From Fictibacillus solisalsi (GTDB lineage Bacteria > Bacillota > Bacilli > Bacillales > Fictibacillaceae): a stretch of DNA of 64,000 nucleotides. Below, in pieces: positions 1-64,000 of this stretch. The notes beneath the pieces were generated by a model that did not search any database, was not told where the DNA came from, and was given only the letters and a program-made list of their open reading frames with translations. The position numbers and the translations under genes were made by a program. Location: contig NZ_FNHW01000001.1 of NCBI RefSeq assembly GCF_900103485.1, positions 2,253,057 to 2,317,056 on the forward strand, in the 5' to 3' direction. Numbering within the stretch: position 1 is the first letter of the stretch; each line of letters begins with the position of its first letter.

Positions 1-275
1 TTATGAATTGAACTGCCAAGATCCTGCACTGCCGAGAACACAGTGTTCAATGAAGCAGCTTTCGTTTGTACATCTTCTGCCAATTTGTTGGTTTTGTGAA
101 GCAATTGAGCCGTCTCTGATGTAACACCATTCAATTGAGTTTCAAGGCCGTCTACAGTCTTAGCCACGTTATCAAGCGTTACTGTAAGTGATTTGAGCGT
201 ACGTGCCAAGAAGATTACTAGGACGACAAAAGCAAGGGCAATGATGAGTACACTGATGGGTATAAGTATGTTCAT
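1..275 (-). CDS. ytxG: YtxG, DUF948 general-stress protein (3' end cut by window edge)
   Basis: I translated this stretch by hand. It starts at ATG 275 and stays open to the window edge, so the C-terminus is missing. The first ~25 residues form one hydrophobic membrane helix ([18 protein letters not shown]...), followed by a heptad-rich stretch ([20 protein letters not shown]) typical of DUF948 proteins such as B. subtilis YtxG. A strong SD (AGGAGGTG, 286-293) lies 10 nt upstream. In B. subtilis ytxG sits beside murC and heads the stress-induced ytxGHJ operon; ytxH and ytxJ would lie left of this window. Family assignment is from the helix/coiled-coil pattern plus synteny. Confidence 0.8.
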
Positions 276-312
276 GTTTCCACGACACCTCCTGAGTTAG
301 ATGCTTTTAAAA

Positions 313-337
313 TTACCCTATGCCAGTAAAACTAAAC
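313..337 (-). promoter_or_regulatory. Sigma-B-type promoter of ytxG
   Basis: On the minus strand GTTTAG (332-337) and GGGTAA (313-318) are separated by 13 nt, close to the sigma-B consensus GTTTAA-N12-14-GGGTAT. The ytxG start lies about 30 nt downstream of the predicted transcription start. B. subtilis ytxGHJ is known to be sigma-B (and sigma-H) dependent, so position and sequence agree. Confidence 0.6.
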
Positions 338-466
338 ATGTATGCTATATTCTATACTATTTTATGAATTCCTGCTAAGGACAAGGGTTAGAACATTACA
401 AATTATTTAAATTACGTTAAAATAAATACGTTAGGCTTATTCACCATATATAAGGGGGAAATTGCA

Positions 467-1579
467 GTGAGAGATCCACGTATCCAGCAATTGGCTAAAA
501 ACTTAATTACATATTCAGTTAATCTGCAAAAAGGGGAAAAAGTTCTGATTGAAAACTTCGGCTTTCAAAAAGAGCTTGTGAATGCACTCGTTCAGGAAGC
601 TTATGCCGCCGGCGGTTTTCCGTTCGTATTGCTGAAAGACCATTCCGTTATGCGCCAGCAGTACATGAACGCTTCAGAAGAACAGATGAAAATCATTGCC
701 AATCACGAAGGTGACCTGATGGCTCAAATGGATGCCTATATCGGACTTCGTTCAGGCGACAATATTAATGAATTGTCCGATGTTCCGAGTGAACAGATGG
801 CGTTATATGAAAAAACGGTCCTTGCCATGCACCGTGAAATTCGCATCAAGAAAACAAAATGGGTTGTTCTTCGTTATCCGAATGCAGCCATGGCACAGCT
901 TGCCAGCATGAGCACCGAAGCGTTTGAAGATTTCTATTTCCAGGTCTGCAACCTTGACTACAGCAAGATGAATGAAGCCATGAAGTCTCTTGAAGATTTG
1001 ATGAACCGTACAGATAAAGTTCATTTGAAGGGACCAGGAACTGATCTTACCTTCTCCATTAAAGATATCCCTGCTGTACGATGTGCAGGAGAGGCAAACA
1101 TTCCGGATGGTGAAGTATACACAGCCCCTGTCAGAGATTCCGTAAATGGAACCATCACATATAACACACCATCTCCCTATCAGGGCTTTACATTTGAAAA
1201 TGTGTCCTTGACATTTGAAAATGGAAAAATCGTAAACGCAACAGCCAACGATTCCGAACGAATCAACAAAATTTTTGATACCGATGAAGGCTCCCGATAT
1301 ATTGGTGAGTTTGCAATAGGTGTCAACCCTTATATTCAGCACCCGATGAAAGACATTCTGTTTGATGAAAAGATTGACGGAAGCTTCCACTTTACACCGG
1401 GACAGGCGTATGAAGAAGCATACAACGGCAATGAGTCCAACATCCACTGGGATATGGTCATGATTCAGCGCCCGGATTATGGAGGCGGGGAAATCTATTT
1501 TGATGATGTTCTTATCCGTAAAGACGGTCGTTTCGTACTTCCTGAACTTGACGTGCTTAATCCTGAAAACCTTAAATAA
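467..1579 (+). CDS. ampS: M29-family metal-dependent aminopeptidase
   Basis: A 370-residue cytoplasmic aminopeptidase of MEROPS family M29 (AmpS/aminopeptidase T type), which removes N-terminal residues from peptides. The conserved block CAGEANIPDGEVYTAP (around residue 205) carries metal-ligand glutamates. YIGEFAIGVNP (around 280) and the C-terminal HWDMVM, where the HxD pair supplies further ligands, are also present. It starts at GTG 467 with SD AAGGGGGA 7 nt upstream. It is about 40 residues shorter than B. subtilis AmpS, a length also found in the family. It is divergent from ytxG, monocistronic and ends at a strong terminator. Family certain, peptide preference unknown. Confidence 0.85.
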   Translation: MRDPRIQQLAKNLITYSVNLQKGEKVLIENFGFQKELVNALVQEAYAAGGFPFVLLKDHSVMRQQYMNASEEQMKIIANHEGDLMAQMDAYIGLRSGDNINELSDVPSEQMALYEKTVLAMHREIRIKKTKWVVLRYPNAAMAQLASMSTEAFEDFYFQVCNLDYSKMNEAMKSLEDLMNRTDKVHLKGPGTDLTFSIKDIPAVRCAGEANIPDGEVYTAPVRDSVNGTITYNTPSPYQGFTFENVSLTFENGKIVNATANDSERINKIFDTDEGSRYIGEFAIGVNPYIQHPMKDILFDEKIDGSFHFTPGQAYEEAYNGNESNIHWDMVMIQRPDYGGGEIYFDDVLIRKDGRFVLPELDVLNPENLK

Positions 1580-1583
1580 ACCA

Positions 1584-1614
1584 AAAAAACGCCGGCTGCA
1601 TACCGGCGTTTTTT
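1584..1614 (+). terminator. Rho-independent terminator of the M29 aminopeptidase gene
   Basis: A-tract, perfect CGCCGG/CCGGCG stem with a 7-nt loop, then T6, immediately after the stop codon. The flanking A/T tracts extend the stem and make it usable from either strand. Confidence 0.9.
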
Positions 1615-1631
1615 ATCTTTAAGACCTTATT

Positions 1632-1662
1632 GAAAAGGAGACTCATTTTGAGCCTCCTTTTT
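1632..1662 (-). terminator. Terminator of murC
   Basis: On the minus strand, directly after the murC stop, AAAAGGAGGCTC and GAGTCTCCTTTT form a 12-bp stem with one G.U pair, ending in a T-tract. Confidence 0.7.
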
Positions 1663-1667
1663 CGCTT

Positions 1668-2996
1668 CTATCCAATTTGTGTGCTTTTCCCTTGATGACC
1701 TTCCACTGTCTGTTCATATGATTTTTGGAATTTTTGGATATCCCCTGCTCCCATGAACAAAAGAATTCCGTCGTTATGCTGCTCGAGAATACCTACTTCT
1801 TCTTCGCTCAACAGCACCGCATTTGGAATTTGTTCCTGCAGGTCCTTAATGGAAAGACTGCCGGCATTTTCACGTGCCGATCCAAAGATATCGCATAAAT
1901 AAACATAATCAGCTTTTCTTAAGCTCTCCCCGAATTCATGAAGGAACGTTTTCGTCCTTGTGAATGTATGGGGCTGAAAAATAGCGACCACATCGCGATT
2001 TTTATACTTGTATTTTGTCGCTTCAATGGTTGCACTGATTTCGGTTGGATGATGAGCATAGTCATCAATCAACACCTGATCTCCGAATGGCTTTTCAGAG
2101 TATCGCCGTTTAACGCCGCCAAACGTTTTTAAACGGTCGGCAATAACATCCACATCCACATTTTCGTAATGACAAAGAGCGATAACGGCCAAAGCATTAA
2201 GAATGTTGTGTGTTCCGTATCCCGTAATCGTAAACGTATGGTAGAACGTATTTCTTACAAACACATCAAATGTAGTCCCGTTTTCATCGCGATGGATGTT
2301 TGTCGCCTGAAAATCATTATGATCTCCTAGTCCGTAAAAGACGACGGGTACATTTGCATGAATTTGCTGAAGATATTGATCATCACCGCATGCGATGATT
2401 CCTTTTGTAACCTGCATCGCCATTTGCTGAAATGCGCTGATGACATCATCAATATCTTTAAAATAGTCAGGATGATCAAAATCAATATTTGTCATAATTC
2501 CATATGCAGGCTCATAAGAAAGGAAGTGACGGCGATATTCGCATGCTTCAAATACAAAATACTTGCTGTCTGCCATTCCTCGTCCTGTCCCATCTCCGAT
2601 CAGGAACGAAGTCGGCTCTGCTCCGCCAATCACATGGGCAAGCAATCCTGTTGTTGATGTTTTTCCGTGAGAACCTGTCACCGCAACTCCGGTATACTTC
2701 TTCACAAAGTCACCAAGAAAATGATGGTAACGGTAAATCGGCAGGCCGAGTTCACGCGCTGCTACCAGTTCTTCATTGTCATCCGAAAACGCGTTTCCAG
2801 CAATGATGGTCTGGCCCTGTTTAATGTTATTCTTATCAAATGGCAGTATTGTAATCCCGCGCTCGTCTAAAGCCTGCTGGGTAAAGAAATACTTTTCAAC
2901 ATCCGATCCTTGAACTTCATGCTTCATGTCATGAAGTATTTGTGCCAAGGCACTCATCCCCGTACCTTTGATTCCCACAAAGTGATAATGTGTCAT
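1668..2996 (-). CDS. murC: UDP-N-acetylmuramate--L-alanine ligase MurC
   Basis: Cytoplasmic ATP-dependent ligase that adds L-alanine to UDP-N-acetylmuramate, the first amino acid of the peptidoglycan stem peptide. The N-terminal Rossmann motif is [13 protein letters not shown]. The ATP-binding P-loop [10 protein letters not shown] lies near residue 112, and the central and C-terminal ligase motifs [10 protein letters not shown] and QPHTFTRT are present. The start at ATG 2996 is set by SD GGAGGTC and by the family N-terminus [11 protein letters not shown]; the frame is open further upstream but that part has no family match. Length 442 residues, normal for Bacillus. The position between sftA and ytxG is the B. 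subtilis order, here interrupted by a nicotinate phosphoribosyltransferase gene. Confidence 0.95.
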
Positions 2997-3191
2997 GTAA
3001 AGACCTCCACAATCAAAAACCTTCTCAAGAATCACCTTTTTAGGCAACCCACTTTTCAAGGCCTATTTTCTGTTAGTATATGCATGCTGCGATAGAGTGA
3101 TATTCATCGAGCAAGCTGCACCGACTCATTTTTCCATTATAGCAAAAAATGAAGTCTAACTCCATTACTTCGGTTAACGACTATTCTACTT

Positions 3192-4289
3192 TTATTCTAC
3201 TTTTTCGAGACGTGCATTCGGTCTGAAAACCCGTCCCGCTTTGGCTTGATGCTTTCCGTTCATCATTACATTGTCTCCGGTAAACCCGATGTTAATTTTA
3301 AGAAGATTGCTGCCTACTCCGTAAATATCAACAGGTACACCGCGTTTTTCGTAATCAGTGATCCGCTCCTCGGTAAAACCGCCGCTGACGACGATTTTCA
3401 CATGCCCAAACCCTTCCTGGTCGAGAGCTTTGCGCAGCGCAAAAATAAGTTCCGGATTCGCACCACGCGGATCGAAACTGCCGAGCACCTCTGGATTACG
3501 GAAGAAGTATTGGTCAACCATCGTCCTTGAGGTATCCACTCTGACTCCTTTTAATACATCTCCAAATTCTCTCGAAACTTTAAGGGCATCGGTAATGGCG
3601 TCATTATTGTAATCCACCAATGCCATCAGTTCATCTTCAGGATACGTTTCATGATACGCTCTCGTCGCTTCAACAATGTCTCCATTAAACATCTGGAGCA
3701 AGGCGTGCGGCATCGTTCCCATCCCCTGTTTGCCCCACCATTCATTCATCGCATGGGTGGCCTGTGCCGTAGAGCCGCCGATATAAGCCGCATAACCATC
3801 ACCTGCCTGCTGGGCAAAGTGATCGTCCCGGTCCCCCATAAAGATGACCGGCTTTTGGACACCTGAAATACTCGCTGCTTTAACAACATTATAAACATTC
3901 GTTGCCACTGACGTTCTTCTGGCCAAAATGCCATCCAGCATTCCTTCCAAAAAGCCAAAATTTTGATAAGGGCCTTTAATGGTAAAGACAGTTTCAAATG
4001 GAGAGATCTTGTCTCCATCTTTCAACGAGTGAATCTCCAGATCGTCTGCATTTTTAGCAAATGTCTTAATTAAGGCAATTGCTTCGTCTGTTCCGCAAAG
4101 AACGGCATCGTTTTTTTGAAAAAATTGCATGGTTACTATATTATCAGGTTTGAATTTTTTTACGATCTCGCATGTTTTCAGGAAATAAACAGCTGAAAAC
4201 CAGCCGTCACCTGCCCTTTCATCAAATTTGAATGTTTGATTGGTCAAGCGTTTGATTTTACCCTGCAGCTTTAATTCTATTTCTTTCAT
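3192..4289 (-). CDS. Nicotinate phosphoribosyltransferase
   Basis: A 365-residue cytoplasmic enzyme of the nicotinate/quinolinate phosphoribosyltransferase family. It converts nicotinate and PRPP to nicotinate mononucleotide in NAD salvage. Visible features are the N-terminal FKFDERAGDGWFSAVYF, the central FMGDRDDHFAQQAGDGYAAY and HAMNEWWGKQGMGTMPHALLQ, and the phosphate-loop-like VSGGFTEERI with GVGSNL near residue 330. It belongs to the shorter clade, distinct from the ~490-residue B. subtilis PncB. SD GAGGAG precedes ATG 4289. It is separated from sftA by the sftA terminator, so it probably has its own promoter in 4290-4430. Inserted relative to the B. subtilis order. Confidence 0.85.
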   Translation of the reverse strand: MKEIELKLQGKIKRLTNQTFKFDERAGDGWFSAVYFLKTCEIVKKFKPDNIVTMQFFQKNDAVLCGTDEAIALIKTFAKNADDLEIHSLKDGDKISPFETVFTIKGPYQNFGFLEGMLDGILARRTSVATNVYNVVKAASISGVQKPVIFMGDRDDHFAQQAGDGYAAYIGGSTAQATHAMNEWWGKQGMGTMPHALLQMFNGDIVEATRAYHETYPEDELMALVDYNNDAITDALKVSREFGDVLKGVRVDTSRTMVDQYFFRNPEVLGSFDPRGANPELIFALRKALDQEGFGHVKIVVSGGFTEERITDYEKRGVPVDIYGVGSNLLKINIGFTGDNVMMNGKHQAKAGRVFRPNARLEKVE

Positions 4290-4443
4290 ATAAACTCCTC
4301 ATCACCTGGTCAAGAAATTCATGGATTCTTTCTGTCTTTTAAAATGGGCATTTCGAACTCATCCCTAACTATCATATAGAAGTACACCTCAGAACACAAG
4401 AGAAAGTGGACAAGCAGGCATTTCAAGGACTTCCCCACAAAAA

Positions 4444-4487
4444 AGACGGCCCATTGCCTGTCTCCATGGACAGGCAATGGGCCGTCT
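4444..4487 (-). terminator. Strong terminator of sftA
   Basis: A perfect 19-bp inverted repeat (4444-4462 with 4469-4487, 6-nt loop) followed on the minus strand by a T6 run (4438-4443), 9 nt after the sftA stop. Confidence 0.9.
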
Positions 4488-4495
4488 AATTCATT

Positions 4496-7327
4496 TTATA
4501 CTTCCGCTTCGCTATAAAGCTTGCTTTGGAATTCTTCGTTGGTCATGAGAACTGTACGGGGCTTTGAGCCCATGGCTTCGGAAACTAGACCGAATGCCTC
4601 CATCATCTCTACAAGGCGTGCAGCACGGTTGTAACCAACCCTGAAGCGTCTTTGGATGCTTGAGGAAGAAGCGGCGCCCATATCGAGTACATAATAGCAA
4701 GCTTCTTCAAACAGATCATCTTCTTGCTCGACCGTTTGATTAGACTGGATCAATTCCTCTCTGCTAAATAAATAATTGGTTGAATGCTGTTCTTTTACAA
4801 ACGCAGTAACCCGTTCGATTTCATCATCCGATACAAAATTACCCTGAATACGGACCGCCTTGCTTGATCCATTTTCAAGAAACAGCATATCGCCTCTGCC
4901 GAGCAGACGTTCCGCACCGCTCATGTCGATAATGGTACGGGAGTCGACCGCAGATGAAACAGCAAAGGCAGTCCTTGTCGGGATGTTCGCTTTAATCAGA
5001 CCAGTTATAACGTCCACGGAAGGCCGCTGGGTTGCCACCAGCAAATGAATTCCACATGCTCTCGCTTTTTGAGCAATCCGGCAAATCGCTTCTTCCACGT
5101 CCTGTGGTGACACCATCATCAGGTCTGCAAGTTCGTCAATGACTACGACGATATATGGCATTTTGTTGGCATACAATTGTTCGCGTTTCATTTTGTCGTT
5201 AAACCGTTTTATGTCACGCACGCCATGTCTTGCAAAGGCTTCATACCTTCTCTCCATTTCCTCTACCGTCCATTTCAAAGCCGTGGTCGCTTCCTTTGGA
5301 TCGGTAATGACCGGTGTAACCAAATGAGGAATGGCATTGTACGGAGCCAATTCCACCATTTTCGGATCCACAAGCAGCAGGCGTACATCATCCGGCGATG
5401 CTTTGTACATCAATGAAACGAGAATGGAATTGATACACACGCTTTTTCCAGATCCTGTGGCTCCTGCGATCAACCCATGAGGCATTTTTTGAAGGTCGGT
5501 CACAATCGGATCACCGGATAAATCCAATCCCAGCGCAACAGTAAGTGGTGAACTGCTGTTGCGGAATTCCTCGCTTTGCAGGATTTCCCTTAAGAAAACA
5601 GGCTGGCTGTATCGGTTGGGCACTTCAATGCCAATCGTATTTTTTCCCGGGATTGGCGCTTCAATTCGTATGTCCTTTGCCGATAAACTCAACTTAATAT
5701 CGTCGCTTAGATTGGTTATCTTATTAACTTTAACACCAGGTGCGGGTTGCACTTCGAGACGGGTAACCGACGGCCCTTTTGTCATGTTGACTACTTTGGC
5801 ATTCACATTAAAGTTATCAAGAGTCAGCTGAAGCAGATCTCTTTGCTCTTCCATCCAAAAACTGTCGTCCTCCTCCTGTATCGGGGGATTCTGCAGTAAC
5901 TCGAGCGGCGGAAATGAGAGATCAGCGTCTTCTGCCGGAATTGGAGCAACCGTGCTCCCTGTTGCTTTTGATTCCACAGGTGCTGGTGTTTTTTTCTCAG
6001 CTGGATGATTGGCAGTACGATTCCGGTCTTTCTTGAGCATCAGAACATTAAACGGAATATAGGTTCCTCCAGGTTTTTTCTCAGGCTCCCGGCGGGTAAC
6101 CTCTTCTTCTTTTAATGATGGTCCCTTTGCAGGCTCTGCCGCTAGGTTTGCACCTTCCTGATCGTTTCTGATACGATTCGCGAATGCAGGCGCTCCCTCT
6201 TCTTCCGGCTCCAAAGCTGTTGCTTCTTCAACTGCTTCACCGTTTAGCCCGATTTGTTCGTCTTCAGCTTCTTTAAGGTCCATCCTTTCAGGCGGAAGCT
6301 CAAAAATCATTTCATCTTCTTGCACGTCATCAGAAACAGGCTCAATTCTGCGTTCTTCAAATGGTTCAGCTGGCGGTTCTGGTTGCGGTTCCGGCAGCAA
6401 TTCTGTTTGTGCGGGTTCAATGGTTTCTTTTCTGAATTCATCAATAAGGAGCACAGGCTCCTTCTCCATTTGGGGAACAGACTCCGCAATGAGATCTTCA
6501 TTTTTTTCTTCCGTTACAGGCATGTTCCTGACTTCTTCTTCACTCAGAATGACAGGTTCTTTGCTTGATACAGGTTCTGTTAGCAGTTCTTCCATCAAAG
6601 CCGGATCCGGCATCTTCTGTTTCTGAATTTCGGATAGCTTCCATAATCCAGGGTTGATAATCGTATCTGGTTTCCGTTCACCATAACCATAAATCGGCGA
6701 CGGGACCTCAGAAGGCATGAAGCTGCCCTTTGGACGTTCCTCCGTTGTCTTTGAGGGATTTGGTCCATTTTTGTTACGGCCGCTAAATCCATAAACCGGA
6801 GATGGAATTTCCGAAGGCCGAAACTTGCTGTTGGATTCTTGCTCCCTATACCGGTTTTCACCAGCTTGTCCAGACTCAACACGATGGGTTCCGTTTCTGC
6901 TTCCAAACCCATATATGGGTGACGGGATTTCGGAAGGCTTAAATGGTTGTGTTTTCTCTTCTTTTAGGGGTGGCTGTGACAGATCTTCCTTGGCCGGAGT
7001 CTCTTTCTGCCGTTCCCTGGAGTATTTTATTGCCTCCTGTCCTTCTCTATCCGCTTGCTTTTTCGTATAGCTTTGTTTTCTTGCCGGTGTATGTCTTCCA
7101 ATCTCTTCTTGATCATCAATCAACGGGAATCGAAATTTCCCTTCTGCCGGATAGCGGCTGACCATTCTGGCTGCAGAGCTGTTTTGATGGTTCTGAAACC
7201 GGCCGACTGTACGTTTTTTTACGGGTTCTGTTTTCTCATCCTTATGTAGGGCTGGATCTATTGTTTCTTCTGTCTCAGAAGGTTCATCATCAAACATTAA
7301 ATTCATTAATTTTTTAAACCACGACAT
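4496..7327 (-). CDS. sftA: DNA translocase SftA (FtsK/SpoIIIE family)
   Basis: A 943-residue soluble septum-associated DNA pump that clears chromosome ends from the closing division septum. There is no N-terminal membrane domain, which separates it from SpoIIIE. After MSWFKKLMNLMF comes a long, acidic, Pro/Glu-rich, probably disordered linker (to about residue 490). The FtsK motor follows, with Walker A GATGSGKS (~619-626) and Walker B VVVIDELADL (~725). A winged-helix gamma domain (~869-935, SSIQRRFRVGYNRAARLVE) reads polarity sequences. ATG 7327 is preferred over upstream starts because of SD AGAAGGTG and the family N-terminus. The linker carries three copies of a PSEIPSPIYG-type motif. In B. 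subtilis ytpR lies between this gene and ytpQ; it is absent here. Confidence 0.93.
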   Translation of the reverse strand: MSWFKKLMNLMFDDEPSETEETIDPALHKDEKTEPVKKRTVGRFQNHQNSSAARMVSRYPAEGKFRFPLIDDQEEIGRHTPARKQSYTKKQADREGQEAIKYSRERQKETPAKEDLSQPPLKEEKTQPFKPSEIPSPIYGFGSRNGTHRVESGQAGENRYREQESNSKFRPSEIPSPVYGFSGRNKNGPNPSKTTEERPKGSFMPSEVPSPIYGYGERKPDTIINPGLWKLSEIQKQKMPDPALMEELLTEPVSSKEPVILSEEEVRNMPVTEEKNEDLIAESVPQMEKEPVLLIDEFRKETIEPAQTELLPEPQPEPPAEPFEERRIEPVSDDVQEDEMIFELPPERMDLKEAEDEQIGLNGEAVEEATALEPEEEGAPAFANRIRNDQEGANLAAEPAKGPSLKEEEVTRREPEKKPGGTYIPFNVLMLKKDRNRTANHPAEKKTPAPVESKATGSTVAPIPAEDADLSFPPLELLQNPPIQEEDDSFWMEEQRDLLQLTLDNFNVNAKVVNMTKGPSVTRLEVQPAPGVKVNKITNLSDDIKLSLSAKDIRIEAPIPGKNTIGIEVPNRYSQPVFLREILQSEEFRNSSSPLTVALGLDLSGDPIVTDLQKMPHGLIAGATGSGKSVCINSILVSLMYKASPDDVRLLLVDPKMVELAPYNAIPHLVTPVITDPKEATTALKWTVEEMERRYEAFARHGVRDIKRFNDKMKREQLYANKMPYIVVVIDELADLMMVSPQDVEEAICRIAQKARACGIHLLVATQRPSVDVITGLIKANIPTRTAFAVSSAVDSRTIIDMSGAERLLGRGDMLFLENGSSKAVRIQGNFVSDDEIERVTAFVKEQHSTNYLFSREELIQSNQTVEQEDDLFEEACYYVLDMGAASSSSIQRRFRVGYNRAARLVEMMEAFGLVSEAMGSKPRTVLMTNEEFQSKLYSEAEV
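6675..6945 (-). repeat. Three-copy PSEIPSPIYG-type motif in the SftA linker
   Basis: Three near-identical peptide blocks are encoded at about residues 129-144 (KPSEIPSPIYGFGSRN), 173-188 (RPSEIPSPVYGFSGRN) and 203-218 (MPSEVPSPIYGYGERK). The intervening linker is not conserved between copies. Such repeats in a disordered linker usually serve as docking sites. Confidence 0.8.
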
Positions 7328-7424
7328 TGCTTCACCTTCTTTTTCTCTGGGTCTGTCTTTATATTGTAGCGGAATTCGGGCCATACTTTAAGAAAAATTT
7401 GCCACCGAAAGTAAAAAATATAAA

Positions 7425-7448
7425 AACCACTAGATTGCTCTAGCGGTT
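7425..7448 (-). terminator. Terminator downstream of ytpQ
   Basis: AACCGCTAGA/TCTAGTGGTT stem with one mismatch, a 4-nt loop and a T5 run on the minus strand. It lies 155 nt after the ytpQ stop. The spacer 7449-7602 contains no ORF with a convincing start or SD. Confidence 0.65.
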
Positions 7449-7602
7449 ATGAAAACATAAGCTCATTTCTGGTATCCAAACAGCTTCATTGGCAAATATC
7501 ACGAAGGGGACAGCACCGACATGCCCTATCATAAAAATTCGGTCCATCAATGGCTTTTATGACTTTTTTCACCACTTTTTTACCAACAATTTCATGATTT
7601 TT

Positions 7603-8406
7603 TTATGTTTCGTCCACCGGCTTGTTTTTCGCCAGAATAAAGATGGGTTCAAGCTCTCCTTTTTCATATAAAAACGGTAATGCAGTTACAGGAACTCGGC
7701 CGTTCATGAAAAATTGCATCGCCATCTGGGCCAAAATGTCATAGCCCTGGTTATTGCGGATATCTGCCAAAATAAGAACATCCTGATGCGGAATGGCAAC
7801 TGCGAGTGTACCTGATGCTTCCTGTTCCATTCGATCCAGCAGAGAGGCATTCAATATTCTGCTCGCATCATACCCGTCATTATGATTGATAAAGTAAAAG
7901 GTGTTGCCCGCCACCTCATCTTTTTTCATCGAGGTGTCCAGAGATCTCACATTAAAACGGGCCACTTCCTTCAGCTTCTCCCTCGTTATGTTCATTTCTT
8001 CCAGCATCGTTTCATTGATTAGCCGGTAGGTATTTCCAAGATCCACCGCATAAAAGACTGTCGTTTCTGCCGTATGCTCCTCGTTAATCAGGGCATCTCC
8101 CTCGGGTGACTCCTTTGGAAAAGAGGTGGAACGGATGACTGGGAAAATTTGATTCTCTGCTTTATTGGCAGGCGTTTCTTCAATTGCCTTCAGTGCTTCT
8201 TCGACATGGTAGACAAGTTCATCCAAAAACGCATCCTTCTTTTTATCCCATTCCACCGTTAATCCTGATAAAGAAAGGGTAATTCCCTTTCTAATGTCCT
8301 TATGTTCAATTCTAAGCTGTTCATTTTCCCGGTCATAGGACAGATCCCATTCCGGACGTTTCAGCCGGTCCTCGAGCACCTTTTTCAGCTTCAGACTTGT
8401 ACTCAT
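7603..8406 (-). CDS. ytpQ: YtpQ, DUF1444 protein
   Basis: A 267-residue cytoplasmic protein of the DUF1444 family, same length as B. subtilis YtpQ. It has no known enzymatic motif. It is predicted alpha/beta with a charged N-terminal third (KLKKVLEDRLKRPEWDLSYD), a central IFPVIRSTSFP segment and a conserved HQDVLILADIRNNQGYDI stretch near the C-terminus. SD GGAGGGA lies 7 nt before ATG 8406. It follows queF's terminator, so it is probably transcribed alone rather than with ytpP as in B. subtilis. Function unknown. Confidence 0.85.
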   Translation of the reverse strand: MSTSLKLKKVLEDRLKRPEWDLSYDRENEQLRIEHKDIRKGITLSLSGLTVEWDKKKDAFLDELVYHVEEALKAIEETPANKAENQIFPVIRSTSFPKESPEGDALINEEHTAETTVFYAVDLGNTYRLINETMLEEMNITREKLKEVARFNVRSLDTSMKKDEVAGNTFYFINHNDGYDASRILNASLLDRMEQEASGTLAVAIPHQDVLILADIRNNQGYDILAQMAMQFFMNGRVPVTALPFLYEKGELEPIFILAKNKPVDET

Positions 8407-8434
8407 TCGAAAATCCCTCCATTAATAAAAGCAT

Positions 8435-8461
8435 AAAAAACCTCCTGGACGGAGGTTTTTT
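8435..8461 (-). terminator. Terminator of queF
   Basis: Perfect AAAAAACCTCC/GGAGGTTTTTT stem with a 5-nt loop immediately after the queF stop. It sits just upstream of the ytpQ SD. Confidence 0.85.
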
Positions 8462-8463
8462 TA

Positions 8464-8880
8464 TTAGTCTTGTTTGTATTCCACAACCACTTCTGTACCC
8501 AACCCTCCGCGAGCGTTCCAGGTTGCGACAATTTTAAGATACTTCGGTTTAAGAAGATCAACGAGATCTTCCTTGATTTTGTTGGTTGCGTGTTCCTGAT
8601 AAATTCCTACGTTGCGGTAAGAGGTCAAATAGTATTTTAATGACTTCATTTCAACCAGGTCTTCGTTTGGAATATAGCTGATGATAATATCCGCGAAATC
8701 AGGAAGACCTGACCATGGACAAACAGAGGTGAATTCTGTTGTAGGGATGGTAACCAATGTATCCTTACCCACATACTCGTAAGGAATAGTTTCAAGAATA
8801 TCTACCAAAATAACACTTTCATCTTCTATATCAAAACGAATTCCTTCGTATTTCTGATGATTTACTTCTACCTTTGCCAT
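8464..8880 (-). CDS. queF: QueF-family 7-cyano-7-deazaguanine reductase, short form
   Basis: NADPH-dependent nitrile reductase that converts preQ0 to preQ1 in queuosine synthesis. The T-fold family motif TEFTSVCPWSGLPDF contains the nucleophilic Cys (in VCPW) and the general-acid Asp seven residues later. KSLKYYLTSYRN and QEHATNKI supply the substrate-binding Glu. At 138 residues it is shorter than the ~165-residue B. subtilis enzyme. It lacks the C-terminal KPGTKYE tail and reads VCPWSGLPDF/YQEH where B. subtilis has LCPKTGQPDF/FHED. This resembles a short subtype I associate with other phyla. It is not in queDEC; it lies 69 nt after ytpP. No second preQ1 leader is visible before it. Confidence 0.82.
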   Translation of the reverse strand: MAKVEVNHQKYEGIRFDIEDESVILVDILETIPYEYVGKDTLVTIPTTEFTSVCPWSGLPDFADIIISYIPNEDLVEMKSLKYYLTSYRNVGIYQEHATNKIKEDLVDLLKPKYLKIVATWNARGGLGTEVVVEYKQD

Positions 8881-8949
8881 TGCTAACGCCCTTTCTTAAT
8901 ATGATGCTCGACGTTTTCACGTACTATTTATGAGTTTAACATATTTCTT

Positions 8950-9279
8950 CTATTCATTGGTATGAACAGGTAAATTATTTATAAACGATGAAATTTGTTC
9001 CTTCGTTTTTCGCTCTTTGTCCACATACCGACCGATCTCTTTTCCATCCTGAAAGGCCACAAAACTCGGAATTCCAAAAATATCAAGGTCCTGGCACAAT
9101 TCAATCAACTGATCCCGGTCCACATACACAAAAGTAAACTGCTTGGATTCCTGCTCCAGCTCAGGAAGAAATGGTTTAATAAACACACAGTCAGGACACC
9201 AGTCCGCTGAAAAAACAGCGAGGGTTTTTCCTGCTCCTGTGATCTCTTTAAACTCTTCTATCGTTTGTACCGTTTTCAT
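8950..9279 (-). CDS. ytpP: Thioredoxin-like protein YtpP
   Basis: A 109-residue thioredoxin-fold protein with active site WCPDC near residue 27 (ADWCPDCVFIKPFLPELE) and the cis-Pro region DIFGIPSFVAFQDGKE. Probably a cytoplasmic disulfide reductase or thiol handler. ATG 9279 matches B. subtilis YtpP in length; an in-frame TTG directly before it (9282) is an alternative. SD AGAGGAG. It is 15 nt downstream of the EIIC-like gene and 69 nt upstream of queF, so the three probably form one operon. Orthologue by synteny with sftA and ytpQ. Confidence 0.88.
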   Translation of the reverse strand: MKTVQTIEEFKEITGAGKTLAVFSADWCPDCVFIKPFLPELEQESKQFTFVYVDRDQLIELCQDLDIFGIPSFVAFQDGKEIGRYVDKERKTKEQISSFINNLPVHTNE

Positions 9280-9294
9280 CAAGATTCGCTCCTC

Positions 9295-10302
9295 TTACTG
9301 ATTTATTTTCATATCTCCAAAGGCGATATACCCTTTTTTTCTCATCCATTCTGAAAGTACCAGACTGATCATAATAGGTCCAGCAAAATGCAGCAGCACG
9401 ATATATAAAAAAACATCCCAGCTAAAACCCATCGTTCGAAACGTCATAATTTGCCCGACCAGGCCGCTGGTACCCATACCCGCGCCTGCCGGTATGTTCG
9501 TCATCTGGAAAACAAGGGTACCAATCGGCGCAAGAATCATGCCGGCAACCGTTGGAGGAATAAGGATTCTCGGATTGCGTACCACGTTAGGAAACTGAAG
9601 CTTTGAGGTTCCAATCCCCTGCGTGATCCAGCCCCCAAAGCCGTTTTCCCTGAAGCTGATTGTGGCAAACCCGATCATCTGGGCCGCACATCCGATGGTC
9701 GCTGCACCAGCTGCGGTTCCTTCAAGGCCGAGCATAATGGCAATGGCTGCACTTGAGATCGGGCCAGTGAGGGCAAGGCCAAGCAAAAGAGCTACAAGAA
9801 TGCTCATGACCAAAGGACGCTGGTCGGTAGCCCACATAACGAGATGACCAAATCCTTTCATAAACTGGTCGATCCCCGGCCCCGCAAAATAGGCGACCGT
9901 AAAACCTGCAAAAACAGTGACGGCAGGTGTCACGAGAATATCCACTTTTGTTTCCTTTGAAACAAGCTTTCCTGCTTCTACCGCGATGAGGGACGCCACA
10001 AAACAGCCAGCCACACTTCCAAGTTCAGCCCCTGCTGCTCCTGCAGTTACGGTCGCAAACAACACGAGCGGAGGTGCTTCAAGCCCATAAGCGACAGCCG
10101 CTCCAATAGCCGGCCCAAGCATGCTCATGGCGACGGTCCCCATTTTAATAAAAAATGGCCATCCCGCCTGCTCTCCAATCGTTTTTAAAATAAGTCCGAT
10201 CACCAACGAGGACATTAATCCAAGCGCAAAATAGCTGAACCCTGTAATGAAATATACTTTCGGGGATAATGTTACTCCCTTTCTTTCCAAAAATTGACCC
10301 AC
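9295..10302 (-). CDS. PTS EIIC-like polytopic membrane protein (PTS_EIIC_2 family)
   Basis: A 335-residue integral membrane protein with about nine hydrophobic segments and glycine/alanine-rich helices (TVTAGAAGAELGSVAGCF, LTGPISSAAIAIMLGLEGTAAG). The composition and the PTVAGMILAPIGTLVFQM and GAGMGTSGLVGQI motifs fit the PTS_EIIC_2 domain family. There are no EIIA or EIIB domains and no PTS genes nearby, so sugar phosphorylation by this protein is unproven. It starts at GTG 10302 with SD AGGAG 7 nt upstream. Likely first gene of an operon with ytpP and queF. Substrate unknown. Confidence 0.72.
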   Translation of the reverse strand: MGQFLERKGVTLSPKVYFITGFSYFALGLMSSLVIGLILKTIGEQAGWPFFIKMGTVAMSMLGPAIGAAVAYGLEAPPLVLFATVTAGAAGAELGSVAGCFVASLIAVEAGKLVSKETKVDILVTPAVTVFAGFTVAYFAGPGIDQFMKGFGHLVMWATDQRPLVMSILVALLLGLALTGPISSAAIAIMLGLEGTAAGAATIGCAAQMIGFATISFRENGFGGWITQGIGTSKLQFPNVVRNPRILIPPTVAGMILAPIGTLVFQMTNIPAGAGMGTSGLVGQIMTFRTMGFSWDVFLYIVLLHFAGPIMISLVLSEWMRKKGYIAFGDMKINQ

Positions 10303-10386
10303 ACCAATTCTCCTTTATCATCAAATGTTGAATGCAAAGTATAACCTATTTATTATACAAGAGGATTAACATCTGTAAAGACACTA

Positions 10387-10413
10387 TAAAGAATTGCTTA
10401 AAATTTCAGATAT
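10387..10413 (+). promoter_or_regulatory. Sigma-D-like promoter of the chemoreceptor gene
   Basis: TAAA (10387-10390), 15-nt spacer, TCAGATAT (10406-10413). This matches sigma-D TAAA-N15-GCCGATAT in all but two positions of the -10. It lies 47 nt before the chemoreceptor start, and flagellar/chemotaxis genes of Bacillus normally use sigma-D. Confidence 0.5.
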
Positions 10414-10459
10414 AAACAAAAAGAAGATTCCTCCGATATTAAAATTGGAGGGGAGCAAA

Positions 10460-12517
10460 ATGAAAATGTCCATTCGAAACAGAGTCAGAACCATGCTATT
10501 GATCAGTTTGTGCGGATTGCTTATTATGACCATTTTTATGGCAGCCTATATTTGGCTGAACGGAAAAATGGATGCAGAAAAAGACCAACTGCAGCAAAAC
10601 AGCATCCAAAGCAAGGAAATTTACAGCAAATTATCAGCCATCCGTAAGAAGGAACAGGAATATTTAAAAACGCCTTCTACAGAAAAAGCCAGAGAAATTG
10701 ATTCATCTGTTCTTACATTGCAAAGGAAGGTTGAAAATTATTCGAAGAAAGCCAGCACTTCTTCAGTAAAAAAGGAATACAAAAGCATTCTTGATAAAAT
10801 CGGTCAATATAAAACGGCGTTTAGTTCCACTTCAGCCATGACCGTGCAAATTATGGAACTAAAAAAATTGATGTCCGATACATCAGCCGACTTTGAAAAA
10901 AGAGTGAAAGATTTAAAGGATGAAAAGCTGTACAACCGCTTCTTGATCATGAACACATATGAAAAAGAATTCTATTTGGCCTTAAATGATGAAAATATCA
11001 CAAAATTTGAAGAAGCTGCCCAAAACTTCGAAAACCAGCTTGATCAGTCTTCCCTGTCCGAAAAGGAAACAGGCGACTTCAAAACAAAACTGCTGAAGTA
11101 TACATCATCTGCCGGTAATATCCAAAACGTATCCAAGCAAATCAGGGGAATCAATGCTGAATTTGAAACGATCGCGGACAAGGTGGATACTTCAATCATC
11201 ACTATAGAAAAATCAAACGATCAAAAACGGGCCGAACTCGCAGACCAGCAGTCAGGATTAAAATCCTTGCTCACCTGGCTCATGATCGGGATTGCAGTTG
11301 TGATTATCACCGGCCTCAGTTTTGCAGGGGTCTGGCTGATCCGCTCAATCGTCCGTTCCATTTCATTGCTTAAAGAAGGGGCAACAATTATCGGAAACGG
11401 AAATCTGGATTACCGGGTAAAGGTTACGACCAATGATGAAATGGGTGCACTGGCTGAAACCTTTAACGGAATGGCTGAAAAAATGCAGCGGTCGCTCAGT
11501 GAGGTACAAAAGGCTTCTGAACAATTGGCAGCTTCATCACAGCACCTCGCCGCCATTTCTCAAGAGACAACAGCCCAGACTGAAGAAGTTTCAGAAGCTG
11601 CACAACAAGTATCTCTCGGAGCACAGAATCAGGCAGACCATTTACACGAGAGCACCGAGCTGCTGAATGAGGTAACTGAGGCCATCCAGGCAACTGCTGC
11701 TTTCAGCGAACAAATCGCTGATGATACATTGCGCGCAGAAGAAGACGGAAAATCGGGTATGGAAACGGTACAGCAGCTCAATCACCATTCTGAAAAATTT
11801 ATTGCTCTGGCCAACAACCTTATTGCTCAAATTCAGGAAGCGAGTAAACAATCAAAACAGATCCAGCCGATTGTTCATACCATTCAGGAGATTACTAGAA
11901 GCACCGATCTGCTTGCACTCAATGCAGCCATTGAGTCTGCAAGAGCCGGAGAAGCCGGCAGGGGATTTGGCGTCGTTGCCGCCGAAGTCCGTAAGCTTGC
12001 CGAACGTTCAAAGAATGAAGCGGCACAAATCCAGGAGCTGGTTAAAATGATGGCAAAGCAAATGGAAAACCTCACCCAGGAAGCCGCAAGTTTTCAAGAA
12101 TATCGAAACGAACAGCTGCAATCTGTCTCCATGACCCGAGAGGCATTTGAATCAATCGTCACAAATGTAACCGCGGTTCACAGCAAAATCAGCCGTATTC
12201 AGCAATCGATTCAACATGTGGGAGCAGCCAATGTGGGACTCTCAGAAAAACTTCATAAAGTAAGCGCCATCTCACAGGAATCCGTCGCAACAAGTGAGCA
12301 GGTCAGTGAATCAAGCCTGCATCATAAACAGGCCATTAATGAGGTGAACGACGCTGCCAACGAGCTTCAAGAAATCGCTCTTAACCTTCAAAACGAAGTT
12401 CAGCAGTTTCATCTCGGAGAAACTCATTCAAAGCCTTCAAACGAAATGCCTGACGCTCTGCAAGACGGCTTGCTTGAAGCCTCAGCATCTATGGACGATG
12501 AAGAAGCCGTTTCCTAG
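10460..12517 (+). CDS. Methyl-accepting chemotaxis protein
   Basis: A 685-residue transmembrane chemoreceptor. The order is TM1 (about residues 13-37), a ~230-residue helical extracellular sensor with the coiled-coil character of four-helix or bimodular sensors, TM2 ([19 protein letters not shown], near 275-295), HAMP ([22 protein letters not shown]), then a long cytoplasmic coiled coil. The signalling tip [20 protein letters not shown] contacts CheA/CheW. ATG 10460 is chosen for its SD GGAGGGG; the frame runs upstream to a TTG without SD. Monocistronic, probably sigma-D controlled. Ligand cannot be inferred. Confidence 0.93.
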
Positions 12518-12544
12518 ACTTCCAAACCTAAAACCTCAAATTTA

Positions 12545-12570
12545 AAAAAGCTCCCCAAAAGGAGCTTTTT
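12545..12570. terminator. Bidirectional terminator between the chemoreceptor and DUF84 genes
   Basis: AAAAAGCTCC/GGAGCTTTTT stem with a 6-nt loop and T-tracts on both strands, between convergent genes. Confidence 0.85.
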
Positions 12571-12576
12571 CATTTT

Positions 12577-13074
12577 TTATGATTTTTGAAATTTGTATTG
12601 TCCAAAGAGGAGCTTGACGATGTGCTTGAACATCTCATCCCGTGCCAATGCTCCATTTGTCAAAACACCGATCGCCCCTGCTTTTTTTCGAATATCTTTG
12701 TCGGATGTAAAACTGGCCATCACTTCACCCAGTTCACTTCCCTTTCGGATAGGAGCAGCAATCTCATCGGGCAGAGGAATTTTTGCCCCGCTCGCAACGA
12801 CCAGGTGGCCGTCCTGATCAGCTAGTGCTCCCCAGTTGCAAAGATAAAGCGTTCCTTCCATTTCAGTAACGCCGCCTTCGAGGCCGAATCCAAGCTCCGC
12901 TCCTTTTTCCACGCACGCTTTTGCACGGTTAACGGCTCCAAGCCGTGTTTCCTCATCAGAGAAAGGCTGCGGGGATACACCTGAAGGAACATCCAAGGAC
13001 TGGACCGGCTCGTTTACTATTTGTATCACCGCTTTTACTTTCGCAGGATTCGCGGAACCTATTGCATATTTCAT
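12577..13074 (-). CDS. DUF84 family inosine/xanthosine triphosphatase
   Basis: A 165-residue cytoplasmic protein of the DUF84/NTPase_I-T family (YjjX-like), which hydrolyses non-canonical purine nucleotides such as ITP and XTP. The N-terminus YAIGSANPAKVKAV is the nucleotide-binding motif. DEETRLGAVNRAKA, GLEGGV and a GAIGVLTNGAL block follow. ATG 13074 gives the family N-terminus. A TTG five codons upstream is open in frame, but its SD is too close. It is 18 nt downstream of ytoP and probably co-transcribed. Confidence 0.8.
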   Translation of the reverse strand: MKYAIGSANPAKVKAVIQIVNEPVQSLDVPSGVSPQPFSDEETRLGAVNRAKACVEKGAELGFGLEGGVTEMEGTLYLCNWGALADQDGHLVVASGAKIPLPDEIAAPIRKGSELGEVMASFTSDKDIRKKAGAIGVLTNGALARDEMFKHIVKLLFGQYKFQKS

Positions 13075-13092
13075 TTGATCACCAACCAAACC

Positions 13093-14157
13093 TTAGTCGT
13101 TCAGTATACTGTCCAGCATGGATTGATCTGTCGATTTAACAAGCTGGATCAGCAGTTCTTTAGCCGCTGCATAGTCATCCACATGAACAATGGAAGCATG
13201 AGTGTGAATATAACGGGAACAGATGCCCACAACAGCAGATGGGACGCCTTTTCCTGAAAGATGAACACTGCCCGCATCTGTGCCGCCCGGAGAAACAAAA
13301 TATTGATAAGGAATATTGTGTGTTTCGGCGGTATCCAGAATAAATTCACGCAGACTTTTATTCGTAATCATCGTGCGGTCCAGAATACGAAGCAATGTCC
13401 CCTTCCCAAGGTGTCCAAATTCATTTTCATTTCCCGTCATGTCATTGGCAGGACTTGCATCCAGGGCATAAAAAATATCGGGTTCAATCAAATTTGCAGC
13501 CGTTTTTGAACCTCTTAATCCGGCCTCTTCCTGAACAGTTGCTCCAGAATAAAGCTGGTTTGGCAGCTTTACATCTTTTAATTCCTTTAAAAGCTCAATG
13601 GCCAGTCCGACACCATATCGGTTATCCCAAGCTTTTGCCATAATCTTTTTGGGATTCGCCATTGGGGTAAACGGACAGATCGGAACAATCTGCTGTCCCG
13701 GACGAATGCCGATCTTCTCTGCATCCTGTCTGCTGTCAGCTCCGATATCAATATACATATGCTTGATGTCCATTGGCCGCTTTCGTTGATCTTCACCTAA
13801 AAGATGCGGGGGAACAGAACCGATAACACCAATCACCGGACCGTGATCCGTAATAATCTGAACTCTTTGGGCAAGCAATACCTGACTCCACCAGCCGCCA
13901 AGTGTTTCAAAATGAATCATGCCGTTCCGGGTAATACGGGTCACCATAAATCCAACCTCATCCATGTGGCCGGCAACCATGACTTTTGGGCCTTCTCCAT
14001 GTCTGACGCCAAAAATGCTGCCCATTCCGTCCTGAATGATTTCATCACTATACGGTTCAATTTCTTTTCTTACAAATTTACGGACATCATGCTCAAATCC
14101 GGGTGCACCGGGAAGCTCTGTTAATGTTTTAAACAATTGCAATGTTTCAGTATTCAT
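13093..14157 (-). CDS. ytoP: M42 glutamyl aminopeptidase / deblocking aminopeptidase YtoP
   Basis: A 354-residue dizinc aminopeptidase of family M42. Metal and catalytic motifs are in order: [10 protein letters not shown] (His and Asp), AWDNRYGVG (bridging Asp), VQEEAGLRG (catalytic Glu pair), ALDASPAND and [13 protein letters not shown]. The C-terminal [15 protein letters not shown] carries a last ligand His. Large oligomeric peptidases of this family finish cytoplasmic peptide turnover. ATG 14157 has SD AAAGGAG 7 nt upstream; the longer open frame upstream has no family match. Orthologue of B. subtilis YtoP by length and neighbourhood. Confidence 0.9.
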
Positions 14158-14249
14158 TGGTTCTCCTTTCAATAAACGGATATATGTAATACCCCTATTG
14201 TACCGCTGGCAATCAAAATTTACCAACCTTCAATAGGGGACAGGTCTTA

Positions 14250-14921
14250 TTATTTGTATGGGATGGGATCTTTTGCGCCTGCTTCCTCAAATCCTTTTAA
14301 GCGCAGCTGGCAGCTGTCACATTCGCCGCATGCTTCTTCTTCTCCGTTGTAACACGAGGTGGTTAAATGATAAGGGACCTTTAGTTCCAGTCCTTTTTCT
14401 ATGGTTTCTTTTTTCGTCAAATGCATTAACGGAGCACAGATGGCAATTCGCTCTCCGGTCGTGCCGGCTTTTGTTGCAAGATTAATCGTTTCGTTCATGC
14501 TTTTGATAAATTCAGGCCGGCAATCTGGGTAACCACTGTAATCGACAGCAGACACGCCAATAAAGACGGCCTCCGCACCTATTACTTCTGCATAGGCGCT
14601 TGCCAGAGACAAAAAGATCATGTTACGGGCTGGAACATAGGTTGATGGTATCTCTTCTTTGTCTTCTTTTTCAGTTGGAACATCGATTGAAGCATCTGTA
14701 AGGGCACTGCCTCCAATTTGGTTCAGGAAAGCAATGTCTACAATGCGGTGTTCGTTTACCCCAAAATATTCAGCAACTTTTTTTGCTTGATTCACCTCAC
14801 GGCTGTGTCTTTGTCCATAATTGAACGTTAAAGGATAGAGTTCATACCCTTCATGTTTTGCAATTCCCATGCACGTCGTGCTGTCAAGTCCTCCACTTAA
14901 AACAATTACTGCTTTTTTCAT
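14250..14921 (-). CDS. queC: 7-cyano-7-deazaguanine synthase QueC
   Basis: ATP-dependent enzyme that turns 7-carboxy-7-deazaguanine and ammonia into preQ0. The 223-residue protein shows the PP-loop [12 protein letters not shown] at residues 8-19, the purine-site stretch [12 protein letters not shown], and the zinc site CGECDSC with an earlier Cys in [13 protein letters not shown]. It is the last gene of queDEC, 6 nt after queE, and is governed by the preQ1 riboswitch ahead of queD. Confidence 0.95.
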
Positions 14922-14927
14922 GTTTGT

Positions 14928-15659
14928 TTATACCCCTCTCTTCTCCGGATCCCAGATGATTTTATGAAGCTGCATGCTGACTTTGACATCCGGCATGCGT
15001 GCGGTTAATACTTTGTTTACCAGTTTTTCAGGAGGCATGGTCTCCCAAACTGGGCTGAATAATGCAAGACCTTGCTTGTGATGCTGCTCCAGTACCGATG
15101 AAGCAATGTCAAAATCATCGTCACTTCCAATCACGAATTTAATCTCATCATTCGGCTTCAAAACATCAAAGTTTTCATGGATCATGCGGTTCATTTCACC
15201 GGAAGCCGGCAGCTTGTAATCCATAACGAATCGTACTTTACTGCTTAGCATAGGGTCGCTTTCACGCAAAAGCTGAAAGGGTTTTAGAGCAATCGCTCCG
15301 TTGGTTTCCACATGAATATCCTCAATTCGTTCGATGCCGGCCATCGCCTTTAAAAGAGCAGCGGACTTTTCTCTGTGAATTAACGGTTCTCCGCCGGTAA
15401 AACAGATGCGCTTTGAGGCGAACGTGTTTATGCGTTCAATGATCTCCTCAATTGTTGCTTCAAATTCCGGTTTTGCCGGAGCATAACTGTACGGTGTATC
15501 ACACCAGGTGCATCGCAAATTGCAATGAAACACGCGGACAAAAATGGTTGGAAAGCCTGCAGCCATCCCTTCTCCTTCAATGGTTTCAAAAATTTCAACC
15601 ATGGGAAGCTTCCATTGGGAGTACACATCAGATAAAGGAAGCTCAAAGTGATTCGTCAT
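14928..15659 (-). CDS. queE: 7-carboxy-7-deazaguanine synthase QueE
   Basis: Radical-SAM enzyme that rearranges 6-carboxytetrahydropterin to 7-carboxy-7-deazaguanine. The 243-residue protein has the substrate motif ETIEGEGMAAGFPT, the [4Fe-4S] ligands in HCNLRCTWCDT (CX3CX2C) near residue 49, and CFTGGEPL for SAM binding. It overlaps the queD end by 17 nt, indicating translational coupling; SD AGGGAG lies inside queD. Second gene of queDEC. Confidence 0.93.
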   Translation of the reverse strand: MTNHFELPLSDVYSQWKLPMVEIFETIEGEGMAAGFPTIFVRVFHCNLRCTWCDTPYSYAPAKPEFEATIEEIIERINTFASKRICFTGGEPLIHREKSAALLKAMAGIERIEDIHVETNGAIALKPFQLLRESDPMLSSKVRFVMDYKLPASGEMNRMIHENFDVLKPNDEIKFVIGSDDDFDIASSVLEQHHKQGLALFSPVWETMPPEKLVNKVLTARMPDVKVSMQLHKIIWDPEKRGV

Positions 15660-16125
15660 GTTCCATCCACTCCCTTTTCATGGTTGCATAACTAGTTGGG
15701 GTTTCATACAATACAATTTCCTCAAGACGGAAGCCTTTTTCTTTCCATTGGTATTGATCCAGTTTCTTATCGAATTCTTCCCAGATCCATACAATCATAT
15801 TTTCTGCGGTCGTATTCATTGGCGGCATCACGTCATTTAAATAACGATGGTCCAGCCTGCTTTCGATCGCCTCTTTATAAATTTTCTTTATATCTCCAAA
15901 ATCCATGGAAATGCCTACCGGATCTACAAAACCGCTTATCGTCAGGACCAGCCTGTAAGTATGGCCGTGCAGGTTCTTGCACTTGCCTTCATAGCAATGG
16001 AGATGATGAGCCGCATCAAACGTAAATTCTTTTGTTACAGCCACCCGCTTATGATGGTATTTCAGCTTATCGCGCTGAATATCTTCATCTATTTTTTGCA
16101 CCTTTTTCGGAATTTCGAATTCCAT
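15643..16125 (-). CDS. queD: 6-carboxy-5,6,7,8-tetrahydropterin synthase QueD
   Basis: Zinc enzyme that converts 7,8-dihydroneopterin triphosphate to 6-carboxytetrahydropterin. The T-fold has zinc ligands in FDAAHHLH and NLHGHTYRL and the catalytic Cys in YEGKCKNLHGH. Length 160 residues, with a charged ~28-residue N-terminal extension before the core. First gene of queDEC; SD AGGATG. The GTP cyclohydrolase of the pathway is not in this window. Confidence 0.93.
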   Translation of the reverse strand: MEFEIPKKVQKIDEDIQRDKLKYHHKRVAVTKEFTFDAAHHLHCYEGKCKNLHGHTYRLVLTISGFVDPVGISMDFGDIKKIYKEAIESRLDHRYLNDVMPPMNTTAENMIVWIWEEFDKKLDQYQWKEKGFRLEEIVLYETPTSYATMKREWMEHDESL

Positions 16126-16162
16126 TTATTCTCGACATCCTTCCAAGAACATGAAAAAAACC

Positions 16163-16268
16163 ATAAAAAAAGCTCCCTGCTTACAAACGTATCGGGAGAG
16201 AGTGAAAGGTTTATGGTTTTCCACGCTCCCTAGTTTTTTTTAATGAGGGGTGGGAATTTCGAACCCTC
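16163..16268 (-). promoter_or_regulatory. preQ1 riboswitch with transcription attenuator, controlling queDEC
   Basis: On the minus strand the aptamer reads GAGGGTTC..., then CACCCCTC closing P1 (16242-16268). An A-rich tail (AAAAAAAACTA) and GGGAG (16226-16240) follow and can form the pseudoknot with loop TTCCC. Downstream a terminator (16163-16200) pairs CTCTCCC with CAGGGAGC before T7. The aptamer GGGAG can also pair with the CTCCC arm, so ligand binding should free that arm and promote termination. An outer AAAACCATAAA/TTTATGGTTTT pairing adds to the expression platform. Confidence 0.85.
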
Positions 16269-16413
16269 GTACTAACACTTTATTAGCATAGCAAAAACCC
16301 CCTGAAATGCGCAAGCTGCTTTTACGCTGACAGCAGGGGGCCTGTTTTTGTTCACGGCTTTGTTTCTGTTATACTGTATGGGAAAAGCATACACAAAAAA
16401 GGAGATGCTGAAC

Positions 16414-16743
16414 ATGAAAGCAAGCAAATGGATTCTTGCCGGAGTTGCAGGATTTGCGGCAGGATATATCGCTGCAAAACGTTTACCTCAGACATTGACT
16501 CCTGAAAAAGCATTAAACCTCATTAAGGACCAGGCCAGGGATGAATTTATGATCACCGGTTCATGGATCAATGTTCATCCAGAAGAGGTTAAGCGTTTCG
16601 GGCTTCCCTACACCGTATATAAAGGAGGTCTTTCCAGCAGACTTCATTCTACATTGACACAATATGATTTCATGGTCGATGCAAAAACCGGAAGTATTCT
16701 TGATATTTCAAAACATGGAGAAAAAGTGGCTGCTACCGTATAA
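16414..16743 (+). CDS. ytzB: PepSY-type small exported protein (YtzB-like)
   Basis: A 109-residue protein with an N-terminal hydrophobic helix (KWILAGVAGFAAGYIAA) that probably anchors it outside the membrane. The single alpha/beta domain (TPEKALNLIKDQA..., DFMVDAKTGSILDISKHG) resembles PepSY domains, often linked to peptidase inhibition. ATG 16414 is favoured because SD AAGGAG directly abuts an earlier in-frame ATG. Its place near ytoP suggests B. subtilis YtzB; the symbol is tentative. Confidence 0.68.
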   Translation: MKASKWILAGVAGFAAGYIAAKRLPQTLTPEKALNLIKDQARDEFMITGSWINVHPEEVKRFGLPYTVYKGGLSSRLHSTLTQYDFMVDAKTGSILDISKHGEKVAATV

Positions 16744-16754
16744 AGCACCATAAA

Positions 16755-16782
16755 AAAACACCGCTCAAGCAAGCGGTGTTTT
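16755..16782. terminator. Bidirectional terminator between ytzB-like gene and 16788-17324
   Basis: AAAACACCGCT/AGCGGTGTTTT stem with a 6-nt loop and T-tracts, between convergent genes. Confidence 0.9.
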
Positions 16783-16787
16783 CTTTT

Positions 16788-17324
16788 TTAGTTAAATTCT
16801 TTGGTGTGATTGTACAAGTTGTTTTTAATTTTGAACTTAGTAGTAAGGTACTGTCCTTTTTCCCAAATGGTAAGAAGGTATAGAGGTACAAGCAATACTA
16901 AAGCAAGAAGCAGGAGAACAACCACATAGTCCATTTTGGTTCCTGTCTGGCTTTCGTGGTCTTCCTTGTACTTTTGCAGTTCAGGACCCGCCTTGGCAAC
17001 TTCCTGTTCGGTCAGCATCTTATTGTCTTTTGCATTGTAGAAGACAATTTCTTTGTGCGTGAAAGAAAAGATGTTGTCTCTCATCGTTTTGTAGGAACCC
17101 ATACCGACAACAATTTCAGACGTATCCAATTTCTTGTCCTCATTCGGCACCGTTTGTACATCACTGATTTCAATGCTGCCTTTTTTGTAGTCATAGTGAG
17201 CTTCTTTCAATCCTTTTTCAATAGCTGCTTTCATTTCTGTAGTTGCTCCAGCAGCGGAAGCAATCGAAGCAAAGGAAAAAACAAGAGTAAAAACGGAAAA
17301 TAGGGCAAAAATCTTTTTTTTCAT
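16788..17324 (-). CDS. Uncharacterised exported, membrane-anchored protein
   Basis: I do not recognise this 178-residue protein. It has a clear Sec signal peptide (MKKKIFALFSVFTLVFSFASIASAAG, cleavage probably after ASA). An extracellular domain of about 100 charged residues follows, then one transmembrane helix (YVVVLLLLALVLLVPLYLLTIW, about 131-152) and a basic cytoplasmic tail, giving type I membrane topology. SD AAGGAGG lies 8 nt before ATG. Monocistronic, with its own terminator. The ectodomain shows no cysteine or catalytic motif I can identify. Confidence 0.75.
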   Translation of the reverse strand: MKKKIFALFSVFTLVFSFASIASAAGATTEMKAAIEKGLKEAHYDYKKGSIEISDVQTVPNEDKKLDTSEIVVGMGSYKTMRDNIFSFTHKEIVFYNAKDNKMLTEQEVAKAGPELQKYKEDHESQTGTKMDYVVVLLLLALVLLVPLYLLTIWEKGQYLTTKFKIKNNLYNHTKEFN

Positions 17325-17430
17325 AAATAATCCTCCTTGCTTTCAGTCCTAATCTCTTCCATCATATCATAGATTTCATTTTTGTTTACCCACTTGAATC
17401 TGGAAATAATGTGACGAAAATTCGACATCG

Positions 17431-18267
17431 TTAACTATTTCCCATTCGTTTAATGCTATCTGAGATCACGCCGTCCTCATTCCACTTCACCGCCCGGTAT
17501 ACGGCATCGTGATAAAAAAAGTACCAGGTATCCGGCTTGATCCATTTTTGCTTTTCATAAATGGAGGTCATCGGGTAATCATCATAAGCCAGCACCCACA
17601 GGGGATTCTTGTGGGCATGAGTAGGCATAATGTCACCTAAATGATACACCGTCTGCTCATCCGTTTGTATTTCAATTACACTGTGTCCATCGCTATGCCC
17701 GCCGGTGTGTACCATTTTTATTCCATTAATTGGTTCAAATGTTTCGCTGAACGTGTAGACCTGATGTTGAATCGGTTTCCAGTTCTCTTCCCAATACGTG
17801 TTCCGGGAGCGAATATTCGGGTTTTTCAATTCCTCCCATTCAATGTCAGAAGTATGTATGGCAGCGTTTTCAAAAACAGAGACAAATTCTTCCCCGTTTT
17901 TCCGGGTTAATCCTGAAGCATGATCAAAGTGCATATGTGTCATTAACACTACATCGATATCCTTCACGGTCAATCCCAGCTCGTTCAGGCTCGTTTCAAT
18001 CGATGCCTCTTCATGTACTCCATAATTTCTTTTTTGCTTTTCACTTAATTTGCCGCTGCCTATTCCAGCTTCAATCAGAATATTTTTTCCAAACCCCTGG
18101 ACCAGGATCGGCTCGGTTCTCAACTCAATCTGATTCAAATCATTGACCGCATACTTTTTACTCCACAGCGGTTTAGGGACGACTCCGAACATGGCGCCTC
18201 CGTCCATATGAGTAACACCGCCATCCAGCCAGGTTAACGTGATACCTCCTATTTTCCATTGATCCAT
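17431..18267 (-). CDS. ytnP: YtnP, metallo-beta-lactamase-fold lactonase
   Basis: A 278-residue dizinc hydrolase of the metallo-beta-lactamase superfamily. The zinc motif is [12 protein letters not shown] (HxHxDH) near residue 110. A later ligand His is in HTGGHSDGH and a bridging Asp in [10 protein letters not shown]. subtilis YtnP, next to trmB, opens acyl-homoserine-lactone rings; the same activity is inferred here from synteny and family. ATG 18267 with SD AAGGAG is preferred over a leucine-rich upstream extension. There is no terminator directly after the stop. Confidence 0.85.
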
Positions 18268-18339
18268 TCCTTCACACTCCTTTTGCAGTAGTAACAATAG
18301 TCTGAATTTAGTTTAACATACTTTGTATTCCCGTCCGAC

Positions 18340-18523
18340 AACATTTTAGACAAATTCTAGTGGTTGATTTCCGTTCCGGTTTGCTCGCTTTTACCGGAGC
18401 AAGCGACTACTTGATCCCAGCTGGACAAGGATGCCGAGGCAGCAAAATGGGAGTTTACTTTTGGGGATCTCCAATTTCACACTCCATCAACTGTCAATGA
18501 AGAAATTACATAAGGCAGGCAAA
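18340..18523. other. Non-coding interval with a possible decayed sequence
   Basis: Between ytnP and trmB no gene has a usable start. TGGTTGATTTCCGTTCCGG followed by GCTCGCTTTT (18359-18390) resembles the ends of a repeat common in Bacillaceae intergenic DNA. A plus-strand frame from about 18414 (TCCCAGCTGGAC...) to TAA near 18509 reads as protein-like but has no start, so it may be a gene relic. Confidence 0.25.
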
Positions 18524-18550
18524 TAAAAAAACCCGGCAACGTGGTCCGGG
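18524..18550 (-). terminator. Terminator of trmB
   Basis: CCCGG/CCGGG stem with a 9-nt loop and T7 on the minus strand, beginning at the trmB stop codon. Confidence 0.75.
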
Positions 18551-19198
18551 TCAATTCTTTGATCGGAATTGGGCTTCTGTGCGATAGATCCTGAAGCCTT
18601 TGGAAGAGAATTTTTCTTCGTATTCCGTCATAATGTTTCCTTCATAATCACTATTGTGCAAATCAAGCCAAACCTGATTTAAAACCATTCCGTATTTTGA
18701 AAAGCTGTGAAGCGAGTACTCAAACAGGCCCTGGTTGTCGGTTTTAAAATGAATTTCACCGTTTTCCTTAAGAATAGTTTCGAATATCGCAAGGAAAAAT
18801 TCATGAGTCAACCGGCGTTTTTCATGCTTGTTTTTTGGCCATGGATCAGAAAAATTCAGATACACCCTGTCCACTTCACCCGGCTCAAAAAAGTCAGTCA
18901 GCTTTTGTGCATTTTCACGAATGATTTTAACGTTTCCGATGTTTTCCTCAACGATTTTTTCCAAAGCGGAAACGATAATGCTATCGTAAATTTCCATTCC
19001 GATATAATTAATGTCCGGATGGGCTTTTCCCATACCCGTGACAAATTGGCCTTTTCCTGTTCCAACTTCAATATGGATGGGATTGTTATTCCCAAAGTAC
19101 TCGTGCCATCTGCCCTTTAATTCGGCAGGATTTTGGGCAACAATTTCGGGATACTCCTGTAGTTTTTCTTTTGCCCACGGTTTAAAACGCTGACGCAT
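18551..19198 (-). CDS. trmB: tRNA (guanine-N7-)-methyltransferase TrmB
   Basis: SAM-dependent enzyme that forms m7G46 in tRNA variable loops. The 215-residue Rossmann-fold protein has the SAM motif [12 protein letters not shown] near residue 43 and the TrmB signature [16 protein letters not shown] near residue 118. It is the same size as B. subtilis YtmQ and in the same position, between ytnP and ytzH. The frame starts at ATG 19198 with an A/G-rich AGAAAGGAAG SD. Confidence 0.95.
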
Positions 19199-19296
19199 TA
19201 TAATCTTCCTTTCTTAACTCAGTGCCAGTTCATAACCCCGACATTTTATCATGAAGTATATAAAAAGAGAAAGCGACTCCTGCTGGTTTTCCTTCC

Positions 19297-19321
19297 AAAA
19301 AAAAGAACTCTAACCGAGTTC
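19297..19321 (-). terminator. Minus-strand terminator upstream of ytzH
   Basis: GAACTC/GAGTTC stem with a 5-nt loop followed by T8 on the minus strand. The only minus-strand gene that could use it is ytmP, whose transcript would then cross ytzH in antisense. Confidence 0.55.
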
Positions 19322-19397
19322 AGCCATGGATAAATTCAGGGGTTTTCCATACCCTATATTTACTTGGATCACCCACTAAAAAAAGGATGTGAACAAC

Positions 19398-19679
19398 ATG
19401 CCTCTTGATTATACTCACCAGTTAACACTGCTTCGTGATATTCTTCAGGATCACCATACGGACTGCAATGGCACCCCACAGGAATGTGCTCAATTGGAAC
19501 GCCTGGCCAACCATCTTATGCAGCACGGAAGCGTGAACAGTGACGTAAAAAACGTGCTTGGACTGATCAACACCTACAGCCATGATGGCTCTACCCATGA
19601 TAACCTCCAACAGCATATAACCGATCACAAGATGCATATTGAAACCTGGCTGAATACCATTCAGGGTCCCCAGGGCTGA
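19398..19679 (+). CDS. ytzH: YtzH-like protein
   Basis: A 93-residue soluble helical protein matching B. subtilis YtzH in length and place (between trmB and ytmP). Features are LDYTHQLTLLRDILQDHHTD, a central ECAQLERLANHLM helix and the C-terminal YSHDGSTHDNLQQHI. Function unknown. ATG 19398 has SD AAGGATG 8 nt upstream; an in-frame GTG three codons earlier is too close to it. It is convergent with ytmP, with no hairpin between them. Confidence 0.82.
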   Translation: MPLDYTHQLTLLRDILQDHHTDCNGTPQECAQLERLANHLMQHGSVNSDVKNVLGLINTYSHDGSTHDNLQQHITDHKMHIETWLNTIQGPQG

Positions 19680-19730
19680 CCACTTAAACACATGGATTCC
19701 CCGGGCAATAAATGGAAAAAATGTCGAAAC

Positions 19731-20525
19731 TTAATTAATATAGTAGCTTTCTCGCAAAATTTGTTTTAAAAAATTATACCAGTACTCTTTTTCGGCATCT
19801 TGCTTTCGCTGCCCATGCCAGAAAACAGACTGGATGGTTTGAGCGACAATGTACCAGTGCATTCTCCGCTGAAGGTCAACGGTCAAGTCAACGCCATAGA
19901 CAGAAAGCCATTGCGCCCAATTGTCACGCGGGATATACCAATACAGCAATAATCCGAGATCCAGTGCAGGGTCGGCAATCATCGCTCCATCCCAATCAAT
20001 CAGGAAAAGCTCGTTGGTTTCGCTCACCATCCAGTTGTTATGATTCACGTCACAGTGACAGACAACTTTTTTATCATGATGAATTACGTTTTTCTGCATC
20101 TTCAAATAAGAAACGGCTTCTTTGATTTTAGGCGGGCATTCCTGCTCCGATTGGATATTGGCTTCAATCTCATCAATAATCAGTTCAGGAGTAAGCGGCT
20201 TTTTCCCCAAACGCTTTAACATATCAAGCAGTTCAGAAGATCCGTGTATTCTGCCAAGCAGTCTTCCAACGGCATCGTTATTCATTTCCGAAGCCTTTAG
20301 TTCCCTGCCGTTCAGCCATTTTTGGGCGGTAATGACATCTCCGTTGCCCAATCTCTTTGTCCATAACAATTTCGGAACAATTCCCTCCGCAGAGAGTACT
20401 GCAAGAAAAGGTGATGAATTGCGCTTTAGAAAAAGGGTCTGATCTTCATATTTAGCTTGGTATGCTTCTCCTGTTGCTCCGCCGGCTGGCATGATTTGCC
20501 AGCCTTTGCCTAGTAAATGTTCCAA
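19731..20525 (-). CDS. ytmP: Phosphotransferase/kinase-fold protein YtmP
   Basis: A protein of the aminoglycoside phosphotransferase/choline-kinase fold (APH). PAGGATGEAY is the glycine loop. HCDVNHNNWM contains the Brenner-type catalytic Asp and Asn, and LIDWDGAMIADPALDLG holds the metal-binding Asp. The substrate is unknown. I place the start at TTG 20525 because AAGGTG lies 6 nt upstream (264 residues); ATG 20546 gives seven more residues but has no good SD. Orthologue of B. subtilis YtmP by synteny. Confidence 0.83.
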   Translation of the reverse strand: MEHLLGKGWQIMPAGGATGEAYQAKYEDQTLFLKRNSSPFLAVLSAEGIVPKLLWTKRLGNGDVITAQKWLNGRELKASEMNNDAVGRLLGRIHGSSELLDMLKRLGKKPLTPELIIDEIEANIQSEQECPPKIKEAVSYLKMQKNVIHHDKKVVCHCDVNHNNWMVSETNELFLIDWDGAMIADPALDLGLLLYWYIPRDNWAQWLSVYGVDLTVDLQRRMHWYIVAQTIQSVFWHGQRKQDAEKEYWYNFLKQILRESYYIN

Positions 20526-20691
20526 AACGTTCACCTTCAATCTCATGCGGAAAATTATGTCCTATATATATCGGTCGATTCCCACGTTTACCGTACACAA
20601 TTTTATAAAAACCTCTACGAATACATTATTTTAACACAGCCTCATCAAAATTCGTACATATTTATATGACAACCTGTCTTTTCGCGGGTTT

Positions 20692-22857
20692 TTATACTGA
20701 AAGCTGCACGGCCATTGTAAATCCAAGAGGCGGAAGCAACAGCTTTCGTGCTTCAGTCTCATACAGGCCATCCTCTTTAACTTCCATGTCTTCTGCGATT
20801 ACCTGCCATTTTCCCGGCTCAGGAAGAGACACATTTTTTTCTTCAAGATGACCATTGAACAATAAAACAATATCCTGCCATGTGTCCATTTCTTCCACCT
20901 TTTTTAAGAAAACCCCAAACACACCATCGGGCAGTTCCCCAAGGTTGGAAACATGGGCCGCAATATCTGCTGGATGATCCATTCGAAAGGCTGGATGATG
21001 CTGTCTGATCCGGATTAGCTCCTGTATATATTGAACATCTGCTGCAAATTTCGCCCGCCTCTCCCAATCCAGACGATTGATCAGATCTCCCGACCGATAG
21101 CTGTTTCCATCGCCTTGCTTTGTCCGGAAAAATTCCTGCCCCGCATGGATAAAAGGAACTCCCTGAGAAAAAAGGGCCAGTGCGGTTCCCAGCAAATGAC
21201 GCCTGCGGAGAATAGCTTCGTCCTCGTGGGGATGGAGGATCTTAAGCCGGTCCCATAAGGTATGGTTGTCATGACACTCAATATAATTGATGCTTTGGCC
21301 TGGAGTTCTAAAAAGTCTGTGATCACCGCTGTTGCCGGAAACATTCTCAAAAAGTCCATTCAGCATGCCCGCATTTCCGTTGATAAACCCGCCCTGGGCT
21401 TCGTTAAAAATGTTGCCTTTCACATGATCACGGAAACGATCATTAAAAAATGAGATGCCAGGCATTCGTACAGCAGAATCTATACAGGCTTTTTGGTCTT
21501 CGTCAAGCCATGTATCCATCTTCCAGCCTTCACCCAACAGGAAGATGGACGGATCTTCTCTGGACAGCTCTGTAAACAGGAGGTTCATTGTATCAATATC
21601 ATGGATGCCCATCAAATCAAAACGAAAGCCGTCCACGTGATATTCGTTTTTCCAATAAAGAACCGAATCCAGCATAAATTTTCTCATCATAAATCGTTCT
21701 GAGGCAGTATCATTTCCCACACCCGTCCCATTAACAGGATTTCCGCCATAATCGAACCTGAAATAATAGCCGGGAACAATTTTTTCAAAATCAGAGGTTT
21801 CTCGGATAAAAACATGATTATACACAACATCCATAATTACACGCAGCCCTTTATTATGGAGGGCTGCAATAAGCGCTTTATATTCGCTGATCCTGGTAAC
21901 CGGATCAGTCGGGTCCGTGGCATATGATCCTTCGGGTACATTGAAATGCAAGGGATCATAACCCCAGTTATACTCGGTGTCAGCCTTTAATTCATCAATG
22001 CTGCCATAATCGTTCACCGGCAAAATCTGCACATGAGTTATGCCAAGTGATGATAAATAGTCGAGCCCAGTGCTGAACTGTCCGGGGGCGGTGGTCCCGC
22101 TTTCCGTAAATCCCATAAACTTTCCTTTGTATTGAATTCCGCTTAACGGATGAATGGAAAAATCCCTGACATGCACTTCGTAAATGATGCTGTCGGTCTT
22201 TTTAATCGGAGGAGGCACCGACGTTTTCTCCCATCCAAGGGGATGGGTTTTATTCATATCCACAATGACTCCCCTTGTTCCGTTCACCGTTACGCCTTTT
22301 GCATAGGGATCCACCGCTTCATTCACACTGTGATTGACGCGCACGAGAAAGGTATATTCATGCAAATGATGATCCCCTTCAAGATCTGCTGACCAAACGC
22401 CCTTCTCTCCTCTGTTCATGGGATATTCAAAAGCTGTGCTTGAACTGGTAAACAGCTTTAAACGGACAGAGGAAGCAGTTGGAGCCCACAGCTTAAATAT
22501 GGTCCGTTCCTGTGAATAAGTGGCTCCCAAATCCCGCTTATCGTAGGCATATAATTCATCGAACTCCTTGGTTCTTACGACAGCACCCGTTTTCAGAGGA
22601 ATCCTGCTGCCGTCCGGGCAAACCACCCAATAATCACGGTAAAGGGGAATTTTCTGATCGAGCACCATATGAAAAAGAAGACGATCCTCCAGCCGTTGCT
22701 CCGAGATTTTTTTGAGCGGGTAAACCTTTTCATTATCCGTCACGTCAAATTGGGCTTCTCTTGATACCTCAGTAAATATCACGATCGTAATCATCGTGAA
22801 GGTATCCAGATAAGCTTCGATTTGATCTGTATTGCTGATTCTCTTTTCCGTATCCAG
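20692..22857 (-). CDS. amyX: Type I pullulanase AmyX
   Basis: GH13 debranching enzyme that cleaves alpha-1,6 bonds of pullulan and glycogen fragments, with no signal peptide, so cytoplasmic. It has an N-terminal domain and CBM48 region, the type I pullulanase signature YNWGYDPLHFN, nucleophile region GFRFDLMG, acid/base LLGEGWK, and ECHDNHTLWD. The first ATG in frame (22794) removes the start of the conserved N-terminus: in-frame codons upstream read QIEAYLDTFTMITIV, like B. subtilis FEAYVDDMNIITVL. The only upstream start-like codon is CTG 22857, 7 nt after GGGGGTG, giving 721 residues (B. subtilis about 718). Start uncertain, function sure. Confidence 0.88.
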   Translation of the reverse strand: MDTEKRISNTDQIEAYLDTFTMITIVIFTEVSREAQFDVTDNEKVYPLKKISEQRLEDRLLFHMVLDQKIPLYRDYWVVCPDGSRIPLKTGAVVRTKEFDELYAYDKRDLGATYSQERTIFKLWAPTASSVRLKLFTSSSTAFEYPMNRGEKGVWSADLEGDHHLHEYTFLVRVNHSVNEAVDPYAKGVTVNGTRGVIVDMNKTHPLGWEKTSVPPPIKKTDSIIYEVHVRDFSIHPLSGIQYKGKFMGFTESGTTAPGQFSTGLDYLSSLGITHVQILPVNDYGSIDELKADTEYNWGYDPLHFNVPEGSYATDPTDPVTRISEYKALIAALHNKGLRVIMDVVYNHVFIRETSDFEKIVPGYYFRFDYGGNPVNGTGVGNDTASERFMMRKFMLDSVLYWKNEYHVDGFRFDLMGIHDIDTMNLLFTELSREDPSIFLLGEGWKMDTWLDEDQKACIDSAVRMPGISFFNDRFRDHVKGNIFNEAQGGFINGNAGMLNGLFENVSGNSGDHRLFRTPGQSINYIECHDNHTLWDRLKILHPHEDEAILRRRHLLGTALALFSQGVPFIHAGQEFFRTKQGDGNSYRSGDLINRLDWERRAKFAADVQYIQELIRIRQHHPAFRMDHPADIAAHVSNLGELPDGVFGVFLKKVEEMDTWQDIVLLFNGHLEEKNVSLPEPGKWQVIAEDMEVKEDGLYETEARKLLLPPLGFTMAVQLSV

Positions 22858-23032
22858 TATACTGCACCCCCAGTTTCAACCATGGCTTCATTAAACAATC
22901 CCAGCGTTTATGTATTGCCTGCTCATGATTGTTATTTACCTTTAAACGAGCCTGTTTGAAACCATTCTCTCTTACTTATTTTATCCAAAGATAAAGAAAA
23001 CAGAATTGGCTTTTTGAAACTTTATGCGAGAA

Positions 23033-23959
23033 CTACATTTTTATGGTCAGCATGGAGGGCAGCACACTGCAATCCACAGGCGTAGAACCAATGACTTCCC
23101 CATCGGCCTGTACAGTCAGGGGAGTTTGGCTGACAATGCTGAGATCGGTGCCGGTAAGCATTGTGACTCCTTTTTTATTTGAGTGGCGACCAAAAAAAAC
23201 AGTAAGAAAAAGAAACAGCACTTGCACAGGACTCAAATTATGTACAATACAGATTTCCAGTTTTCCGTCATAAGGCAAAGCTGATGGACATATTTTCATT
23301 CCGCCCCCATAATAGGGCAAATTGCCGGCTGCAATCAGCCAGACTGATGTAAACTCATAGGTTCTGCCATCAACCTTCACCATCACATCGCCAGGTTGGT
23401 AGGAAAAAAGCAGCCGCAGCGTACTGATTGTATAGGAAAGACTTCCGAGTCCGAACCGCTGCAGCCAATCTTTATACCAGGAGGCGTTCGTGAGTTTGGT
23501 TACTTCCCCGTCAAATCCAATTCCCGCCACACTGACAAATCTTCTGTGGAATCTTCCTTTACCTGCACTCCGCAAACAACCAACATCAATTCTCCGTACA
23601 CTGGTTCTGGTGTTTAAAATGGATTTAATTAACCGGTCCAAACGTTTTCGTTTACCAAGCCCGCGCATAACATCATTACCAGAACCGCAGGGCAAAAACC
23701 CAACCGGTATATCCTTTTTATGAAGCCCGTTAATTACCTCATGAATGGTTCCGTCTCCACCCACTATTATAATGGCCTCCGCCTGCTCGCCGTGGATGCT
23801 TTGGACCGTTTCAGCAAGCTTTTGGGCGTGCCCTTTGTCTTCCGTAAAAAAAGAGCGGTAAGGAACTCCTTCTGCTGCAAGGACCTCCTTTACCGCATTC
23901 CAGATTTTTCTGGCTTTCTTGCTTTTTGAATTAATAATAAAAAAGTAACCTTTTTTCAT
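23033..23959 (-). CDS. ytlR: YtlR, diacylglycerol/lipid kinase family
   Basis: A 308-residue soluble lipid kinase of the DAGK catalytic family. The nucleotide-binding motif IIVGGDGTIHEVINGL lies near residue 62, followed by FLPCGSGNDVMRGL, VAGIGFDGEV and the C-terminal VQADGEV. B. subtilis YtlR is not the housekeeping DgkB, and its lipid substrate is uncertain. It overlaps ytlP by 4 nt (ATGA), so the two genes are translationally coupled. Confidence 0.85.
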   Translation of the reverse strand: MKKGYFFIINSKSKKARKIWNAVKEVLAAEGVPYRSFFTEDKGHAQKLAETVQSIHGEQAEAIIIVGGDGTIHEVINGLHKKDIPVGFLPCGSGNDVMRGLGKRKRLDRLIKSILNTRTSVRRIDVGCLRSAGKGRFHRRFVSVAGIGFDGEVTKLTNASWYKDWLQRFGLGSLSYTISTLRLLFSYQPGDVMVKVDGRTYEFTSVWLIAAGNLPYYGGGMKICPSALPYDGKLEICIVHNLSPVQVLFLFLTVFFGRHSNKKGVTMLTGTDLSIVSQTPLTVQADGEVIGSTPVDCSVLPSMLTIKM

Positions 23960-24534
23960 GAATCATTACGGGCCCCTTTTAGAGGAATTTTTTCTATCAC
24001 CTGATATTTTGGGATTTTGTCCAAATGAGTTTCGTAAAGAACGATATCTTTCACATTAAAAGACCGTCCGGCCAGCGAAGCAAGCTCTTGCTCTACAAAC
24101 CCCTCATTTATAGTGGTCTCCGCATCCTTCCACCGTTTGGCCAGAGTAATATGTGGAGAATAGGCTCTTGATTCGAGGGTGAACCCTGCTTGTTCGCATG
24201 AGGCATGCACCTTTTTTTGCAGTTCGATCAAGGCCGGCTGTTTCTCTATTCCCAGCCAGAAAATACGGGGCTGCTGTTTTTTTCCAAAGAAACCGGATGT
24301 GGAAAGAGTCAACAAAAAAGCAGGACACTCCAGAAGCTCCTGATGCAAGATTTCTCGCAGTGAATCCAATTTCGTTTGATCTGCCTGTCCAAGAAAAGAC
24401 AGCGTCAGATGAAGATCTTCAGGATGAACCCACTGTTTAAAAGGAACCCTGCCTTTTAGCAAAAGGGTTCCTTCATGGATGGCATTTTTTATATGTACAG
24501 GCAGAGGAACTGCCGCAAAAACATGTCTGTTCAA
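23956..24534 (-). CDS. ytlP: RNA 2',3'-cyclic phosphodiesterase (2'-5' RNA ligase family) YtlP
   Basis: A 192-residue member of the 2H phosphoesterase superfamily (ThpR/LigT). The paired signatures HLTLSFLGQ (near residue 42) and HITLAKRW (near residue 131) are the two catalytic HxTx motifs that open 2',3'-cyclic phosphates at RNA ends. Upstream of ytlR in a two-gene operon, as in B. subtilis. No N-terminal export signal. Confidence 0.87.
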   Translation of the reverse strand: MNRHVFAAVPLPVHIKNAIHEGTLLLKGRVPFKQWVHPEDLHLTLSFLGQADQTKLDSLREILHQELLECPAFLLTLSTSGFFGKKQQPRIFWLGIEKQPALIELQKKVHASCEQAGFTLESRAYSPHITLAKRWKDAETTINEGFVEQELASLAGRSFNVKDIVLYETHLDKIPKYQVIEKIPLKGARNDS

Positions 24535-24678
24535 AAGGGACCATCTCCATTATCAGGAATTAATTTAATTTTACCAAAAAGAGCGCAAAAACCCAAAAAA
24601 GCCGGAAGATTTTCATTTAAAAGCTCCATTTGATATACTTTTACACATAATCAGTAAAAGACAGGGATGTGCAAATCA

Positions 24679-25611
24679 ATGAAAGTTGTTCAAAACATCG
24701 CGGACTTGATCGGTGATACTCCACTTGTCCGTTTAAACCGTCTGCCCGATCCTGAAGGAGCAGCCGTTTATGTAAAACTCGAATTCTATAATCCAAGCCG
24801 AAGCCTGAAGGACAGGGCTGCGTATAATATGCTGGTTCAAGCTGAACAATCCGGCCAGTTAAAACCGGGTGATACGATTATCGAGCCAACCTCCGGCAAC
24901 ACAGGAATCGGTTTGGCCATGAACGCCGCTGCCAGAGGATATAAGGCGATCATTGTGATGCCCGATACCATGACAGCTGAACGAATCAATCTTTTGAAAG
25001 CCTATGGAGCAAAAGTTGTTCTTACCCCTGGTGATGAAAAGATGCCAGGAGCGATTAACAAAGCGAAAGAATTACTGGCGGCCAATCCGGATAAAAGCTT
25101 CATGCCGATGCAGTTTGAAAATGAAGCGAACCCGGATGCTCACCGCACCACAACCGCAGTTGAAATTATTGAAGCTATGAACGAACTTGATAAGCCACTG
25201 AGCGCGTTTGTTGCTCCAGCAGGCACAGGCGGTACGATTACAGGCACTGGTGAAACATTAAAAGAAGCTTTTCCTGAAATGACCGTCCATGTGGTTGAGC
25301 CTGCAGGATCGCCTGTATTATCCGGCGGCAAGCCGGGTAAACATAAACTTGTGGGAACCAGCCCTGGTTTTATTCCTTCGATTCTTAATCAGAAGGTGTA
25401 CGATGAAATTATCAGGGTTGAAGACGAGCCGGCCTATACAGCCGTGAGAAGGCTGGCTGCCGAGGAAGGCATTTTGGTCGGCCCTTCATCCGGAGCTGCC
25501 GTTCACGGAGTCATCGAGGTGGCTAAAAAACTTTCCAAGGACGATATTGTCGTTTGCATGACATGTGATTCAGGAGAACGCTATCTGTCCTCTGATTTGT
25601 TTCAATTTTAA
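24679..25611 (+). CDS. ytkP: Cysteine-synthase family PLP enzyme YtkP
   Basis: A 310-residue fold-type II PLP enzyme that resembles O-acetylserine sulfhydrylase. The Schiff-base Lys is in NPSRSLKDRAAYNM, the substrate loop is EPTSGNTGIG, the phosphate-binding loop is PAGTGGTITGTGE, and GPSSGAAVHG lies near the C-terminus. B. subtilis YtkP is a CysK paralogue, so this may not be the main cysteine synthase. ATG 24679 has SD AGGGATG; the earlier ATG at 24667 lies inside that SD. It is divergent from ytlP and ends at a 16-bp terminator. Confidence 0.85.
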   Translation: MKVVQNIADLIGDTPLVRLNRLPDPEGAAVYVKLEFYNPSRSLKDRAAYNMLVQAEQSGQLKPGDTIIEPTSGNTGIGLAMNAAARGYKAIIVMPDTMTAERINLLKAYGAKVVLTPGDEKMPGAINKAKELLAANPDKSFMPMQFENEANPDAHRTTTAVEIIEAMNELDKPLSAFVAPAGTGGTITGTGETLKEAFPEMTVHVVEPAGSPVLSGGKPGKHKLVGTSPGFIPSILNQKVYDEIIRVEDEPAYTAVRRLAAEEGILVGPSSGAAVHGVIEVAKKLSKDDIVVCMTCDSGERYLSSDLFQF

Positions 25612-25621
25612 TATTCACAGC

Positions 25622-25664
25622 AAAGGTGGCCATCATCCGCATCAAACAGATGATGGCCACCTTT
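25622..25664. terminator. Bidirectional terminator between ytkP and pepV
   Basis: Perfect 16-bp stem AAAGGTGGCCATCATC with its complement, 11-nt loop, T5 on the plus strand and an A/T tract on the other, between convergent genes. Confidence 0.9.
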
Positions 25665-25673
25665 TTCTTTGCT

Positions 25674-27074
25674 TTATTTAGCCAGTTCATAAATCGCCTC
25701 CGCATAGATAGCAGCAGCACTGAACAAATCCTCCAGAAACATATATTCATCCTTCTGGTGGGCCACGTCTTCCCTTCCCGGGAACAGGGCTCCAAACGCT
25801 ACTCCTGCCACAAGCGATCTGGCATACGTTCCTCCCCCTATGGCAATCGGTTTTCCGGAATGCCCCGTTTGCTCTTCATATACTTTTTTCAGCGTTTGAA
25901 CGACGGTATGCTGCTCATCCACAAAATGGGGGGTGGTGTGCTTGGTAACCTTAATCGTAAACCCTTCTCTTTTCGCCAATTTTCCTAGGATCTCCAAGAC
26001 CGCATCACCAGAGTGTGTGACCGGGTAACGGATATTGAGTCCGATAGAACCTCCATCTTCCCTGTGATAGTTAAACACTCCAGCATTAACGGTCAGCGTC
26101 CCGCTCACTTTATCTTCTGCCATGATGCCTAATTTTTCTCCCGAGTTGTCCATCAGGTGTTCTTCTATAAATTGAAGGAATGATGAACCTTGGTGATCCA
26201 AAGTAAGCTGAGATAGAAAACTCGCCAGCATGCCCCCGGCATTCACACCAAATTCAGGGGTGCTGCCATGGGCGGACTTTCCTGTCAGATAAAAGCGCTG
26301 CACGTCCCCTTCTTCCTCTATTCCACCCGTTAAGTGGTTCTCATTCAAAAAATCCTGAAAACGGTCCTGCCATTTATTTGCTGTTATCACATGAGCTTCG
26401 GCCCGGTCAGGAACCATATTTAATCGTAAACCAGACTGAAAGGATTGTAAAACAGCCTCCGACTGCTCCCCCTCTTTGACCATTTCTTGTTTCATCGTCA
26501 CATTCATCATGCCCTTTTCTGCATGAATAATTGGAAAATCCGCATCCGGCGCAAAGCCGGCCGATGGCATTTCTTCCTGCTTAAAATAATGGTCTACACA
26601 TCTCCATTGGCTTTCTTCGTCTGTTCCAAGAATCAGCCGTACGCGCTTCGATAAAGGAAGATTTAATTCTTTAATAATTTTCATTCCATACCACGCGGCC
26701 ATCGTTGGACCTTTGTCATCAATGGCTCCTCTGGCAAAAATTTTGCCGTCCTTAATTTCACCACCAAATGGATCCACTGTCCAACCGTCTCCTTCTGGAA
26801 CGACATCCAAATGCCCGAGAACGCCAATCAGTTCCTTCCCGGTCCCCATTTCAATATGGCCGGCATACCCATCCACATTTTTGACAGTCATCCCCGCGTT
26901 TTCGCCAAGCCCCAGCATATATTCCAGAGCGGCAGCGATTTCAGGACCAAAGGGCGCATTCTTGGTTGCATTGTCTTCATCCAAAATACTTCTGATTTGC
27001 AGCAGTCCCTGTGTGTCGTTCAGAAATGCATCTTTTCTTGTCTCGACTTCCTTTTTCCAATTTACATCGTTCAT
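25674..27074 (-). CDS. pepV: M20 dipeptidase PepV
   Basis: A 466-residue zinc dipeptidase of family M20A. Metal and catalytic motifs are GHLDVVPEGDGW (His and Asp), ARGAIDDKGPTM (bridging Asp), GTDEESQWRC (catalytic Glu-Glu), APDADFPIIHAEKG, and the C-terminal AIGGGTYARS. It works in the cytoplasm on dipeptides, including D-Ala-containing ones in related enzymes. ATG 27074 is set by SD AAAGGTGA and family length (about 463); the open frame upstream is not part of the protein. Confidence 0.92.
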   Translation of the reverse strand: MNDVNWKKEVETRKDAFLNDTQGLLQIRSILDEDNATKNAPFGPEIAAALEYMLGLGENAGMTVKNVDGYAGHIEMGTGKELIGVLGHLDVVPEGDGWTVDPFGGEIKDGKIFARGAIDDKGPTMAAWYGMKIIKELNLPLSKRVRLILGTDEESQWRCVDHYFKQEEMPSAGFAPDADFPIIHAEKGMMNVTMKQEMVKEGEQSEAVLQSFQSGLRLNMVPDRAEAHVITANKWQDRFQDFLNENHLTGGIEEEGDVQRFYLTGKSAHGSTPEFGVNAGGMLASFLSQLTLDHQGSSFLQFIEEHLMDNSGEKLGIMAEDKVSGTLTVNAGVFNYHREDGGSIGLNIRYPVTHSGDAVLEILGKLAKREGFTIKVTKHTTPHFVDEQHTVVQTLKKVYEEQTGHSGKPIAIGGGTYARSLVAGVAFGALFPGREDVAHQKDEYMFLEDLFSAAAIYAEAIYELAK

Positions 27075-27225
27075 GTTATGATTCACCTTTCTTATAGATC
27101 TATATGTATGATTTACCATTTCCGGATGGTACATCCTGATGATGGACAAAACCTTCTTTTATTTTAGCCGATTGGGTCAAAAAGGTGAAAAATTTTAAAA
27201 AACGTTCGGAAAAGAGCCAACTTGT

Positions 27226-27254
27226 TTGCTTTTTTCACTATAATGAAGTATAAT
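27226..27254 (+). promoter_or_regulatory. Sigma-A promoter in the pepV-ytzE interval
   Basis: TTGCTT (27226-27231), a 17-nt spacer and a consensus TATAAT (27249-27254), reading rightward. No annotated gene starts directly downstream; a terminator follows about 145 nt later. Confidence 0.7.
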
Positions 27255-27260
27255 ATCGCG

Positions 27261-27431
27261 TAAATAGGAGGTGTGGTTGTTATATTCGTACAAATGAATG
27301 CCTGTTTTTGTAACTATAAACAGTGACATTTCTATGCTGCAAAGCCGCCAATCATCCGAGATATAGAGAAACATGATACTTAAGATCATGGCCAAGCAGC
27401 GAAGAACCAGAAAGTGGAGTCTTCGCTTTTT
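27261..27431 (+). ncRNA. Candidate ~170-nt small transcript or leader upstream of ytzE
   Basis: The consensus promoter just upstream and an intrinsic terminator (27399-27431: GCGAAGA/TCTTCGC, inner CCA/TGG, then T5) bracket this stretch. It contains AGGAGG (27266-27271) followed 5 nt later by TTG and a six-codon frame (M-L-Y-S-Y-K). It may be an independent sRNA or an attenuated leader of ytzE, which begins 108 nt beyond the terminator. I could not match it to a known RNA family. It fills most of the 464-nt gene-free gap 27075-27538. Confidence 0.45.
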
Positions 27432-27538
27432 ATGTTCATTCTCGTATTTAAAGAAAACTTAAACAATTCATCATAATAAATTAAAGAACGGCCACTATAA
27501 TTTATTATGAACAACAATACTGTATAGGGAGTGGTTTT

Positions 27539-27757
27539 TTGAGTCCTTCAACTAACCGTATGTTGAACCGTGTAAAATCCATGTATCTTTTTATCAAAAA
27601 GAAAGGGACTGTTACAACACGAGAATTGGTTGAAGAATTTGGGACTACGCAGCGTACGATCCAAAGAGACTTAAATGTTTTGGCGTATAACAACCTGGTT
27701 ACAAGCCCTAGCCGCGGATTGTGGCAGGCAACTTCTAAGAAAGTAAAAGTATCTTAA
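27539..27757 (+). CDS. ytzE: YtzE, DeoR-type helix-turn-helix protein
   Basis: A 72-residue protein consisting of a winged helix-turn-helix domain only, of the DeoR N-terminal type. TTRELVEEFGTTQRTIQRDL is the helix-turn-helix, followed by the wing LVTSPSRGLWQAT. No effector domain is present, as in B. subtilis YtzE (about 71 residues). It starts at TTG 27539 with SD GGGAGTGG. Presumably a DNA-binding regulator; targets unknown. Confidence 0.85.
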   Translation: MSPSTNRMLNRVKSMYLFIKKKGTVTTRELVEEFGTTQRTIQRDLNVLAYNNLVTSPSRGLWQATSKKVKVS

Positions 27758-27788
27758 GCAAGAAAATTTCTTCTTGCTTCCATAAGTT

Positions 27789-27818
27789 AACCCCTGTTCC
27801 GATTGGACAGGGGTTTTT
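27789..27818. terminator. Terminator between ytzE and the PRC-barrel gene
   Basis: AACCCCTG/CAGGGGTT stem, extended by TCC/GGA, with T5 on the plus strand. It lies between convergent genes. Confidence 0.8.
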
Positions 27819-27828
27819 GTTTCCCGAT

Positions 27829-28476
27829 TTAAAACAGCGGCTGAATTTCATCCTTTGTATTCACTAAATGATCTTTGAGTTCGGGTTCTACAATCCATTT
27901 CTCCTCTGCCCAGTGAGGTTCTCCTGCAATAGGCAAATACTTGTTGCCTTCCCCCATCAGCTTTGACCAAAAGCCTTCGGTAATTTCAAGAGCTACCGCT
28001 TTCTTGGCAATGGTATCAAGAATCAGATCATGAATTTTTCCAATTTTATCTCCTTCAATGGTTTCCACGGTCCATCCCTTAAAAATGGTGGATTCCAAAC
28101 ATTCTTCAGGTTCATCCAATTGACGTTCGTTCCCTTGATAGACAATATCCTCATCCAATGAAACAATCTCATGCCAAGGAATATAATACGTTTCTTTAAT
28201 CCTTGTTTTTGTGGAAACAGGATAGCCTGTTCCGCTTAAGGGCGTGCTCTGTGAGCCGATGCCGCTTGTCGCTGCCTGCATGTTCAGGACACTCCTGTCT
28301 ACAGCATCAAATGACTTATCATTTCCCGGATCTGCTGGTACGGCCTCTTCAAAAGTAAGGTAGCATAGCGTAAAGTCATATTTATTTAGAAGAATGCCAT
28401 TTAATTCAATATTATCTTCATTCGCTTGGGCATGACGTACTTTTTTATCGAGTAAATCTGTTCCTTTTATCAGCAT
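27829..28476 (-). CDS. PRC-barrel domain protein
   Basis: A 215-residue soluble protein with two regions resembling PRC-barrel folds. One is N-terminal (MLIKGTDLLDKKVRHAQ...). The other is C-terminal and starts at GWTVETIEGDKIGKIHDLIL, a typical PRC-barrel opening. A low-complexity Ser/Gly/Thr linker (about residues 65-90) separates them. Function unknown; related proteins act in RNA processing or as adaptors. SD AGGAGG is 8 nt from ATG and can be hidden in a CCTCC-AAAA-GGAGG hairpin (28485-28498). Confidence 0.7.
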   Translation of the reverse strand: MLIKGTDLLDKKVRHAQANEDNIELNGILLNKYDFTLCYLTFEEAVPADPGNDKSFDAVDRSVLNMQAATSGIGSQSTPLSGTGYPVSTKTRIKETYYIPWHEIVSLDEDIVYQGNERQLDEPEECLESTIFKGWTVETIEGDKIGKIHDLILDTIAKKAVALEITEGFWSKLMGEGNKYLPIAGEPHWAEEKWIVEPELKDHLVNTKDEIQPLF

Positions 28477-28511
28477 GAAACATTCCTCCTTTTGGAGGGT
28501 TTACCCCAATA

Positions 28512-29240
28512 TCAGCCAGAAAAAACCTTTTCATCCTGCAGCTTGTTCAATTCATCCTCCGTCAGCTCCCGGTATTCCCCCAATTTTAATTCTTTATCAA
28601 GATCAAGACCGCCCATCCGGATCCGCTTCAGGTAGGTTACTTTTTTTCCGACCGCCTCAAACATTCGTTTCACCTGATGAAATTTGCCTTCGGTAATCGT
28701 AAGCCGAATTTCGGAATGTTCTCCTGATTGAAGAATGACAAGATCTCCAGGCTTCGTGTGGTACCCATCCTCAAGCGTTACACCTTGTTTAAACGCGTCC
28801 ACATCTTCTTCTGTAACACAGCCGTCTATTTTTGCAAAATAGGTTTTAGGCACATGCTTTTTAGGGGATAAAAGCGAGTGGGACAATTGTCCGTCATTCG
28901 TAAGTATGAGCAGCCCTTCTGTATCTTTATCCAGCCGCCCCACCGGAAATGGAGAAAGAATCCGGTCTTTCTCTTCCAGAAGATCAATTACTGTCTGCTG
29001 AACATGATCCTCCGTTGCAGAAATGACTCCCGGCGGTTTGTTCATCATCAAATAGATGGTTTCCTGATAAACCACTTCTTCACCATGAACGGTAACCTTT
29101 TGCACGTTCGGATCCACTTTTGTTTTGCTGTCTTTTACAACCGCTTCATCCACTTTAACAGCACCTGATTTCAATAATTGTTTTACTTCCTTCCGGCTTC
29201 CAAAGCCCATATTTGCTAATAATTTATCAATACGCAGCAT
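28512..29240 (-). CDS. ytzG: 16S rRNA pseudouridine synthase, RsuA family (YtzG-like)
   Basis: A 242-residue enzyme with an N-terminal S4 RNA-binding domain (RIDKLLANMGFGSRKEVKQ). The RsuA/RluB-type catalytic core follows, with GRLDKDTEGLLILTND carrying the catalytic Asp, and KTYFAKIDG and GKFHQVKRMF. It isomerises a uridine in rRNA; B. subtilis YtzG is the likely orthologue. ATG 29240 is used because the S4 domain starts there and AGAGGT precedes it; 53 further open codons upstream are not family-like. Confidence 0.85.
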   Translation of the reverse strand: MLRIDKLLANMGFGSRKEVKQLLKSGAVKVDEAVVKDSKTKVDPNVQKVTVHGEEVVYQETIYLMMNKPPGVISATEDHVQQTVIDLLEEKDRILSPFPVGRLDKDTEGLLILTNDGQLSHSLLSPKKHVPKTYFAKIDGCVTEEDVDAFKQGVTLEDGYHTKPGDLVILQSGEHSEIRLTITEGKFHQVKRMFEAVGKKVTYLKRIRMGGLDLDKELKLGEYRELTEDELNKLQDEKVFSG

Positions 29241-29348
29241 GGCGCTACCTCTTTTCTGTTTATAAGTATATTTTCCTATATAATTTGAAATTTTTGCTTT
29301 ATAATTATAAAATGCGGGTATTTTAGTACTATAGGAGGAGATTATGTG

Positions 29349-29783
29349 ATGAAGCGGAAAATTGGCCTGCTGGCAACTGCCAGAAAAAAACTGCACCATC
29401 CCGCAACTGCGATCGAATTATACATAAGCCCACTGTTTGTAAAATCGGTTCATTATGCCAAGGAACATTACGATGCGTTTTATTTTTACAGTGCAAAAGA
29501 AGGGTTTCTCACACAGGATAAGCGGATAGAGCCCTATAATGTTTCCATTAAAAATTTTTCATCCAAGGAAAAACAGGAATGGGCAAGAAAGGTCATCGAT
29601 GAACTGCTCACGCATGAAAAACCGGAAGAAACCACGGTTTTCCTCCATGGCGGCTGGGTATATCGCGAACATCTTCAGCCTGCACTCACCCGTGCAGGAT
29701 ACCAATTTGAGGTACCCCTGCAAGGATACAGCATTGGCAACCAGTTAAAGTGGTATGATGAACAAAACGAAGATCCAAAATGA
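29349..29783 (+). CDS. DUF6884 family protein
   Basis: A 144-residue soluble protein. Family-like features are the N-terminal IGLLATARKKL, AIELYISPLFVKSVHYAKEHYDAFYFYSAKEGFL, EPYNVSIKNFS, and the C-terminal YREHLQPALTRAGYQFEVPLQGYSIGNQLKW. This is the pattern of DUF6884 (a YaaA/nucleotide-like alpha/beta fold). No function is established. SD GGAGGAG is 8 nt before ATG 29349; GTG 29346 just before it is an alternative. Divergent from the pseudouridine synthase. Confidence 0.7.
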   Translation: MKRKIGLLATARKKLHHPATAIELYISPLFVKSVHYAKEHYDAFYFYSAKEGFLTQDKRIEPYNVSIKNFSSKEKQEWARKVIDELLTHEKPEETTVFLHGGWVYREHLQPALTRAGYQFEVPLQGYSIGNQLKWYDEQNEDPK

Positions 29784-29822
29784 ATACGGTATTTTAGAGG
29801 CGATTTGCCAAGCTATCATTGC

Positions 29823-29855
29823 AGAAAGAAGGTCCTTTCAAAGGACCTTCTTTCT
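29823..29855. terminator. Bidirectional terminator between the DUF6884 gene and ytgP
   Basis: Near-perfect 16-bp palindrome (AGAAAGAAGGTCC with its complement) containing the ytgP stop codon edge, with T-tracts on both sides. Confidence 0.88.
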
Positions 29856-31482
29856 ATGTGGCTTTTTGATTTTTTCGTTTCAGGAATTTAAACCTCTGGC
29901 CCAGCACAAGGCCAATCAGACCCGAACGGTAAGAGAGGAAGAAATAAACAAGTCCTCCAGAAATAATGCCGGCAGTGAGCACCACTACGCCTCTAGCTTT
30001 TGTATACACGCCATCAAAAGAGTGTTCGATCGGCGCTTTTACGAGGTAAACGACAATGGCCATTGCCAAACCAAAAGTAAGGATCAAGATGGAACGGCGA
30101 ATGACCCACTTATAAGAAAATTCACCGTATTTCTTAATAACATACAGGTTGATTAAAATCGAAACCGTATAGCCGATATTAGTCGCAATAATTGAGCCTA
30201 TCCCCTGCCACAAAAGAACAAGAGGGATGTTCAATGACAACTTAAACAATATTCCTACAAGCATGCTGAAAAGCGCAAATTTTTGGCGGTTAAGCCCCTG
30301 CATAATGGCTGCAGTTACAGTGAACATGGCAAACCAAATGCCAGACAAGGAATACCACTCGAGAATTTGTCCCCCGAGCTTAATGTCCCCAAGAGTAAAG
30401 AGCGTTCCATACGCCGGATAAGCTAGTACCGAAAGCCCGATGGCTGCCGGTACCGTCAGGAACAAGGTGATTTGGAAGGACTGGGTGATCTGTTTGTTCA
30501 AGGTCTCTCTGTCATCTTCTGTATAAGACTTCGTGATCACTGGGATGAGGGTCAGCGCAAAGGCGGTGGCAAGCGACACCGGAATCATAACCAGCTGGTG
30601 GGATGTCTGGGTTACCATCGCAAACACGGCTTCTGCTTTTTTCAAGCTGTACCCCGCATTTTGCAATGTACTGACCACTGTAAACTGATCAATATTTTTA
30701 TAAAGCGGAATGGCTAGTCCAACCGCTACAAATGGAACGGCATACGAGACAATTTCCTTATAAATCGCAGGAAGCGACACTGTGGACTCGACCTTGGATT
30801 CTGCATACAGTTTTTTCAGATACGGACGTCTGCGGTTCCAGTACCAGAGCAGAACAAGCAAACCGCCGACTGCACCGACTGTTGCCGCAAACGTAGCCAG
30901 ACCGACAGCGGTTGTTAAATCGCCATGCATCACTTTAATAACAATATAGCTGGCAATCAAAATGAACAAAATACGGACAAGCTGTTCAATAACCTGTGAT
31001 ACCGCCGTAGGTCCCATGGATTGAAATCCTTGAAAATATCCCCTGATCAAACTCATGGAAGGAACAAAAATCAGGGCGGTGCTTACCATTCGGATGACAA
31101 ACGTGATATCCTCGACCGAATTTCCGACACCATCATGTTTTCCCAGTATATTTGAAGCCAGGCCTGGAGCCATTAAGTACAGAATAAGAAAAGCGATACA
31201 GCCGGTGGCCGTCATAATCCAAAGTCCCGATTTTAATAATCTTCTTCCCGTTTCATAGTCTCCGAGCGTATTGTACTTCGATACAAATTTTGAAACCGCC
31301 AGCGGAACTCCCATCGTGGCGATGCTTAGCAGCACCGTATAGGGATTATAGGCATATCCATATAGCGCAAGCCCCTTCGTACCGACAAGCGCATTGAAAG
31401 GGATAATGTATAACATTCCGATAAACTTTGAAAAGAATGTTGCTGCTGTTAAAATTAACGTTCCTCGCAATAACCGAGACAT
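29854..31482 (-). CDS. ytgP: MOP-superfamily lipid II flippase MurJ/YtgP
   Basis: A 542-residue polytopic membrane protein of the MviN/polysaccharide-transporter family with about 14 transmembrane segments. It opens with SRLLRGTLILTAATFFSKFIGMLYIIPF and shows the Arg-rich RGYFQGFQSMGPTAVSQVIEQ loop typical of the family. B. subtilis YtgP is a lipid II flippase acting in peptidoglycan assembly. ATG 31482 has SD AGGAGATGG; the open frame continues 67 codons upstream with non-membrane sequence that I reject. Divergent from ytfP. Confidence 0.9.
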   Translation of the reverse strand: MSRLLRGTLILTAATFFSKFIGMLYIIPFNALVGTKGLALYGYAYNPYTVLLSIATMGVPLAVSKFVSKYNTLGDYETGRRLLKSGLWIMTATGCIAFLILYLMAPGLASNILGKHDGVGNSVEDITFVIRMVSTALIFVPSMSLIRGYFQGFQSMGPTAVSQVIEQLVRILFILIASYIVIKVMHGDLTTAVGLATFAATVGAVGGLLVLLWYWNRRRPYLKKLYAESKVESTVSLPAIYKEIVSYAVPFVAVGLAIPLYKNIDQFTVVSTLQNAGYSLKKAEAVFAMVTQTSHQLVMIPVSLATAFALTLIPVITKSYTEDDRETLNKQITQSFQITLFLTVPAAIGLSVLAYPAYGTLFTLGDIKLGGQILEWYSLSGIWFAMFTVTAAIMQGLNRQKFALFSMLVGILFKLSLNIPLVLLWQGIGSIIATNIGYTVSILINLYVIKKYGEFSYKWVIRRSILILTFGLAMAIVVYLVKAPIEHSFDGVYTKARGVVVLTAGIISGGLVYFFLSYRSGLIGLVLGQRFKFLKRKNQKAT

Positions 31483-31685
31483 GAATCCATCTCCTACTAT
31501 TAAATGCTGCAACCAAGCAATTTTTATGTGTCTTCTTAAAACAACATTAGTATTGTAACACAAGCAATCAAATGAAACAGAATTTTTAATTTGATAAAAT
31601 TTGTGGTATCTTTTTGATTGTATCAAATGATCGTGTTTTGAAGACCTGGTTGTAAAGCCAGTCAGAAAAGGAAGCAGGTGCAAAA

Positions 31686-32942
31686 ATGAAATATGATGTG
31701 GTTGTCATCGGCGGAGGACCTTCAGGGCTTATGGCCTCAGTCGCAGCAGCATCAAAGGGCAGAAAAGTGCTGCTTATCGATAAAGGGGACAAGCTTGGCA
31801 GGAAGCTGGCCATTTCAGGCGGAGGACGGTGCAACGTCACCAACAGGCTGCCCATTGATGAAATCATCAAACACATTCCCGGAAACGGGCGTTTTTTATA
31901 CAGTGCGTTTTCCATCTTTAATAACGAGGATATTATTTCTTTTTTTGAAGGATTGGGTATTGCGTTAAAAGAAGAAGACAATGGCAGAATGTTCCCTGTC
32001 AGCAATAAAGCCGGCGATGTGGTTGCGGCATTGTTACAGAGAATTGAATCCCTCGGTGTGAAAATCTGGACCAACTCTCCTGTCGTAACCATCAATTATA
32101 CAGACCAGGCAGTAAAGGAAATCGTTTTGAAAAACGGCACCATCATTCCTGCCAGGTCAGTAATCATTGCCGTCGGAGGAAAATCGGTACCGCATACAGG
32201 ATCAACCGGGGATGGCTATGCCTGGGCAAAAAAAGCTGGTCACACCATCACAGAACTTTATCCCACAGAGGTTCCCATTACGTCTTCTGAACCCGTTATT
32301 AAATCAAAAACCCTGCAGGGTCTTTCACTGCGCCAGGCAGAGCTATCTGTCTGGAATCCAAAGGGCAAGCTGATCAAGTCGCATAAAGGTGATATGATTT
32401 TCACCCATTTCGGCATTTCAGGACCTGCTGTTCTCAGGTCCAGCCAATATGTAGTAAAAGCTCTTAAAAAGTTTAATACAAAAACCATTTTGTTGAGTGT
32501 TGATGCCTTTCCTGATCAAAACGAGGAGGAACTCTTTCAACAAGTAAACAACCTATTGAAAACGGATCCGAAAAAAGCCATAAAAAATGTCTTAAAAGGG
32601 TTTCTTCCCGAGCGATATCTTTTGTTTTTGCTGGAAAAAGCAGAAATACCGCTTGAGATAACGGGTGAGCATCTGAACAAGCAGGGTCTTCGCAAGTTTA
32701 CTTCACTCCTTAAACGGTTCCCTTTGGAAGTAAACGGAACACTCTCCATTGAAAAAGCCTTTGTCACAGGCGGAGGCGTATCCATTAAGGAAATTGAGCC
32801 AAAAAGTATGGCTTCCAAAAAGAAAAAGGGCTTGTATTTCTGTGGAGAAGTACTCGACCTTCACGGGTATACCGGAGGATTCAACATTACTGTTGCTTTT
32901 GTTACCGGGCACCTGGCCGGAACGAGCGCCGCCGTGTTATAA
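31686..32942 (+). CDS. ytfP: HI0933-family flavoprotein YtfP
   Basis: A 418-residue NAD(P)/FAD-dependent oxidoreductase. The dinucleotide motif is [17 protein letters not shown] at the N-terminus, followed by the family signature [16 protein letters not shown]. Near the C-terminus is a second FAD stretch, [19 protein letters not shown]. Substrate unknown. SD GGAAGCAGG precedes ATG 31686. Monocistronic, ending at a strong terminator. Confidence 0.88.
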
Positions 32943-32949
32943 AATCAGT

Positions 32950-32990
32950 AAGGCTGAGAGGAAGTGAAAACACTTGCCTCTCAGCCTTTT
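32950..32990. terminator. Terminator between ytfP and cse60
   Basis: AAGGCTGAGAGG pairs with CCTCTCAGCCTT, and inner AAGTG/CACTT pairs extend it, followed by T4. Located between convergent genes. Confidence 0.85.
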
Positions 32991-32992
32991 GG

Positions 32993-33184
32993 CTACTCAC
33001 TGTAAATTACCATAATGGAATAGGAGTATATGGTCGGTTCCTCTTCTGCTCTTAGACTGTCACTGATAGAAACCTGGTACTTAACATCTTTGATTTTGGA
33101 CTCAGAAATATTCTCCAGAAAAGCATTAACCGTTTCTTCCAGGTCTTCCTCATGTTCTTCATCAAATAATTTGATCTTTAACAT
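32993..33184 (-). CDS. cse60: Sporulation protein Cse60 family
   Basis: A 63-residue acidic protein. KIKLFDEEHEEDLEETVNAF, VKYQVSIS and the C-terminal YSIMVIY match B. subtilis Cse60, a small sigma-E-dependent sporulation protein of unknown role. SD AGGAGGTGGG before ATG. I do not see a confident sigma-E promoter upstream. Confidence 0.82.
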   Translation of the reverse strand: MLKIKLFDEEHEEDLEETVNAFLENISESKIKDVKYQVSISDSLRAEEEPTIYSYSIMVIYSE

Positions 33185-33272
33185 ACCCCACCTCCTGCCT
33201 AACTAATTCCCTCCCGGTTTCGTCGAATCCTTTGTAAAAATCCCTCTAGTTTTGCAGTTTAAAGCAACTCAT

Positions 33273-33304
33273 AAAAAAAACCGGCTGCGCATTTTCACAG
33301 CCGG
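33273..33304 (-). terminator. Terminator of ytwF
   Basis: CCGGCTG/CAGCCGG stem with a 10-nt loop and T8 on the minus strand, 9 nt after the ytwF stop. Confidence 0.85.
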
Positions 33305-33312
33305 GTCTTGAT

Positions 33313-33621
33313 TTATTCGGAATCTCTTTCATATGCCAGCATACCGCCGACCATGTTTTTTACTTTATATCCGTGATCATGGAGGAAGTAAGATACGTTC
33401 TCACTCCGCTTCCCGGAACGGCAGATGATGATATGCTCTTCGTCTTTCTTAATCTCATCCAACCGATCAGGGATCTCCATCATCTTAATATGCTTCGCTT
33501 CAGGAATCTTTCCCGCAGCGATTTCCTCATCCTCTCGAACATCAATAAGAGAGATGGCCTCACCCTTTTTCAACTTGGCTTTTACCTCTGCAGGAGTAAT
33601 TGTTTCAATATGCTCTGTCAA
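33313..33621 (-). CDS. ytwF: Single-domain rhodanese YtwF
   Basis: A 102-residue rhodanese-domain protein that carries sulfane sulfur on the Cys of the active loop CRSGKRS (near residue 71). It also has SLIDVREDEEIAAGKI and the C-terminal GGMLAYE. Probably a sulfur carrier in the cytoplasm. It lies 20 nt downstream of leuS and may be co-transcribed; a terminator follows. Orthologue of B. subtilis YtwF. Confidence 0.87.
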   Translation of the reverse strand: MTEHIETITPAEVKAKLKKGEAISLIDVREDEEIAAGKIPEAKHIKMMEIPDRLDEIKKDEEHIIICRSGKRSENVSYFLHDHGYKVKNMVGGMLAYERDSE

Positions 33622-33641
33622 TTATTTCACCTCTTTGCGGA

Positions 33642-36059
33642 TTAATTGGCAACGATATTCACGAGCTTGCCTGGAACTGCAATGACTTTGCGGACTGTTT
33701 TCCCTTCAATACTGCTTTGAACTGCGTCACTGTCCATTGCTGCCTGCTCCATATCTTCCCGTGTAATATCAGCTGGTACACTGAGCTTAGCTTTTACTTT
33801 ACCGTTAATCTGTACAACAATCTCGACCTCTTTATCCACCAATTTGGCTTCATCCCATACCGGCCAAGCTTCATAGGCAATGGTTCCGCTGTGGCCAAGC
33901 TTTTCCCAAAGCTCCTCCGTAATGTGTGGAGCAATCGGGGAAAGAAGCTTCACAAAGCCTTCCATGGCGTACTTCGGAAGAACCTTTTGCTTGTTGGCTT
34001 CATTTACGAATACCATCAATTGAGAAATACCGGTGTTAAACCGAAGTCCCTCAAAATCCTCCGTAATCTTTTTTACGGTCTGATGATATACCCGCTCAAA
34101 AGTATCTGTACCCTGCTCATCTGCTATTGCAGGGTTAAGCTCTCCGTTATCTGTGACAAACAAGCGCCACACACGGTCAAGGAATCGGCGTGATCCGTCA
34201 AGTCCCGTAGTGCTCCATGCGATGGAGGCATCGAGCGGTCCCATGAACATTTCATACATACGAAGTGTATCTGCACCGTGCGAACTTACGATTTCATCCG
34301 GATTAACCACATTGCCTTTGGATTTGCTCATTTTTTCATTGTTCTCACCAAGAATCATTCCCTGGTTGAACAACCGCTGAAACGGTTCTTTTGTCGAAAC
34401 AATGCCAAGATCATAAAGCACCTTATGCCAAAAACGTGCATAGAGCAAGTGAAGAACCGCATGTTCTGCACCGCCGATATAAATGTCTACCGGCAGCCAG
34501 TGCTGAATTTTCTTAGGATCTGCAATTCTTTCGCTGTTTTTCGGATCGATGTACCGCAAATAGTACCAGCAGCTTCCTGCCCATTGCGGCATCGTATTGG
34601 TTTCGCGGCGTCCTTTTTTACCGGTTTCGGGATCTACTACATTTACCCATTCTGATACGTTGGCGAGCGGGGATTCTCCTGTACCTGATGGTTTGATTTC
34701 TTCAACCACAGGCAATTGCAAAGGAAGTTCTTCTTCAGGAACATGAGTCATTGTTCCGTCTTCCCAAAGGATGATCGGAATTGGCTCACCCCAGTAGCGC
34801 TGGCGGGAGAACAGCCAGTCACGCAAACGGTACGTGATTTTCTTTTCGCCCTTTTTATTTTCTTCTAGCCAACTGTTGATTTTATTGATGGCTTCCTCTT
34901 TACCAAGACCGTCCAGGAAGTCGGAATTCACATGCTTTCCATCACCTGCGTACGCTTCTTTGCTCACATCTCCGCCTTCTACAACTTCAATGATTGGCAA
35001 TTCAAATTTCATCGCAAATTCATGGTCCCGCTCGTCATGTCCCGGTACCGCCATAATGGCACCCGTTCCATACGTTGCCAGCACATAGTCGGCGATCCAG
35101 ATTGGCACCTGCTTGCCATTGACCGGATTGACTGCATAGGCACCTGTAAAGACGCCTGTTTTTTCCTTAGAAAGTTCGGTGCGTTCAAGGTCAGACTTTG
35201 TAGCCACCTCATTTTTGTATTGCTCGACTGCCTGCTTTTGGGTTTCTGTAGTAATCTCGTTGACATATGAATGCTCTGGAGCAAGCACAAGATAAGTCGC
35301 TCCGAACAAGGTATCCGGACGCGTTGTAAACACGGTTACTTGCTTGTCATATCCGTCAATACTAAAGTGAACTTCAGCACCTTCCGAACGTCCGATCCAG
35401 TTGCGCTGCATTTCTTTCAAACTTTCCGGCCAATCCAACTCTTCCAAATCTTCAAGAAGGCGGTCGGCATAAGCAGTAATTTTCAGCATCCACTGCCTCA
35501 TCGGTTTTCTTACGACCGGATGGCCACCGCGTTCACTTCTTCCATCGATGACTTCTTCGTTCGCAAGAACGGTTCCAAGTGCTTCACACCAGTTCACAGG
35601 AACTTCATCAACGTACGCCAATCCTTTTTTATACAGCTGGATAAAAATCCATTGGGTCCATTTGTAATATTCCGGATCAGTCGTGTTGACTTCACGATCC
35701 CAATCATAGGAGAAGCCAAGCTCCTTAATCTGCCTGCGGAAGGTATTTATGTTCTTTTCGGTGAACTCAGCCGGATCATTTCCCGTATCAAGAGCATACT
35801 GCTCTGCCGGCAAGCCGAATGCGTCCCATCCCATGGGATGCAGCACATTGTAATCCTGCATGCGTTTCATGCGTGAAAGGATGTCAGTGGCTGTATAGCC
35901 TTCCGGATGACCAACGTGAAGTCCTGCTCCGGACGGATAAGGAAACATATCCAGAGCATAAAATTTCTTTTTTGAATAATCCTCTTCGGTCTTAAATGTT
36001 TTATTGTTTTCCCAATATTGCTGCCATTTCGGCTCGATCTTTCGGTGATCGTAATGCAT
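33642..36059 (-). CDS. leuS: Leucyl-tRNA synthetase
   Basis: An 805-residue class I aminoacyl-tRNA synthetase that charges tRNA-Leu. HIGH motif region [16 protein letters not shown] near residue 40. The CP1 editing domain includes [19 protein letters not shown] and [20 protein letters not shown] motif [10 protein letters not shown] lies near residue 570, followed by the anticodon-binding C-terminal domain. Start ATG 36059 with SD AGGGAGG. Expression is controlled by the T-box leader directly upstream. Confidence 0.97.
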
Positions 36060-36111
36060 ACTGTCTTTTCCTCCCTGTCACTATCATTCACCCTTTAAAG
36101 TAATAAAGACA

Positions 36112-36368
36112 AAATAAAAAACCTTCCGCCCCTAAAACTCATTCAGGGACGAAAGGTTGTGCATATTTATTAACCTGCCGCGGTACCACCCACATTAGCG
36201 TGTAAACGTGCCACGCTCTCTCATTGGACCCTTAACGCGGGCTTTACGACAGAAGCTACAAATGTTCACTTCCGCAACTACAAGGCGAGTTCAAAAAGGT
36301 TTGGGGTTGACTTGCACCATCCGTCAACTCTCTGCTTCCTTCTGCTTTTTTACTAGTCCCTATCATCG
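36112..36368 (-). promoter_or_regulatory. Leucine T-box leader of leuS
   Basis: On the minus strand the conserved T-box TGGGTGGTACCGCGG lies at 36178-36192. It is followed by an intrinsic terminator (36120-36157, AACCTTTCGTCCCTGA pairing with TTAGGGGCGGAAGGTT) and a T-tract. The specifier region reads GAACTC, giving a CTC (Leu) specifier at 36287-36289. Uncharged tRNA-Leu should stabilise the antiterminator and permit leuS transcription. This accounts for the 385-nt gap 36060-36444 apart from short spacers. Confidence 0.92.
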
Positions 36369-36444
36369 TAATTTACCATATTTAACTTGTATTGTATGAA
36401 TACCAAAGCAAATTGTCAAGTGTAGCTTAGCCCTATTTTCCTAG

Positions 36445-37122
36445 TTATATACCAGATTCAAAGAAAGGACGGATCCAGTTGTCCACTGTATTGGCAACAG
36501 CAGGCACGATAGTATTAAAAATTGGATAGATAGTATAACGGTCGAGTGGGGTTAAAACGAGAATCAGGAAAATGATAACTCCAAAATGCTCATATTTCAT
36601 CATTTTCGCCCGGACTCTATCCGGTGCCAGGTCCTCGAGAACGCGGTAGCCATCAAGCGGCGGAACCGGAAGCAAGTTAAATACAAACAGCAAGACATTT
36701 AAATAGACAAGCATGTTGATCAGCCGGTCGATAAAATCAATACCTTTTTCCGACACACCGTCCACAACACCCGTTGTAAAAAGAGAATAAAAAACAATGA
36801 TGCCAACAACAGCAATCAATATATTGCTAAGCGGTCCTGCAATCGAAACAAGAATGCCATATAAGTGAGGGCGCTTGAAGTTACGGCGGTCTACCGGAAC
36901 AGGCCTCGCCCATCCAAAACCGGCAATCAGCAAGAGAATGGTGCCGATGGGATCAAGATGGGCAATCGGCGAAAGTGTCAGCCGGCCCTGGTTCTTTGCT
37001 GTGGGATCACCGCATAGATAAGCGGTAAACGCGTGGGCAAATTCATGAATGGTAAATGCAATAACCAATGAAATGATGACAAACGGCAGTTCCTGAAAAT
37101 TAAAAGCCATAAAATTTTCCAT
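36445..37122 (-). CDS. M50-family site-2-type zinc metalloprotease
   Basis: A 225-residue polytopic membrane protein with the intramembrane zinc motif FTIHEFAHAF (HExxH) near residue 25 and the second ligand motif LLPVPPLDG near residue 155. LTLSPIAHLDPIGTI is also typical. It belongs to the short, CBS-less M50 subgroup (YwhC-like). The substrate is unknown. SD AAGGAG 7 nt before ATG 37122. It is 15 nt downstream of the MFS gene, so the two are probably one operon. Confidence 0.82.
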   Translation of the reverse strand: MENFMAFNFQELPFVIISLVIAFTIHEFAHAFTAYLCGDPTAKNQGRLTLSPIAHLDPIGTILLLIAGFGWARPVPVDRRNFKRPHLYGILVSIAGPLSNILIAVVGIIVFYSLFTTGVVDGVSEKGIDFIDRLINMLVYLNVLLFVFNLLPVPPLDGYRVLEDLAPDRVRAKMMKYEHFGVIIFLILVLTPLDRYTIYPIFNTIVPAVANTVDNWIRPFFESGI

Positions 37123-37137
37123 TCAACTCTCCTTAAT

Positions 37138-38331
37138 TCAAACGGTCTTTTTCTGAGAAAGTTCACCGGCAGCAATCTTTCTGTCGTACACTTGCGTAAG
37201 TGCCATGCTAATCAGGTACAAACCAAAAATGACACCAAAAACAGCGTTCATTCCCCAGATGTCCGCGAGAATGCCGCCAAATGATGGTCCGATCATACGT
37301 CCCGCTGTAGCCGTGCTGTTCACGATTCCCTGATAAAAGCCAGCCCTGCCAGCAGGAGCAAGTTCATTGGCAATGGAAGGAATCCCTGGCCAAACCAGCA
37401 TTTCCCCAAGTGTCAGAACCACCATCGCTCCAAGAAAACCTGAAAATGACTCAGCCTGGCACACTATAACAAACGAAAGAATAAAGATGACATAGCCTGC
37501 AAGAATTTGAGTTTTTGCGGCAGCGGCCCATTTTTTCAATACGTAGGCTAAGACCGGCTGCAAAAGGACAATCAACGCACCGTTCACCGTCCAAAGCAGA
37601 CTGTACAGTTTCAGGCTGATGCCTGTTTCCTGCGTAAAGACTGCAATCGTGGATTGCCATTGCACATAACAGATCCATGCCAGCAAATAGCCTGCACATA
37701 AAATGAGAAGACCGGTAAACATTGTTTTGTTCTGTATTCTCCTATTTTGCGTCAGAATGGTTTCAGGAGCAATCTCTGAAGCTTTGCTGCTCATCTCTTT
37801 AAAACCAAACAAAACAAGCAAGAAAAAAACAGCACAAAGGCTGGCATTTCCGATGAACGACCATTGAAACGAATAGGAAGCGACAAATCCGCCCGCAGCA
37901 GCTCCGAGCGCCACCCCCACATTCTGAGCTACATAAATGGCGTTAAATGCTTTTCTTCCGCCTTCTTTCCAGACGGTTCCCGCCATGGCATACATCGATG
38001 GAAAGGTCATTCCCATCCCGAATCCTATCACCGCAAGAAGAAAGGCATAAAAGAGAAATGTATGATAAAACACCAACAGTACCAGGGCCACAAGGGTGAT
38101 TGAGACTCCGGAAAGGATGGCACGGTAACCACCAAGCCGGTCAAATAACAGGCCGCCAGCCAGATTGCCAAGCACCCCGGCACCCGAATTGATCATGAGC
38201 ACAATTCCCGCAACAGTCAGCGACTTTTCGAGATGCTCATGTATGTAAATTGTATTCACTGGCCACAAAAAACTTGATCCTGTCACATTCAGGACCATGC
38301 CGATAATCAGCAGCCAAAGCGACTTTGGCAA
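37138..38331 (-). CDS. yttB: MFS transporter YttB-like
   Basis: A 397-residue major facilitator with 12 predicted helices, an N-terminal NVTGSSFLWPVNTIYIHEHL and LGNLAGGLLFDRLGGYRAI (motif A region of the loop between helices 2 and 3). A drug- or metabolite-efflux role is likely but the substrate is unknown. I prefer TTG 38331, which has GGGGGGG 6 nt upstream and starts PKSLWLLIIGM; ATG 38346 has no SD. Size and neighbourhood match B. subtilis YttB. Confidence 0.78.
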   Translation of the reverse strand: MPKSLWLLIIGMVLNVTGSSFLWPVNTIYIHEHLEKSLTVAGIVLMINSGAGVLGNLAGGLLFDRLGGYRAILSGVSITLVALVLLVFYHTFLFYAFLLAVIGFGMGMTFPSMYAMAGTVWKEGGRKAFNAIYVAQNVGVALGAAAGGFVASYSFQWSFIGNASLCAVFFLLVLFGFKEMSSKASEIAPETILTQNRRIQNKTMFTGLLILCAGYLLAWICYVQWQSTIAVFTQETGISLKLYSLLWTVNGALIVLLQPVLAYVLKKWAAAAKTQILAGYVIFILSFVIVCQAESFSGFLGAMVVLTLGEMLVWPGIPSIANELAPAGRAGFYQGIVNSTATAGRMIGPSFGGILADIWGMNAVFGVIFGLYLISMALTQVYDRKIAAGELSQKKTV

Positions 38332-38515
38332 TCCAAGCCCCCCCATTTCAGCAAAAGAATACCCTTAAGTATTGTAGTGCTTTTTCTGCGTGCTGACAAT
38401 TGTAAACGCTGTCTTCCTCTCCTTTTCCCCTATTGTTGGAGAATAGCCTCTCCCATGCTAAAATGGCATATAGTGCGTTAGTAAGGATTTTTGTTAAGTT
38501 AAGGAGTGAACCCAT

Positions 38516-39478
38516 TTGCCAGACCTAAGCGTTCCCGCCTATTTTGGCGACAAACGTTTTTATACATGGAATACCCATCTACGGAACCATTTTCATGAAA
38601 AAATAATCAAAGTCCCTCTCGATGGCGGCTTTGACTGTCCGAACCGTGATGGAAAAGCAGCATACGGCGGCTGCACCTTCTGCTCACAGAGCGGGTCCGG
38701 GGATTTTGCAGGGGACCGTCGTGATGATTTGATCACCCAGTTTCATACAGTAAAAGAACGTATGCACCGAAAGTGGAAAAAAGGGAAATACCTTGGCTAT
38801 TTCCAGGCTTTTTCCAACACCTATGCCCCCGTGGAAAAGCTGCGGGAAATGTTTGAATCCATTCTGGAGCAGAAAGATGTCGTTGGCTTGGCCATTGCGA
38901 CCCGTCCCGACTGTTTGCCTGATGATGTGGTTGAATATCTTGCCGAGCTTAATAAACGGACTTACCTGTGGGTCGAACTGGGCCTTCAAACGGTCCATGA
39001 ACGGACTGCCCTTCTCATCAACCGTGCCCACGACTACCCAACCTATGTTGAAGGTGTGCAAAAGCTCCGTCAACATAATATTCGGGTGTGCTCCCATATT
39101 ATTAACGGGCTTCCACTGGAAACACCTGAAATGATGATGGAGACGGCAAGAGAAGTAGCCAGACTGGATGTGCAGGGCATCAAGATCCATTTGCTTCACC
39201 TGTTGAAAAAAACACCGATGGTCAAGCAATACGACAAGGGAATGCTTCAGTTCCTGGACTTTGATACCTATGTCAATCTCGTATGCGACCAACTTGAGAT
39301 TCTCCCCCCTGAAATAATGATTCACCGCCTCACGGGAGACGGGCCCCCTGATTTAATGATTGGCCCGATGTGGAGCATGAATAAATGGAAAGTTCTTAAC
39401 GCGATTGAAAGCGAACTAGAACGAAGAAACAGTTACCAAGGAAAATATTATACTAAAGAAATGGTGAGGCCGCTATGA
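38516..39478 (+). CDS. ytqA: Radical-SAM protein YtqA (TIGR01212 family)
   Basis: A 320-residue radical-SAM enzyme. The cluster ligands lie in GFDCPNRDG and GGCTFCSQSGSGDF near residues 37-62. ATRPDCLPD and ELGLQTVHE are in the TIM barrel, and a C-terminal HRLTGDGPPDLMIGP is typical of the YtqA/YhcC family. Recent work in B. subtilis links YtqA with the methyltransferase YtqB in 5-methylaminomethyl-2-thiouridine formation in tRNA; I take its role from that. It starts at TTG 38516 (SD AAGGAGTG) and overlaps ytqB by 4 nt. Confidence 0.88.
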   Translation: MPDLSVPAYFGDKRFYTWNTHLRNHFHEKIIKVPLDGGFDCPNRDGKAAYGGCTFCSQSGSGDFAGDRRDDLITQFHTVKERMHRKWKKGKYLGYFQAFSNTYAPVEKLREMFESILEQKDVVGLAIATRPDCLPDDVVEYLAELNKRTYLWVELGLQTVHERTALLINRAHDYPTYVEGVQKLRQHNIRVCSHIINGLPLETPEMMMETAREVARLDVQGIKIHLLHLLKKTPMVKQYDKGMLQFLDFDTYVNLVCDQLEILPPEIMIHRLTGDGPPDLMIGPMWSMNKWKVLNAIESELERRNSYQGKYYTKEMVRPL

Positions 39479-40047
39479 ATCTACAAGGAATACTGCCATT
39501 TGCCAGAACATTGCTTTCAGCGGCCGCATCAGAGGGAAGTACTGTTATCGATGCCACATGCGGAAACGGGAATGACACGCTTTATCTTTCCCGGTTGGTC
39601 GGTAAGAGCGGCCGTGTGTTTGGATTTGACATCCAGGAACTTGCGATTCAAAACACCACCCGCCGTCTGTTGGAAGAACACGCTTTTGACAATGTAACCC
39701 TTTTTAACGCCGGCCACAATACGATGAAATCCATCATTCCACTGGAATACCACGGCTCGATTGCAGCTGCTATCTTTAATCTCGGCTATTTGCCCGGTGG
39801 AAATAAAGAGATTGTTACACAAAGCGATTCCACAATAGAAGCACTGGAACAGCTTTATGATCTGCTTGCTCCCGCGGGAATCGCCGTACTGGTCATCTAC
39901 CACGGGCATGAACAAGGAAAAAAAGAACGGGATGCTGTTTTAAAGTATGCCAGGCAACTGGATCAGCAAAAAGCCCATGTCCTGCAATACGGGTTTATTA
40001 ATCAAAAAAACAATCCTCCTTTTATTGTGGCGATTGAAAAAAGATAA
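39475..40047 (+). CDS. ytqB: tRNA 5-aminomethyl-2-thiouridine methyltransferase YtqB (MnmM)
   Basis: A 190-residue SAM-dependent methyltransferase with motif I VIDATCGNGNDTLYLSRLVG, the acidic motif VFGFDIQELAI, and NLGYLPGG in place of the common NPPY motif. B. subtilis YtqB (MnmM) methylates the 5-aminomethyl group of wobble 2-thiouridine. Coupled to ytqA by an ATGA overlap, so the pair very probably acts in one modification pathway. Confidence 0.88.
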   Translation: MNLQGILPFARTLLSAAASEGSTVIDATCGNGNDTLYLSRLVGKSGRVFGFDIQELAIQNTTRRLLEEHAFDNVTLFNAGHNTMKSIIPLEYHGSIAAAIFNLGYLPGGNKEIVTQSDSTIEALEQLYDLLAPAGIAVLVIYHGHEQGKKERDAVLKYARQLDQQKAHVLQYGFINQKNNPPFIVAIEKR

Positions 40048-40080
40048 GAGCGGAAACTGCATGCGCAGTATCCGCTCTTT
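40046..40080. terminator. Terminator between ytqB and ytpB
   Basis: AGAGCGGA/TCCGCTCT stem, continued by ACTGC/GCAGT, then T5. Between convergent genes; it directly abuts both stops. Confidence 0.85.
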
Positions 40081-41145
40081 TTATACAGAAGGCTTTAGTC
40101 GTTGCATCAATCTTCGGTTCATGTAAAAGAAATAGGTTATTCCTCCGCCCATTTTCATGATCTTGCCTGCCGCCTTTTTAATGCCAGGGTGGCGGTCGAC
40201 CTTCTGATCGGCAAGATAGATACCAAGCAGTCCTCTGTTGATGAGTTTGTGAAATTTGCTGTCCGGCAGCCGCTGAATGCTGTGGTCAGCCTGTTCAACA
40301 AAATGGCCAAACCGCTCCAGAAGCTGATTTCCGTTTTCGTAGTACGAGCAAAAGTTAAGGTCGCCCCCCTCTTCATCTTCCTGCTGGTCCACAAAATAAT
40401 CGAGCAAAATATGCAAACCTTGAACCCAGGGAAAATAGCCGTTTTTAATGACCTGAACCTGTTCAGCAGTCAAACTTTTCTGTGAAGCATAGGAGACCAG
40501 GCAAAAAATACCCAGTGTCGAGCCTGTACAGGCCGAAAATTCATACCAGCTCATGGCAGGCAGCGAATCCTTGTGGCTTCGGTACCAGGCCTGCAGCCTC
40601 GGTACCCGTTCCTCAATCATCACATGCTTATGTATTTGCAAATCACAATAATAATGTGCGAGATCAAGCAGTGAATCCGCGATGGAAGAATAATGCGGAA
40701 TTTCAGACAGAATGCGCTGACATGTCTGTACCAGGCTCCAAAGGTAATCCCCATCATTTTGATCTTCTCTCAGGCGATAGTAATTTTTCCTTTCAGCCCC
40801 CGGTGTCAGTGCATGAATCATAGATTCATGCAACGCTTCAAAATCTTTGGGATCGAGTGAAGTGCTTCGGTCACAGAGATTATCCAAATAGTCGCTGATT
40901 GTCTGATAGGCTACCACAAATTCAATAACCTTTTGCCGCTGTTCACCTGCCAGAAGAGCCAGTATGGCTCCTCCCTGGCAATGGAATTCCTTTGTATCAA
41001 TACTCATAAGAGCCTGTTTTCTAAGTTCGTCATTGGGGATGGTCTCTGCCTTTTCCCGCCAATTCTCTAAATAAAGTGCTACATCGGGCAGAACATTGCG
41101 ATAGATGCGATACATTAATGCCCAAGGTTGATTCGGTACATTCAT
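40081..41145 (-). CDS. ytpB: Tetraprenyl-beta-curcumene synthase YtpB
   Basis: A 354-residue DUF2600-family terpene synthase. In Bacillus it cyclises C35 heptaprenyl diphosphate to tetraprenyl-beta-curcumene, a precursor of membrane sesquarterpenes found in spores. The family block TISDYLDNLCDRSTSLDP (near residue 95) contains the Asp-rich metal site, and HYYCDLQIHKHV is also present. ATG 41145 with SD GGGGTGG fits the family N-terminus MNVPNQPWALMYR. It lies 32 nt downstream of ytpA in a shared operon. Confidence 0.9.
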   Translation of the reverse strand: MNVPNQPWALMYRIYRNVLPDVALYLENWREKAETIPNDELRKQALMSIDTKEFHCQGGAILALLAGEQRQKVIEFVVAYQTISDYLDNLCDRSTSLDPKDFEALHESMIHALTPGAERKNYYRLREDQNDGDYLWSLVQTCQRILSEIPHYSSIADSLLDLAHYYCDLQIHKHVMIEERVPRLQAWYRSHKDSLPAMSWYEFSACTGSTLGIFCLVSYASQKSLTAEQVQVIKNGYFPWVQGLHILLDYFVDQQEDEEGGDLNFCSYYENGNQLLERFGHFVEQADHSIQRLPDSKFHKLINRGLLGIYLADQKVDRHPGIKKAAGKIMKMGGGITYFFYMNRRLMQRLKPSV

Positions 41146-41177
41146 TTCAATTTTCCACCCCTTGCAATCATCAAAAA

Positions 41178-41957
41178 TCAAAAATAAAGATTTATATACG
41201 ATTTCATAAATTTAAAAACATCATCCCGTTCCGGCTCGTTCAGCACTTCATGATACAAGCCCGGGTATTCTTTATACATTTTATCATGGAGTTCAAGCCG
41301 GTTAAACCAACTGCGGACCTCACGTTTATCCACAATCCGGTCGTCTCCTCCTTGTATGACCAAAAGCGGCACGTTCGGAAAGCGGTCCGTCTCCTGGTGA
41401 GCTTGTTTCATGGCGCTTACAAGCTCACGGTACCATCTTACTGACACCTTCTCCACCAGCAGCGGATCGGAAGCATCCCGCAGTAGAACTTGTTCATTTC
41501 TTGTTTTGTTGACAGGATCAAGATTGGCAGAAAATTTAATGGAAGGAGCCACTCGGTTCAGGACCCTCGAAAGTGTTTCAATTCCCTTCTTGGGTGGACT
41601 CGCGATGCCCAAGCAAGGTGACGAAAGGATGATGCCTTTTAAGTTAAAGTTCTTCTGCGTTGCCGCACGAATAGCGGCAAGTCCTCCCATGCTGTGGCCA
41701 AAAAGGATTACAGGAAGGGAGTACCGATCTGCTTCTGTAATCCATTCTTCTATCGTGCGAATATATTCATCAAAAGAATCGATGTGCCCCCGGCGGCGGG
41801 TGGTCGTTCCCTGTCCGGGAAGGTCTCCCATTACGACGTGGAAGCCTGCCGCATTAAACTGCTGAATCAGCCATTCATAGCGGCCATGATATTCTCCCGC
41901 ACCATGGACCATGATGACAACACCTTTTACTTCATCCTCAGTTTCCCACTTCCACAT
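41178..41957 (-). CDS. ytpA: Alpha/beta-hydrolase YtpA (lysophospholipase-like)
   Basis: A 259-residue alpha/beta-hydrolase of the Hydrolase_4 group. Oxyanion region VMVHGAGEYHGRYEW, nucleophile elbow LFGHSMGGLAA with the catalytic Ser near residue 92, Asp in GGDDRIVDK, and His in GLYHEVLNE. In B. subtilis YtpA is needed for the phospholipid antibiotic bacilysocin. Pairing with ytpB is conserved. No signal peptide. Confidence 0.87.
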   Translation of the reverse strand: MWKWETEDEVKGVVIMVHGAGEYHGRYEWLIQQFNAAGFHVVMGDLPGQGTTTRRRGHIDSFDEYIRTIEEWITEADRYSLPVILFGHSMGGLAAIRAATQKNFNLKGIILSSPCLGIASPPKKGIETLSRVLNRVAPSIKFSANLDPVNKTRNEQVLLRDASDPLLVEKVSVRWYRELVSAMKQAHQETDRFPNVPLLVIQGGDDRIVDKREVRSWFNRLELHDKMYKEYPGLYHEVLNEPERDDVFKFMKSYINLYF

Positions 41958-42059
41958 AACAGCATCCCCTTCTCGAAATAATTATCCTTTGATAGAATAA
42001 AATGAAAAGCTAAAAACAGTTTAAAACCCGATTTTATTTGAAAACAGGATGTGATACGT

Positions 42060-42578
42060 ATGATCTACCCTTACAATGGAAAAAATCCAGTCATTGCAAA
42101 AAGTGCCTATATTGCAGATTATGTAACCATCACCGGCGATGTGACCATCGGGGAAAACAGTTCCATCTGGTTTAACACTGTCATACGCGGAGATGTTTCT
42201 CCGACGATTATCGGCAATGGCGTAAATATTCAGGATAACTCGGTTCTTCACCAAAGCCCCAACCGTCCCCTGATCCTTGAAGACGGAGTGACGGTTGGAC
42301 ACAGTGTTATTTTACATAGCAGTCTCATCCGGAAAAAGGCTCTGATCGGAATGGGCTCACTGGTTCTTGATGGTGCTGAAATTGGCGAAGGCGCATTTAT
42401 CGGTGCCGGCAGCCTTGTTCCCCCAGGAAAAAAGATACCGCCAAATTCACTTGCGTTTGGCCGTCCAGCCAAAGTGATTCGGGAATTAAACGCTGACGAC
42501 ATCGCCGATATGAACCGCATTCGCCGTGAATATCAGGAAAAAGGCCAGTATTACAAGTCGCTTTCCGAATCCGATTGA
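42060..42578 (+). CDS. ytoA: Gamma-carbonic-anhydrase family protein YtoA
   Basis: A 172-residue left-handed beta-helix protein of hexapeptide repeats (VTIGENSSIWFNTVIRGD, GNGVNIQDNSVLHQSP). Zinc-ligand histidines are in VLHQS, TVGHSVILHS. It keeps the gamma-carbonic anhydrase scaffold, though carbonic anhydrase activity of YtoA is not established. ATG 42060 matches the B. subtilis start (MIYPY); a GTG at 42051 is open but lies in the SD region. Its last 28 nt overlap the convergent VOC gene. Confidence 0.88.
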   Translation: MIYPYNGKNPVIAKSAYIADYVTITGDVTIGENSSIWFNTVIRGDVSPTIIGNGVNIQDNSVLHQSPNRPLILEDGVTVGHSVILHSSLIRKKALIGMGSLVLDGAEIGEGAFIGAGSLVPPGKKIPPNSLAFGRPAKVIRELNADDIADMNRIRREYQEKGQYYKSLSESD

Positions 42579-42952
42579 CGATCACCGTTAAACTCGATTA
42601 AGTTACCGTCCGGATCACATACATATACCTGGTGCCATGGCGTCTTATTCTCCGGTTTATTATGGTATGGCACCTTGAAGTGATCCAGTTTTTTCAATAA
42701 TCCTGAAATATCGGTCACCCGTATGGCAAAATGGCCATCCCGGCTGTCCAGGTCATCCGTTCCTCTTAATGCTTTTCCCTGCGGGTTTACAATCAAATGA
42801 AGCTGTGTGGCGCCAAAAGTGTACCATACGCCTGGAAAACCAAACTGCGGACGCTCCTTGTCTGCTTTAAACCCCAATATGCCTTCATAAAAATACAATG
42901 CTTTCTTCAAATCAGTTACCACTAGTGAAACGTGATGGATTCCTTCGTACAT
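42551..42952 (-). CDS. VOC-superfamily (glyoxalase/dioxygenase-fold) protein
   Basis: A 133-residue protein of the vicinal oxygen chelate fold with two beta-alpha-beta-beta-beta modules. GIHHVSLVVTDLKKALYFYEG contributes a metal His, TFGATQLHLIV a second, and DPDGNLIEFNGDR the C-terminal Glu. Substrate unknown (glyoxalase, fosfomycin-type or isomerase roles are possible). ATG 42952 with SD AAAGGGG. The 3' end overlaps ytoA by 28 nt tail to tail. Confidence 0.8.
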   Translation of the reverse strand: MYEGIHHVSLVVTDLKKALYFYEGILGFKADKERPQFGFPGVWYTFGATQLHLIVNPQGKALRGTDDLDSRDGHFAIRVTDISGLLKKLDHFKVPYHNKPENKTPWHQVYVCDPDGNLIEFNGDRQSDSESDL

Positions 42953-43072
42953 GGCTTCCCCTTTCATTCATCTCTAAATTTTTTCCGTTCATATTGCATG
43001 TTCTGGATAAATCATACCACAAGATGATTTCCTATTTAAATGGATAAACCCCAGAAGCCCTTTTTCCCTGTA

Positions 43073-43102
43073 GTCATATTCCCCCCTCTTGTTCAATAAA
43101 GT
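43073..43102 (+). promoter_or_regulatory. Possible sigma-E promoter of cotJABC
   Basis: GTCATATT (43073-43080) fits the sigma-E -35 consensus well. 13 nt later CAATAAAGT (43094-43102) is a weaker -10. It lies 31 nt before cotJA. B. subtilis cotJ is sigma-E dependent. Confidence 0.45.
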
Positions 43103-43132
43103 AGTAAGAGCCCTTTTTTGGAGGTGAACCTG

Positions 43133-43345
43133 TTGAAACCTATAAAATCCTATACCCCTTATCACAGTCCGTTTGATCCCTGCCCTCCCATCGGGAGAAA
43201 GTACTACCGCACTCCACCTCAACTGTACATGACGTTCCAGCCGCCAAACCTGCCGCAGTTTTCTCCGAGGGAAGCATTGCAGAAAGGAACCCTTTGGCCG
43301 GCGTTCTACGATTTTTATGAAAACCCTTATGATCGGAGGAGTTAA
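43133..43345 (+). CDS. cotJA: Spore coat-associated protein CotJA
   Basis: A 70-residue Pro/Tyr-rich protein (SPFDPCPPIGRKYYRTPPQL, FSPREALQKGTLWPAFYDFY) of the CotJA family, required for assembly of CotJC into the spore coat. It starts at TTG 43133, 6 nt after SD GGAGGTG; upstream TTG in frame lies before this SD. First of three closely spaced genes; cotJB begins 4 nt after its stop. Confidence 0.9.
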   Translation: MKPIKSYTPYHSPFDPCPPIGRKYYRTPPQLYMTFQPPNLPQFSPREALQKGTLWPAFYDFYENPYDRRS

Positions 43346-43349
43346 GCAA

Positions 43350-43613
43350 ATGGAAAATAGCCTTCCTGCCGACTATTACAGACTTCTGGAAGAATTGCAG
43401 GCTGTGGATTTTGTGCTGGTTGAATTGACGCTGTATCTTGATACCCATCCTAATGACACCGCAAGCATTCATCAGTTTAATCATTATGCACAAGAGCGAA
43501 AAAAACTGAAAAAAGCCATTGAATCTAAATACGGTCCCATGCAGCAGTTCGGAAACAGCTATTCAGGTACACCATGGGACTGGAACAAAGGGCCTTGGCC
43601 GTGGCAAGTGTAA
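43350..43613 (+). CDS. cotJB: Spore coat protein CotJB
   Basis: An 87-residue protein, same length as B. subtilis CotJB. YYRLLEELQAVDFVLVELTL, HPNDTASIHQFNHYAQERK and the aromatic C-terminus TPWDWNKGPWPWQ are typical. It works with CotJA and CotJC in the coat. SD GGAGGAG overlaps the cotJA stop region. Confidence 0.92.
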   Translation: MENSLPADYYRLLEELQAVDFVLVELTLYLDTHPNDTASIHQFNHYAQERKKLKKAIESKYGPMQQFGNSYSGTPWDWNKGPWPWQV

Positions 43614-43637
43614 ATGTAATTTTATTGGAGGGTGACC

Positions 43638-44207
43638 ATGTGGATTTATGAAAAAAAACTTCAATACCCGGTTAGAGTCAGTACCTGTAATCCCAGGCTC
43701 GCTAAATTTTTGATTGAACAATATGGAGGAGCGGATGGAGAGCTTGCGGCGGCGCTTCGTTACTTGAATCAGCGGTACAGCATTCCCGATAAGGTCATCG
43801 GGCTGTTAACGGATATTGGAACTGAGGAGTTTGCACATCTTGAAATGATTGCCACGATGGTCGTAAAACTAACCAAAGACGCCACGCCTCAACAGATGCG
43901 TGACGCCGGACTGGATGCCCATTATGCGAACCATGACAGTGCCCTTTTTTATCATAATGCAGCAGGTGTTCCATGGACCGCTTCTTACATTCAGGCCAAA
44001 GGAGATCCAATTGCAGACCTTTATGAAGACATAGCAGCTGAAGAAAAGGCGCGCGCCACCTATCAGTGGCTGATTGACATGTCGGACGATCCGGATCTCA
44101 ATGACGGTCTCCGTTTCTTGAGAGAGCGTGAAATTATCCATTCCATGAGGTTCCGGGAAGCTGTGGAAATTCTGAAAGAAGAACGCGACCGAAAAACCGT
44201 TTTCTGA
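43638..44207 (+). CDS. cotJC: Manganese catalase-like spore coat protein CotJC
   Basis: A 189-residue ferritin-fold protein of the manganese catalase family. The di-metal ligand residues lie in QYGGADGELAAALRYL, GTEEFAHLEMIATM, AAEEKARATYQWL and EREIIHSMRF. Probably protects or builds the spore coat. ATG 43638 (SD GGAGGG) is preferred over GTG 43632. Last gene of the operon, followed by a terminator. Confidence 0.93.
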   Translation: MWIYEKKLQYPVRVSTCNPRLAKFLIEQYGGADGELAAALRYLNQRYSIPDKVIGLLTDIGTEEFAHLEMIATMVVKLTKDATPQQMRDAGLDAHYANHDSALFYHNAAGVPWTASYIQAKGDPIADLYEDIAAEEKARATYQWLIDMSDDPDLNDGLRFLREREIIHSMRFREAVEILKEERDRKTVF

Positions 44208-44219
44208 CAGTCATTCTTA

Positions 44220-44243
44220 AAACCGCTGATTCATCAGTGGTTT
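44220..44243 (+). terminator. Terminator of cotJABC
   Basis: AAACCGCTGA/TCAGTGGTTT stem (one G.U pair), 4-nt loop, T6. Confidence 0.85.
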
Positions 44244-44338
44244 TTTATTTTTACAAACTCTTCATACTTCCTTAAAACTGGGACAAACATCCACTTGTAT
44301 GCTAAAGGAGAAATCAGCATTAAGACAGGAGGATGTTT

Positions 44339-44881
44339 ATGGCGAGGGTGACCGGCTGGATTTATGAAAAAGAATGCAGGTTGTTCAAATGGGTAAACAA
44401 CAGACTCCAGCATCGTTTGTTGGACAGGTACTTTAATGCCATTACCCACTTGGGCGGTGCAACCGCCACGATCATTACCACTCTTCTTATACTGCTCTTC
44501 GCACCTGATGGAGCAAGAATGTTTGCAGCTGCAGGTTTCCTGTCTCTCCTTCTCAGCCACATCCCTGTGGCCATCTCTAAGAAATGCTACCCCCGCAAGC
44601 GCCCATACCTCATGATACCAGGTACAAAAACCTTCAGCCATCCGCTGAAAGACCATTCCTTTCCGTCCGGACATACAACAGCGGTCTTCTCTGTTATCAT
44701 TCCGCTGTCTCTGATTCACCCTGGTCTGCTCTGGATTCTTCTTCCGCTGAGCTTCTCTGTCGGAATCTCCAGGATGTACCTTGGCTTGCATTATCCCACG
44801 GATGTCCTCGCAGGCATGATGCTCGGGATCAGTTCAGGAATCTTTTCCGTTTTCTTGATTCATTCTTATATCGGTTACTAA
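44339..44881 (+). CDS. PAP2-family membrane phosphatase
   Basis: A 180-residue polytopic membrane enzyme of the type 2 phosphatidic acid phosphatase family. The three-part active site is intact: KKCYPRKRPYL (KX6RP), DHSFPSGHTTAVFS (PSGH) and SRMYLGLHYPTDVLAG (SRX5HX3D). Acts on lipid phosphates such as undecaprenyl pyrophosphate or phosphatidate. ATG 44339 is 6 nt after AGGAGG; an ATG directly touching the SD is rejected. Substrate open. Confidence 0.87.
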   Translation: MARVTGWIYEKECRLFKWVNNRLQHRLLDRYFNAITHLGGATATIITTLLILLFAPDGARMFAAAGFLSLLLSHIPVAISKKCYPRKRPYLMIPGTKTFSHPLKDHSFPSGHTTAVFSVIIPLSLIHPGLLWILLPLSFSVGISRMYLGLHYPTDVLAGMMLGISSGIFSVFLIHSYIGY

Positions 44882-44908
44882 CCATCTATAATGTTCAGGA
44901 GGGGTTAC

Positions 44909-45136
44909 ATGAAAAGTGCGCTTCAGGAACACCGTTTGATGATTGTAAAAGAAATAAATCCCACTATCCATTCAGGATTCAATCTGCCAACAATCCTCAA
45001 GCTTCCTGTATTCATGAAATCCCTGGAGCATAAACCTCCTGATGATCTGCCGCTAAAAAAAGAAAAGCCGGCCCTTCCAGTGAGAAATCCCATTGGAAGG
45101 CCGGCTTTTTTATTTATGCGTTTGCTTGTTCTTTAA
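44909..45136 (+). CDS. Possible small gene running through the metK terminator
   Basis: A 75-residue frame starting at ATG 44909 after an excellent SD (AGGAGGGG, 6 nt spacing), 27 nt downstream of the PAP2 gene. The first 50 residues look protein-like ([20 protein letters not shown]...). The last third is read through the metK terminator hairpin and into the metK 3' end on the opposite strand, which is unusual. No family recognised; it may be spurious. Confidence 0.35.
45063..45108 (-). terminator. Terminator of metK
   Basis: AAAAGCCGGC pairs with GCCGGCTTTT, continued by TTCCA/TGGAA, with T5 on the minus strand a few nt after the metK stop. Confidence 0.88.
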
Positions 45137-46313
45137 GTGCTTCTGCTTTATCTGTGTTTTCCCAAGGAAGCTCAACGTCTGTACGGCCGAAATGTCCATA
45201 TGCAGCTGTCTGCTTGTAAATCGGTCGGCGAAGATCGAGCATTTTGATGATTCCTGCCGGGCGAAGGTCAAAGTTCTTGCGCACAAGATCAACCAATACC
45301 TCTTCGGAAACTTTCCCTGTTTCAAACGTGTTTACAGCAATGGATACAGGCTGAGCTACACCAATGGCGTAAGCAAGCTGAACTTCAACTTTTTCAGCAA
45401 GACCGGATGCAACAATGTTTTTTGCAACATAACGTGCTGCATATGCTGCAGAACGGTCTACTTTGGTCGCGTCTTTCCCGGAGAACGCTCCACCACCGTG
45501 ACGGGCATATCCGCCATACGTATCAACAATAATTTTACGACCAGTTAAACCGGCATCACCTTGTGGTCCGCCAATTACAAAACGGCCAGTCGGGTTAATG
45601 AAGTACTTTGTATTTTCGTCAATCAATTCAGCAGGTACAACAGGCTTGATTACTTGTTCTTTAATATCCGCCTGGATTTGTTCAAGTGAAATCTCAGGGT
45701 GATGCTGAGTTGAAATAACAATCGTATCAATTCGAACCGGCTTGTCATCCTCATCGTATTCAACGGTTACTTGAGTTTTGCCATCAGGACGAAGGTATGG
45801 CACTTCTTCGGTTTTGCGCACTTCAGCCAATCGGCGGGACAGGCGGTGTGCTAATGAAATCGGAAGTGGCATAAGTTCAGGTGTTTCGTTGTTGGCATAG
45901 CCAAACATAAGACCCTGGTCACCAGCACCGATTGCTTCAATTTCTTCATCAGTCATCGAGCCTTCACGAGCTTCAAGTGCCTGGTCAACCCCCATCGCGA
46001 TATCAGCAGACTGCTCATCGATGGATGTCAGAACTGCACACGTTTCAGAGTCAAAACCATACTTCGCACGGTCATACCCGATTTCTTTGATTGTTTCCCG
46101 AACCACTTTCGGAATATCAACATATGTGGATGTAGTAATTTCTCCTGCAACGAGCACAAGTCCGGTCGTTACAGAAGTTTCACAAGCTACACGGGCATTT
46201 GGATCGTTAGCCAGGATTTCATCCAGGATCGCATCGGAAATTTGGTCACAAATTTTGTCCGGATGCCCTTCTGTAACTGATTCAGATGTAAAAAGACGAC
46301 GACTTTTAGACAA
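45114..46313 (-). CDS. metK: S-adenosylmethionine synthetase
   Basis: A 399-residue enzyme that makes SAM from methionine and ATP. Motifs are [18 protein letters not shown] at the N-terminus, [14 protein letters not shown] (substrate loop), [14 protein letters not shown] and the P-loop-like [16 protein letters not shown]. It starts at TTG 46313, 7 nt after AGGAGGATC, the same unusual start as B. subtilis metK; a longer upstream frame is rejected. Controlled by the SAM-I riboswitch upstream. Confidence 0.97.
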
Positions 46314-46432
46314 TTGAGATCCTCCTTCTCTATTCAACGCATAGAGCAATATTTTTATAAGATACGGTACTCATTCCTATATGGATACTTTGTTTTTGTA
46401 AAATATTCAGGTTCAAACCATTTTGAGACATA

Positions 46433-46614
46433 AAAAAAGCCTTTCCCTAAATCATCATACACGAGGGAAAAGGTCTTATGTCTACGCCTTCACCTCTTAT
46501 TTTCAAGGTTTGTTCACCTTGCAGGTTAGCACCTTTTCACTTCATTTTTTTGGCACGAAGTGTCGGTTGCTGGGTTTCATAGGGCCTGTCCCTCCACCTA
46601 CTCGGAATAAGAGT
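46433..46614 (-). promoter_or_regulatory. SAM-I (S-box) riboswitch of metK
   Basis: On the minus strand the aptamer (46493-46614) begins CTCTTATTCCGAGTAGGTGG and continues GGGACAGGCCC...ATGAAACCCAGCAACC, with GGTGCTAACC, and closes with AATAAGAG. The intrinsic terminator follows (46433-46477, AGACCTTTTCCCT... pairing with AGGGAAAGGCTTT, T7). SAM binding should terminate metK transcription. It occupies half of the 570-nt gap 46314-46884. Confidence 0.93.
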
Positions 46615-46809
46615 AGCCGTTCCCGAAATATAATAGCGCAGTTCGACAAACCTGTCAACTTGAAATGGCATTCCTTTCACATCCCGAAAGGAATTTCACC
46701 CTCCTTTTGTCTGATAATAATGTTTGCCACAGCTGATCTGGGGATAGTGCCTGATTTTCGAACCAAATCGTAAAATGTTAAATAAAATAGTATACATTAT
46801 TTATTTTAA

Positions 46810-46820
46810 TGTGCTATACT
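46810..46820 (+). promoter_or_regulatory. pckA promoter -10 with overlapping CcpN-like box
   Basis: TGTGCTATACT fits the CcpN operator consensus TRTGHYATAYW at every position. It contains the extended -10 TGCTATACT. In B. subtilis CcpN represses pckA and gapB during glycolytic growth. The -35 is poor, and 46621-46800 otherwise shows only a short GAAAGGAAT hairpin. Confidence 0.5.
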
Positions 46821-46884
46821 AATTTCGAATTTAGTCATGTTGACGGTGATTAATATATTTCTTTAAAAGGACGGTTTTGCGAAC

Positions 46885-48468
46885 ATGAATACGGTTGATT
46901 CAACGACGACTTTAGATGATATTCTAAACAGCGCTGCTACTCATGAAAATCTCCCAGTACCTATGCTTGTTGAAAAAGCACTGCTCCGCAACGAAGCCAT
47001 TTTATCTTCGACAGGTGCTCTCAGGGCCACAACTGGAAAATATACTGGACGCTCTCCGGAAGACAAGTTTATCGTGGACGAAGCCGGTTCACGCGAAAAA
47101 ATAGACTGGGGCAAAATCAATAAGCCTTTTAATGAAGAAAAGTTTGATAAGCTATACAAAAAAGTACTTCATTACTTAGGCCAGCAAGAAGAACTTTTTG
47201 TGTTTAAAGGCTTCGCTGGCGCTGATCATGCTTATCGCCTACCCATTCAGGTCGTGAACGAATTCGCCTGGCACAATCTGTTCGCCCGGCAAATGTTTAT
47301 CCGCCCTACAGCTGAAGAGCTAAAGGGACTGGATGCGGAATTTACAGTGGTCTCCGCTCCTGGATTCCAGGCTGATCCTGAGGTGGACGGCACAAATTCA
47401 GAAACTTTCATAATTATATCATTTGAGAGAAGGATTGTTTTGATCGGCGGAACAGAATATGCCGGTGAAATCAAAAAATCAATCTTTTCCGTTATGAACT
47501 ATATCCTTCCCGAAAAAGGGATACTTTCCATGCATTGTTCAGCAAATGTCGGACAGGAAGGCGATGTCGCCCTTTTCTTCGGCTTATCCGGAACCGGTAA
47601 AACGACGCTTTCCGCTGATCCCCACCGCTCTCTGATCGGAGATGATGAACACGGCTGGGCCAATACAGGCGTCTTTAATATCGAAGGTGGATGCTATGCC
47701 AAAACCATCAACCTGTCGCAGGAAAAAGAGCCACAAATCTGGGATGCTATCCGATTTGGAAGCGTTCTCGAAAATGTAGTACTGGACGATGTGACCCGTG
47801 AAGGAAACTATGATGACGGCTCATTGACCGAAAATACAAGAGCAGCCTATCCAATTCAGGCTATTCCAAATATCATACAGCCAAGTGTTGCCGGACACCC
47901 GAACACCATCATATTTTTGACAGCTGATGCATTTGGAGTATTGCCTCCGATCAGCAAATTGACGAAGGAACAGGCAATGTACCACTTCTTATCCGGCTAC
48001 ACAAGTAAGCTTGCAGGCACAGAGCGTGGAATTACGTCTCCACAAGCCACCTTCTCCACTTGCTTTGGTGCTCCATTCCTGCCGCTTGAGGCAACGGTGT
48101 ATGCGGAAATGCTCGGTGAGAAAATCGATCACCATGAAGTAGAAGTTTATCTAGTGAACACCGGTTGGTCCGGAGGGGCATACGGCGCAGGTAAGCGTAT
48201 GAACCTTTCCTATACCAGAGCCATGGTACAGGCTGCGCTTCAGGGTGAGTTAAAATCTGTGGAAACGGTAACCGATCCGATCTTTGGATTGAACATTCCG
48301 ATTCACTGCCCGGGTGTTCCTGATCAGGTTCTCCAGCCGAAGAAAACGTGGAGCAACCCTGAAGAATATGACCTTAAAGCCAAAGAGCTTGCTGCGCAGT
48401 TCAATGATAATTTTTCAAAGTTCAATAATGTTCCTGCTGAAATTAAAGGTGCAGGCCCGCTCGTCTAA
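46885..48468 (+). CDS. pckA: Phosphoenolpyruvate carboxykinase (ATP)
   Basis: A 527-residue gluconeogenic enzyme that converts oxaloacetate and ATP to phosphoenolpyruvate, CO2 and ADP. P-loop [16 protein letters not shown] near residue 233, metal site [14 protein letters not shown] signature region LIGDDEHGW, and the C-terminal adenine-binding [23 protein letters not shown] before ATG 46885. Monocistronic; probably CcpN-regulated. Confidence 0.97.
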
Positions 48469-48488
48469 TAAGAAACTATCTAAAATGT

Positions 48489-48511
48489 ACCGCTTCCTTT
48501 TTGGGAGCGGT
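48489..48511 (+). terminator. Terminator of pckA
   Basis: ACCGCT/AGCGGT stem with inner TCC/GGG pairs and T5, 20 nt after the pckA stop. Confidence 0.8.
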
Positions 48512-48533
48512 TTTTGTTTTTTCCATAAAAAGG

Positions 48534-48578
48534 TTGAAAGCGACAAGGGTGTCGTTTATAATAACGACAAGGGTGTCA
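48534..48578 (+). promoter_or_regulatory. Promoter with tandem TetR-type operators
   Basis: TTGAAA (48534-48539), 17-nt spacer, TATAAT (48557-48562), a near-consensus sigma-A promoter. The dyad CGACAAGGGTGTCG (48541-48554) fills the spacer. A second copy, CGACAAGGGTGTCA (48565-48578), lies just after the -10. The centre-to-centre distance is 24 bp. Occupation of either site would block RNA polymerase. The obvious ligand is the TetR protein encoded as second gene of this operon. Confidence 0.8.
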
Positions 48579-48604
48579 TTTTTGTAAAAAAGGGAGTGAT
48601 TCAC

Positions 48605-49870
48605 ATGGAAAAGAATACTCTATTACGTAACCGTCCCTACTTGTATTTAATGGCCGCACAGGTGGTTTCAAACCTCGGTGACTGGCTAAGCCTCATGGCC
48701 ATCTTTTCGTTAATGGCCTTCAAATGGAATGCCTCTCCTCTTGAAATATCCTTTGTCGTCATCTGTCTGGGTCTTCCCATGACGATGCTCGGACCTGTAT
48801 CCGGTGTGATTGCAGACCGCATGAACCGTAAAGTCATTATGGTGGTTTCTGACCTTTTTCGTTGTGTCATTCTACTTGGTTTGATTGTTGCCACCGTTCC
48901 ATGGCATATCTACGTTCTCCTGTTTCTTCTTGGCAGCTTCTCCTCTCTCTTTACACCCGCGAAAAGTGGAATGCTCAAAGAAATTGTCAATGATGAAGAG
49001 ATGCAGCAGGCGGCCTCGATCAGTTCCGTTATTCAGGACGGGGCGAAGATTATCGGACCTGCCATCAGTGGTGTTTTGGTGACGGCTGCTGGCTTGAACA
49101 GTGTGTTTCTTCTCGACTCTATAAGCTTTCTGGTATCCGCCCTACTGCTTTTTATGCTTCCAAAAACCCGCACTTTTGGAAGCAAGGAAAAGGCAGAGCA
49201 TCCACCCATGATTTCCGATTTAAAAGAGGGATTTCTATACATTAAAAAAGTGCCTTTTATCCTGTATGGAACGGGTCTCATGTTTGTTTCCATGCTTATT
49301 CTGCAAATGGCCGATGCACAGTTTTCGGTGCTGATTCGCTTATTAAAGGAAGGCAGTCCTGCTTTGGTCGGACTGGTTGTCACATGTTCAGGGTCGGGAT
49401 TTCTTATAACTGGTCTCTGCCTTGCCAAATATAAGGTGCGCTCGCCCTGGCTTGCCATGACAATGGGACTCTTTATACTCGGATCAGGCTTTGTCATTGT
49501 GGGATATTTAGCACACATCCAGCTTCCCCACTCCTTTATCTGGGCTCCAGTCATTACCTTTCTGGCTGCATCAGGCGGCGGATTCATCTTCATTCCTTTC
49601 AATACGGCCGTACAGAAGCTCACCCCCGTTCATATGACCGGCAGAGTATTTGGACTTACCGGAAGCATGATAATGACAGCTACACTCATTGGTCCTGTCG
49701 CCGGAGGATTTGCGGGAAATCACTGGGGTGTGATCTCGGTATTTATTGCATCTGGTGCGGGACTTGTTACAATAAGTCTAACTGCATTACTATTGCGAAA
49801 ACGAACAGAACGGAGCGATCATCTTGTCACCGAAAGTGCCGGACCAACACAAGGAACAACGCCAGCGTGA
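48605..49870 (+). CDS. MFS efflux transporter
   Basis: A 421-residue major facilitator of the macrolide/multidrug efflux type (MFS_3-like). SNLGDWLSLMAIFSLMAF and GVIADRMNRKVIMVVSDLFR (loop motif A) are at the N-terminus, with about 12 helices. ATG 48605 with SD AAGGGAG; the open frame upstream lies antisense or out of frame to pckA and is rejected. It overlaps the tetR gene by 47 nt and is probably repressed by it. Arrangement resembles B. subtilis yfiS-yfiR. Exported compound unknown. Confidence 0.85.
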   Translation: MEKNTLLRNRPYLYLMAAQVVSNLGDWLSLMAIFSLMAFKWNASPLEISFVVICLGLPMTMLGPVSGVIADRMNRKVIMVVSDLFRCVILLGLIVATVPWHIYVLLFLLGSFSSLFTPAKSGMLKEIVNDEEMQQAASISSVIQDGAKIIGPAISGVLVTAAGLNSVFLLDSISFLVSALLLFMLPKTRTFGSKEKAEHPPMISDLKEGFLYIKKVPFILYGTGLMFVSMLILQMADAQFSVLIRLLKEGSPALVGLVVTCSGSGFLITGLCLAKYKVRSPWLAMTMGLFILGSGFVIVGYLAHIQLPHSFIWAPVITFLAASGGGFIFIPFNTAVQKLTPVHMTGRVFGLTGSMIMTATLIGPVAGGFAGNHWGVISVFIASGAGLVTISLTALLLRKRTERSDHLVTESAGPTQGTTPA

Positions 49871-50465
49871 AATTTTGAGTGCTTCCAAGAAAGTATTTGC
49901 CAAAAAAGGGTACGAAGCCACCAGCATCAAAGATATTATGGAGGCTACAGGGATCAGCCGTGGTGGTATTTACGATTACTTTTCCAACAAAGAGCATATT
50001 TTCCTTTCTCTGCTGGAGCAGTCCATGGAAGATAACCGCAAAGAAATAGATACACTCCTCCAAAAGAACAACGGATCCGTTTGGAAAACACTGCTTGCCA
50101 TCTGGGATGATTACAGAGAGGCAAAAAACGAGGATAAGGAAGATTCTTTCAGTGCGGCTATTATTGAATATGGAATTGCCCATTGGCGGAAACCCGAGAA
50201 TAGAGGGTATATCGAAAACCGGTATGGGAAAGCGGCTGGAATATTTTCATCATTGATTCAAAAAGGGATCGACAACGGTGAATTTGATCCTGTTACATCT
50301 GTCGATGACATCAGCCGGTTTATGATTAGCTTTTTGGACGGAATTGCGATTTCTGCAATTACTCTGACTCACGGCTTTATGCAAACAGGCAAGCAGATCG
50401 ACCTTTTTGAAAATAGCATGAAATCCATGCTGAACGTTAAAGAGCCGGATTTGTCACAACGGTGA
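49824..50465 (+). CDS. TetR-family transcriptional regulator
   Basis: A 213-residue repressor with an N-terminal TetR helix-turn-helix (ILSASKKVFAKKGYEATSIKDIMEATGISRGGIYDYFSNKEH) quoted here in part: key element SIKDIMEATGISRGGIYDYF. A variable helical ligand domain follows, of the YfiR/TetR_C type. It starts at TTG 49824 inside the MFS gene (SD CGGAG), so it is translationally coupled. Likely autoregulates through the tandem dyads at 48541-48578; ligand unknown, probably the MFS substrate. Confidence 0.87.
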   Translation: MSPKVPDQHKEQRQREILSASKKVFAKKGYEATSIKDIMEATGISRGGIYDYFSNKEHIFLSLLEQSMEDNRKEIDTLLQKNNGSVWKTLLAIWDDYREAKNEDKEDSFSAAIIEYGIAHWRKPENRGYIENRYGKAAGIFSSLIQKGIDNGEFDPVTSVDDISRFMISFLDGIAISAITLTHGFMQTGKQIDLFENSMKSMLNVKEPDLSQR

Positions 50466-50477
50466 CAGCTCCGGCTT
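50442..50477. terminator. Bidirectional terminator embedded in the tetR and ytmA 3' ends
   Basis: AGCCGGA/TCCGGCT with inner TGTCAC/GTGACA and a 4-nt loop, then T4. Both convergent stop codons lie inside the stem region. Confidence 0.8.
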
Positions 50478-51272
50478 TTCCTTATTTCGGGTTTTCATCC
50501 ATTCACAAAACGCAAAGGTAATCTTCCTGTTTTCCTGGGGCGGGAAGTGGTGGGTGTATTGGGGATAAAACCAGGTTTCCACGAGGCTCTTGGAGTCCAG
50601 GCATTCTTTTAACATTAACGAGTGTGTAATGCTGACATTTTCATCCATACAGCCATGAATTAAAAGAAGCGGAACAGTAAGTCCTTCACAATAATGAACA
50701 GGCGATCTTGTCCTATAGCCTTCCGGAACTTTCGCCGGTGTTCCCCCGATGACCCGTTTCATCATTTTTCTCAAATCTATCCGCTCTTCATAGGTCAGGG
50801 CCATGTCTGAAACCCCTCCCCAAATGACCACCGAACGCGCTTCTGGGTACTGCAGAGCCGTAAAGAATGCCATTGGCCCGCCGCGGGAGAATCCAAAAAT
50901 ATGAAGCTGATCATGATCAACGATGGATAAAGAACGAAGAACTTCAAAGGCATGGAACGCATCCTGCCGGTCTTCTCCGCAAAAGTCTTCTCTTCCCTCT
51001 CCCCCTTCGTTTCCACGGTAAAAGGGAGCCATCACAACAAACCCCTGGGAAGCAAGCTGTATAATCCGTGGAACCCGTACCATTCCCACTTTTTTTATGC
51101 CGCCCCGTAAATACAAAAATCCCGGCAGCCGTTCTTTCCCGCTTCTCTTGGGAATGGCCAGAAGCCCTTTTACGGTCAACCCTTCACTTTTATAAGAGAT
51201 TCTGAATAACGTAATCTGTGGATGAGGAGAAGGATACCGTTGGGCATGAGTGATCAGGCTGCTGTCCAGCAC
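50454..51272 (-). CDS. ytmA: YtmA, prolyl-oligopeptidase-family alpha/beta-hydrolase
   Basis: A 272-residue serine hydrolase of the S9/dienelactone-hydrolase type without a beta-propeller. Nucleophile elbow IFGFSRGGPMAFF near residue 140, Asp in LLIHGCMDENVS, His in YPQYTHHFPP. No export signal. B. subtilis YtmA lies in the same place between pckA and ytlA; peptide or ester substrate unknown. It starts at GTG 51272 with GGGGGA upstream. The 3' end overlaps tetR by 12 nt. Confidence 0.83.
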   Translation of the reverse strand: MLDSSLITHAQRYPSPHPQITLFRISYKSEGLTVKGLLAIPKRSGKERLPGFLYLRGGIKKVGMVRVPRIIQLASQGFVVMAPFYRGNEGGEGREDFCGEDRQDAFHAFEVLRSLSIVDHDQLHIFGFSRGGPMAFFTALQYPEARSVVIWGGVSDMALTYEERIDLRKMMKRVIGGTPAKVPEGYRTRSPVHYCEGLTVPLLLIHGCMDENVSITHSLMLKECLDSKSLVETWFYPQYTHHFPPQENRKITFAFCEWMKTRNKEKPELSPL

Positions 51273-51379
51273 ATAAATTCCCCCTTTTTTTATTTAGGCC
51301 AACACACAATTTTACCATTCACATATAAAGTATTACATGAAACTTTATCCTTCATTCGAATATAAAGGAGGCTAACCAT

Positions 51380-52393
51380 TTGAAACGCATAAAAGCCCGG
51401 CTTATGCTCTTCTTTTCACTGGTCTTGACCGCATGCCTGCTGTTATCGGCATGTTCTTCCGATAACGCGGAAAAACAAAAACGTGATCATGTTCGGGTGG
51501 CTGAAGTAACCCGGTCCATTTTCTATGCACCCCAATATGTTGCGATTGAAAAAGGCTTCTTTAAAGACGAGAACATTGATGTGGACTTAAAGACCACATG
51601 GGGCGGAGATAAAACCATGACCACGCTTTTGTCCAACGGAGCAGATATTGCACTTGTCGGCTCTGAAACATCCATTTATGTGGATGCCCAGGGAACGAGC
51701 GATCCTGTCATTAACTTCGCACAGCTTACCCAAACGGACGGAACTTTCCTTGTGGCCCGGAAAAAGCCGGATTATTTTTCCTGGGATCAGCTCAAAGGCA
51801 GCACCTTCCTCGGACAGCGCAAAGGCGGAATGCCACAGATGGCAGGTGAATTCAGCTTGAAGAAGCACGGAATTGATCCTCATAAAGACATGAAGCTGAT
51901 CCAGAACATCGACTATGCCAACATTCCAAACGCCTTCGCTTCCGGTACTGGGGATTACGTGCAATTGTTCGAACCACAGGCAAGTCTGTTCGAACAAAAA
52001 GGCATCGGTCATGTGGTGGCCTCTTTCGGTGAAGCATCCGGAAAGCTGCCATATACATCCTATATGTCCAAACAAAGCTATATGAAAAAGAACGGTGATG
52101 TCCTCAAACGCTTTACCAAAGCGATCTATAAAGCGCAGCTTTATGTAGAAACCCATACGGCAAAGGAAACAGCAGAACTGATCGCTCCGTATTTTGAAGA
52201 CACACCCGTTGATCTGATTGAAAAGGTTGTGGACCGCTACAAAGGACAGCACAGCTATGCGGTGAATCCGATCCTTGAACAAGATGCCTGGAATAACTTG
52301 CAGTCGGTCATGAAAGCGGCAGGAGAGCTTCCAAAAAAAGCGGATTACAAGAAACTGGTTAACACCACCTTTTCCCGTGATGCCACAAAGTAA
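51380..52393 (+). CDS. ytlA: ABC transporter substrate-binding lipoprotein YtlA
   Basis: A 337-residue SsuA/ThiY-like (NMT1) binding lipoprotein. The signal peptide ends in lipobox LLSAC with the acylated Cys near residue 26. The mature part opens VRVAEVTRSIFYAPQYVAIE and contains LKGSTFLGQRKGGMPQM. It delivers its ligand to YtlC/YtlD. Ligand unknown; no TPP or other riboswitch is visible upstream. It starts at TTG 51380 with SD AAAGGAGG. Confidence 0.88.
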   Translation: MKRIKARLMLFFSLVLTACLLLSACSSDNAEKQKRDHVRVAEVTRSIFYAPQYVAIEKGFFKDENIDVDLKTTWGGDKTMTTLLSNGADIALVGSETSIYVDAQGTSDPVINFAQLTQTDGTFLVARKKPDYFSWDQLKGSTFLGQRKGGMPQMAGEFSLKKHGIDPHKDMKLIQNIDYANIPNAFASGTGDYVQLFEPQASLFEQKGIGHVVASFGEASGKLPYTSYMSKQSYMKKNGDVLKRFTKAIYKAQLYVETHTAKETAELIAPYFEDTPVDLIEKVVDRYKGQHSYAVNPILEQDAWNNLQSVMKAAGELPKKADYKKLVNTTFSRDATK

Positions 52394-52421
52394 ATCATAA
52401 AATTACGATGGAGGGATGACA

Positions 52422-53201
52422 GTGGCCTTCTTACAATTAAAATCGGTTGGTCAAACGTACTTTTCCAAGCAAACGGCCACGACTGCATTAGAAGACATTA
52501 CACTCTCTGTCTCCGAGGGAGAATTTGTTTCCTTTTTAGGACCGAGCGGATGCGGAAAGTCCACCCTGCTTTCCATTATCTCGGGTCTAATACAGCCAAC
52601 GAACGGCACAGTTTCCTTGAGAAATCAGCGGATTACAGAACCCCATCCGAAAATTGGATATATGTTGCAGCAAGACTACCTTTTTCCCTGGAAGACAATT
52701 AAAGACAATATTTTGGTAGGATTAAAACTTCAAGGTTGCCTGAACGATGAGCGCATCTCATATGCCCTATCCCTGATGAGCGAAATTGGTTTATCTGATA
52801 CTCTGGATAAATACCCAAATGAATTGTCCGGCGGCATGAGACAGCGTGTGGCACTTGTCCGCACACTCGCAACCAACCCGCAAATTCTCCTGCTGGATGA
52901 ACCATTTTCCGCGCTTGACTATCAAACCAAACTTAAACTTGAAGATCTGGTCTCAACTACGCTGCGTGAACATGGCAAAACAGCGGTTCTGGTCACACAC
53001 GATATTGGGGAAGCCATCGCCATGAGCGACCGGATCATTTTATTTTCCACAAAACCCGGCAGAATCTTTCGGACTTTTCCGGTATCCGGCCATCTGAGAA
53101 AGCGTCTGCCGTTTGAAGCGCGCCAGCATCCTGATTATTCCGTGATGTTTCAGCAAATTTGGGAGGAGTTGGAACAAATTGAACAAAACGACACCGAGTA
53201 A
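52422..53201 (+). CDS. ytlC: ABC transporter ATPase YtlC
   Basis: A 259-residue ATPase of the SsuB/TauB group. Walker [16 protein letters not shown]-loop [10 protein letters not shown], signature [11 protein letters not shown], Walker [13 protein letters not shown] and H-loop [13 protein letters not shown] 52422 is 6 nt after GGAGGG, and the product then begins MAFLQL like B. subtilis YtlC; ATG 52416 touches the SD. It overlaps ytlD by 23 nt. Confidence 0.92.
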
Positions 53202-53988
53202 AACCCACTCCGACTACTTGCTGAACCTGCGCAAACAAACAATGAATGTCAGACTATCTCAGCTTTTGATTTTCGTTCTCTTTTTCGGTCTTTGGCAGTA
53301 CAGTTCTGACCAAAAATGGATCGATCCACTTCTCTTTAGTTCTCCACAGAAAATCCTTACATTGCTTGCTGATAAAATAGCGGACGGTAGTATTTTCGTT
53401 CATATAGGTATGACCCTTACCGAAACAGTTATTGGCTTTTTGCTTGGGACATTGTTAGGAACCCTGCTCGCTGCCCTGATCTGGTGGTTCCCCTTTCTCT
53501 CCAGAGTTCTTGATCCGTACCTCGTCATCCTAAATGCGATGCCAAAAGTCGCCATTGGCCCTATACTGATCGTAGCTCTCGGGCCCAATCTAACATCAAT
53601 TGTGGCCATGGGGATCTTAATCTCTGTTATTATTACAACCATCGTGATCTATACGTCATTTAAAAATGTAGAACCAAACTATGTAAAAGTCATCCAGTCG
53701 TTCGGAGGTTCAAAATATCAATGTTTTAAAGAAGTCATCCTGCCCGCCTGTTTTCCGGCGATTATCTCGGCGCTGAAAGTAAATGTCGGCTTATCCTGGG
53801 TTGGGGTCATTGTTGGAGAGTTCCTTGTTTCCAGACAAGGACTGGGCTATCTTATTATTTACGGTTTTCAGGTGTTTAATTTTACCCTCGTATTGATGAG
53901 CCTTCTGATTATCGCCTTGCTGGCAACTCTTATGTATCAGCTTGTCGAAGTTCTTGAAAAAAAGCTGATCAAGAACCGCACACTGTAA
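53179..53988 (+). CDS. ytlD: ABC transporter permease YtlD
   Basis: A 269-residue permease of the SsuC type with about six helices. Coupling (EAA) loop [20 protein letters not shown] and [22 protein letters not shown] are present. It starts at TTG 53179 (SD GGGAGGAG) within ytlC. Together with ytlA and ytlC it forms a complete importer, probably for a sulfonate-like, nitrate-like or pyrimidine-type small molecule. Confidence 0.9.
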
Positions 53989-54031
53989 ATTCTACGTTAA
54001 ATCGATCAAGATAAATCAAGAACATGACAAA

Positions 54032-54058
54032 AACCCCTCCACAAAAAACGGAGGGGTT
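54032..54058. terminator. Terminator between ytlD and hmp
   Basis: AACCCCTCC/GGAGGGGTT stem with a 9-nt loop, A-tract on the left and a short T-tract. Between convergent genes. Confidence 0.85.
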
Positions 54059-54065
54059 CTAGTCT

Positions 54066-55343
54066 TTACGCCTCTTCCAGGTTGCCGAATGATCCAAAGA
54101 ATTCATAGTGAATATCCTCTTCGGGGACTTCCCATTGCTTCAGTGCAGAGTTGACCACCTGCATGAACGGTAATGGACCGCAAAAGTAAAATTGGGCATC
54201 TTTTGAGGGTAATACCTCCTGAAGCCATTCAAGTGTAATGTATCCTTCACGGTCAAAATACTCTTTTTCACGGTCCTGGTTTGATGGCTGTGTATAAATA
54301 AAATAAGATGTGATATTTGGATTTTGTTCACTTACCTTGCGAACTTCTTCCCTGAACGCATGGACGCTTCCATTTTGCGCCGCTTCAATATAAACAACCC
54401 TTCGATCAGGCTGATTGGAATTGATAGTATGCAGCATGCTTGTAACCGGAGTCAGACCAACCCCTCCACTGATGAGCACAACCGGCCGGTTACTGTTGAC
54501 ATCCAAGTAAAAGTCGCCCGCAGGAGCAGAAATGGGAAGAACATCCCCCTCATTGTATAACTGATGCAAATCCGTGGATACCACACCGGGTCCTATGTCT
54601 TCCCCTTTTGGCCCTTCACGCTTTACACTGATTCGGAAGTAATCCAGTCCCGGCCGGTCAGACAGGCTGTATTGTCTCAGGTGTGTATATTCTTCCTGGG
54701 GGATTTCCACTTTCACTGTAATGTATTGTCCCGGAAGGAATGATGGCAATGCTTGTCCATCTTCAGGCTTTAGGTAAAACGAGGTAATGACTTCACTTTC
54801 CCTTACTTTACGGTCAATGATAAAATTTTTAAATCCTGCCCAGCCGCCAGTCTGAGTCTCTGCACTTTTATAAAACCCTTCCTCCATTTTAATAAACGCA
54901 CTTGAAATAATCTGGTATGCATCTGCCCATGCATCAAGGATTTCGTCAGTTGCCGCATCACCGAGGATTTCTTTAATTGCCCCCAGCAAATGTTCGCCTA
55001 CAATGGGATAATGCTCTGGTTTTACCTGCAGACTTCGGTGCTTCTGGCCAATCCTCTCCAGGACAGGCATGATCTGACTGAGGTCTTCGATGTTTGCTGC
55101 CGCTCCATACACAGCATCCGCCAATGCTTTTGGCTGATGGCCGGTGATCTGGTGGGTCATATTAAACATGTTTTTCAATTCGGGATGACTTTCGAATAAC
55201 CGCTGATAGAATTTCTTGGTAATTGCCTCACCATGTTCTTTGACAACCGGAAGTGTCTGTTTGATCACTTCTAATTTTTTTGGATCCAGCTGTTTTACCA
55301 TTTTAGTTACTTCTTCGAACTGTTCCTGTTTGTTTCTATCCAC
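54066..55343 (-). CDS. hmp: Flavohaemoglobin Hmp (nitric oxide dioxygenase)
   Basis: A 425-residue NO dioxygenase. The globin domain has the haem-pocket region NMFNMTHQ and the proximal His region VKPEHYPIVGEHLLGAI. The FAD domain has LRQYSLSDRPG and the NAD domain has VLISGGVGLTPVTSML. It converts NO and O2 to nitrate and protects the cell from nitrosative stress. GTG 55343 is chosen for SD AAAAGGAGG at 8 nt; this gives ~14 residues before the usual globin start (Met 55301, MVKQLDPKK), which lacks an SD. Monocistronic. Confidence 0.92.
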   Translation of the reverse strand: MDRNKQEQFEEVTKMVKQLDPKKLEVIKQTLPVVKEHGEAITKKFYQRLFESHPELKNMFNMTHQITGHQPKALADAVYGAAANIEDLSQIMPVLERIGQKHRSLQVKPEHYPIVGEHLLGAIKEILGDAATDEILDAWADAYQIISSAFIKMEEGFYKSAETQTGGWAGFKNFIIDRKVRESEVITSFYLKPEDGQALPSFLPGQYITVKVEIPQEEYTHLRQYSLSDRPGLDYFRISVKREGPKGEDIGPGVVSTDLHQLYNEGDVLPISAPAGDFYLDVNSNRPVVLISGGVGLTPVTSMLHTINSNQPDRRVVYIEAAQNGSVHAFREEVRKVSEQNPNITSYFIYTQPSNQDREKEYFDREGYITLEWLQEVLPSKDAQFYFCGPLPFMQVVNSALKQWEVPEEDIHYEFFGSFGNLEEA

Positions 55344-55432
55344 TAGAAAAGCCTCCTTTTCTACACTACACGTACCCCAATTCAGCTTTAGCAACGCATG
55401 GTATTTTTATACAAATTTCAACTTTTACGGAA

Positions 55433-55467
55433 CAAAAAAACAGCCAACATCCCTGGGATGCGGCTGT
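55433..55467 (-). terminator. Terminator of ytkD
   Basis: ACAGCC/GGCTGT with inner CATCCC/GGGATG and T7 on the minus strand, 13 nt after the ytkD stop. It lies upstream of hmp. Confidence 0.88.
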
Positions 55468-55479
55468 ACAATGAAGGCT

Positions 55480-55956
55480 TTACAAAAACCTTTCCTTCGT
55501 ATGCTGGAGGCTTTGTATAAGCACCTGATCTTTCATCATGAAGCTGAACTTCTGTTGTCCTTCAAAGGATTCTGGCAGTTCCTCGAAAAAGACAGGCCCG
55601 TTTGTTTCATAATAACGGTCTTTCAATAATAATTTATCAACTGTAGCATAATATATGTTTTTAATGATGATGCCGCCCTTGCCATCAACCTTATACTGTC
55701 CCAAATAATGAAGGGAAGAAACATGTCCCCCTGTCTCTTCAAAAACTTCACGAACAGCAGCCTGTTCTGCATTTTCTCCCGGTTCAACCTTTCCGCCAGG
55801 AAATTCGATTCCCCGCCGCGGATGCTCTGTCAGGAGCCATTGCCCGCGAAACCGGCACAGTACCCAGACATGCTTTGGTTCAGCAGAAAATGGGTGGTCA
55901 TCAAAGGAAAGTTTAACTGTATTATCATAATAATCTTTAAAAGTAATGGGTTCCAT
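55480..55956 (-). CDS. ytkD: Nudix hydrolase YtkD
   Basis: A 158-residue Nudix enzyme; the Nudix box GKVEPGENAEQAAVREVFEE (first Gly near residue 56) is complete. B. subtilis YtkD degrades oxidised or plain purine nucleoside triphosphates and has been given antimutator and RNA 5'-pyrophosphohydrolase roles. The upstream HPRRGIEFPGG is typical. Monocistronic. Confidence 0.88.
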   Translation of the reverse strand: MEPITFKDYYDNTVKLSFDDHPFSAEPKHVWVLCRFRGQWLLTEHPRRGIEFPGGKVEPGENAEQAAVREVFEETGGHVSSLHYLGQYKVDGKGGIIIKNIYYATVDKLLLKDRYYETNGPVFFEELPESFEGQQKFSFMMKDQVLIQSLQHTKERFL

Positions 55957-56130
55957 TGTTTAGTTACTCCAAATCACTAGGTTAATTCTATTGTAAATAA
56001 GGAAGCCTACATTTGTCCAATCCCTAAAAATGCTTTCCTTCCTATTATGAAATACCGGTACCCTTTTTATAAGAGAAAGAATCAATTTTTAGTTTCTTTA
56101 TCTATTATCCCATATTTATAGAAAAAATGA

Positions 56131-56165
56131 AAAAACTCCTGTCCAAGCGGACTGGAGTTTTTTCA
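56131..56165. terminator. Orphan terminator in the ytkD-gbsR interval
   Basis: AAAAAACTCC/GGAGTTTTTT with GTCC/GGAC pairs inside, flanked by A and T tracts, so usable from either strand. The genes on each side are divergent, so neither needs it. The remainder of the gap 55957-56469 is AT-rich and has no ORF. A short RNA may end here, most plausibly one from the minus strand starting near 56250. Confidence 0.6.
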
Positions 56166-56469
56166 TGTTATAAATCCACTCATCATTTTCAAACGCGATG
56201 TTAGGATTTCCAACTCGGAGTTTAGTTTATTAAATTTTATTTTAATGTATTGAACAATATTTAACTTAACATCCCTTTTTTCATTTGTAAACCCCAAAAT
56301 AGCTCGATTTTAGAAATATAAAAAAATGAAAAAGTGCCATTTAATGTAGGAATTTTATATTTTTCTCTGATTTTTTTTGAGCATTTGACATAAGAATTAA
56401 TTCCTGTAACATAGATGAATGTAAGAAAAATTTTTAACGAATTAAATTTTTCTAATAAGGATGGTTGGA

Positions 56470-57027
56470 ATGCAAGATCATAACGATAGGGCTCGGGAAG
56501 CGATTGAACGAGCGAAGGGAAACGTTGTCCATTCCATTGCAGAAACGATGGATCTTTATGGAGTAACTCCTTCAGCAGGCAGACTCTATGGAACTATGTA
56601 TTTTGAAAACGCCATGACGCTTGATGAAATGAAGGAAGAGCTGAAAATGAGCAAACCGAGTATGAGCACGGCTGTTCGGACACTTCAAGAGATTAATGTG
56701 GTTCATAAAACGTGGCAAAAAGGTTCACGTAAGGATGTTTTTGTTGCGGAAAAAAATTTTTTCAAATCACTTATTCATTTTTTCTGTATTAAATGGATGC
56801 GTGAAGTGAGGCTTAATCTGAAAGCCATTGAACTGTCGGAGGTGGATTTACAGGCCGTGATTCAAAATACAAAGGTGGATAAAGCTATTCGTGCCGACGC
56901 ACATCGCCATTTTGAGCTGATCCATGAATCAAAGAAGTATTATTATTGGCTTGAAATGCTTGTTGACAGTTTTGAGACCGGAGACATTTTCCGCTATCTG
57001 CCCATACCGGATGACGATAAAAAGTAA
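56470..57027 (+). CDS. GbsR/OpcR-family MarR-like transcriptional regulator
   Basis: A 185-residue regulator of the GbsR family. An N-terminal helix (HNDRAREAIERAKGNVVHSI) precedes the winged helix-turn-helix GRLYGTMYFENAMTLDEMKE, with recognition-helix region MSKPSMSTAVRTLQEINVVH. The C-terminal helical half (about 90-170) is aromatic-rich (KKYYYWLEMLVDSF). Known members (GbsR, OpcR, OpuAR) repress choline or glycine betaine genes and some sense choline directly. ATG 56470 has AAGG 10 nt upstream; ATG 56461 touches it. It lies upstream of the CHT1-like symporter, same strand. Confidence 0.87.
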   Translation: MQDHNDRAREAIERAKGNVVHSIAETMDLYGVTPSAGRLYGTMYFENAMTLDEMKEELKMSKPSMSTAVRTLQEINVVHKTWQKGSRKDVFVAEKNFFKSLIHFFCIKWMREVRLNLKAIELSEVDLQAVIQNTKVDKAIRADAHRHFELIHESKKYYYWLEMLVDSFETGDIFRYLPIPDDDKK

Positions 57028-57382
57028 ATCACCCTGGTAATTCCACAAAACAGTAAGATCGCTTAATCCCCATCGCATGAGTGGGGAGCGGGGAATTTTG
57101 TTTCTTACAACAAACATTCACTGGAAAAGCGGGTACTGCACCCCCTGTCCCTTTTAACCTCGTATGCATGTGGAAAGAAAAGGTTTCTTCATGAGAAGCC
57201 CTCTTCTACGCGCTGTTTTCTGATTTTTTCCCCTTCCCGTATTTTTCTTACTATTTATTACAATTGAATGAAACCAACATCCAGAGCCAGGCTGCATTAT
57301 GAATGCTCCCTGCAAATTCAAGCGTTTTAATTCTATTCCAGACCTAACACGAAACACTAGACTATAGGAGGTTGGTAGAAAC
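57028..57382 (+). other. 355-nt intergenic region before the CHT1-like symporter
   Basis: It contains a TCCCCA/TGGGGA hairpin (57067-57087) that may terminate the regulator gene, although its T-tract is poor. A short GGACAGGGGGTGCAG-type fragment lies near 57132-57150 on the minus strand. No ORF is credible. The final 150 nt must hold the symporter promoter and probably the regulator's operator; I cannot point to either with confidence. Confidence 0.4.
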
Positions 57383-59071
57383 ATGAGTATGAATGCACCA
57401 AAACAACCAAATTCAGGTGGCGTACCCCAGGTAGGCCGCAAAAGCAGCAAACCACCGTTTTGGAATCCCTTAACGGTCGCCGTTACCGGATTTATTGTCT
57501 TTTCATTAATCACCCTTGGTTATTCCTTATTTGCAAAGAAAACCATCTATTGGCCAGGATTGTTCATCATGCTTGGACTGTATTGCCTGTTTTATTACAT
57601 TGGCGCCAAAGCCGTTGAAAAACGCAAAGGAAAAACGGACGATATGCTGGTCGCCGGCAGGTCCATGCCGCTCTGGCTGTCGATGTTTACCATGACGGCG
57701 ACATGGGTGGGTGGTGGCTATATTGCCGGGACTGCAGAAACTGTTTATTCCGATGGTATTGTGTGGACGCAAGCGCCCTGGGCATATGCGATCAGCCTGA
57801 TCCTGGGCGGCATCTTCTTCGCCCGTAAAATGCGAAGAATGGAATTCATGACCATGCTGGATCCTTTGGAGTCAAGGTTTGGGAAGAAGATGGCTGGATT
57901 GCTTTATATCCCTGCCCTTCTAGGTGAGTTATTTTGGAGTGCAGCCATTTTAACAGCTCTTGGTACAACATTTGGTGTTATTTTAGGCTTAAGTTTTACG
58001 GTTTCCATTATTTTCTCGGCGATCGTCGCCATCGCTTATACCGTTGTTGGAGGACTATGGGCGATTGCTCATACAGATGTACTGCAAATCACCATTATGT
58101 TTGCAGGACTTCTACTTGTGTTGCCTTTTGCATTTTCACACGTTGGAGGGTTCCAGGAAGCCTTCAGTAACTATTCGGGAAATATGAAAGGTGCCACAAG
58201 CATGTTCCCGCCGCTTACCGGGTGGGATGATCCTGAGTGGGGCAAAAAGTATTGGTATTGGTGGGACTATGCGCTGCTCCTGATCTTTGGAGGAATTCCT
58301 TGGCAGATCTATTTTCAGCGGGTTCTTTCGGCCAAGAACGAAAATGTTGCGATGTGGTTATCCATCTCTGCTGGAGTGCTTTGTGCTCTCGCAGCGATTC
58401 CACCGACTTTGATCGGAATCGCCGGATTTAATGCAGACTGGGCTTCCCTTGGTACTGCCAAACCCCAGAATGCTTCATTAATCCTGACCTATGTATTCAA
58501 ATACATGACCCCGGAAATGGTTGGAGCGATTGCACTTGGCGGTCTGGCAGCCGCAGTTCTTGCAGCCGTTGCTGCTTCATTCCTGTCCGCTTCAGGCATG
58601 GCTTCATGGAATGTTTACCGTCCATTAACCAAAAAGAAAGCGACGCCACAGCAGCTGCAAAAAGTCATTCGCCGCTGTGTAATCATCATCGGTGTTGGGG
58701 CCACATTGATTGCATTGAATACGAAAAGTGTTTATTCACTATGGTATTTATCAAGCGACATGGTTTATTGCATCCTTTTCCCGCAATTAACCTGTGCACT
58801 CTATTACAAATGGGCCAATAAATATGGATCTATAGCGGGATTCTTGGTGGCAATTATCTTAAGATTCGGCGGAGGGGAACCTGTGCTGAATATACCAGCA
58901 TTTATTCCTTATCCATTGGTCGAGAATGGAACCATCTACTTTCCCTTCCGTACGACCTCCATGCTTGCCGGGCTTTTCACGATCCTTGTCGTGTCTTACC
59001 TGACACGTCATAAATGCCCGCCGCTCCCTCTTACCAACGTAAGAAGGAATAAACAAGAAACTGTTCAATAA
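57383..59071 (+). CDS. Sodium/solute symporter closely resembling choline transporter CHT1 (SLC5A7)
   Basis: A 562-residue SSS-family symporter. Long blocks match the animal high-affinity choline transporter: FTMTATWVGGGYIAGTAE (human TATWVGGGYINGTAE), TMLDPLESRFGKKMAGLLYI, IPALLGELFWSAAI, FGGIPWQIYFQRVLS, KSVYSLWYLSSDMVY and LRFGGGEPVL. The aromatic residues at the CHT1 choline site appear conserved (W108, Y135, W185, W307, W454). An extra hydrophobic helix (about 30-50) precedes the canonical first helix. SD AGGAGG 11 nt before ATG. Downstream of a GbsR-type regulator; Na+-coupled choline uptake for osmoprotection is inferred, not shown. Confidence 0.85.
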   Translation: MSMNAPKQPNSGGVPQVGRKSSKPPFWNPLTVAVTGFIVFSLITLGYSLFAKKTIYWPGLFIMLGLYCLFYYIGAKAVEKRKGKTDDMLVAGRSMPLWLSMFTMTATWVGGGYIAGTAETVYSDGIVWTQAPWAYAISLILGGIFFARKMRRMEFMTMLDPLESRFGKKMAGLLYIPALLGELFWSAAILTALGTTFGVILGLSFTVSIIFSAIVAIAYTVVGGLWAIAHTDVLQITIMFAGLLLVLPFAFSHVGGFQEAFSNYSGNMKGATSMFPPLTGWDDPEWGKKYWYWWDYALLLIFGGIPWQIYFQRVLSAKNENVAMWLSISAGVLCALAAIPPTLIGIAGFNADWASLGTAKPQNASLILTYVFKYMTPEMVGAIALGGLAAAVLAAVAASFLSASGMASWNVYRPLTKKKATPQQLQKVIRRCVIIIGVGATLIALNTKSVYSLWYLSSDMVYCILFPQLTCALYYKWANKYGSIAGFLVAIILRFGGGEPVLNIPAFIPYPLVENGTIYFPFRTTSMLAGLFTILVVSYLTRHKCPPLPLTNVRRNKQETVQ

Positions 59072-59075
59072 GAAT

Positions 59076-59105
59076 AAAAAGACCGGGACTTTCCCCGGTC
59101 TTTTT
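59076..59105 (+). terminator. Terminator of the CHT1-like symporter gene
   Basis: AAAAAGACCGGG/CCCGGTCTTTTT stem with a 6-nt loop, 5 nt after the stop. Confidence 0.92.
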
Positions 59106-59145
59106 ATTTTTAGAACCATGATGTTATTACCATTTTCATCACATA

Positions 59146-59179
59146 AAAAGCCGCATGGAGCACTGACCATGCGGCTTTT
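59146..59179 (-). terminator. Terminator of the DUF3993-like gene
   Basis: AAAAGCCGCATG/CATGCGGCTTTT stem with a 10-nt loop and T5 on the minus strand. Confidence 0.9.
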
Positions 59180-59183
59180 GGCA

Positions 59184-59696
59184 TTATGAAATCGATGCAA
59201 AAGTAATGACCCACTGGCTATTAACTTTTTCAAATCCAAGTGTTATACTATACTCCCCATATAAATCGCTTTTGTTATGTTGAACAAGATGATACGATGA
59301 TTCGCTTAACTTCTTCAACTCAAAGGGCTGGCCTTTTTCTACCCATGGAGGAAGATCAGTAGGAACCACGTACAACTTTCCATTTCTCTCTTCAAACAGT
59401 CCATTTACATAATCACTTGCCATTTGTTTGGAGGCAACATGCCTTACATCCTTAACCAGTTCCGATTTGCTGGAATAATCTTTTACTCTATACTGGCTGT
59501 CTGTTTTGGTCTGCAGTTTATTTATGAATTCCTGGGATAATTGCATAGCCTTCGCTTTTGTCAACGACACTTCCTCAGCCTGAGCACTTAGTTCTGCGAA
59601 CGAGCTTTCTTTCATCACCGAAGAGTCTTTTAACGGACTTGGAGAAGCAAATACAGCCAACATTACTATTAAAAAACTGGTTGCATAATATCTCAA
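59184..59696 (-). CDS. Secreted DUF3993-like protein
   Basis: A 170-residue exported protein. A short signal peptide (MRYYATSFLIVMLAVFASPSP) is followed by a soluble domain with the motifs SLTKAKAMQLSQEFINKL, DLPPWVEKGQPFELKKL and a C-terminal FEKVNSQWVITFASI. This pattern recalls Bacillus DUF3993 proteins. No catalytic residues seen. It starts at TTG 59696 with SD GGTGGTGA. Function unknown. Confidence 0.65.
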   Translation of the reverse strand: MRYYATSFLIVMLAVFASPSPLKDSSVMKESSFAELSAQAEEVSLTKAKAMQLSQEFINKLQTKTDSQYRVKDYSSKSELVKDVRHVASKQMASDYVNGLFEERNGKLYVVPTDLPPWVEKGQPFELKKLSESSYHLVQHNKSDLYGEYSITLGFEKVNSQWVITFASIS

Positions 59697-59854
59697 ATCT
59701 GTTCACCACCCTGAATTTTTAATAAAAATGATTACGTTAGATGAACTATTCCTTTAATGAAAGACAAGGAAACCTCTTTTTTTGTTTTCGTTAAATTCTT
59801 TACTCCTAGAATACTTCACATCTCAGCGATTCCCTGCAGGAAGGGTGAGATTCA

Positions 59855-59882
59855 TAAAAAATACGACTATAGTTATAGTCGT
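59855..59882 (-). terminator. Terminator of the holin gene
   Basis: ACGACTATA/TATAGTCGT stem with a 2-nt loop in the palindrome and T6 on the minus strand, 15 nt after the holin stop. The rest of 59697-59897 shows no gene. Confidence 0.75.
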
Positions 59883-59897
59883 CAAGTTAAGCGTGTA

Positions 59898-60173
59898 TTA
59901 TCCGGCTTTCCGGCTTCGTCCCAAACGGCCGGCTCCTCTTTTACCTACTTCATATAAACCGGTGGCCGCAAGTCCTGCTAGCCCGCCCGACCAAATGCGA
60001 AAATCTGCTGTCATATCAGTGAAAGGATAGGCAAAAAGTCCAATGAAAATCCCAATGAAAAAGCTGATTATTGGAATGAATCTTTTCCGAATAGGGAAAG
60101 TACGTTTTAAGAGCTGTACGAGACTCGTTACAAGAGGCGTTAAAAGTGAGGCAAACGTCACAATTTGTTCCAT
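59898..60173 (-). CDS. Lone A118-type phage holin-like protein
   Basis: A 91-residue protein with two or three membrane helices (ASLLTPLVTSLVQLL, FIPIISFFIGIFIGLFAYPF, IWSGGLAGLAATGLYEVG) and a short basic tail. The GALAG-type third helix ending in ATGLYE resembles Listeria phage A118 holins. No endolysin, antiholin or other phage gene is near, so it is a domesticated or relic gene; a role in autolysis or peptide export is possible. SD AAAGGAGG before ATG 60173. Confidence 0.65.
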   Translation of the reverse strand: MEQIVTFASLLTPLVTSLVQLLKRTFPIRKRFIPIISFFIGIFIGLFAYPFTDMTADFRIWSGGLAGLAATGLYEVGKRGAGRLGRSRKAG

Positions 60174-60400
60174 TCCTCATCCTCCTTTGCTTTTCCATCT
60201 TCTGTTATTCAGTTTAAAGCATATACGTTATAGTTCAACTTCCATTTGCAAATACCTTCTATTTCGATAAAAACAGCCCTAACCTATACCATTTATGTTC
60301 TACTGCATAAACTATATTTGCTGGAACAGATTTACTTTCCAGCTCTTTGCACATACTAAAGCTAGAAAAAGAGAAACAATGCATAACAGGAGTGAAACGC

Positions 60401-60613
60401 ATGAGAAGAGAAGATGATTTATATTTAATTATGCTGGAATCGAATGAACTGACGTGGTGGGAGTACGCGAGAAAAGTGTCACCAAACGTACGGCCCAAAC
60501 AGTACAAAACCTATTGGTCTTTTCTAAAAAATAAAGGCAAGCTTCCAAAACGGCTAGTGAAAGAAGCCGAATGGAGGATGGAAGCGCGCCGTAAAGGATT
60601 ACTGGATTCATAA
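60401..60613 (+). CDS. Small basic protein of unknown function (70 aa)
   Basis: Starts at ATG 60401 with SD CAGGAG 8 nt upstream and ends at a strong terminator. The sequence (RREDDLYLIMLESNELTWWE, VSPNVRPKQYKTYWSFLKNK, KRLVKEAEWRMEARRKG) is basic, helical and tryptophan-rich, with no cysteine and no membrane helix. I do not recognise a family. 60174-60400 upstream is AT-rich without a gene. Confidence 0.65.
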   Translation: MRREDDLYLIMLESNELTWWEYARKVSPNVRPKQYKTYWSFLKNKGKLPKRLVKEAEWRMEARRKGLLDS

Positions 60614-60614
60614 A

Positions 60615-60646
60615 AAAATAACCCCTCTTTTAAAAGGGGTTATTTT
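60615..60646. terminator. Terminator between two small genes at 60.6 kb
   Basis: AAAATAACCCC/GGGGTTATTTT stem with A/T tracts on both sides; serves convergent small genes. Confidence 0.88.
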
Positions 60647-60648
60647 AG

Positions 60649-60828
60649 TTAATAGCCTGTTTTATGTAAAACCATAAGCAAATCATTCAATTTTTTCACC
60701 CGGTCATCTTCCGCTTCCTTTAAACCCAGTTCAATTTCCATCAATTCAGACTGAACCAGCTCTTTCGCATATTTTTGCGTTAACGTAAGATCCGCCAGCA
60801 GCAATTTGTCAGCAACGCTAAGACTCAT
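60649..60828 (-). CDS. Small acidic helical protein (59 aa)
   Basis: I found this by hand translation. ATG 60828 follows SD GGGAGGG at 7 nt, and the product (SLSVADKLLLADLTLTQKY, AKELVQSELMEIELGLKEAE, DRVKKLNDLLMVLHKTGY) is a likely two-helix coiled coil. A TATAAT (60852-60857 on the minus strand) lies close upstream. A CTCCCTTT/AAAGGGAG hairpin (60838-60862) includes the SD. No family recognised. Confidence 0.65.
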   Translation of the reverse strand: MSLSVADKLLLADLTLTQKYAKELVQSELMEIELGLKEAEDDRVKKLNDLLMVLHKTGY

Positions 60829-60909
60829 AAGAAATCCCTCCCTTTTTTTATTATAAAGGGAGAAAGTTCGCAGCAGAATGCTAAAATTCTGGTAATTTTC
60901 TGAGTAAGG

Positions 60910-61089
60910 TTATAAGCTCACGTTATCCTGCGCCTGCATCGAGTTCCATTCTCGTTCCAGTTCGGATAATGTAAACTCCTGCAGCAACCGCTGTTCTTGC
61001 ATCATAAATCCATGGTGAAGCAACTTCTGGATAAGAAACTGTTTTCTGCTTTCAACCGCCCTGCGCAATTGTCCTTGAGGAACATTCAT
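60910..61089 (-). CDS. FbpA-like small protein (59 aa)
   Basis: Hand translation from ATG 61089 (SD AAAGGATC). The layout QLRRAVESRKQFLIQKLLHH, RLLQEFTLSELEREW resembles Fur-regulated basic protein A (FbpA) of B. subtilis, which helps the iron-sparing sRNA FsrA. Overall charge here is less basic, and no Fur box is visible in 61090-61150, so the link to iron is doubtful. Confidence 0.55.
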   Translation of the reverse strand: MNVPQGQLRRAVESRKQFLIQKLLHHGFMMQEQRLLQEFTLSELEREWNSMQAQDNVSL

Positions 61090-61150
61090 TGTTTAGAGTG
61101 ATCCTTTCTTTTTTATCTACAGTTCTCTCCAGTTTTCGTGTATTTCATTC

Positions 61151-61321
61151 CTATACCGATTTGGCCACAGAATTGCTCCACTCTTCGAAAACGGCAGGCG
61201 GAGCATTCCAGCATAGCCAGGAAACCATGGTTTTCAGTCCCGATTTGCTTACATACCAATATTCATAGCGTCGTTTCGAAAGGTTTTCATAGATGCCCGT
61301 TTTTTTAACTTTTCCATCCAT
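61151..61321 (-). CDS. Small aromatic-rich protein (56 aa)
   Basis: Hand translation from ATG 61321 with SD GGGAGG 9 nt upstream: KVKKTGIYENLSKRRYEYWY, VSKSGLKTMVSWLCWNAPPA, VFEEWSNSVAKSV. Basic N-terminal half, Trp/Tyr-rich centre, one Cys. No family recognised. It lies divergent from the glycosylase gene. Confidence 0.6.
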   Translation of the reverse strand: MDGKVKKTGIYENLSKRRYEYWYVSKSGLKTMVSWLCWNAPPAVFEEWSNSVAKSV

Positions 61322-61459
61322 CGTTATTCGCCTCCCGTCTTTACACTAAACAATTCTACTTTGCCCGCTTACTTCCTTCCTTGGTCTATTAAAAATTTTA
61401 CAGATATAAACATCCAGGAACTCGGGTATAGAAGAGAAGAATGATATTGGAGGAATACA

Positions 61460-62071
61460 ATGAACGAATTATTTGAATACCCAACCCTTCAACTCGCCCA
61501 AAAGCTGTTGGGAATGGAACTTGTCCATGAAACGGGTGAAGGGCTGACATCAGGAATCATCGTCGAAGCCGAAGCCTATATGGGACCGGAAGACCGGGCC
61601 GCCCATTCGTTTGGGGGCAGACGAACACCCCGGACAGAAATCATGTATGCAGAAGCCGGCCATGTATATGTTTATTTTATTTATGGCATGCATACATGCT
61701 TTAACATTGTATCAGGTCCTCTTCATAAGCCTGAAGCTATTTTAATCCGTGCACTTGAGCCAAAAGAAGGCATCCCTCTGATGATGAAGCGCCGCAACAT
61801 GGAAGTTTCGTTAATGGACAATGGTGCCTGGAGCCTTAAGGAATTAAAAAAACTGGCCAACGGGCCAGGTAAATTGTGCAAAGCCATGGGCATAACGCTT
61901 GAAGACTATGGGGTGAAACTCAATTCCGATCATCTTTATTTACGAGAATATATGGACGTCCCGGTTCAAGACATTGTAACTGGACCACGGATTGGCGTGG
62001 AATACGCCGGAGAAGCAGCACGTTTTCCCTACAGATTTTGGGTCAAGGATAATCCCTGCGTATCAAAATAA
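61460..62071 (+). CDS. 3-methyladenine DNA glycosylase (AAG/MPG family)
   Basis: A 203-residue base-excision repair enzyme of the alkyladenine glycosylase fold. It flips out and removes 3-methyladenine, hypoxanthine and related bases. The catalytic region is EAEAYMGPEDRAAHSFGGRR; the intercalating Tyr lies in VYVYFIYGMHTCFNIV, and NGPGKLCKAMGI closes the domain. Length and order match B. subtilis YxlJ, but the location differs. SD TGGAGG 7 nt before ATG. Confidence 0.92.
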   Translation: MNELFEYPTLQLAQKLLGMELVHETGEGLTSGIIVEAEAYMGPEDRAAHSFGGRRTPRTEIMYAEAGHVYVYFIYGMHTCFNIVSGPLHKPEAILIRALEPKEGIPLMMKRRNMEVSLMDNGAWSLKELKKLANGPGKLCKAMGITLEDYGVKLNSDHLYLREYMDVPVQDIVTGPRIGVEYAGEAARFPYRFWVKDNPCVSK

Positions 62072-62095
62072 GAGCACCCCGTCAGGAGTGCTCTT
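62070..62095. terminator. Terminator after the glycosylase gene
   Basis: AAGAGCAC/GTGCTCTT stem with a 10-nt loop. It contains the stop codon of the convergent membrane protein gene. Confidence 0.78.
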
Positions 62096-62783
62096 TCATC
62101 ATTCTCTCTTCAAATAACAGGTCATCATCGGTTTCTTCTTCAGGGTCAAAAGGATCCGTTAGCTTTTCATTCAAACAGGCGAGGACAATGCCATCCAACT
62201 GTGTAAAAGAGCGGATGCGCTTGTTCATCCACAGATGAACAATAATAAACCAAACGACCACAAGCAACACGGTTTTCACTGTGCTTTCCTGGGAAAAAGC
62301 AAGGTTATTGATCTTCAGGATGTCCATTGCAAAACTGGTAAACAGGCCAATTAAAATCCCGACAGCATAACCGATCGGTTTGCCACCCTTCAGCGTCCTG
62401 ATATTCGTCCTCAGATAGGTGTGGAACAATCTCAATTCGGTTCTTCTCATTTGTAAAAAAAGGCTCCGCATAAAGCGCAAATTGGGAAGCAGACCTCGGG
62501 AAATATCTCGTTTCATCGTCGTTTGAAAAAACAGATCAAGGTCAGCAGGTGCGCCCAGGCTGTTTTTTAACTTTCTGTGCACAAAATTATGATAATAATA
62601 GTATCGAATACTAAACTCAATGAGTTTCACCAGGACCATTACCACTACGATTGCACTGGCAAATTGCACCCAAAAGTTTTGGAACACAGCTTCTGCCAGC
62701 ACGCTCAATGCAAAAGATCCAGCCGCAGCTTTTGCCCATAGCAGTTTACTAACTAAAACAATTAATTGCCAAAATTGATCCAT
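62082..62783 (-). CDS. Uncharacterised membrane protein
   Basis: I do not recognise this 233-residue protein. Two helices lie in the N-terminal 60 residues (SKLLWAKAAAGSFALSVLAE, FASAIVVVMVLVKLIEF). A basic cytoplasmic stretch follows (HRKLKNSL, RFMRSLFLQMRRTELRLFH), then two more helices (IGYAVGILIGLFTSFAMDIL, VKTVLLVVVWFIIVHLWM) and an acidic tail (DPFDPEEETDDDLLFEER). SD AGGAGG before ATG 62783. Monocistronic. Confidence 0.72.
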   Translation of the reverse strand: MDQFWQLIVLVSKLLWAKAAAGSFALSVLAEAVFQNFWVQFASAIVVVMVLVKLIEFSIRYYYYHNFVHRKLKNSLGAPADLDLFFQTTMKRDISRGLLPNLRFMRSLFLQMRRTELRLFHTYLRTNIRTLKGGKPIGYAVGILIGLFTSFAMDILKINNLAFSQESTVKTVLLVVVWFIIVHLWMNKRIRSFTQLDGIVLACLNEKLTDPFDPEEETDDDLLFEERMMKEHS

Positions 62784-62942
62784 GCCAACTTCCTCCTGAC
62801 AGAAGCATTTCTATTTTTCATGATACCACCTTTTTTGGTGGAAAAGGCAATATTTTACGATATCACGGAAAATTAACAAGAAAAAAGATGATGCACAAAC
62901 CATAAAAGGCTTAGACACCATCCTATATTTTCAGAAGTAAAA

Positions 62943-64000
62943 TTATACACTTGCACTAACGGATGACCGATTCATGTGTTTTTCCTCAGTTTTTGCCACC
63001 ATTACCGCACATGCGGCATCGCCTGTGATGTTTACAGAAGTACGAAGCATATCAAGCAACCGGTCAACACCAAGAATAAGCGCGATCCCTTCTACCGGAA
63101 GGCCAACCGATTGAAGTACCATGGCCAGCATGATCAACCCTACTCCCGGAACACCAGCTGTACCGACTGAAGCAAGAACAGCGGTCAAAATAACAGTGAG
63201 CATTTCACCTAACGTCAGGCTGTGATTGAACACCTGCGCAATGAAAATGGTGGCAACTCCCTGCATGATGGCTGTTCCATCCATATTGATGGTGGCTCCG
63301 AGAGGCTGTACAAAACCGCTTATTGGCTCCGGAACATCCAAATTTTCCTGAGCGGTCTTCATGGAAATTGGAAGTGTCGCATTCGAACTGGATGTACTAA
63401 AGCCAAGGGCCATCGCCGGGGCAAAGCCTTTAAAGAACCAGATCGGACTCTTTCTGGCAACGAGAGCAACAGTTCCTCCGTACGTAACAATAGAATGCAG
63501 GAATAATGCCAATACAACGACAATCATATAAAGCCCCATCGCTTTCAGCGCATTCAGTCCGTAGTTTCCGATCGCCGATGCGATCAGGGCAAACGCGCCG
63601 TACGGAGCCACTTTCATGACCACATTCACCAGGTACATCATAATCACATTAGCCTCTTCAAAGAGGGTAAAGATCCCCTTTGTCTTGCTCCCAAGCATCG
63701 TTATTGCAAAACCCACGAATACAGCAAACGCAATGATCTGAAGCATGTTTGCATCCGTCATGGCAGCCACGGGGTTCTCCGGGATAATACCCATCAGTGT
63801 TTCGGAAACAGGCGGGGCCTTTTCTGCCTTAAATTCCAGGCCTGAAGTATCAAATCCTCCGCCTGCTCCCGGTTTTATGGCAAGAGACAGCAACAAGGCG
63901 ATAACAATCGCAAATGTTGTGGTCCCAAGGAAATAGACAATCGTTTTCACACCAATTCTGCCCAACTTCTTTGGATCTCCAAGTCCTGCTGTTCCAAGAA
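62943..64000 (-). CDS. gltP: Dicarboxylate/glutamate:cation symporter (5' end beyond window)
   Basis: C-terminal ~350 residues of a DAACS-family symporter that imports glutamate, aspartate or C4-dicarboxylates with H+ or Na+. The frame continues open to the right edge (TAGLGDPKKLGRIG), so the gene is truncated by the window and the TTG at 63965 is not its start. The serine-rich hairpin GFSTSSSNATLP, the NMDGTA motif and SVGTAGVPGVGLIML are conserved. Exact paralogue (GltP, GltT or DctP) cannot be told; the symbol is provisional. Confidence 0.85.
   Translation of the reverse strand, partial: LGTAGLGDPKKLGRIGVKTIVYFLGTTTFAIVIALLLSLAIKPGAGGGFDTSGLEFKAEKAPPVSETLMGIIPENPVAAMTDANMLQIIAFAVFVGFAITMLGSKTKGIFTLFEEANVIMMYLVNVVMKVAPYGAFALIASAIGNYGLNALKAMGLYMIVVVLALFLHSIVTYGGTVALVARKSPIWFFKGFAPAMALGFSTSSSNATLPISMKTAQENLDVPEPISGFVQPLGATINMDGTAIMQGVATIFIAQVFNHSLTLGEMLTVILTAVLASVGTAGVPGVGLIMLAMVLQSVGLPVEGIALILGVDRLLDMLRTSVNITGDAACAVMVAKTEEKHMNRSSVSASV

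Follow-up and report, generated by a model that had tools for sequence, protein, structure and literature searches.

A CHT1-type transporter of Fictibacillus solisalsi that lacks the TM8 sodium ligands and may import choline without Na+

The window analysed here, a stretch of 64,000 nucleotides from the 4.8 Mb genome of Fictibacillus solisalsi, encodes an SSS transporter that resembles the human choline transporter CHT1 (SLC5A7) and, upstream of it, a regulator of the GbsR/CudC family (Table 1). The aromatic residues of the choline cage are those of CHT1. The side chains on TM8 that bind sodium in CHT1 are all missing from the transporter, as they are from a clade of related proteins. The favoured reading, to which a probability of roughly 0.57 is assigned, is that the transporter is a GbsR/CudC-regulated choline importer whose lineage has discarded the side-chain ligands of sodium and which would import choline without Na+. 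It appears slightly better than an even bet that a whole CHT lineage, spread across eight families, lost Na+ coupling with its pocket nearly unchanged. Its members would then be either uniporters driven by the membrane potential or H+/choline symporters with D232 (and H230 in most of them) as the proton site.

CHT1 feeds choline to cholinergic neurons, and how ions are coupled to choline in it is still open. A natural homologue that has the same pocket minus the TM8 sodium ligands would be a ready-made test of the roles of these sites. It may also represent a second route, besides that of CbrA, by which an SLC5-type protein can leave sodium, and it is a caution against labelling every bacterial CHT as Na+-dependent.

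Table 1. Positions in the window of the two genes and of the features assigned to them
Feature	Position	Strand	Basis
Weak promoter-like site ahead of the regulator gene: TTGACA, 16-nt spacer, TAACAT	56385..56412	+	motif scan
Weak candidate for a GbsR operator: A/T-rich inverted repeat that closely follows the promoter-like site	56424..56453	+	
GbsR/CudC-family MarR-type regulator, 185 aa	56470..57027	+	NCBIfam NF047500, 253.1 bits, cut-off 218
CHT1-type (SLC5A7-like) SSS transporter, 562 aa	57383..59071	+	structure-sequence search, sfCHT alignment
Codons H230 to Q235, core TM5	58070..58087	+	alignments; D232 and Q235 kept
Codons A394, A395, V396, A397, A398 (TM8)	58562..58576	+	ungapped alignment
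7-pair hairpin followed by a T run, directly after the transporter stop; likely terminator	59081..59105	+	by eye

Identity of the transporter

Searched against proteins whose structures have been solved, the transporter matches sfCHT, from Salimicrobium flavidum, best (727 bits, E 1.5e-217), with human CHT1 second (382 bits, E 6.7e-113). The next SSS protein, vSGLT, follows at 57 bits (E 1.5e-14), and this gap in E values places the likeness to the CHT proteins beyond chance. The alignment with sfCHT is gap-free and contains 315 identical residues out of 527 (60%); identity to human CHT1 is 45% over the aligned columns. A homologue in F. fluitans NE201 is a 96% identical protein. The SSF domain (PF00474) is matched in the Pfam scan at 127.2 bits, compared with a cut-off of 22.8, and the general SSS model TIGR00813 gives 146.1 bits, which is under its cut-off of 184.

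The models for proline and pantothenate transporters are matched far under their cut-offs. In a tree of SSS proteins, 40 CHT rows, with the transporter, CHT1 and sfCHT among them, separate with a support of 100/100 from eight other rows, namely vSGLT and seven SSS paralogs encoded in this genome. An assignment to the proline, pantothenate or sugar transporters, which the earlier note had named as the outcome that would speak against it, finds no support in view of the far lower scores and this grouping. Judged by descent and by the residues of its pocket, the transporter is a member of the CHT1 clade; it is not filed here as a Na+-coupled CHT. The coordinates (56470-59071) and the length of 562 residues in the earlier note are exact, and the CHT1-like segments quoted there are present in the protein. 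A LeuT fold is inferred from the 60% identity to sfCHT; a structure prediction computed from two sequences, the transporter and its F. fluitans homologue, reached a mean pLDDT of only 33.8.

The choline cage and other conserved positions

Residue equivalences to sfCHT can be read directly off the ungapped alignment. The cage residues W108, Y135, W185, W307 and W454 correspond to W99, Y126, W176, W298 and W445 of sfCHT and to W62, Y91, W141, W254 and W406 of human CHT1, so that the five pocket aromatics listed in the earlier note are borne out. A list of 21 positions was compared between the proteins with and without the TM8 ligands. Sixteen of these positions are at least 90% conserved and identical across both classes, and they include the five cage aromatics, the chloride loop, the gate residues R93, Q312, R313 and S316, and D232 and Q235. 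Only position 230 and the four TM8 ligands differ between the classes.

D232 corresponds to human D188 and is kept in all 15 members of the clade described below. Q235, which is likewise kept, corresponds to Q226 of sfCHT and Q191 of human CHT1. Position 230 is His in 13 of the 15 clade members and Gln in two; the 43 other proteins all have Tyr, Phe or Leu there. In L112/L130 (genome G952), one member of the sodium-site-less clade, W185 is replaced by Cys and Y135 by Phe; its substrate may have changed.

Loss of the sodium ligands on TM8

S346 and S347 contribute their hydroxyls to the Na2 site of human CHT1, and A60, V63 and A343 their backbone carbonyls; D188, D349 and S350 make up Na3, the site of a probable second Na+ (PMC11589582). 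Transport by human CHT1 is abolished by S346A, S347A or D188A, each alone (PMC11589582). Residues A394, A395, V396, A397 and A398 of the transporter align with human S346, S347, A348, D349 and S350. All four TM8 side-chain ligands of the human Na2 and Na3 sites are thus alanine in the transporter. The equivalent of A343, a backbone ligand, is A391.

The pattern AA/AA at these four positions was found in 14 of 58 aligned CHT proteins and GS/AA in one (L112); SS/DS is present in 42 and SS/DA in one (L121). Both Na2 serines are therefore retained in all 43 proteins outside the ligand-loss group. When the five TM8 columns are removed, the tree recovers the same two groups, and the 15 ligand-loss proteins form one clade supported at 100/100. 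The clade spans eight families (f1, f15, f45, f194, f202, f206, f207 and f209). Some members are near copies of each other: clustering at 90% identity leaves nine clusters from the 15 clade proteins and 25 from the 43 others. In these 58-protein sets sfCHT is counted through L058, which is identical to it over 527 residues, and L049, which ends at a contig edge, covers 88-561. Two interrupted genes (L070 and L071) were kept out of the alignments and trees, a repeated F. fluitans record (L072, the same as L009) was dropped from the alignments, and two further partial matches in G262 were set aside.

Ser or Thr is found at both Na2 positions in CHT1, in sfCHT and in five of the seven SSS paralogs compared, which makes loss of the ligands the natural direction of change. 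Six of these seven paralogs have Ser at the first Na2 position; the genome contains 11 other SSS genes in total. Human CHT1 is placed beside the clade in the SSS tree (80/40) and inside an unresolved fork (96/96) in the column-removed tree. This position was not interpreted, since the branch of human CHT1 is long. The same 96/96 fork holds L113 (G983), a CHT with intact sodium ligands and as such a helpful reference for the clade.

The transporter is under purifying selection and is not decaying: comparison with the F. fluitans copy gives a dN of 0.022 and a dS of 0.612 (dN/dS about 0.04). The F. fluitans protein has the same TM8 residues, with different alanine codons in the two copies for A395 and for A397. 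Reading frames are intact over the aligned part in all 15 clade members, L049 being cut by the contig end. Conservation of at least 90% within both classes is found at 205 positions, of which only 10 differ between the classes, all four ligands among them; this comparison depends on the definition of the classes and records a single event in evolution. The interrupted homologues L070 (G039) and L071 (G081) contain in-frame stops, each beside a high-scoring betaine-aldehyde dehydrogenase gene; some lineages are apparently losing the carrier by decay.

Gene context and distribution

Genes for GbsR, betaine-aldehyde dehydrogenase, choline dehydrogenase or GbsB are present in the flanks of 56 of 59 homologous loci, where the flanks fetched were several kb per side and unequal. 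Such neighbours occur at 15 of 15 clade loci and at 41 of 44 others, the latter including L070 and L071, which were counted without an ion-site class. At three loci (L054, L061 and L133) no betaine or gbsR gene was found in the fetched flanks. In the window, the regulator is the only gene of this kind that adjoins the transporter, from which it is separated by 355 bases. A second gbsR, at another place in the genome, is divergent to genes for a betaine-aldehyde dehydrogenase (736.6 bits against a cut-off of 668.6) and the choline dehydrogenase BetA (877.5 bits against 732.1). The pocket and this context make it very likely that the transporter imports choline. It need not be the sole route, because the genome also encodes a betaine BCCT carrier and OpuAC-type ABC genes.

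CHT homologues were counted at thresholds that ranged from 1e-60 to 1e-150 by search and with the query genome included where it was searched. They were found in 39 of 397 genomes of the order, in 18 of 398 drawn from the class, in two of 26 of one family and two of seven of the genus, and in five of 10 genomes of another genus, these five being already in the order sample. A draw of 398 genomes of the phylum yielded none beyond that of the window itself.

Three genes beside the CHT in L057 had been candidates for opuA and were ruled out by their sequences. In the F. solisalsi genome, an OpuAC-type binding domain (L085/L086, C4:2759143-2760000) is matched in two pieces, one of which has an in-frame stop, possibly owing to a frameshift.

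The regulator and local DNA elements

The upstream gene had been described as a choline-linked regulator of the GbsR type, which agrees with its match to the CudC model of that family. An in-frame ATG is also located at 56461. Like GbsR, OpuAR and CudC, the regulator has a recognisable inducer segment, in which F, F, S, L, F and F occupy OpuAR positions 93, 94, 96, 97, 100 and 101. It therefore has four of the six cage aromatics, compared to five of six in the second GbsR of the genome; the cage positions were taken from Table 1 of PMC6207618 and placed by spacing, in an alignment made without OpuAR or B. subtilis GbsR. The inducer cage of B. subtilis GbsR consists of six Phe, and OpuAR, with four aromatics, binds both choline (Kd 193 uM) and glycine betaine (PMC6207618). 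What sets the cage of the regulator apart is Ser at position 96 and Leu at 97.

For GbsR of B. subtilis, a roadblock mechanism downstream of the start site has been described (PMC7396694). The position of the inverted repeat relative to the promoter-like site would fit such a placement, and the repeat is a candidate operator only. As a GbsR operator it is not significant, because 33 of 300 dinucleotide shuffles matched it. It differs from the F. fluitans sequence in one base, the third, and a core taken from it turned up in few of the further upstream regions compared and is absent ahead of the second gbsR and of gbsA. The promoter-like site is also found in the F. fluitans copy; it is one of eight such sites in the region, where shuffled sequence averages 6.9 (sd 2.5), so that the set as a whole is not significant. 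Between the two genes, the 355-base gap contains no repeat above chance (133 of 200 shuffles do as well), and a hairpin there is weak (z -1.12). The terminator-like hairpin after the transporter was not listed by the scan that covered it.

Ion coupling

The kept cage and exit gate point to choline as the substrate, and the missing ligands leave no canonical Na2 or Na3 site. Choline would enter through a CHT1-type carrier without Na+. Because choline is a cation, the membrane potential alone could suffice to drive it inward, in which case the protein would be a uniporter. Alternatively, protons would replace Na+, and D232, which is kept despite the loss of its Na3 partners, would serve as the buried acid. 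Inside the cell, BetA and the betaine-aldehyde dehydrogenase, whose genes lie at another locus, would oxidise choline to glycine betaine, and repression by GbsR would be lifted by choline.

The SSS domain of CbrA, which lacks the Na2 ligands, takes up histidine with protons (PMC7918813), and K196 occupies its empty Na2 site (PMC13022988, a preprint). CbrA thus appears to be a precedent, within the family, for SSS transport driven by protons. A weaker precedent is an SSS paralog in the same genome that resembles MctC and ActP (L001, C4:1191432-1192637). Its two Na2 positions read A-V and a Lys takes the place of Q235, and it scores 645 bits with the MctC model (cut-off 670) and 598 bits with the ActP model, both below cut-off. 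MctC is termed a proton symporter and ActP a sodium/acetate symporter (PMC7918813), so that the paralog, through its likeness to ActP, cuts both ways. The 15 clade proteins have no Lys like that of CbrA or of this paralog. Proton coupling would thus have to work without its usual residue, which leaves D232 as the proton carrier or the membrane potential as the sole driving force for choline. H230 was considered as the proton site and set aside: it tracks the clade, but two members have Gln in its place.

The transporter could nevertheless be an ordinary Na+-coupled choline symporter like sfCHT, in which backbone carbonyls and Q235 (and D232) would hold the ion and the serines would be dispensable. 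Na+ in sfCHT is held by A97, T98, V100 and Q226 and not by serines (PMC13220886). All four of these contacts are kept in the transporter, which is a point against the Na+-free reading, as is clade member L112, where the GS/AA pattern goes with the absence of W185. Sodium coupling is also favoured by the retention of D232 throughout the clade, by the 60% identity to a transporter of proven Na+ dependence and by the paralog L001, which resembles the sodium/acetate symporter ActP and also lacks the Na2 hydroxyls. On the other hand, human CHT1 is dead with either S346A or S347A alone (PMC11589582), and Na2 substitutions are described in a review as highly deleterious in all transporters investigated (PMC7918813). 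Moreover, the transporter lacks the whole set of four TM8 side chains, a loss confined to one clade, and both Na2 serines are kept by all 43 CHT proteins aligned outside it. Sodium coupling of the sfCHT kind therefore seems rather unlikely, although it has a serious case. The 'Na+-coupled' choline uptake module of the earlier note is supported as regards the CHT1-type transporter, its choline pocket and the choline-type regulator, and a link to betaine synthesis is supported as well. Its sodium part, proposed with the alanines at the TM8 ligand positions of both sites overlooked, is probably wrong for this clade.

Two further readings concern the substrate and the mode of action. The substrate might be another quaternary amine, such as glycine betaine, carnitine or a choline ester. 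The regulator cage is unlike the six-Phe cage of B. subtilis GbsR, and the four-aromatic OpuAR binds glycine betaine besides choline, which would suit this idea. However, the transporter matches proven choline transporters in its five cage aromatics and in its exit gate, genes for choline sensing or oxidation are neighbours at every clade locus, and the genome already has its betaine BCCT carrier and OpuAC-type ABC genes; a substrate other than choline is improbable. CaiT is an antiporter, and the loss of Na+ sites in LeuT-fold proteins can go with exchange or sensing, as in CbrA, which is a transceptor. The transporter could in the same way be an exchanger or a sensor and not a net importer. 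The Pfam scan found no attached signalling domain in it, and a neighbouring betaine synthesis pathway needs net import, so that such a role is given very little weight. Na+-free import of choline remains the preferred reading.

Relation to known systems

The bacterial CHT sfCHT is Na+-dependent, with transport data and structures (PDB 9RWS and 9RWT) reported in PMC13220886, a paper that itself counts the full characterisation of ion coupling among its limitations. The transporter shares with sfCHT the choline cage, the R/Q/R/S gate and the A, T, V and Q contacts to Na+, and differs from it in having four alanines in place of S385, S386, D388 and S389. The Na+ dependence of sfCHT was established by assay, whereas the transporter is known here from its sequence. 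L058 lies in a locus with betA and gbsR. The residues of the choline cage and of the chloride loop are common to the transporter and human CHT1; S346, S347, D349 and S350 of the latter are alanine in the transporter and Tyr186 is replaced by His230. CbrA and the MctC-like paralog resemble the transporter in missing Na2 ligands. They have other substrates, however, and the Na2 site of CbrA is filled by Lys, with no counterpart in the transporter.

The earlier note had overstated the novelty of a choline transporter of this family next to gbsR. Besides the Na+-dependent sfCHT (PMC13220886), choline import for betaine synthesis was proposed in 2018 as the role of SSS genes found within gbsR clusters in B. 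licheniformis and B. megaterium (PMC6207618); sections 17 and 21 of that paper do not analyse the sequence or the ion sites of the transporter. In B. megaterium osmoadaptation, gbsA and gbsB are induced by salt (PMC7053513), and the word "symporter" is absent from the main text of that report. Loss of sodium ligands in CHT proteins is not reported among the top-ranked openly licensed papers in PubMed Central. The choline reading is thus supported and largely published in kind, and the loss of the sodium ligands is the new point.

Other genes in the window

The segment at 51380-53988 encodes an NMT1/SsuA-like binding protein, an ABC ATPase and a probable importer permease, a locus that is shared with F. 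fluitans. It is followed, at 54066-55394 on the minus strand, by the gene for an NO-inducible flavohemoprotein (562 bits, cut-off 432).
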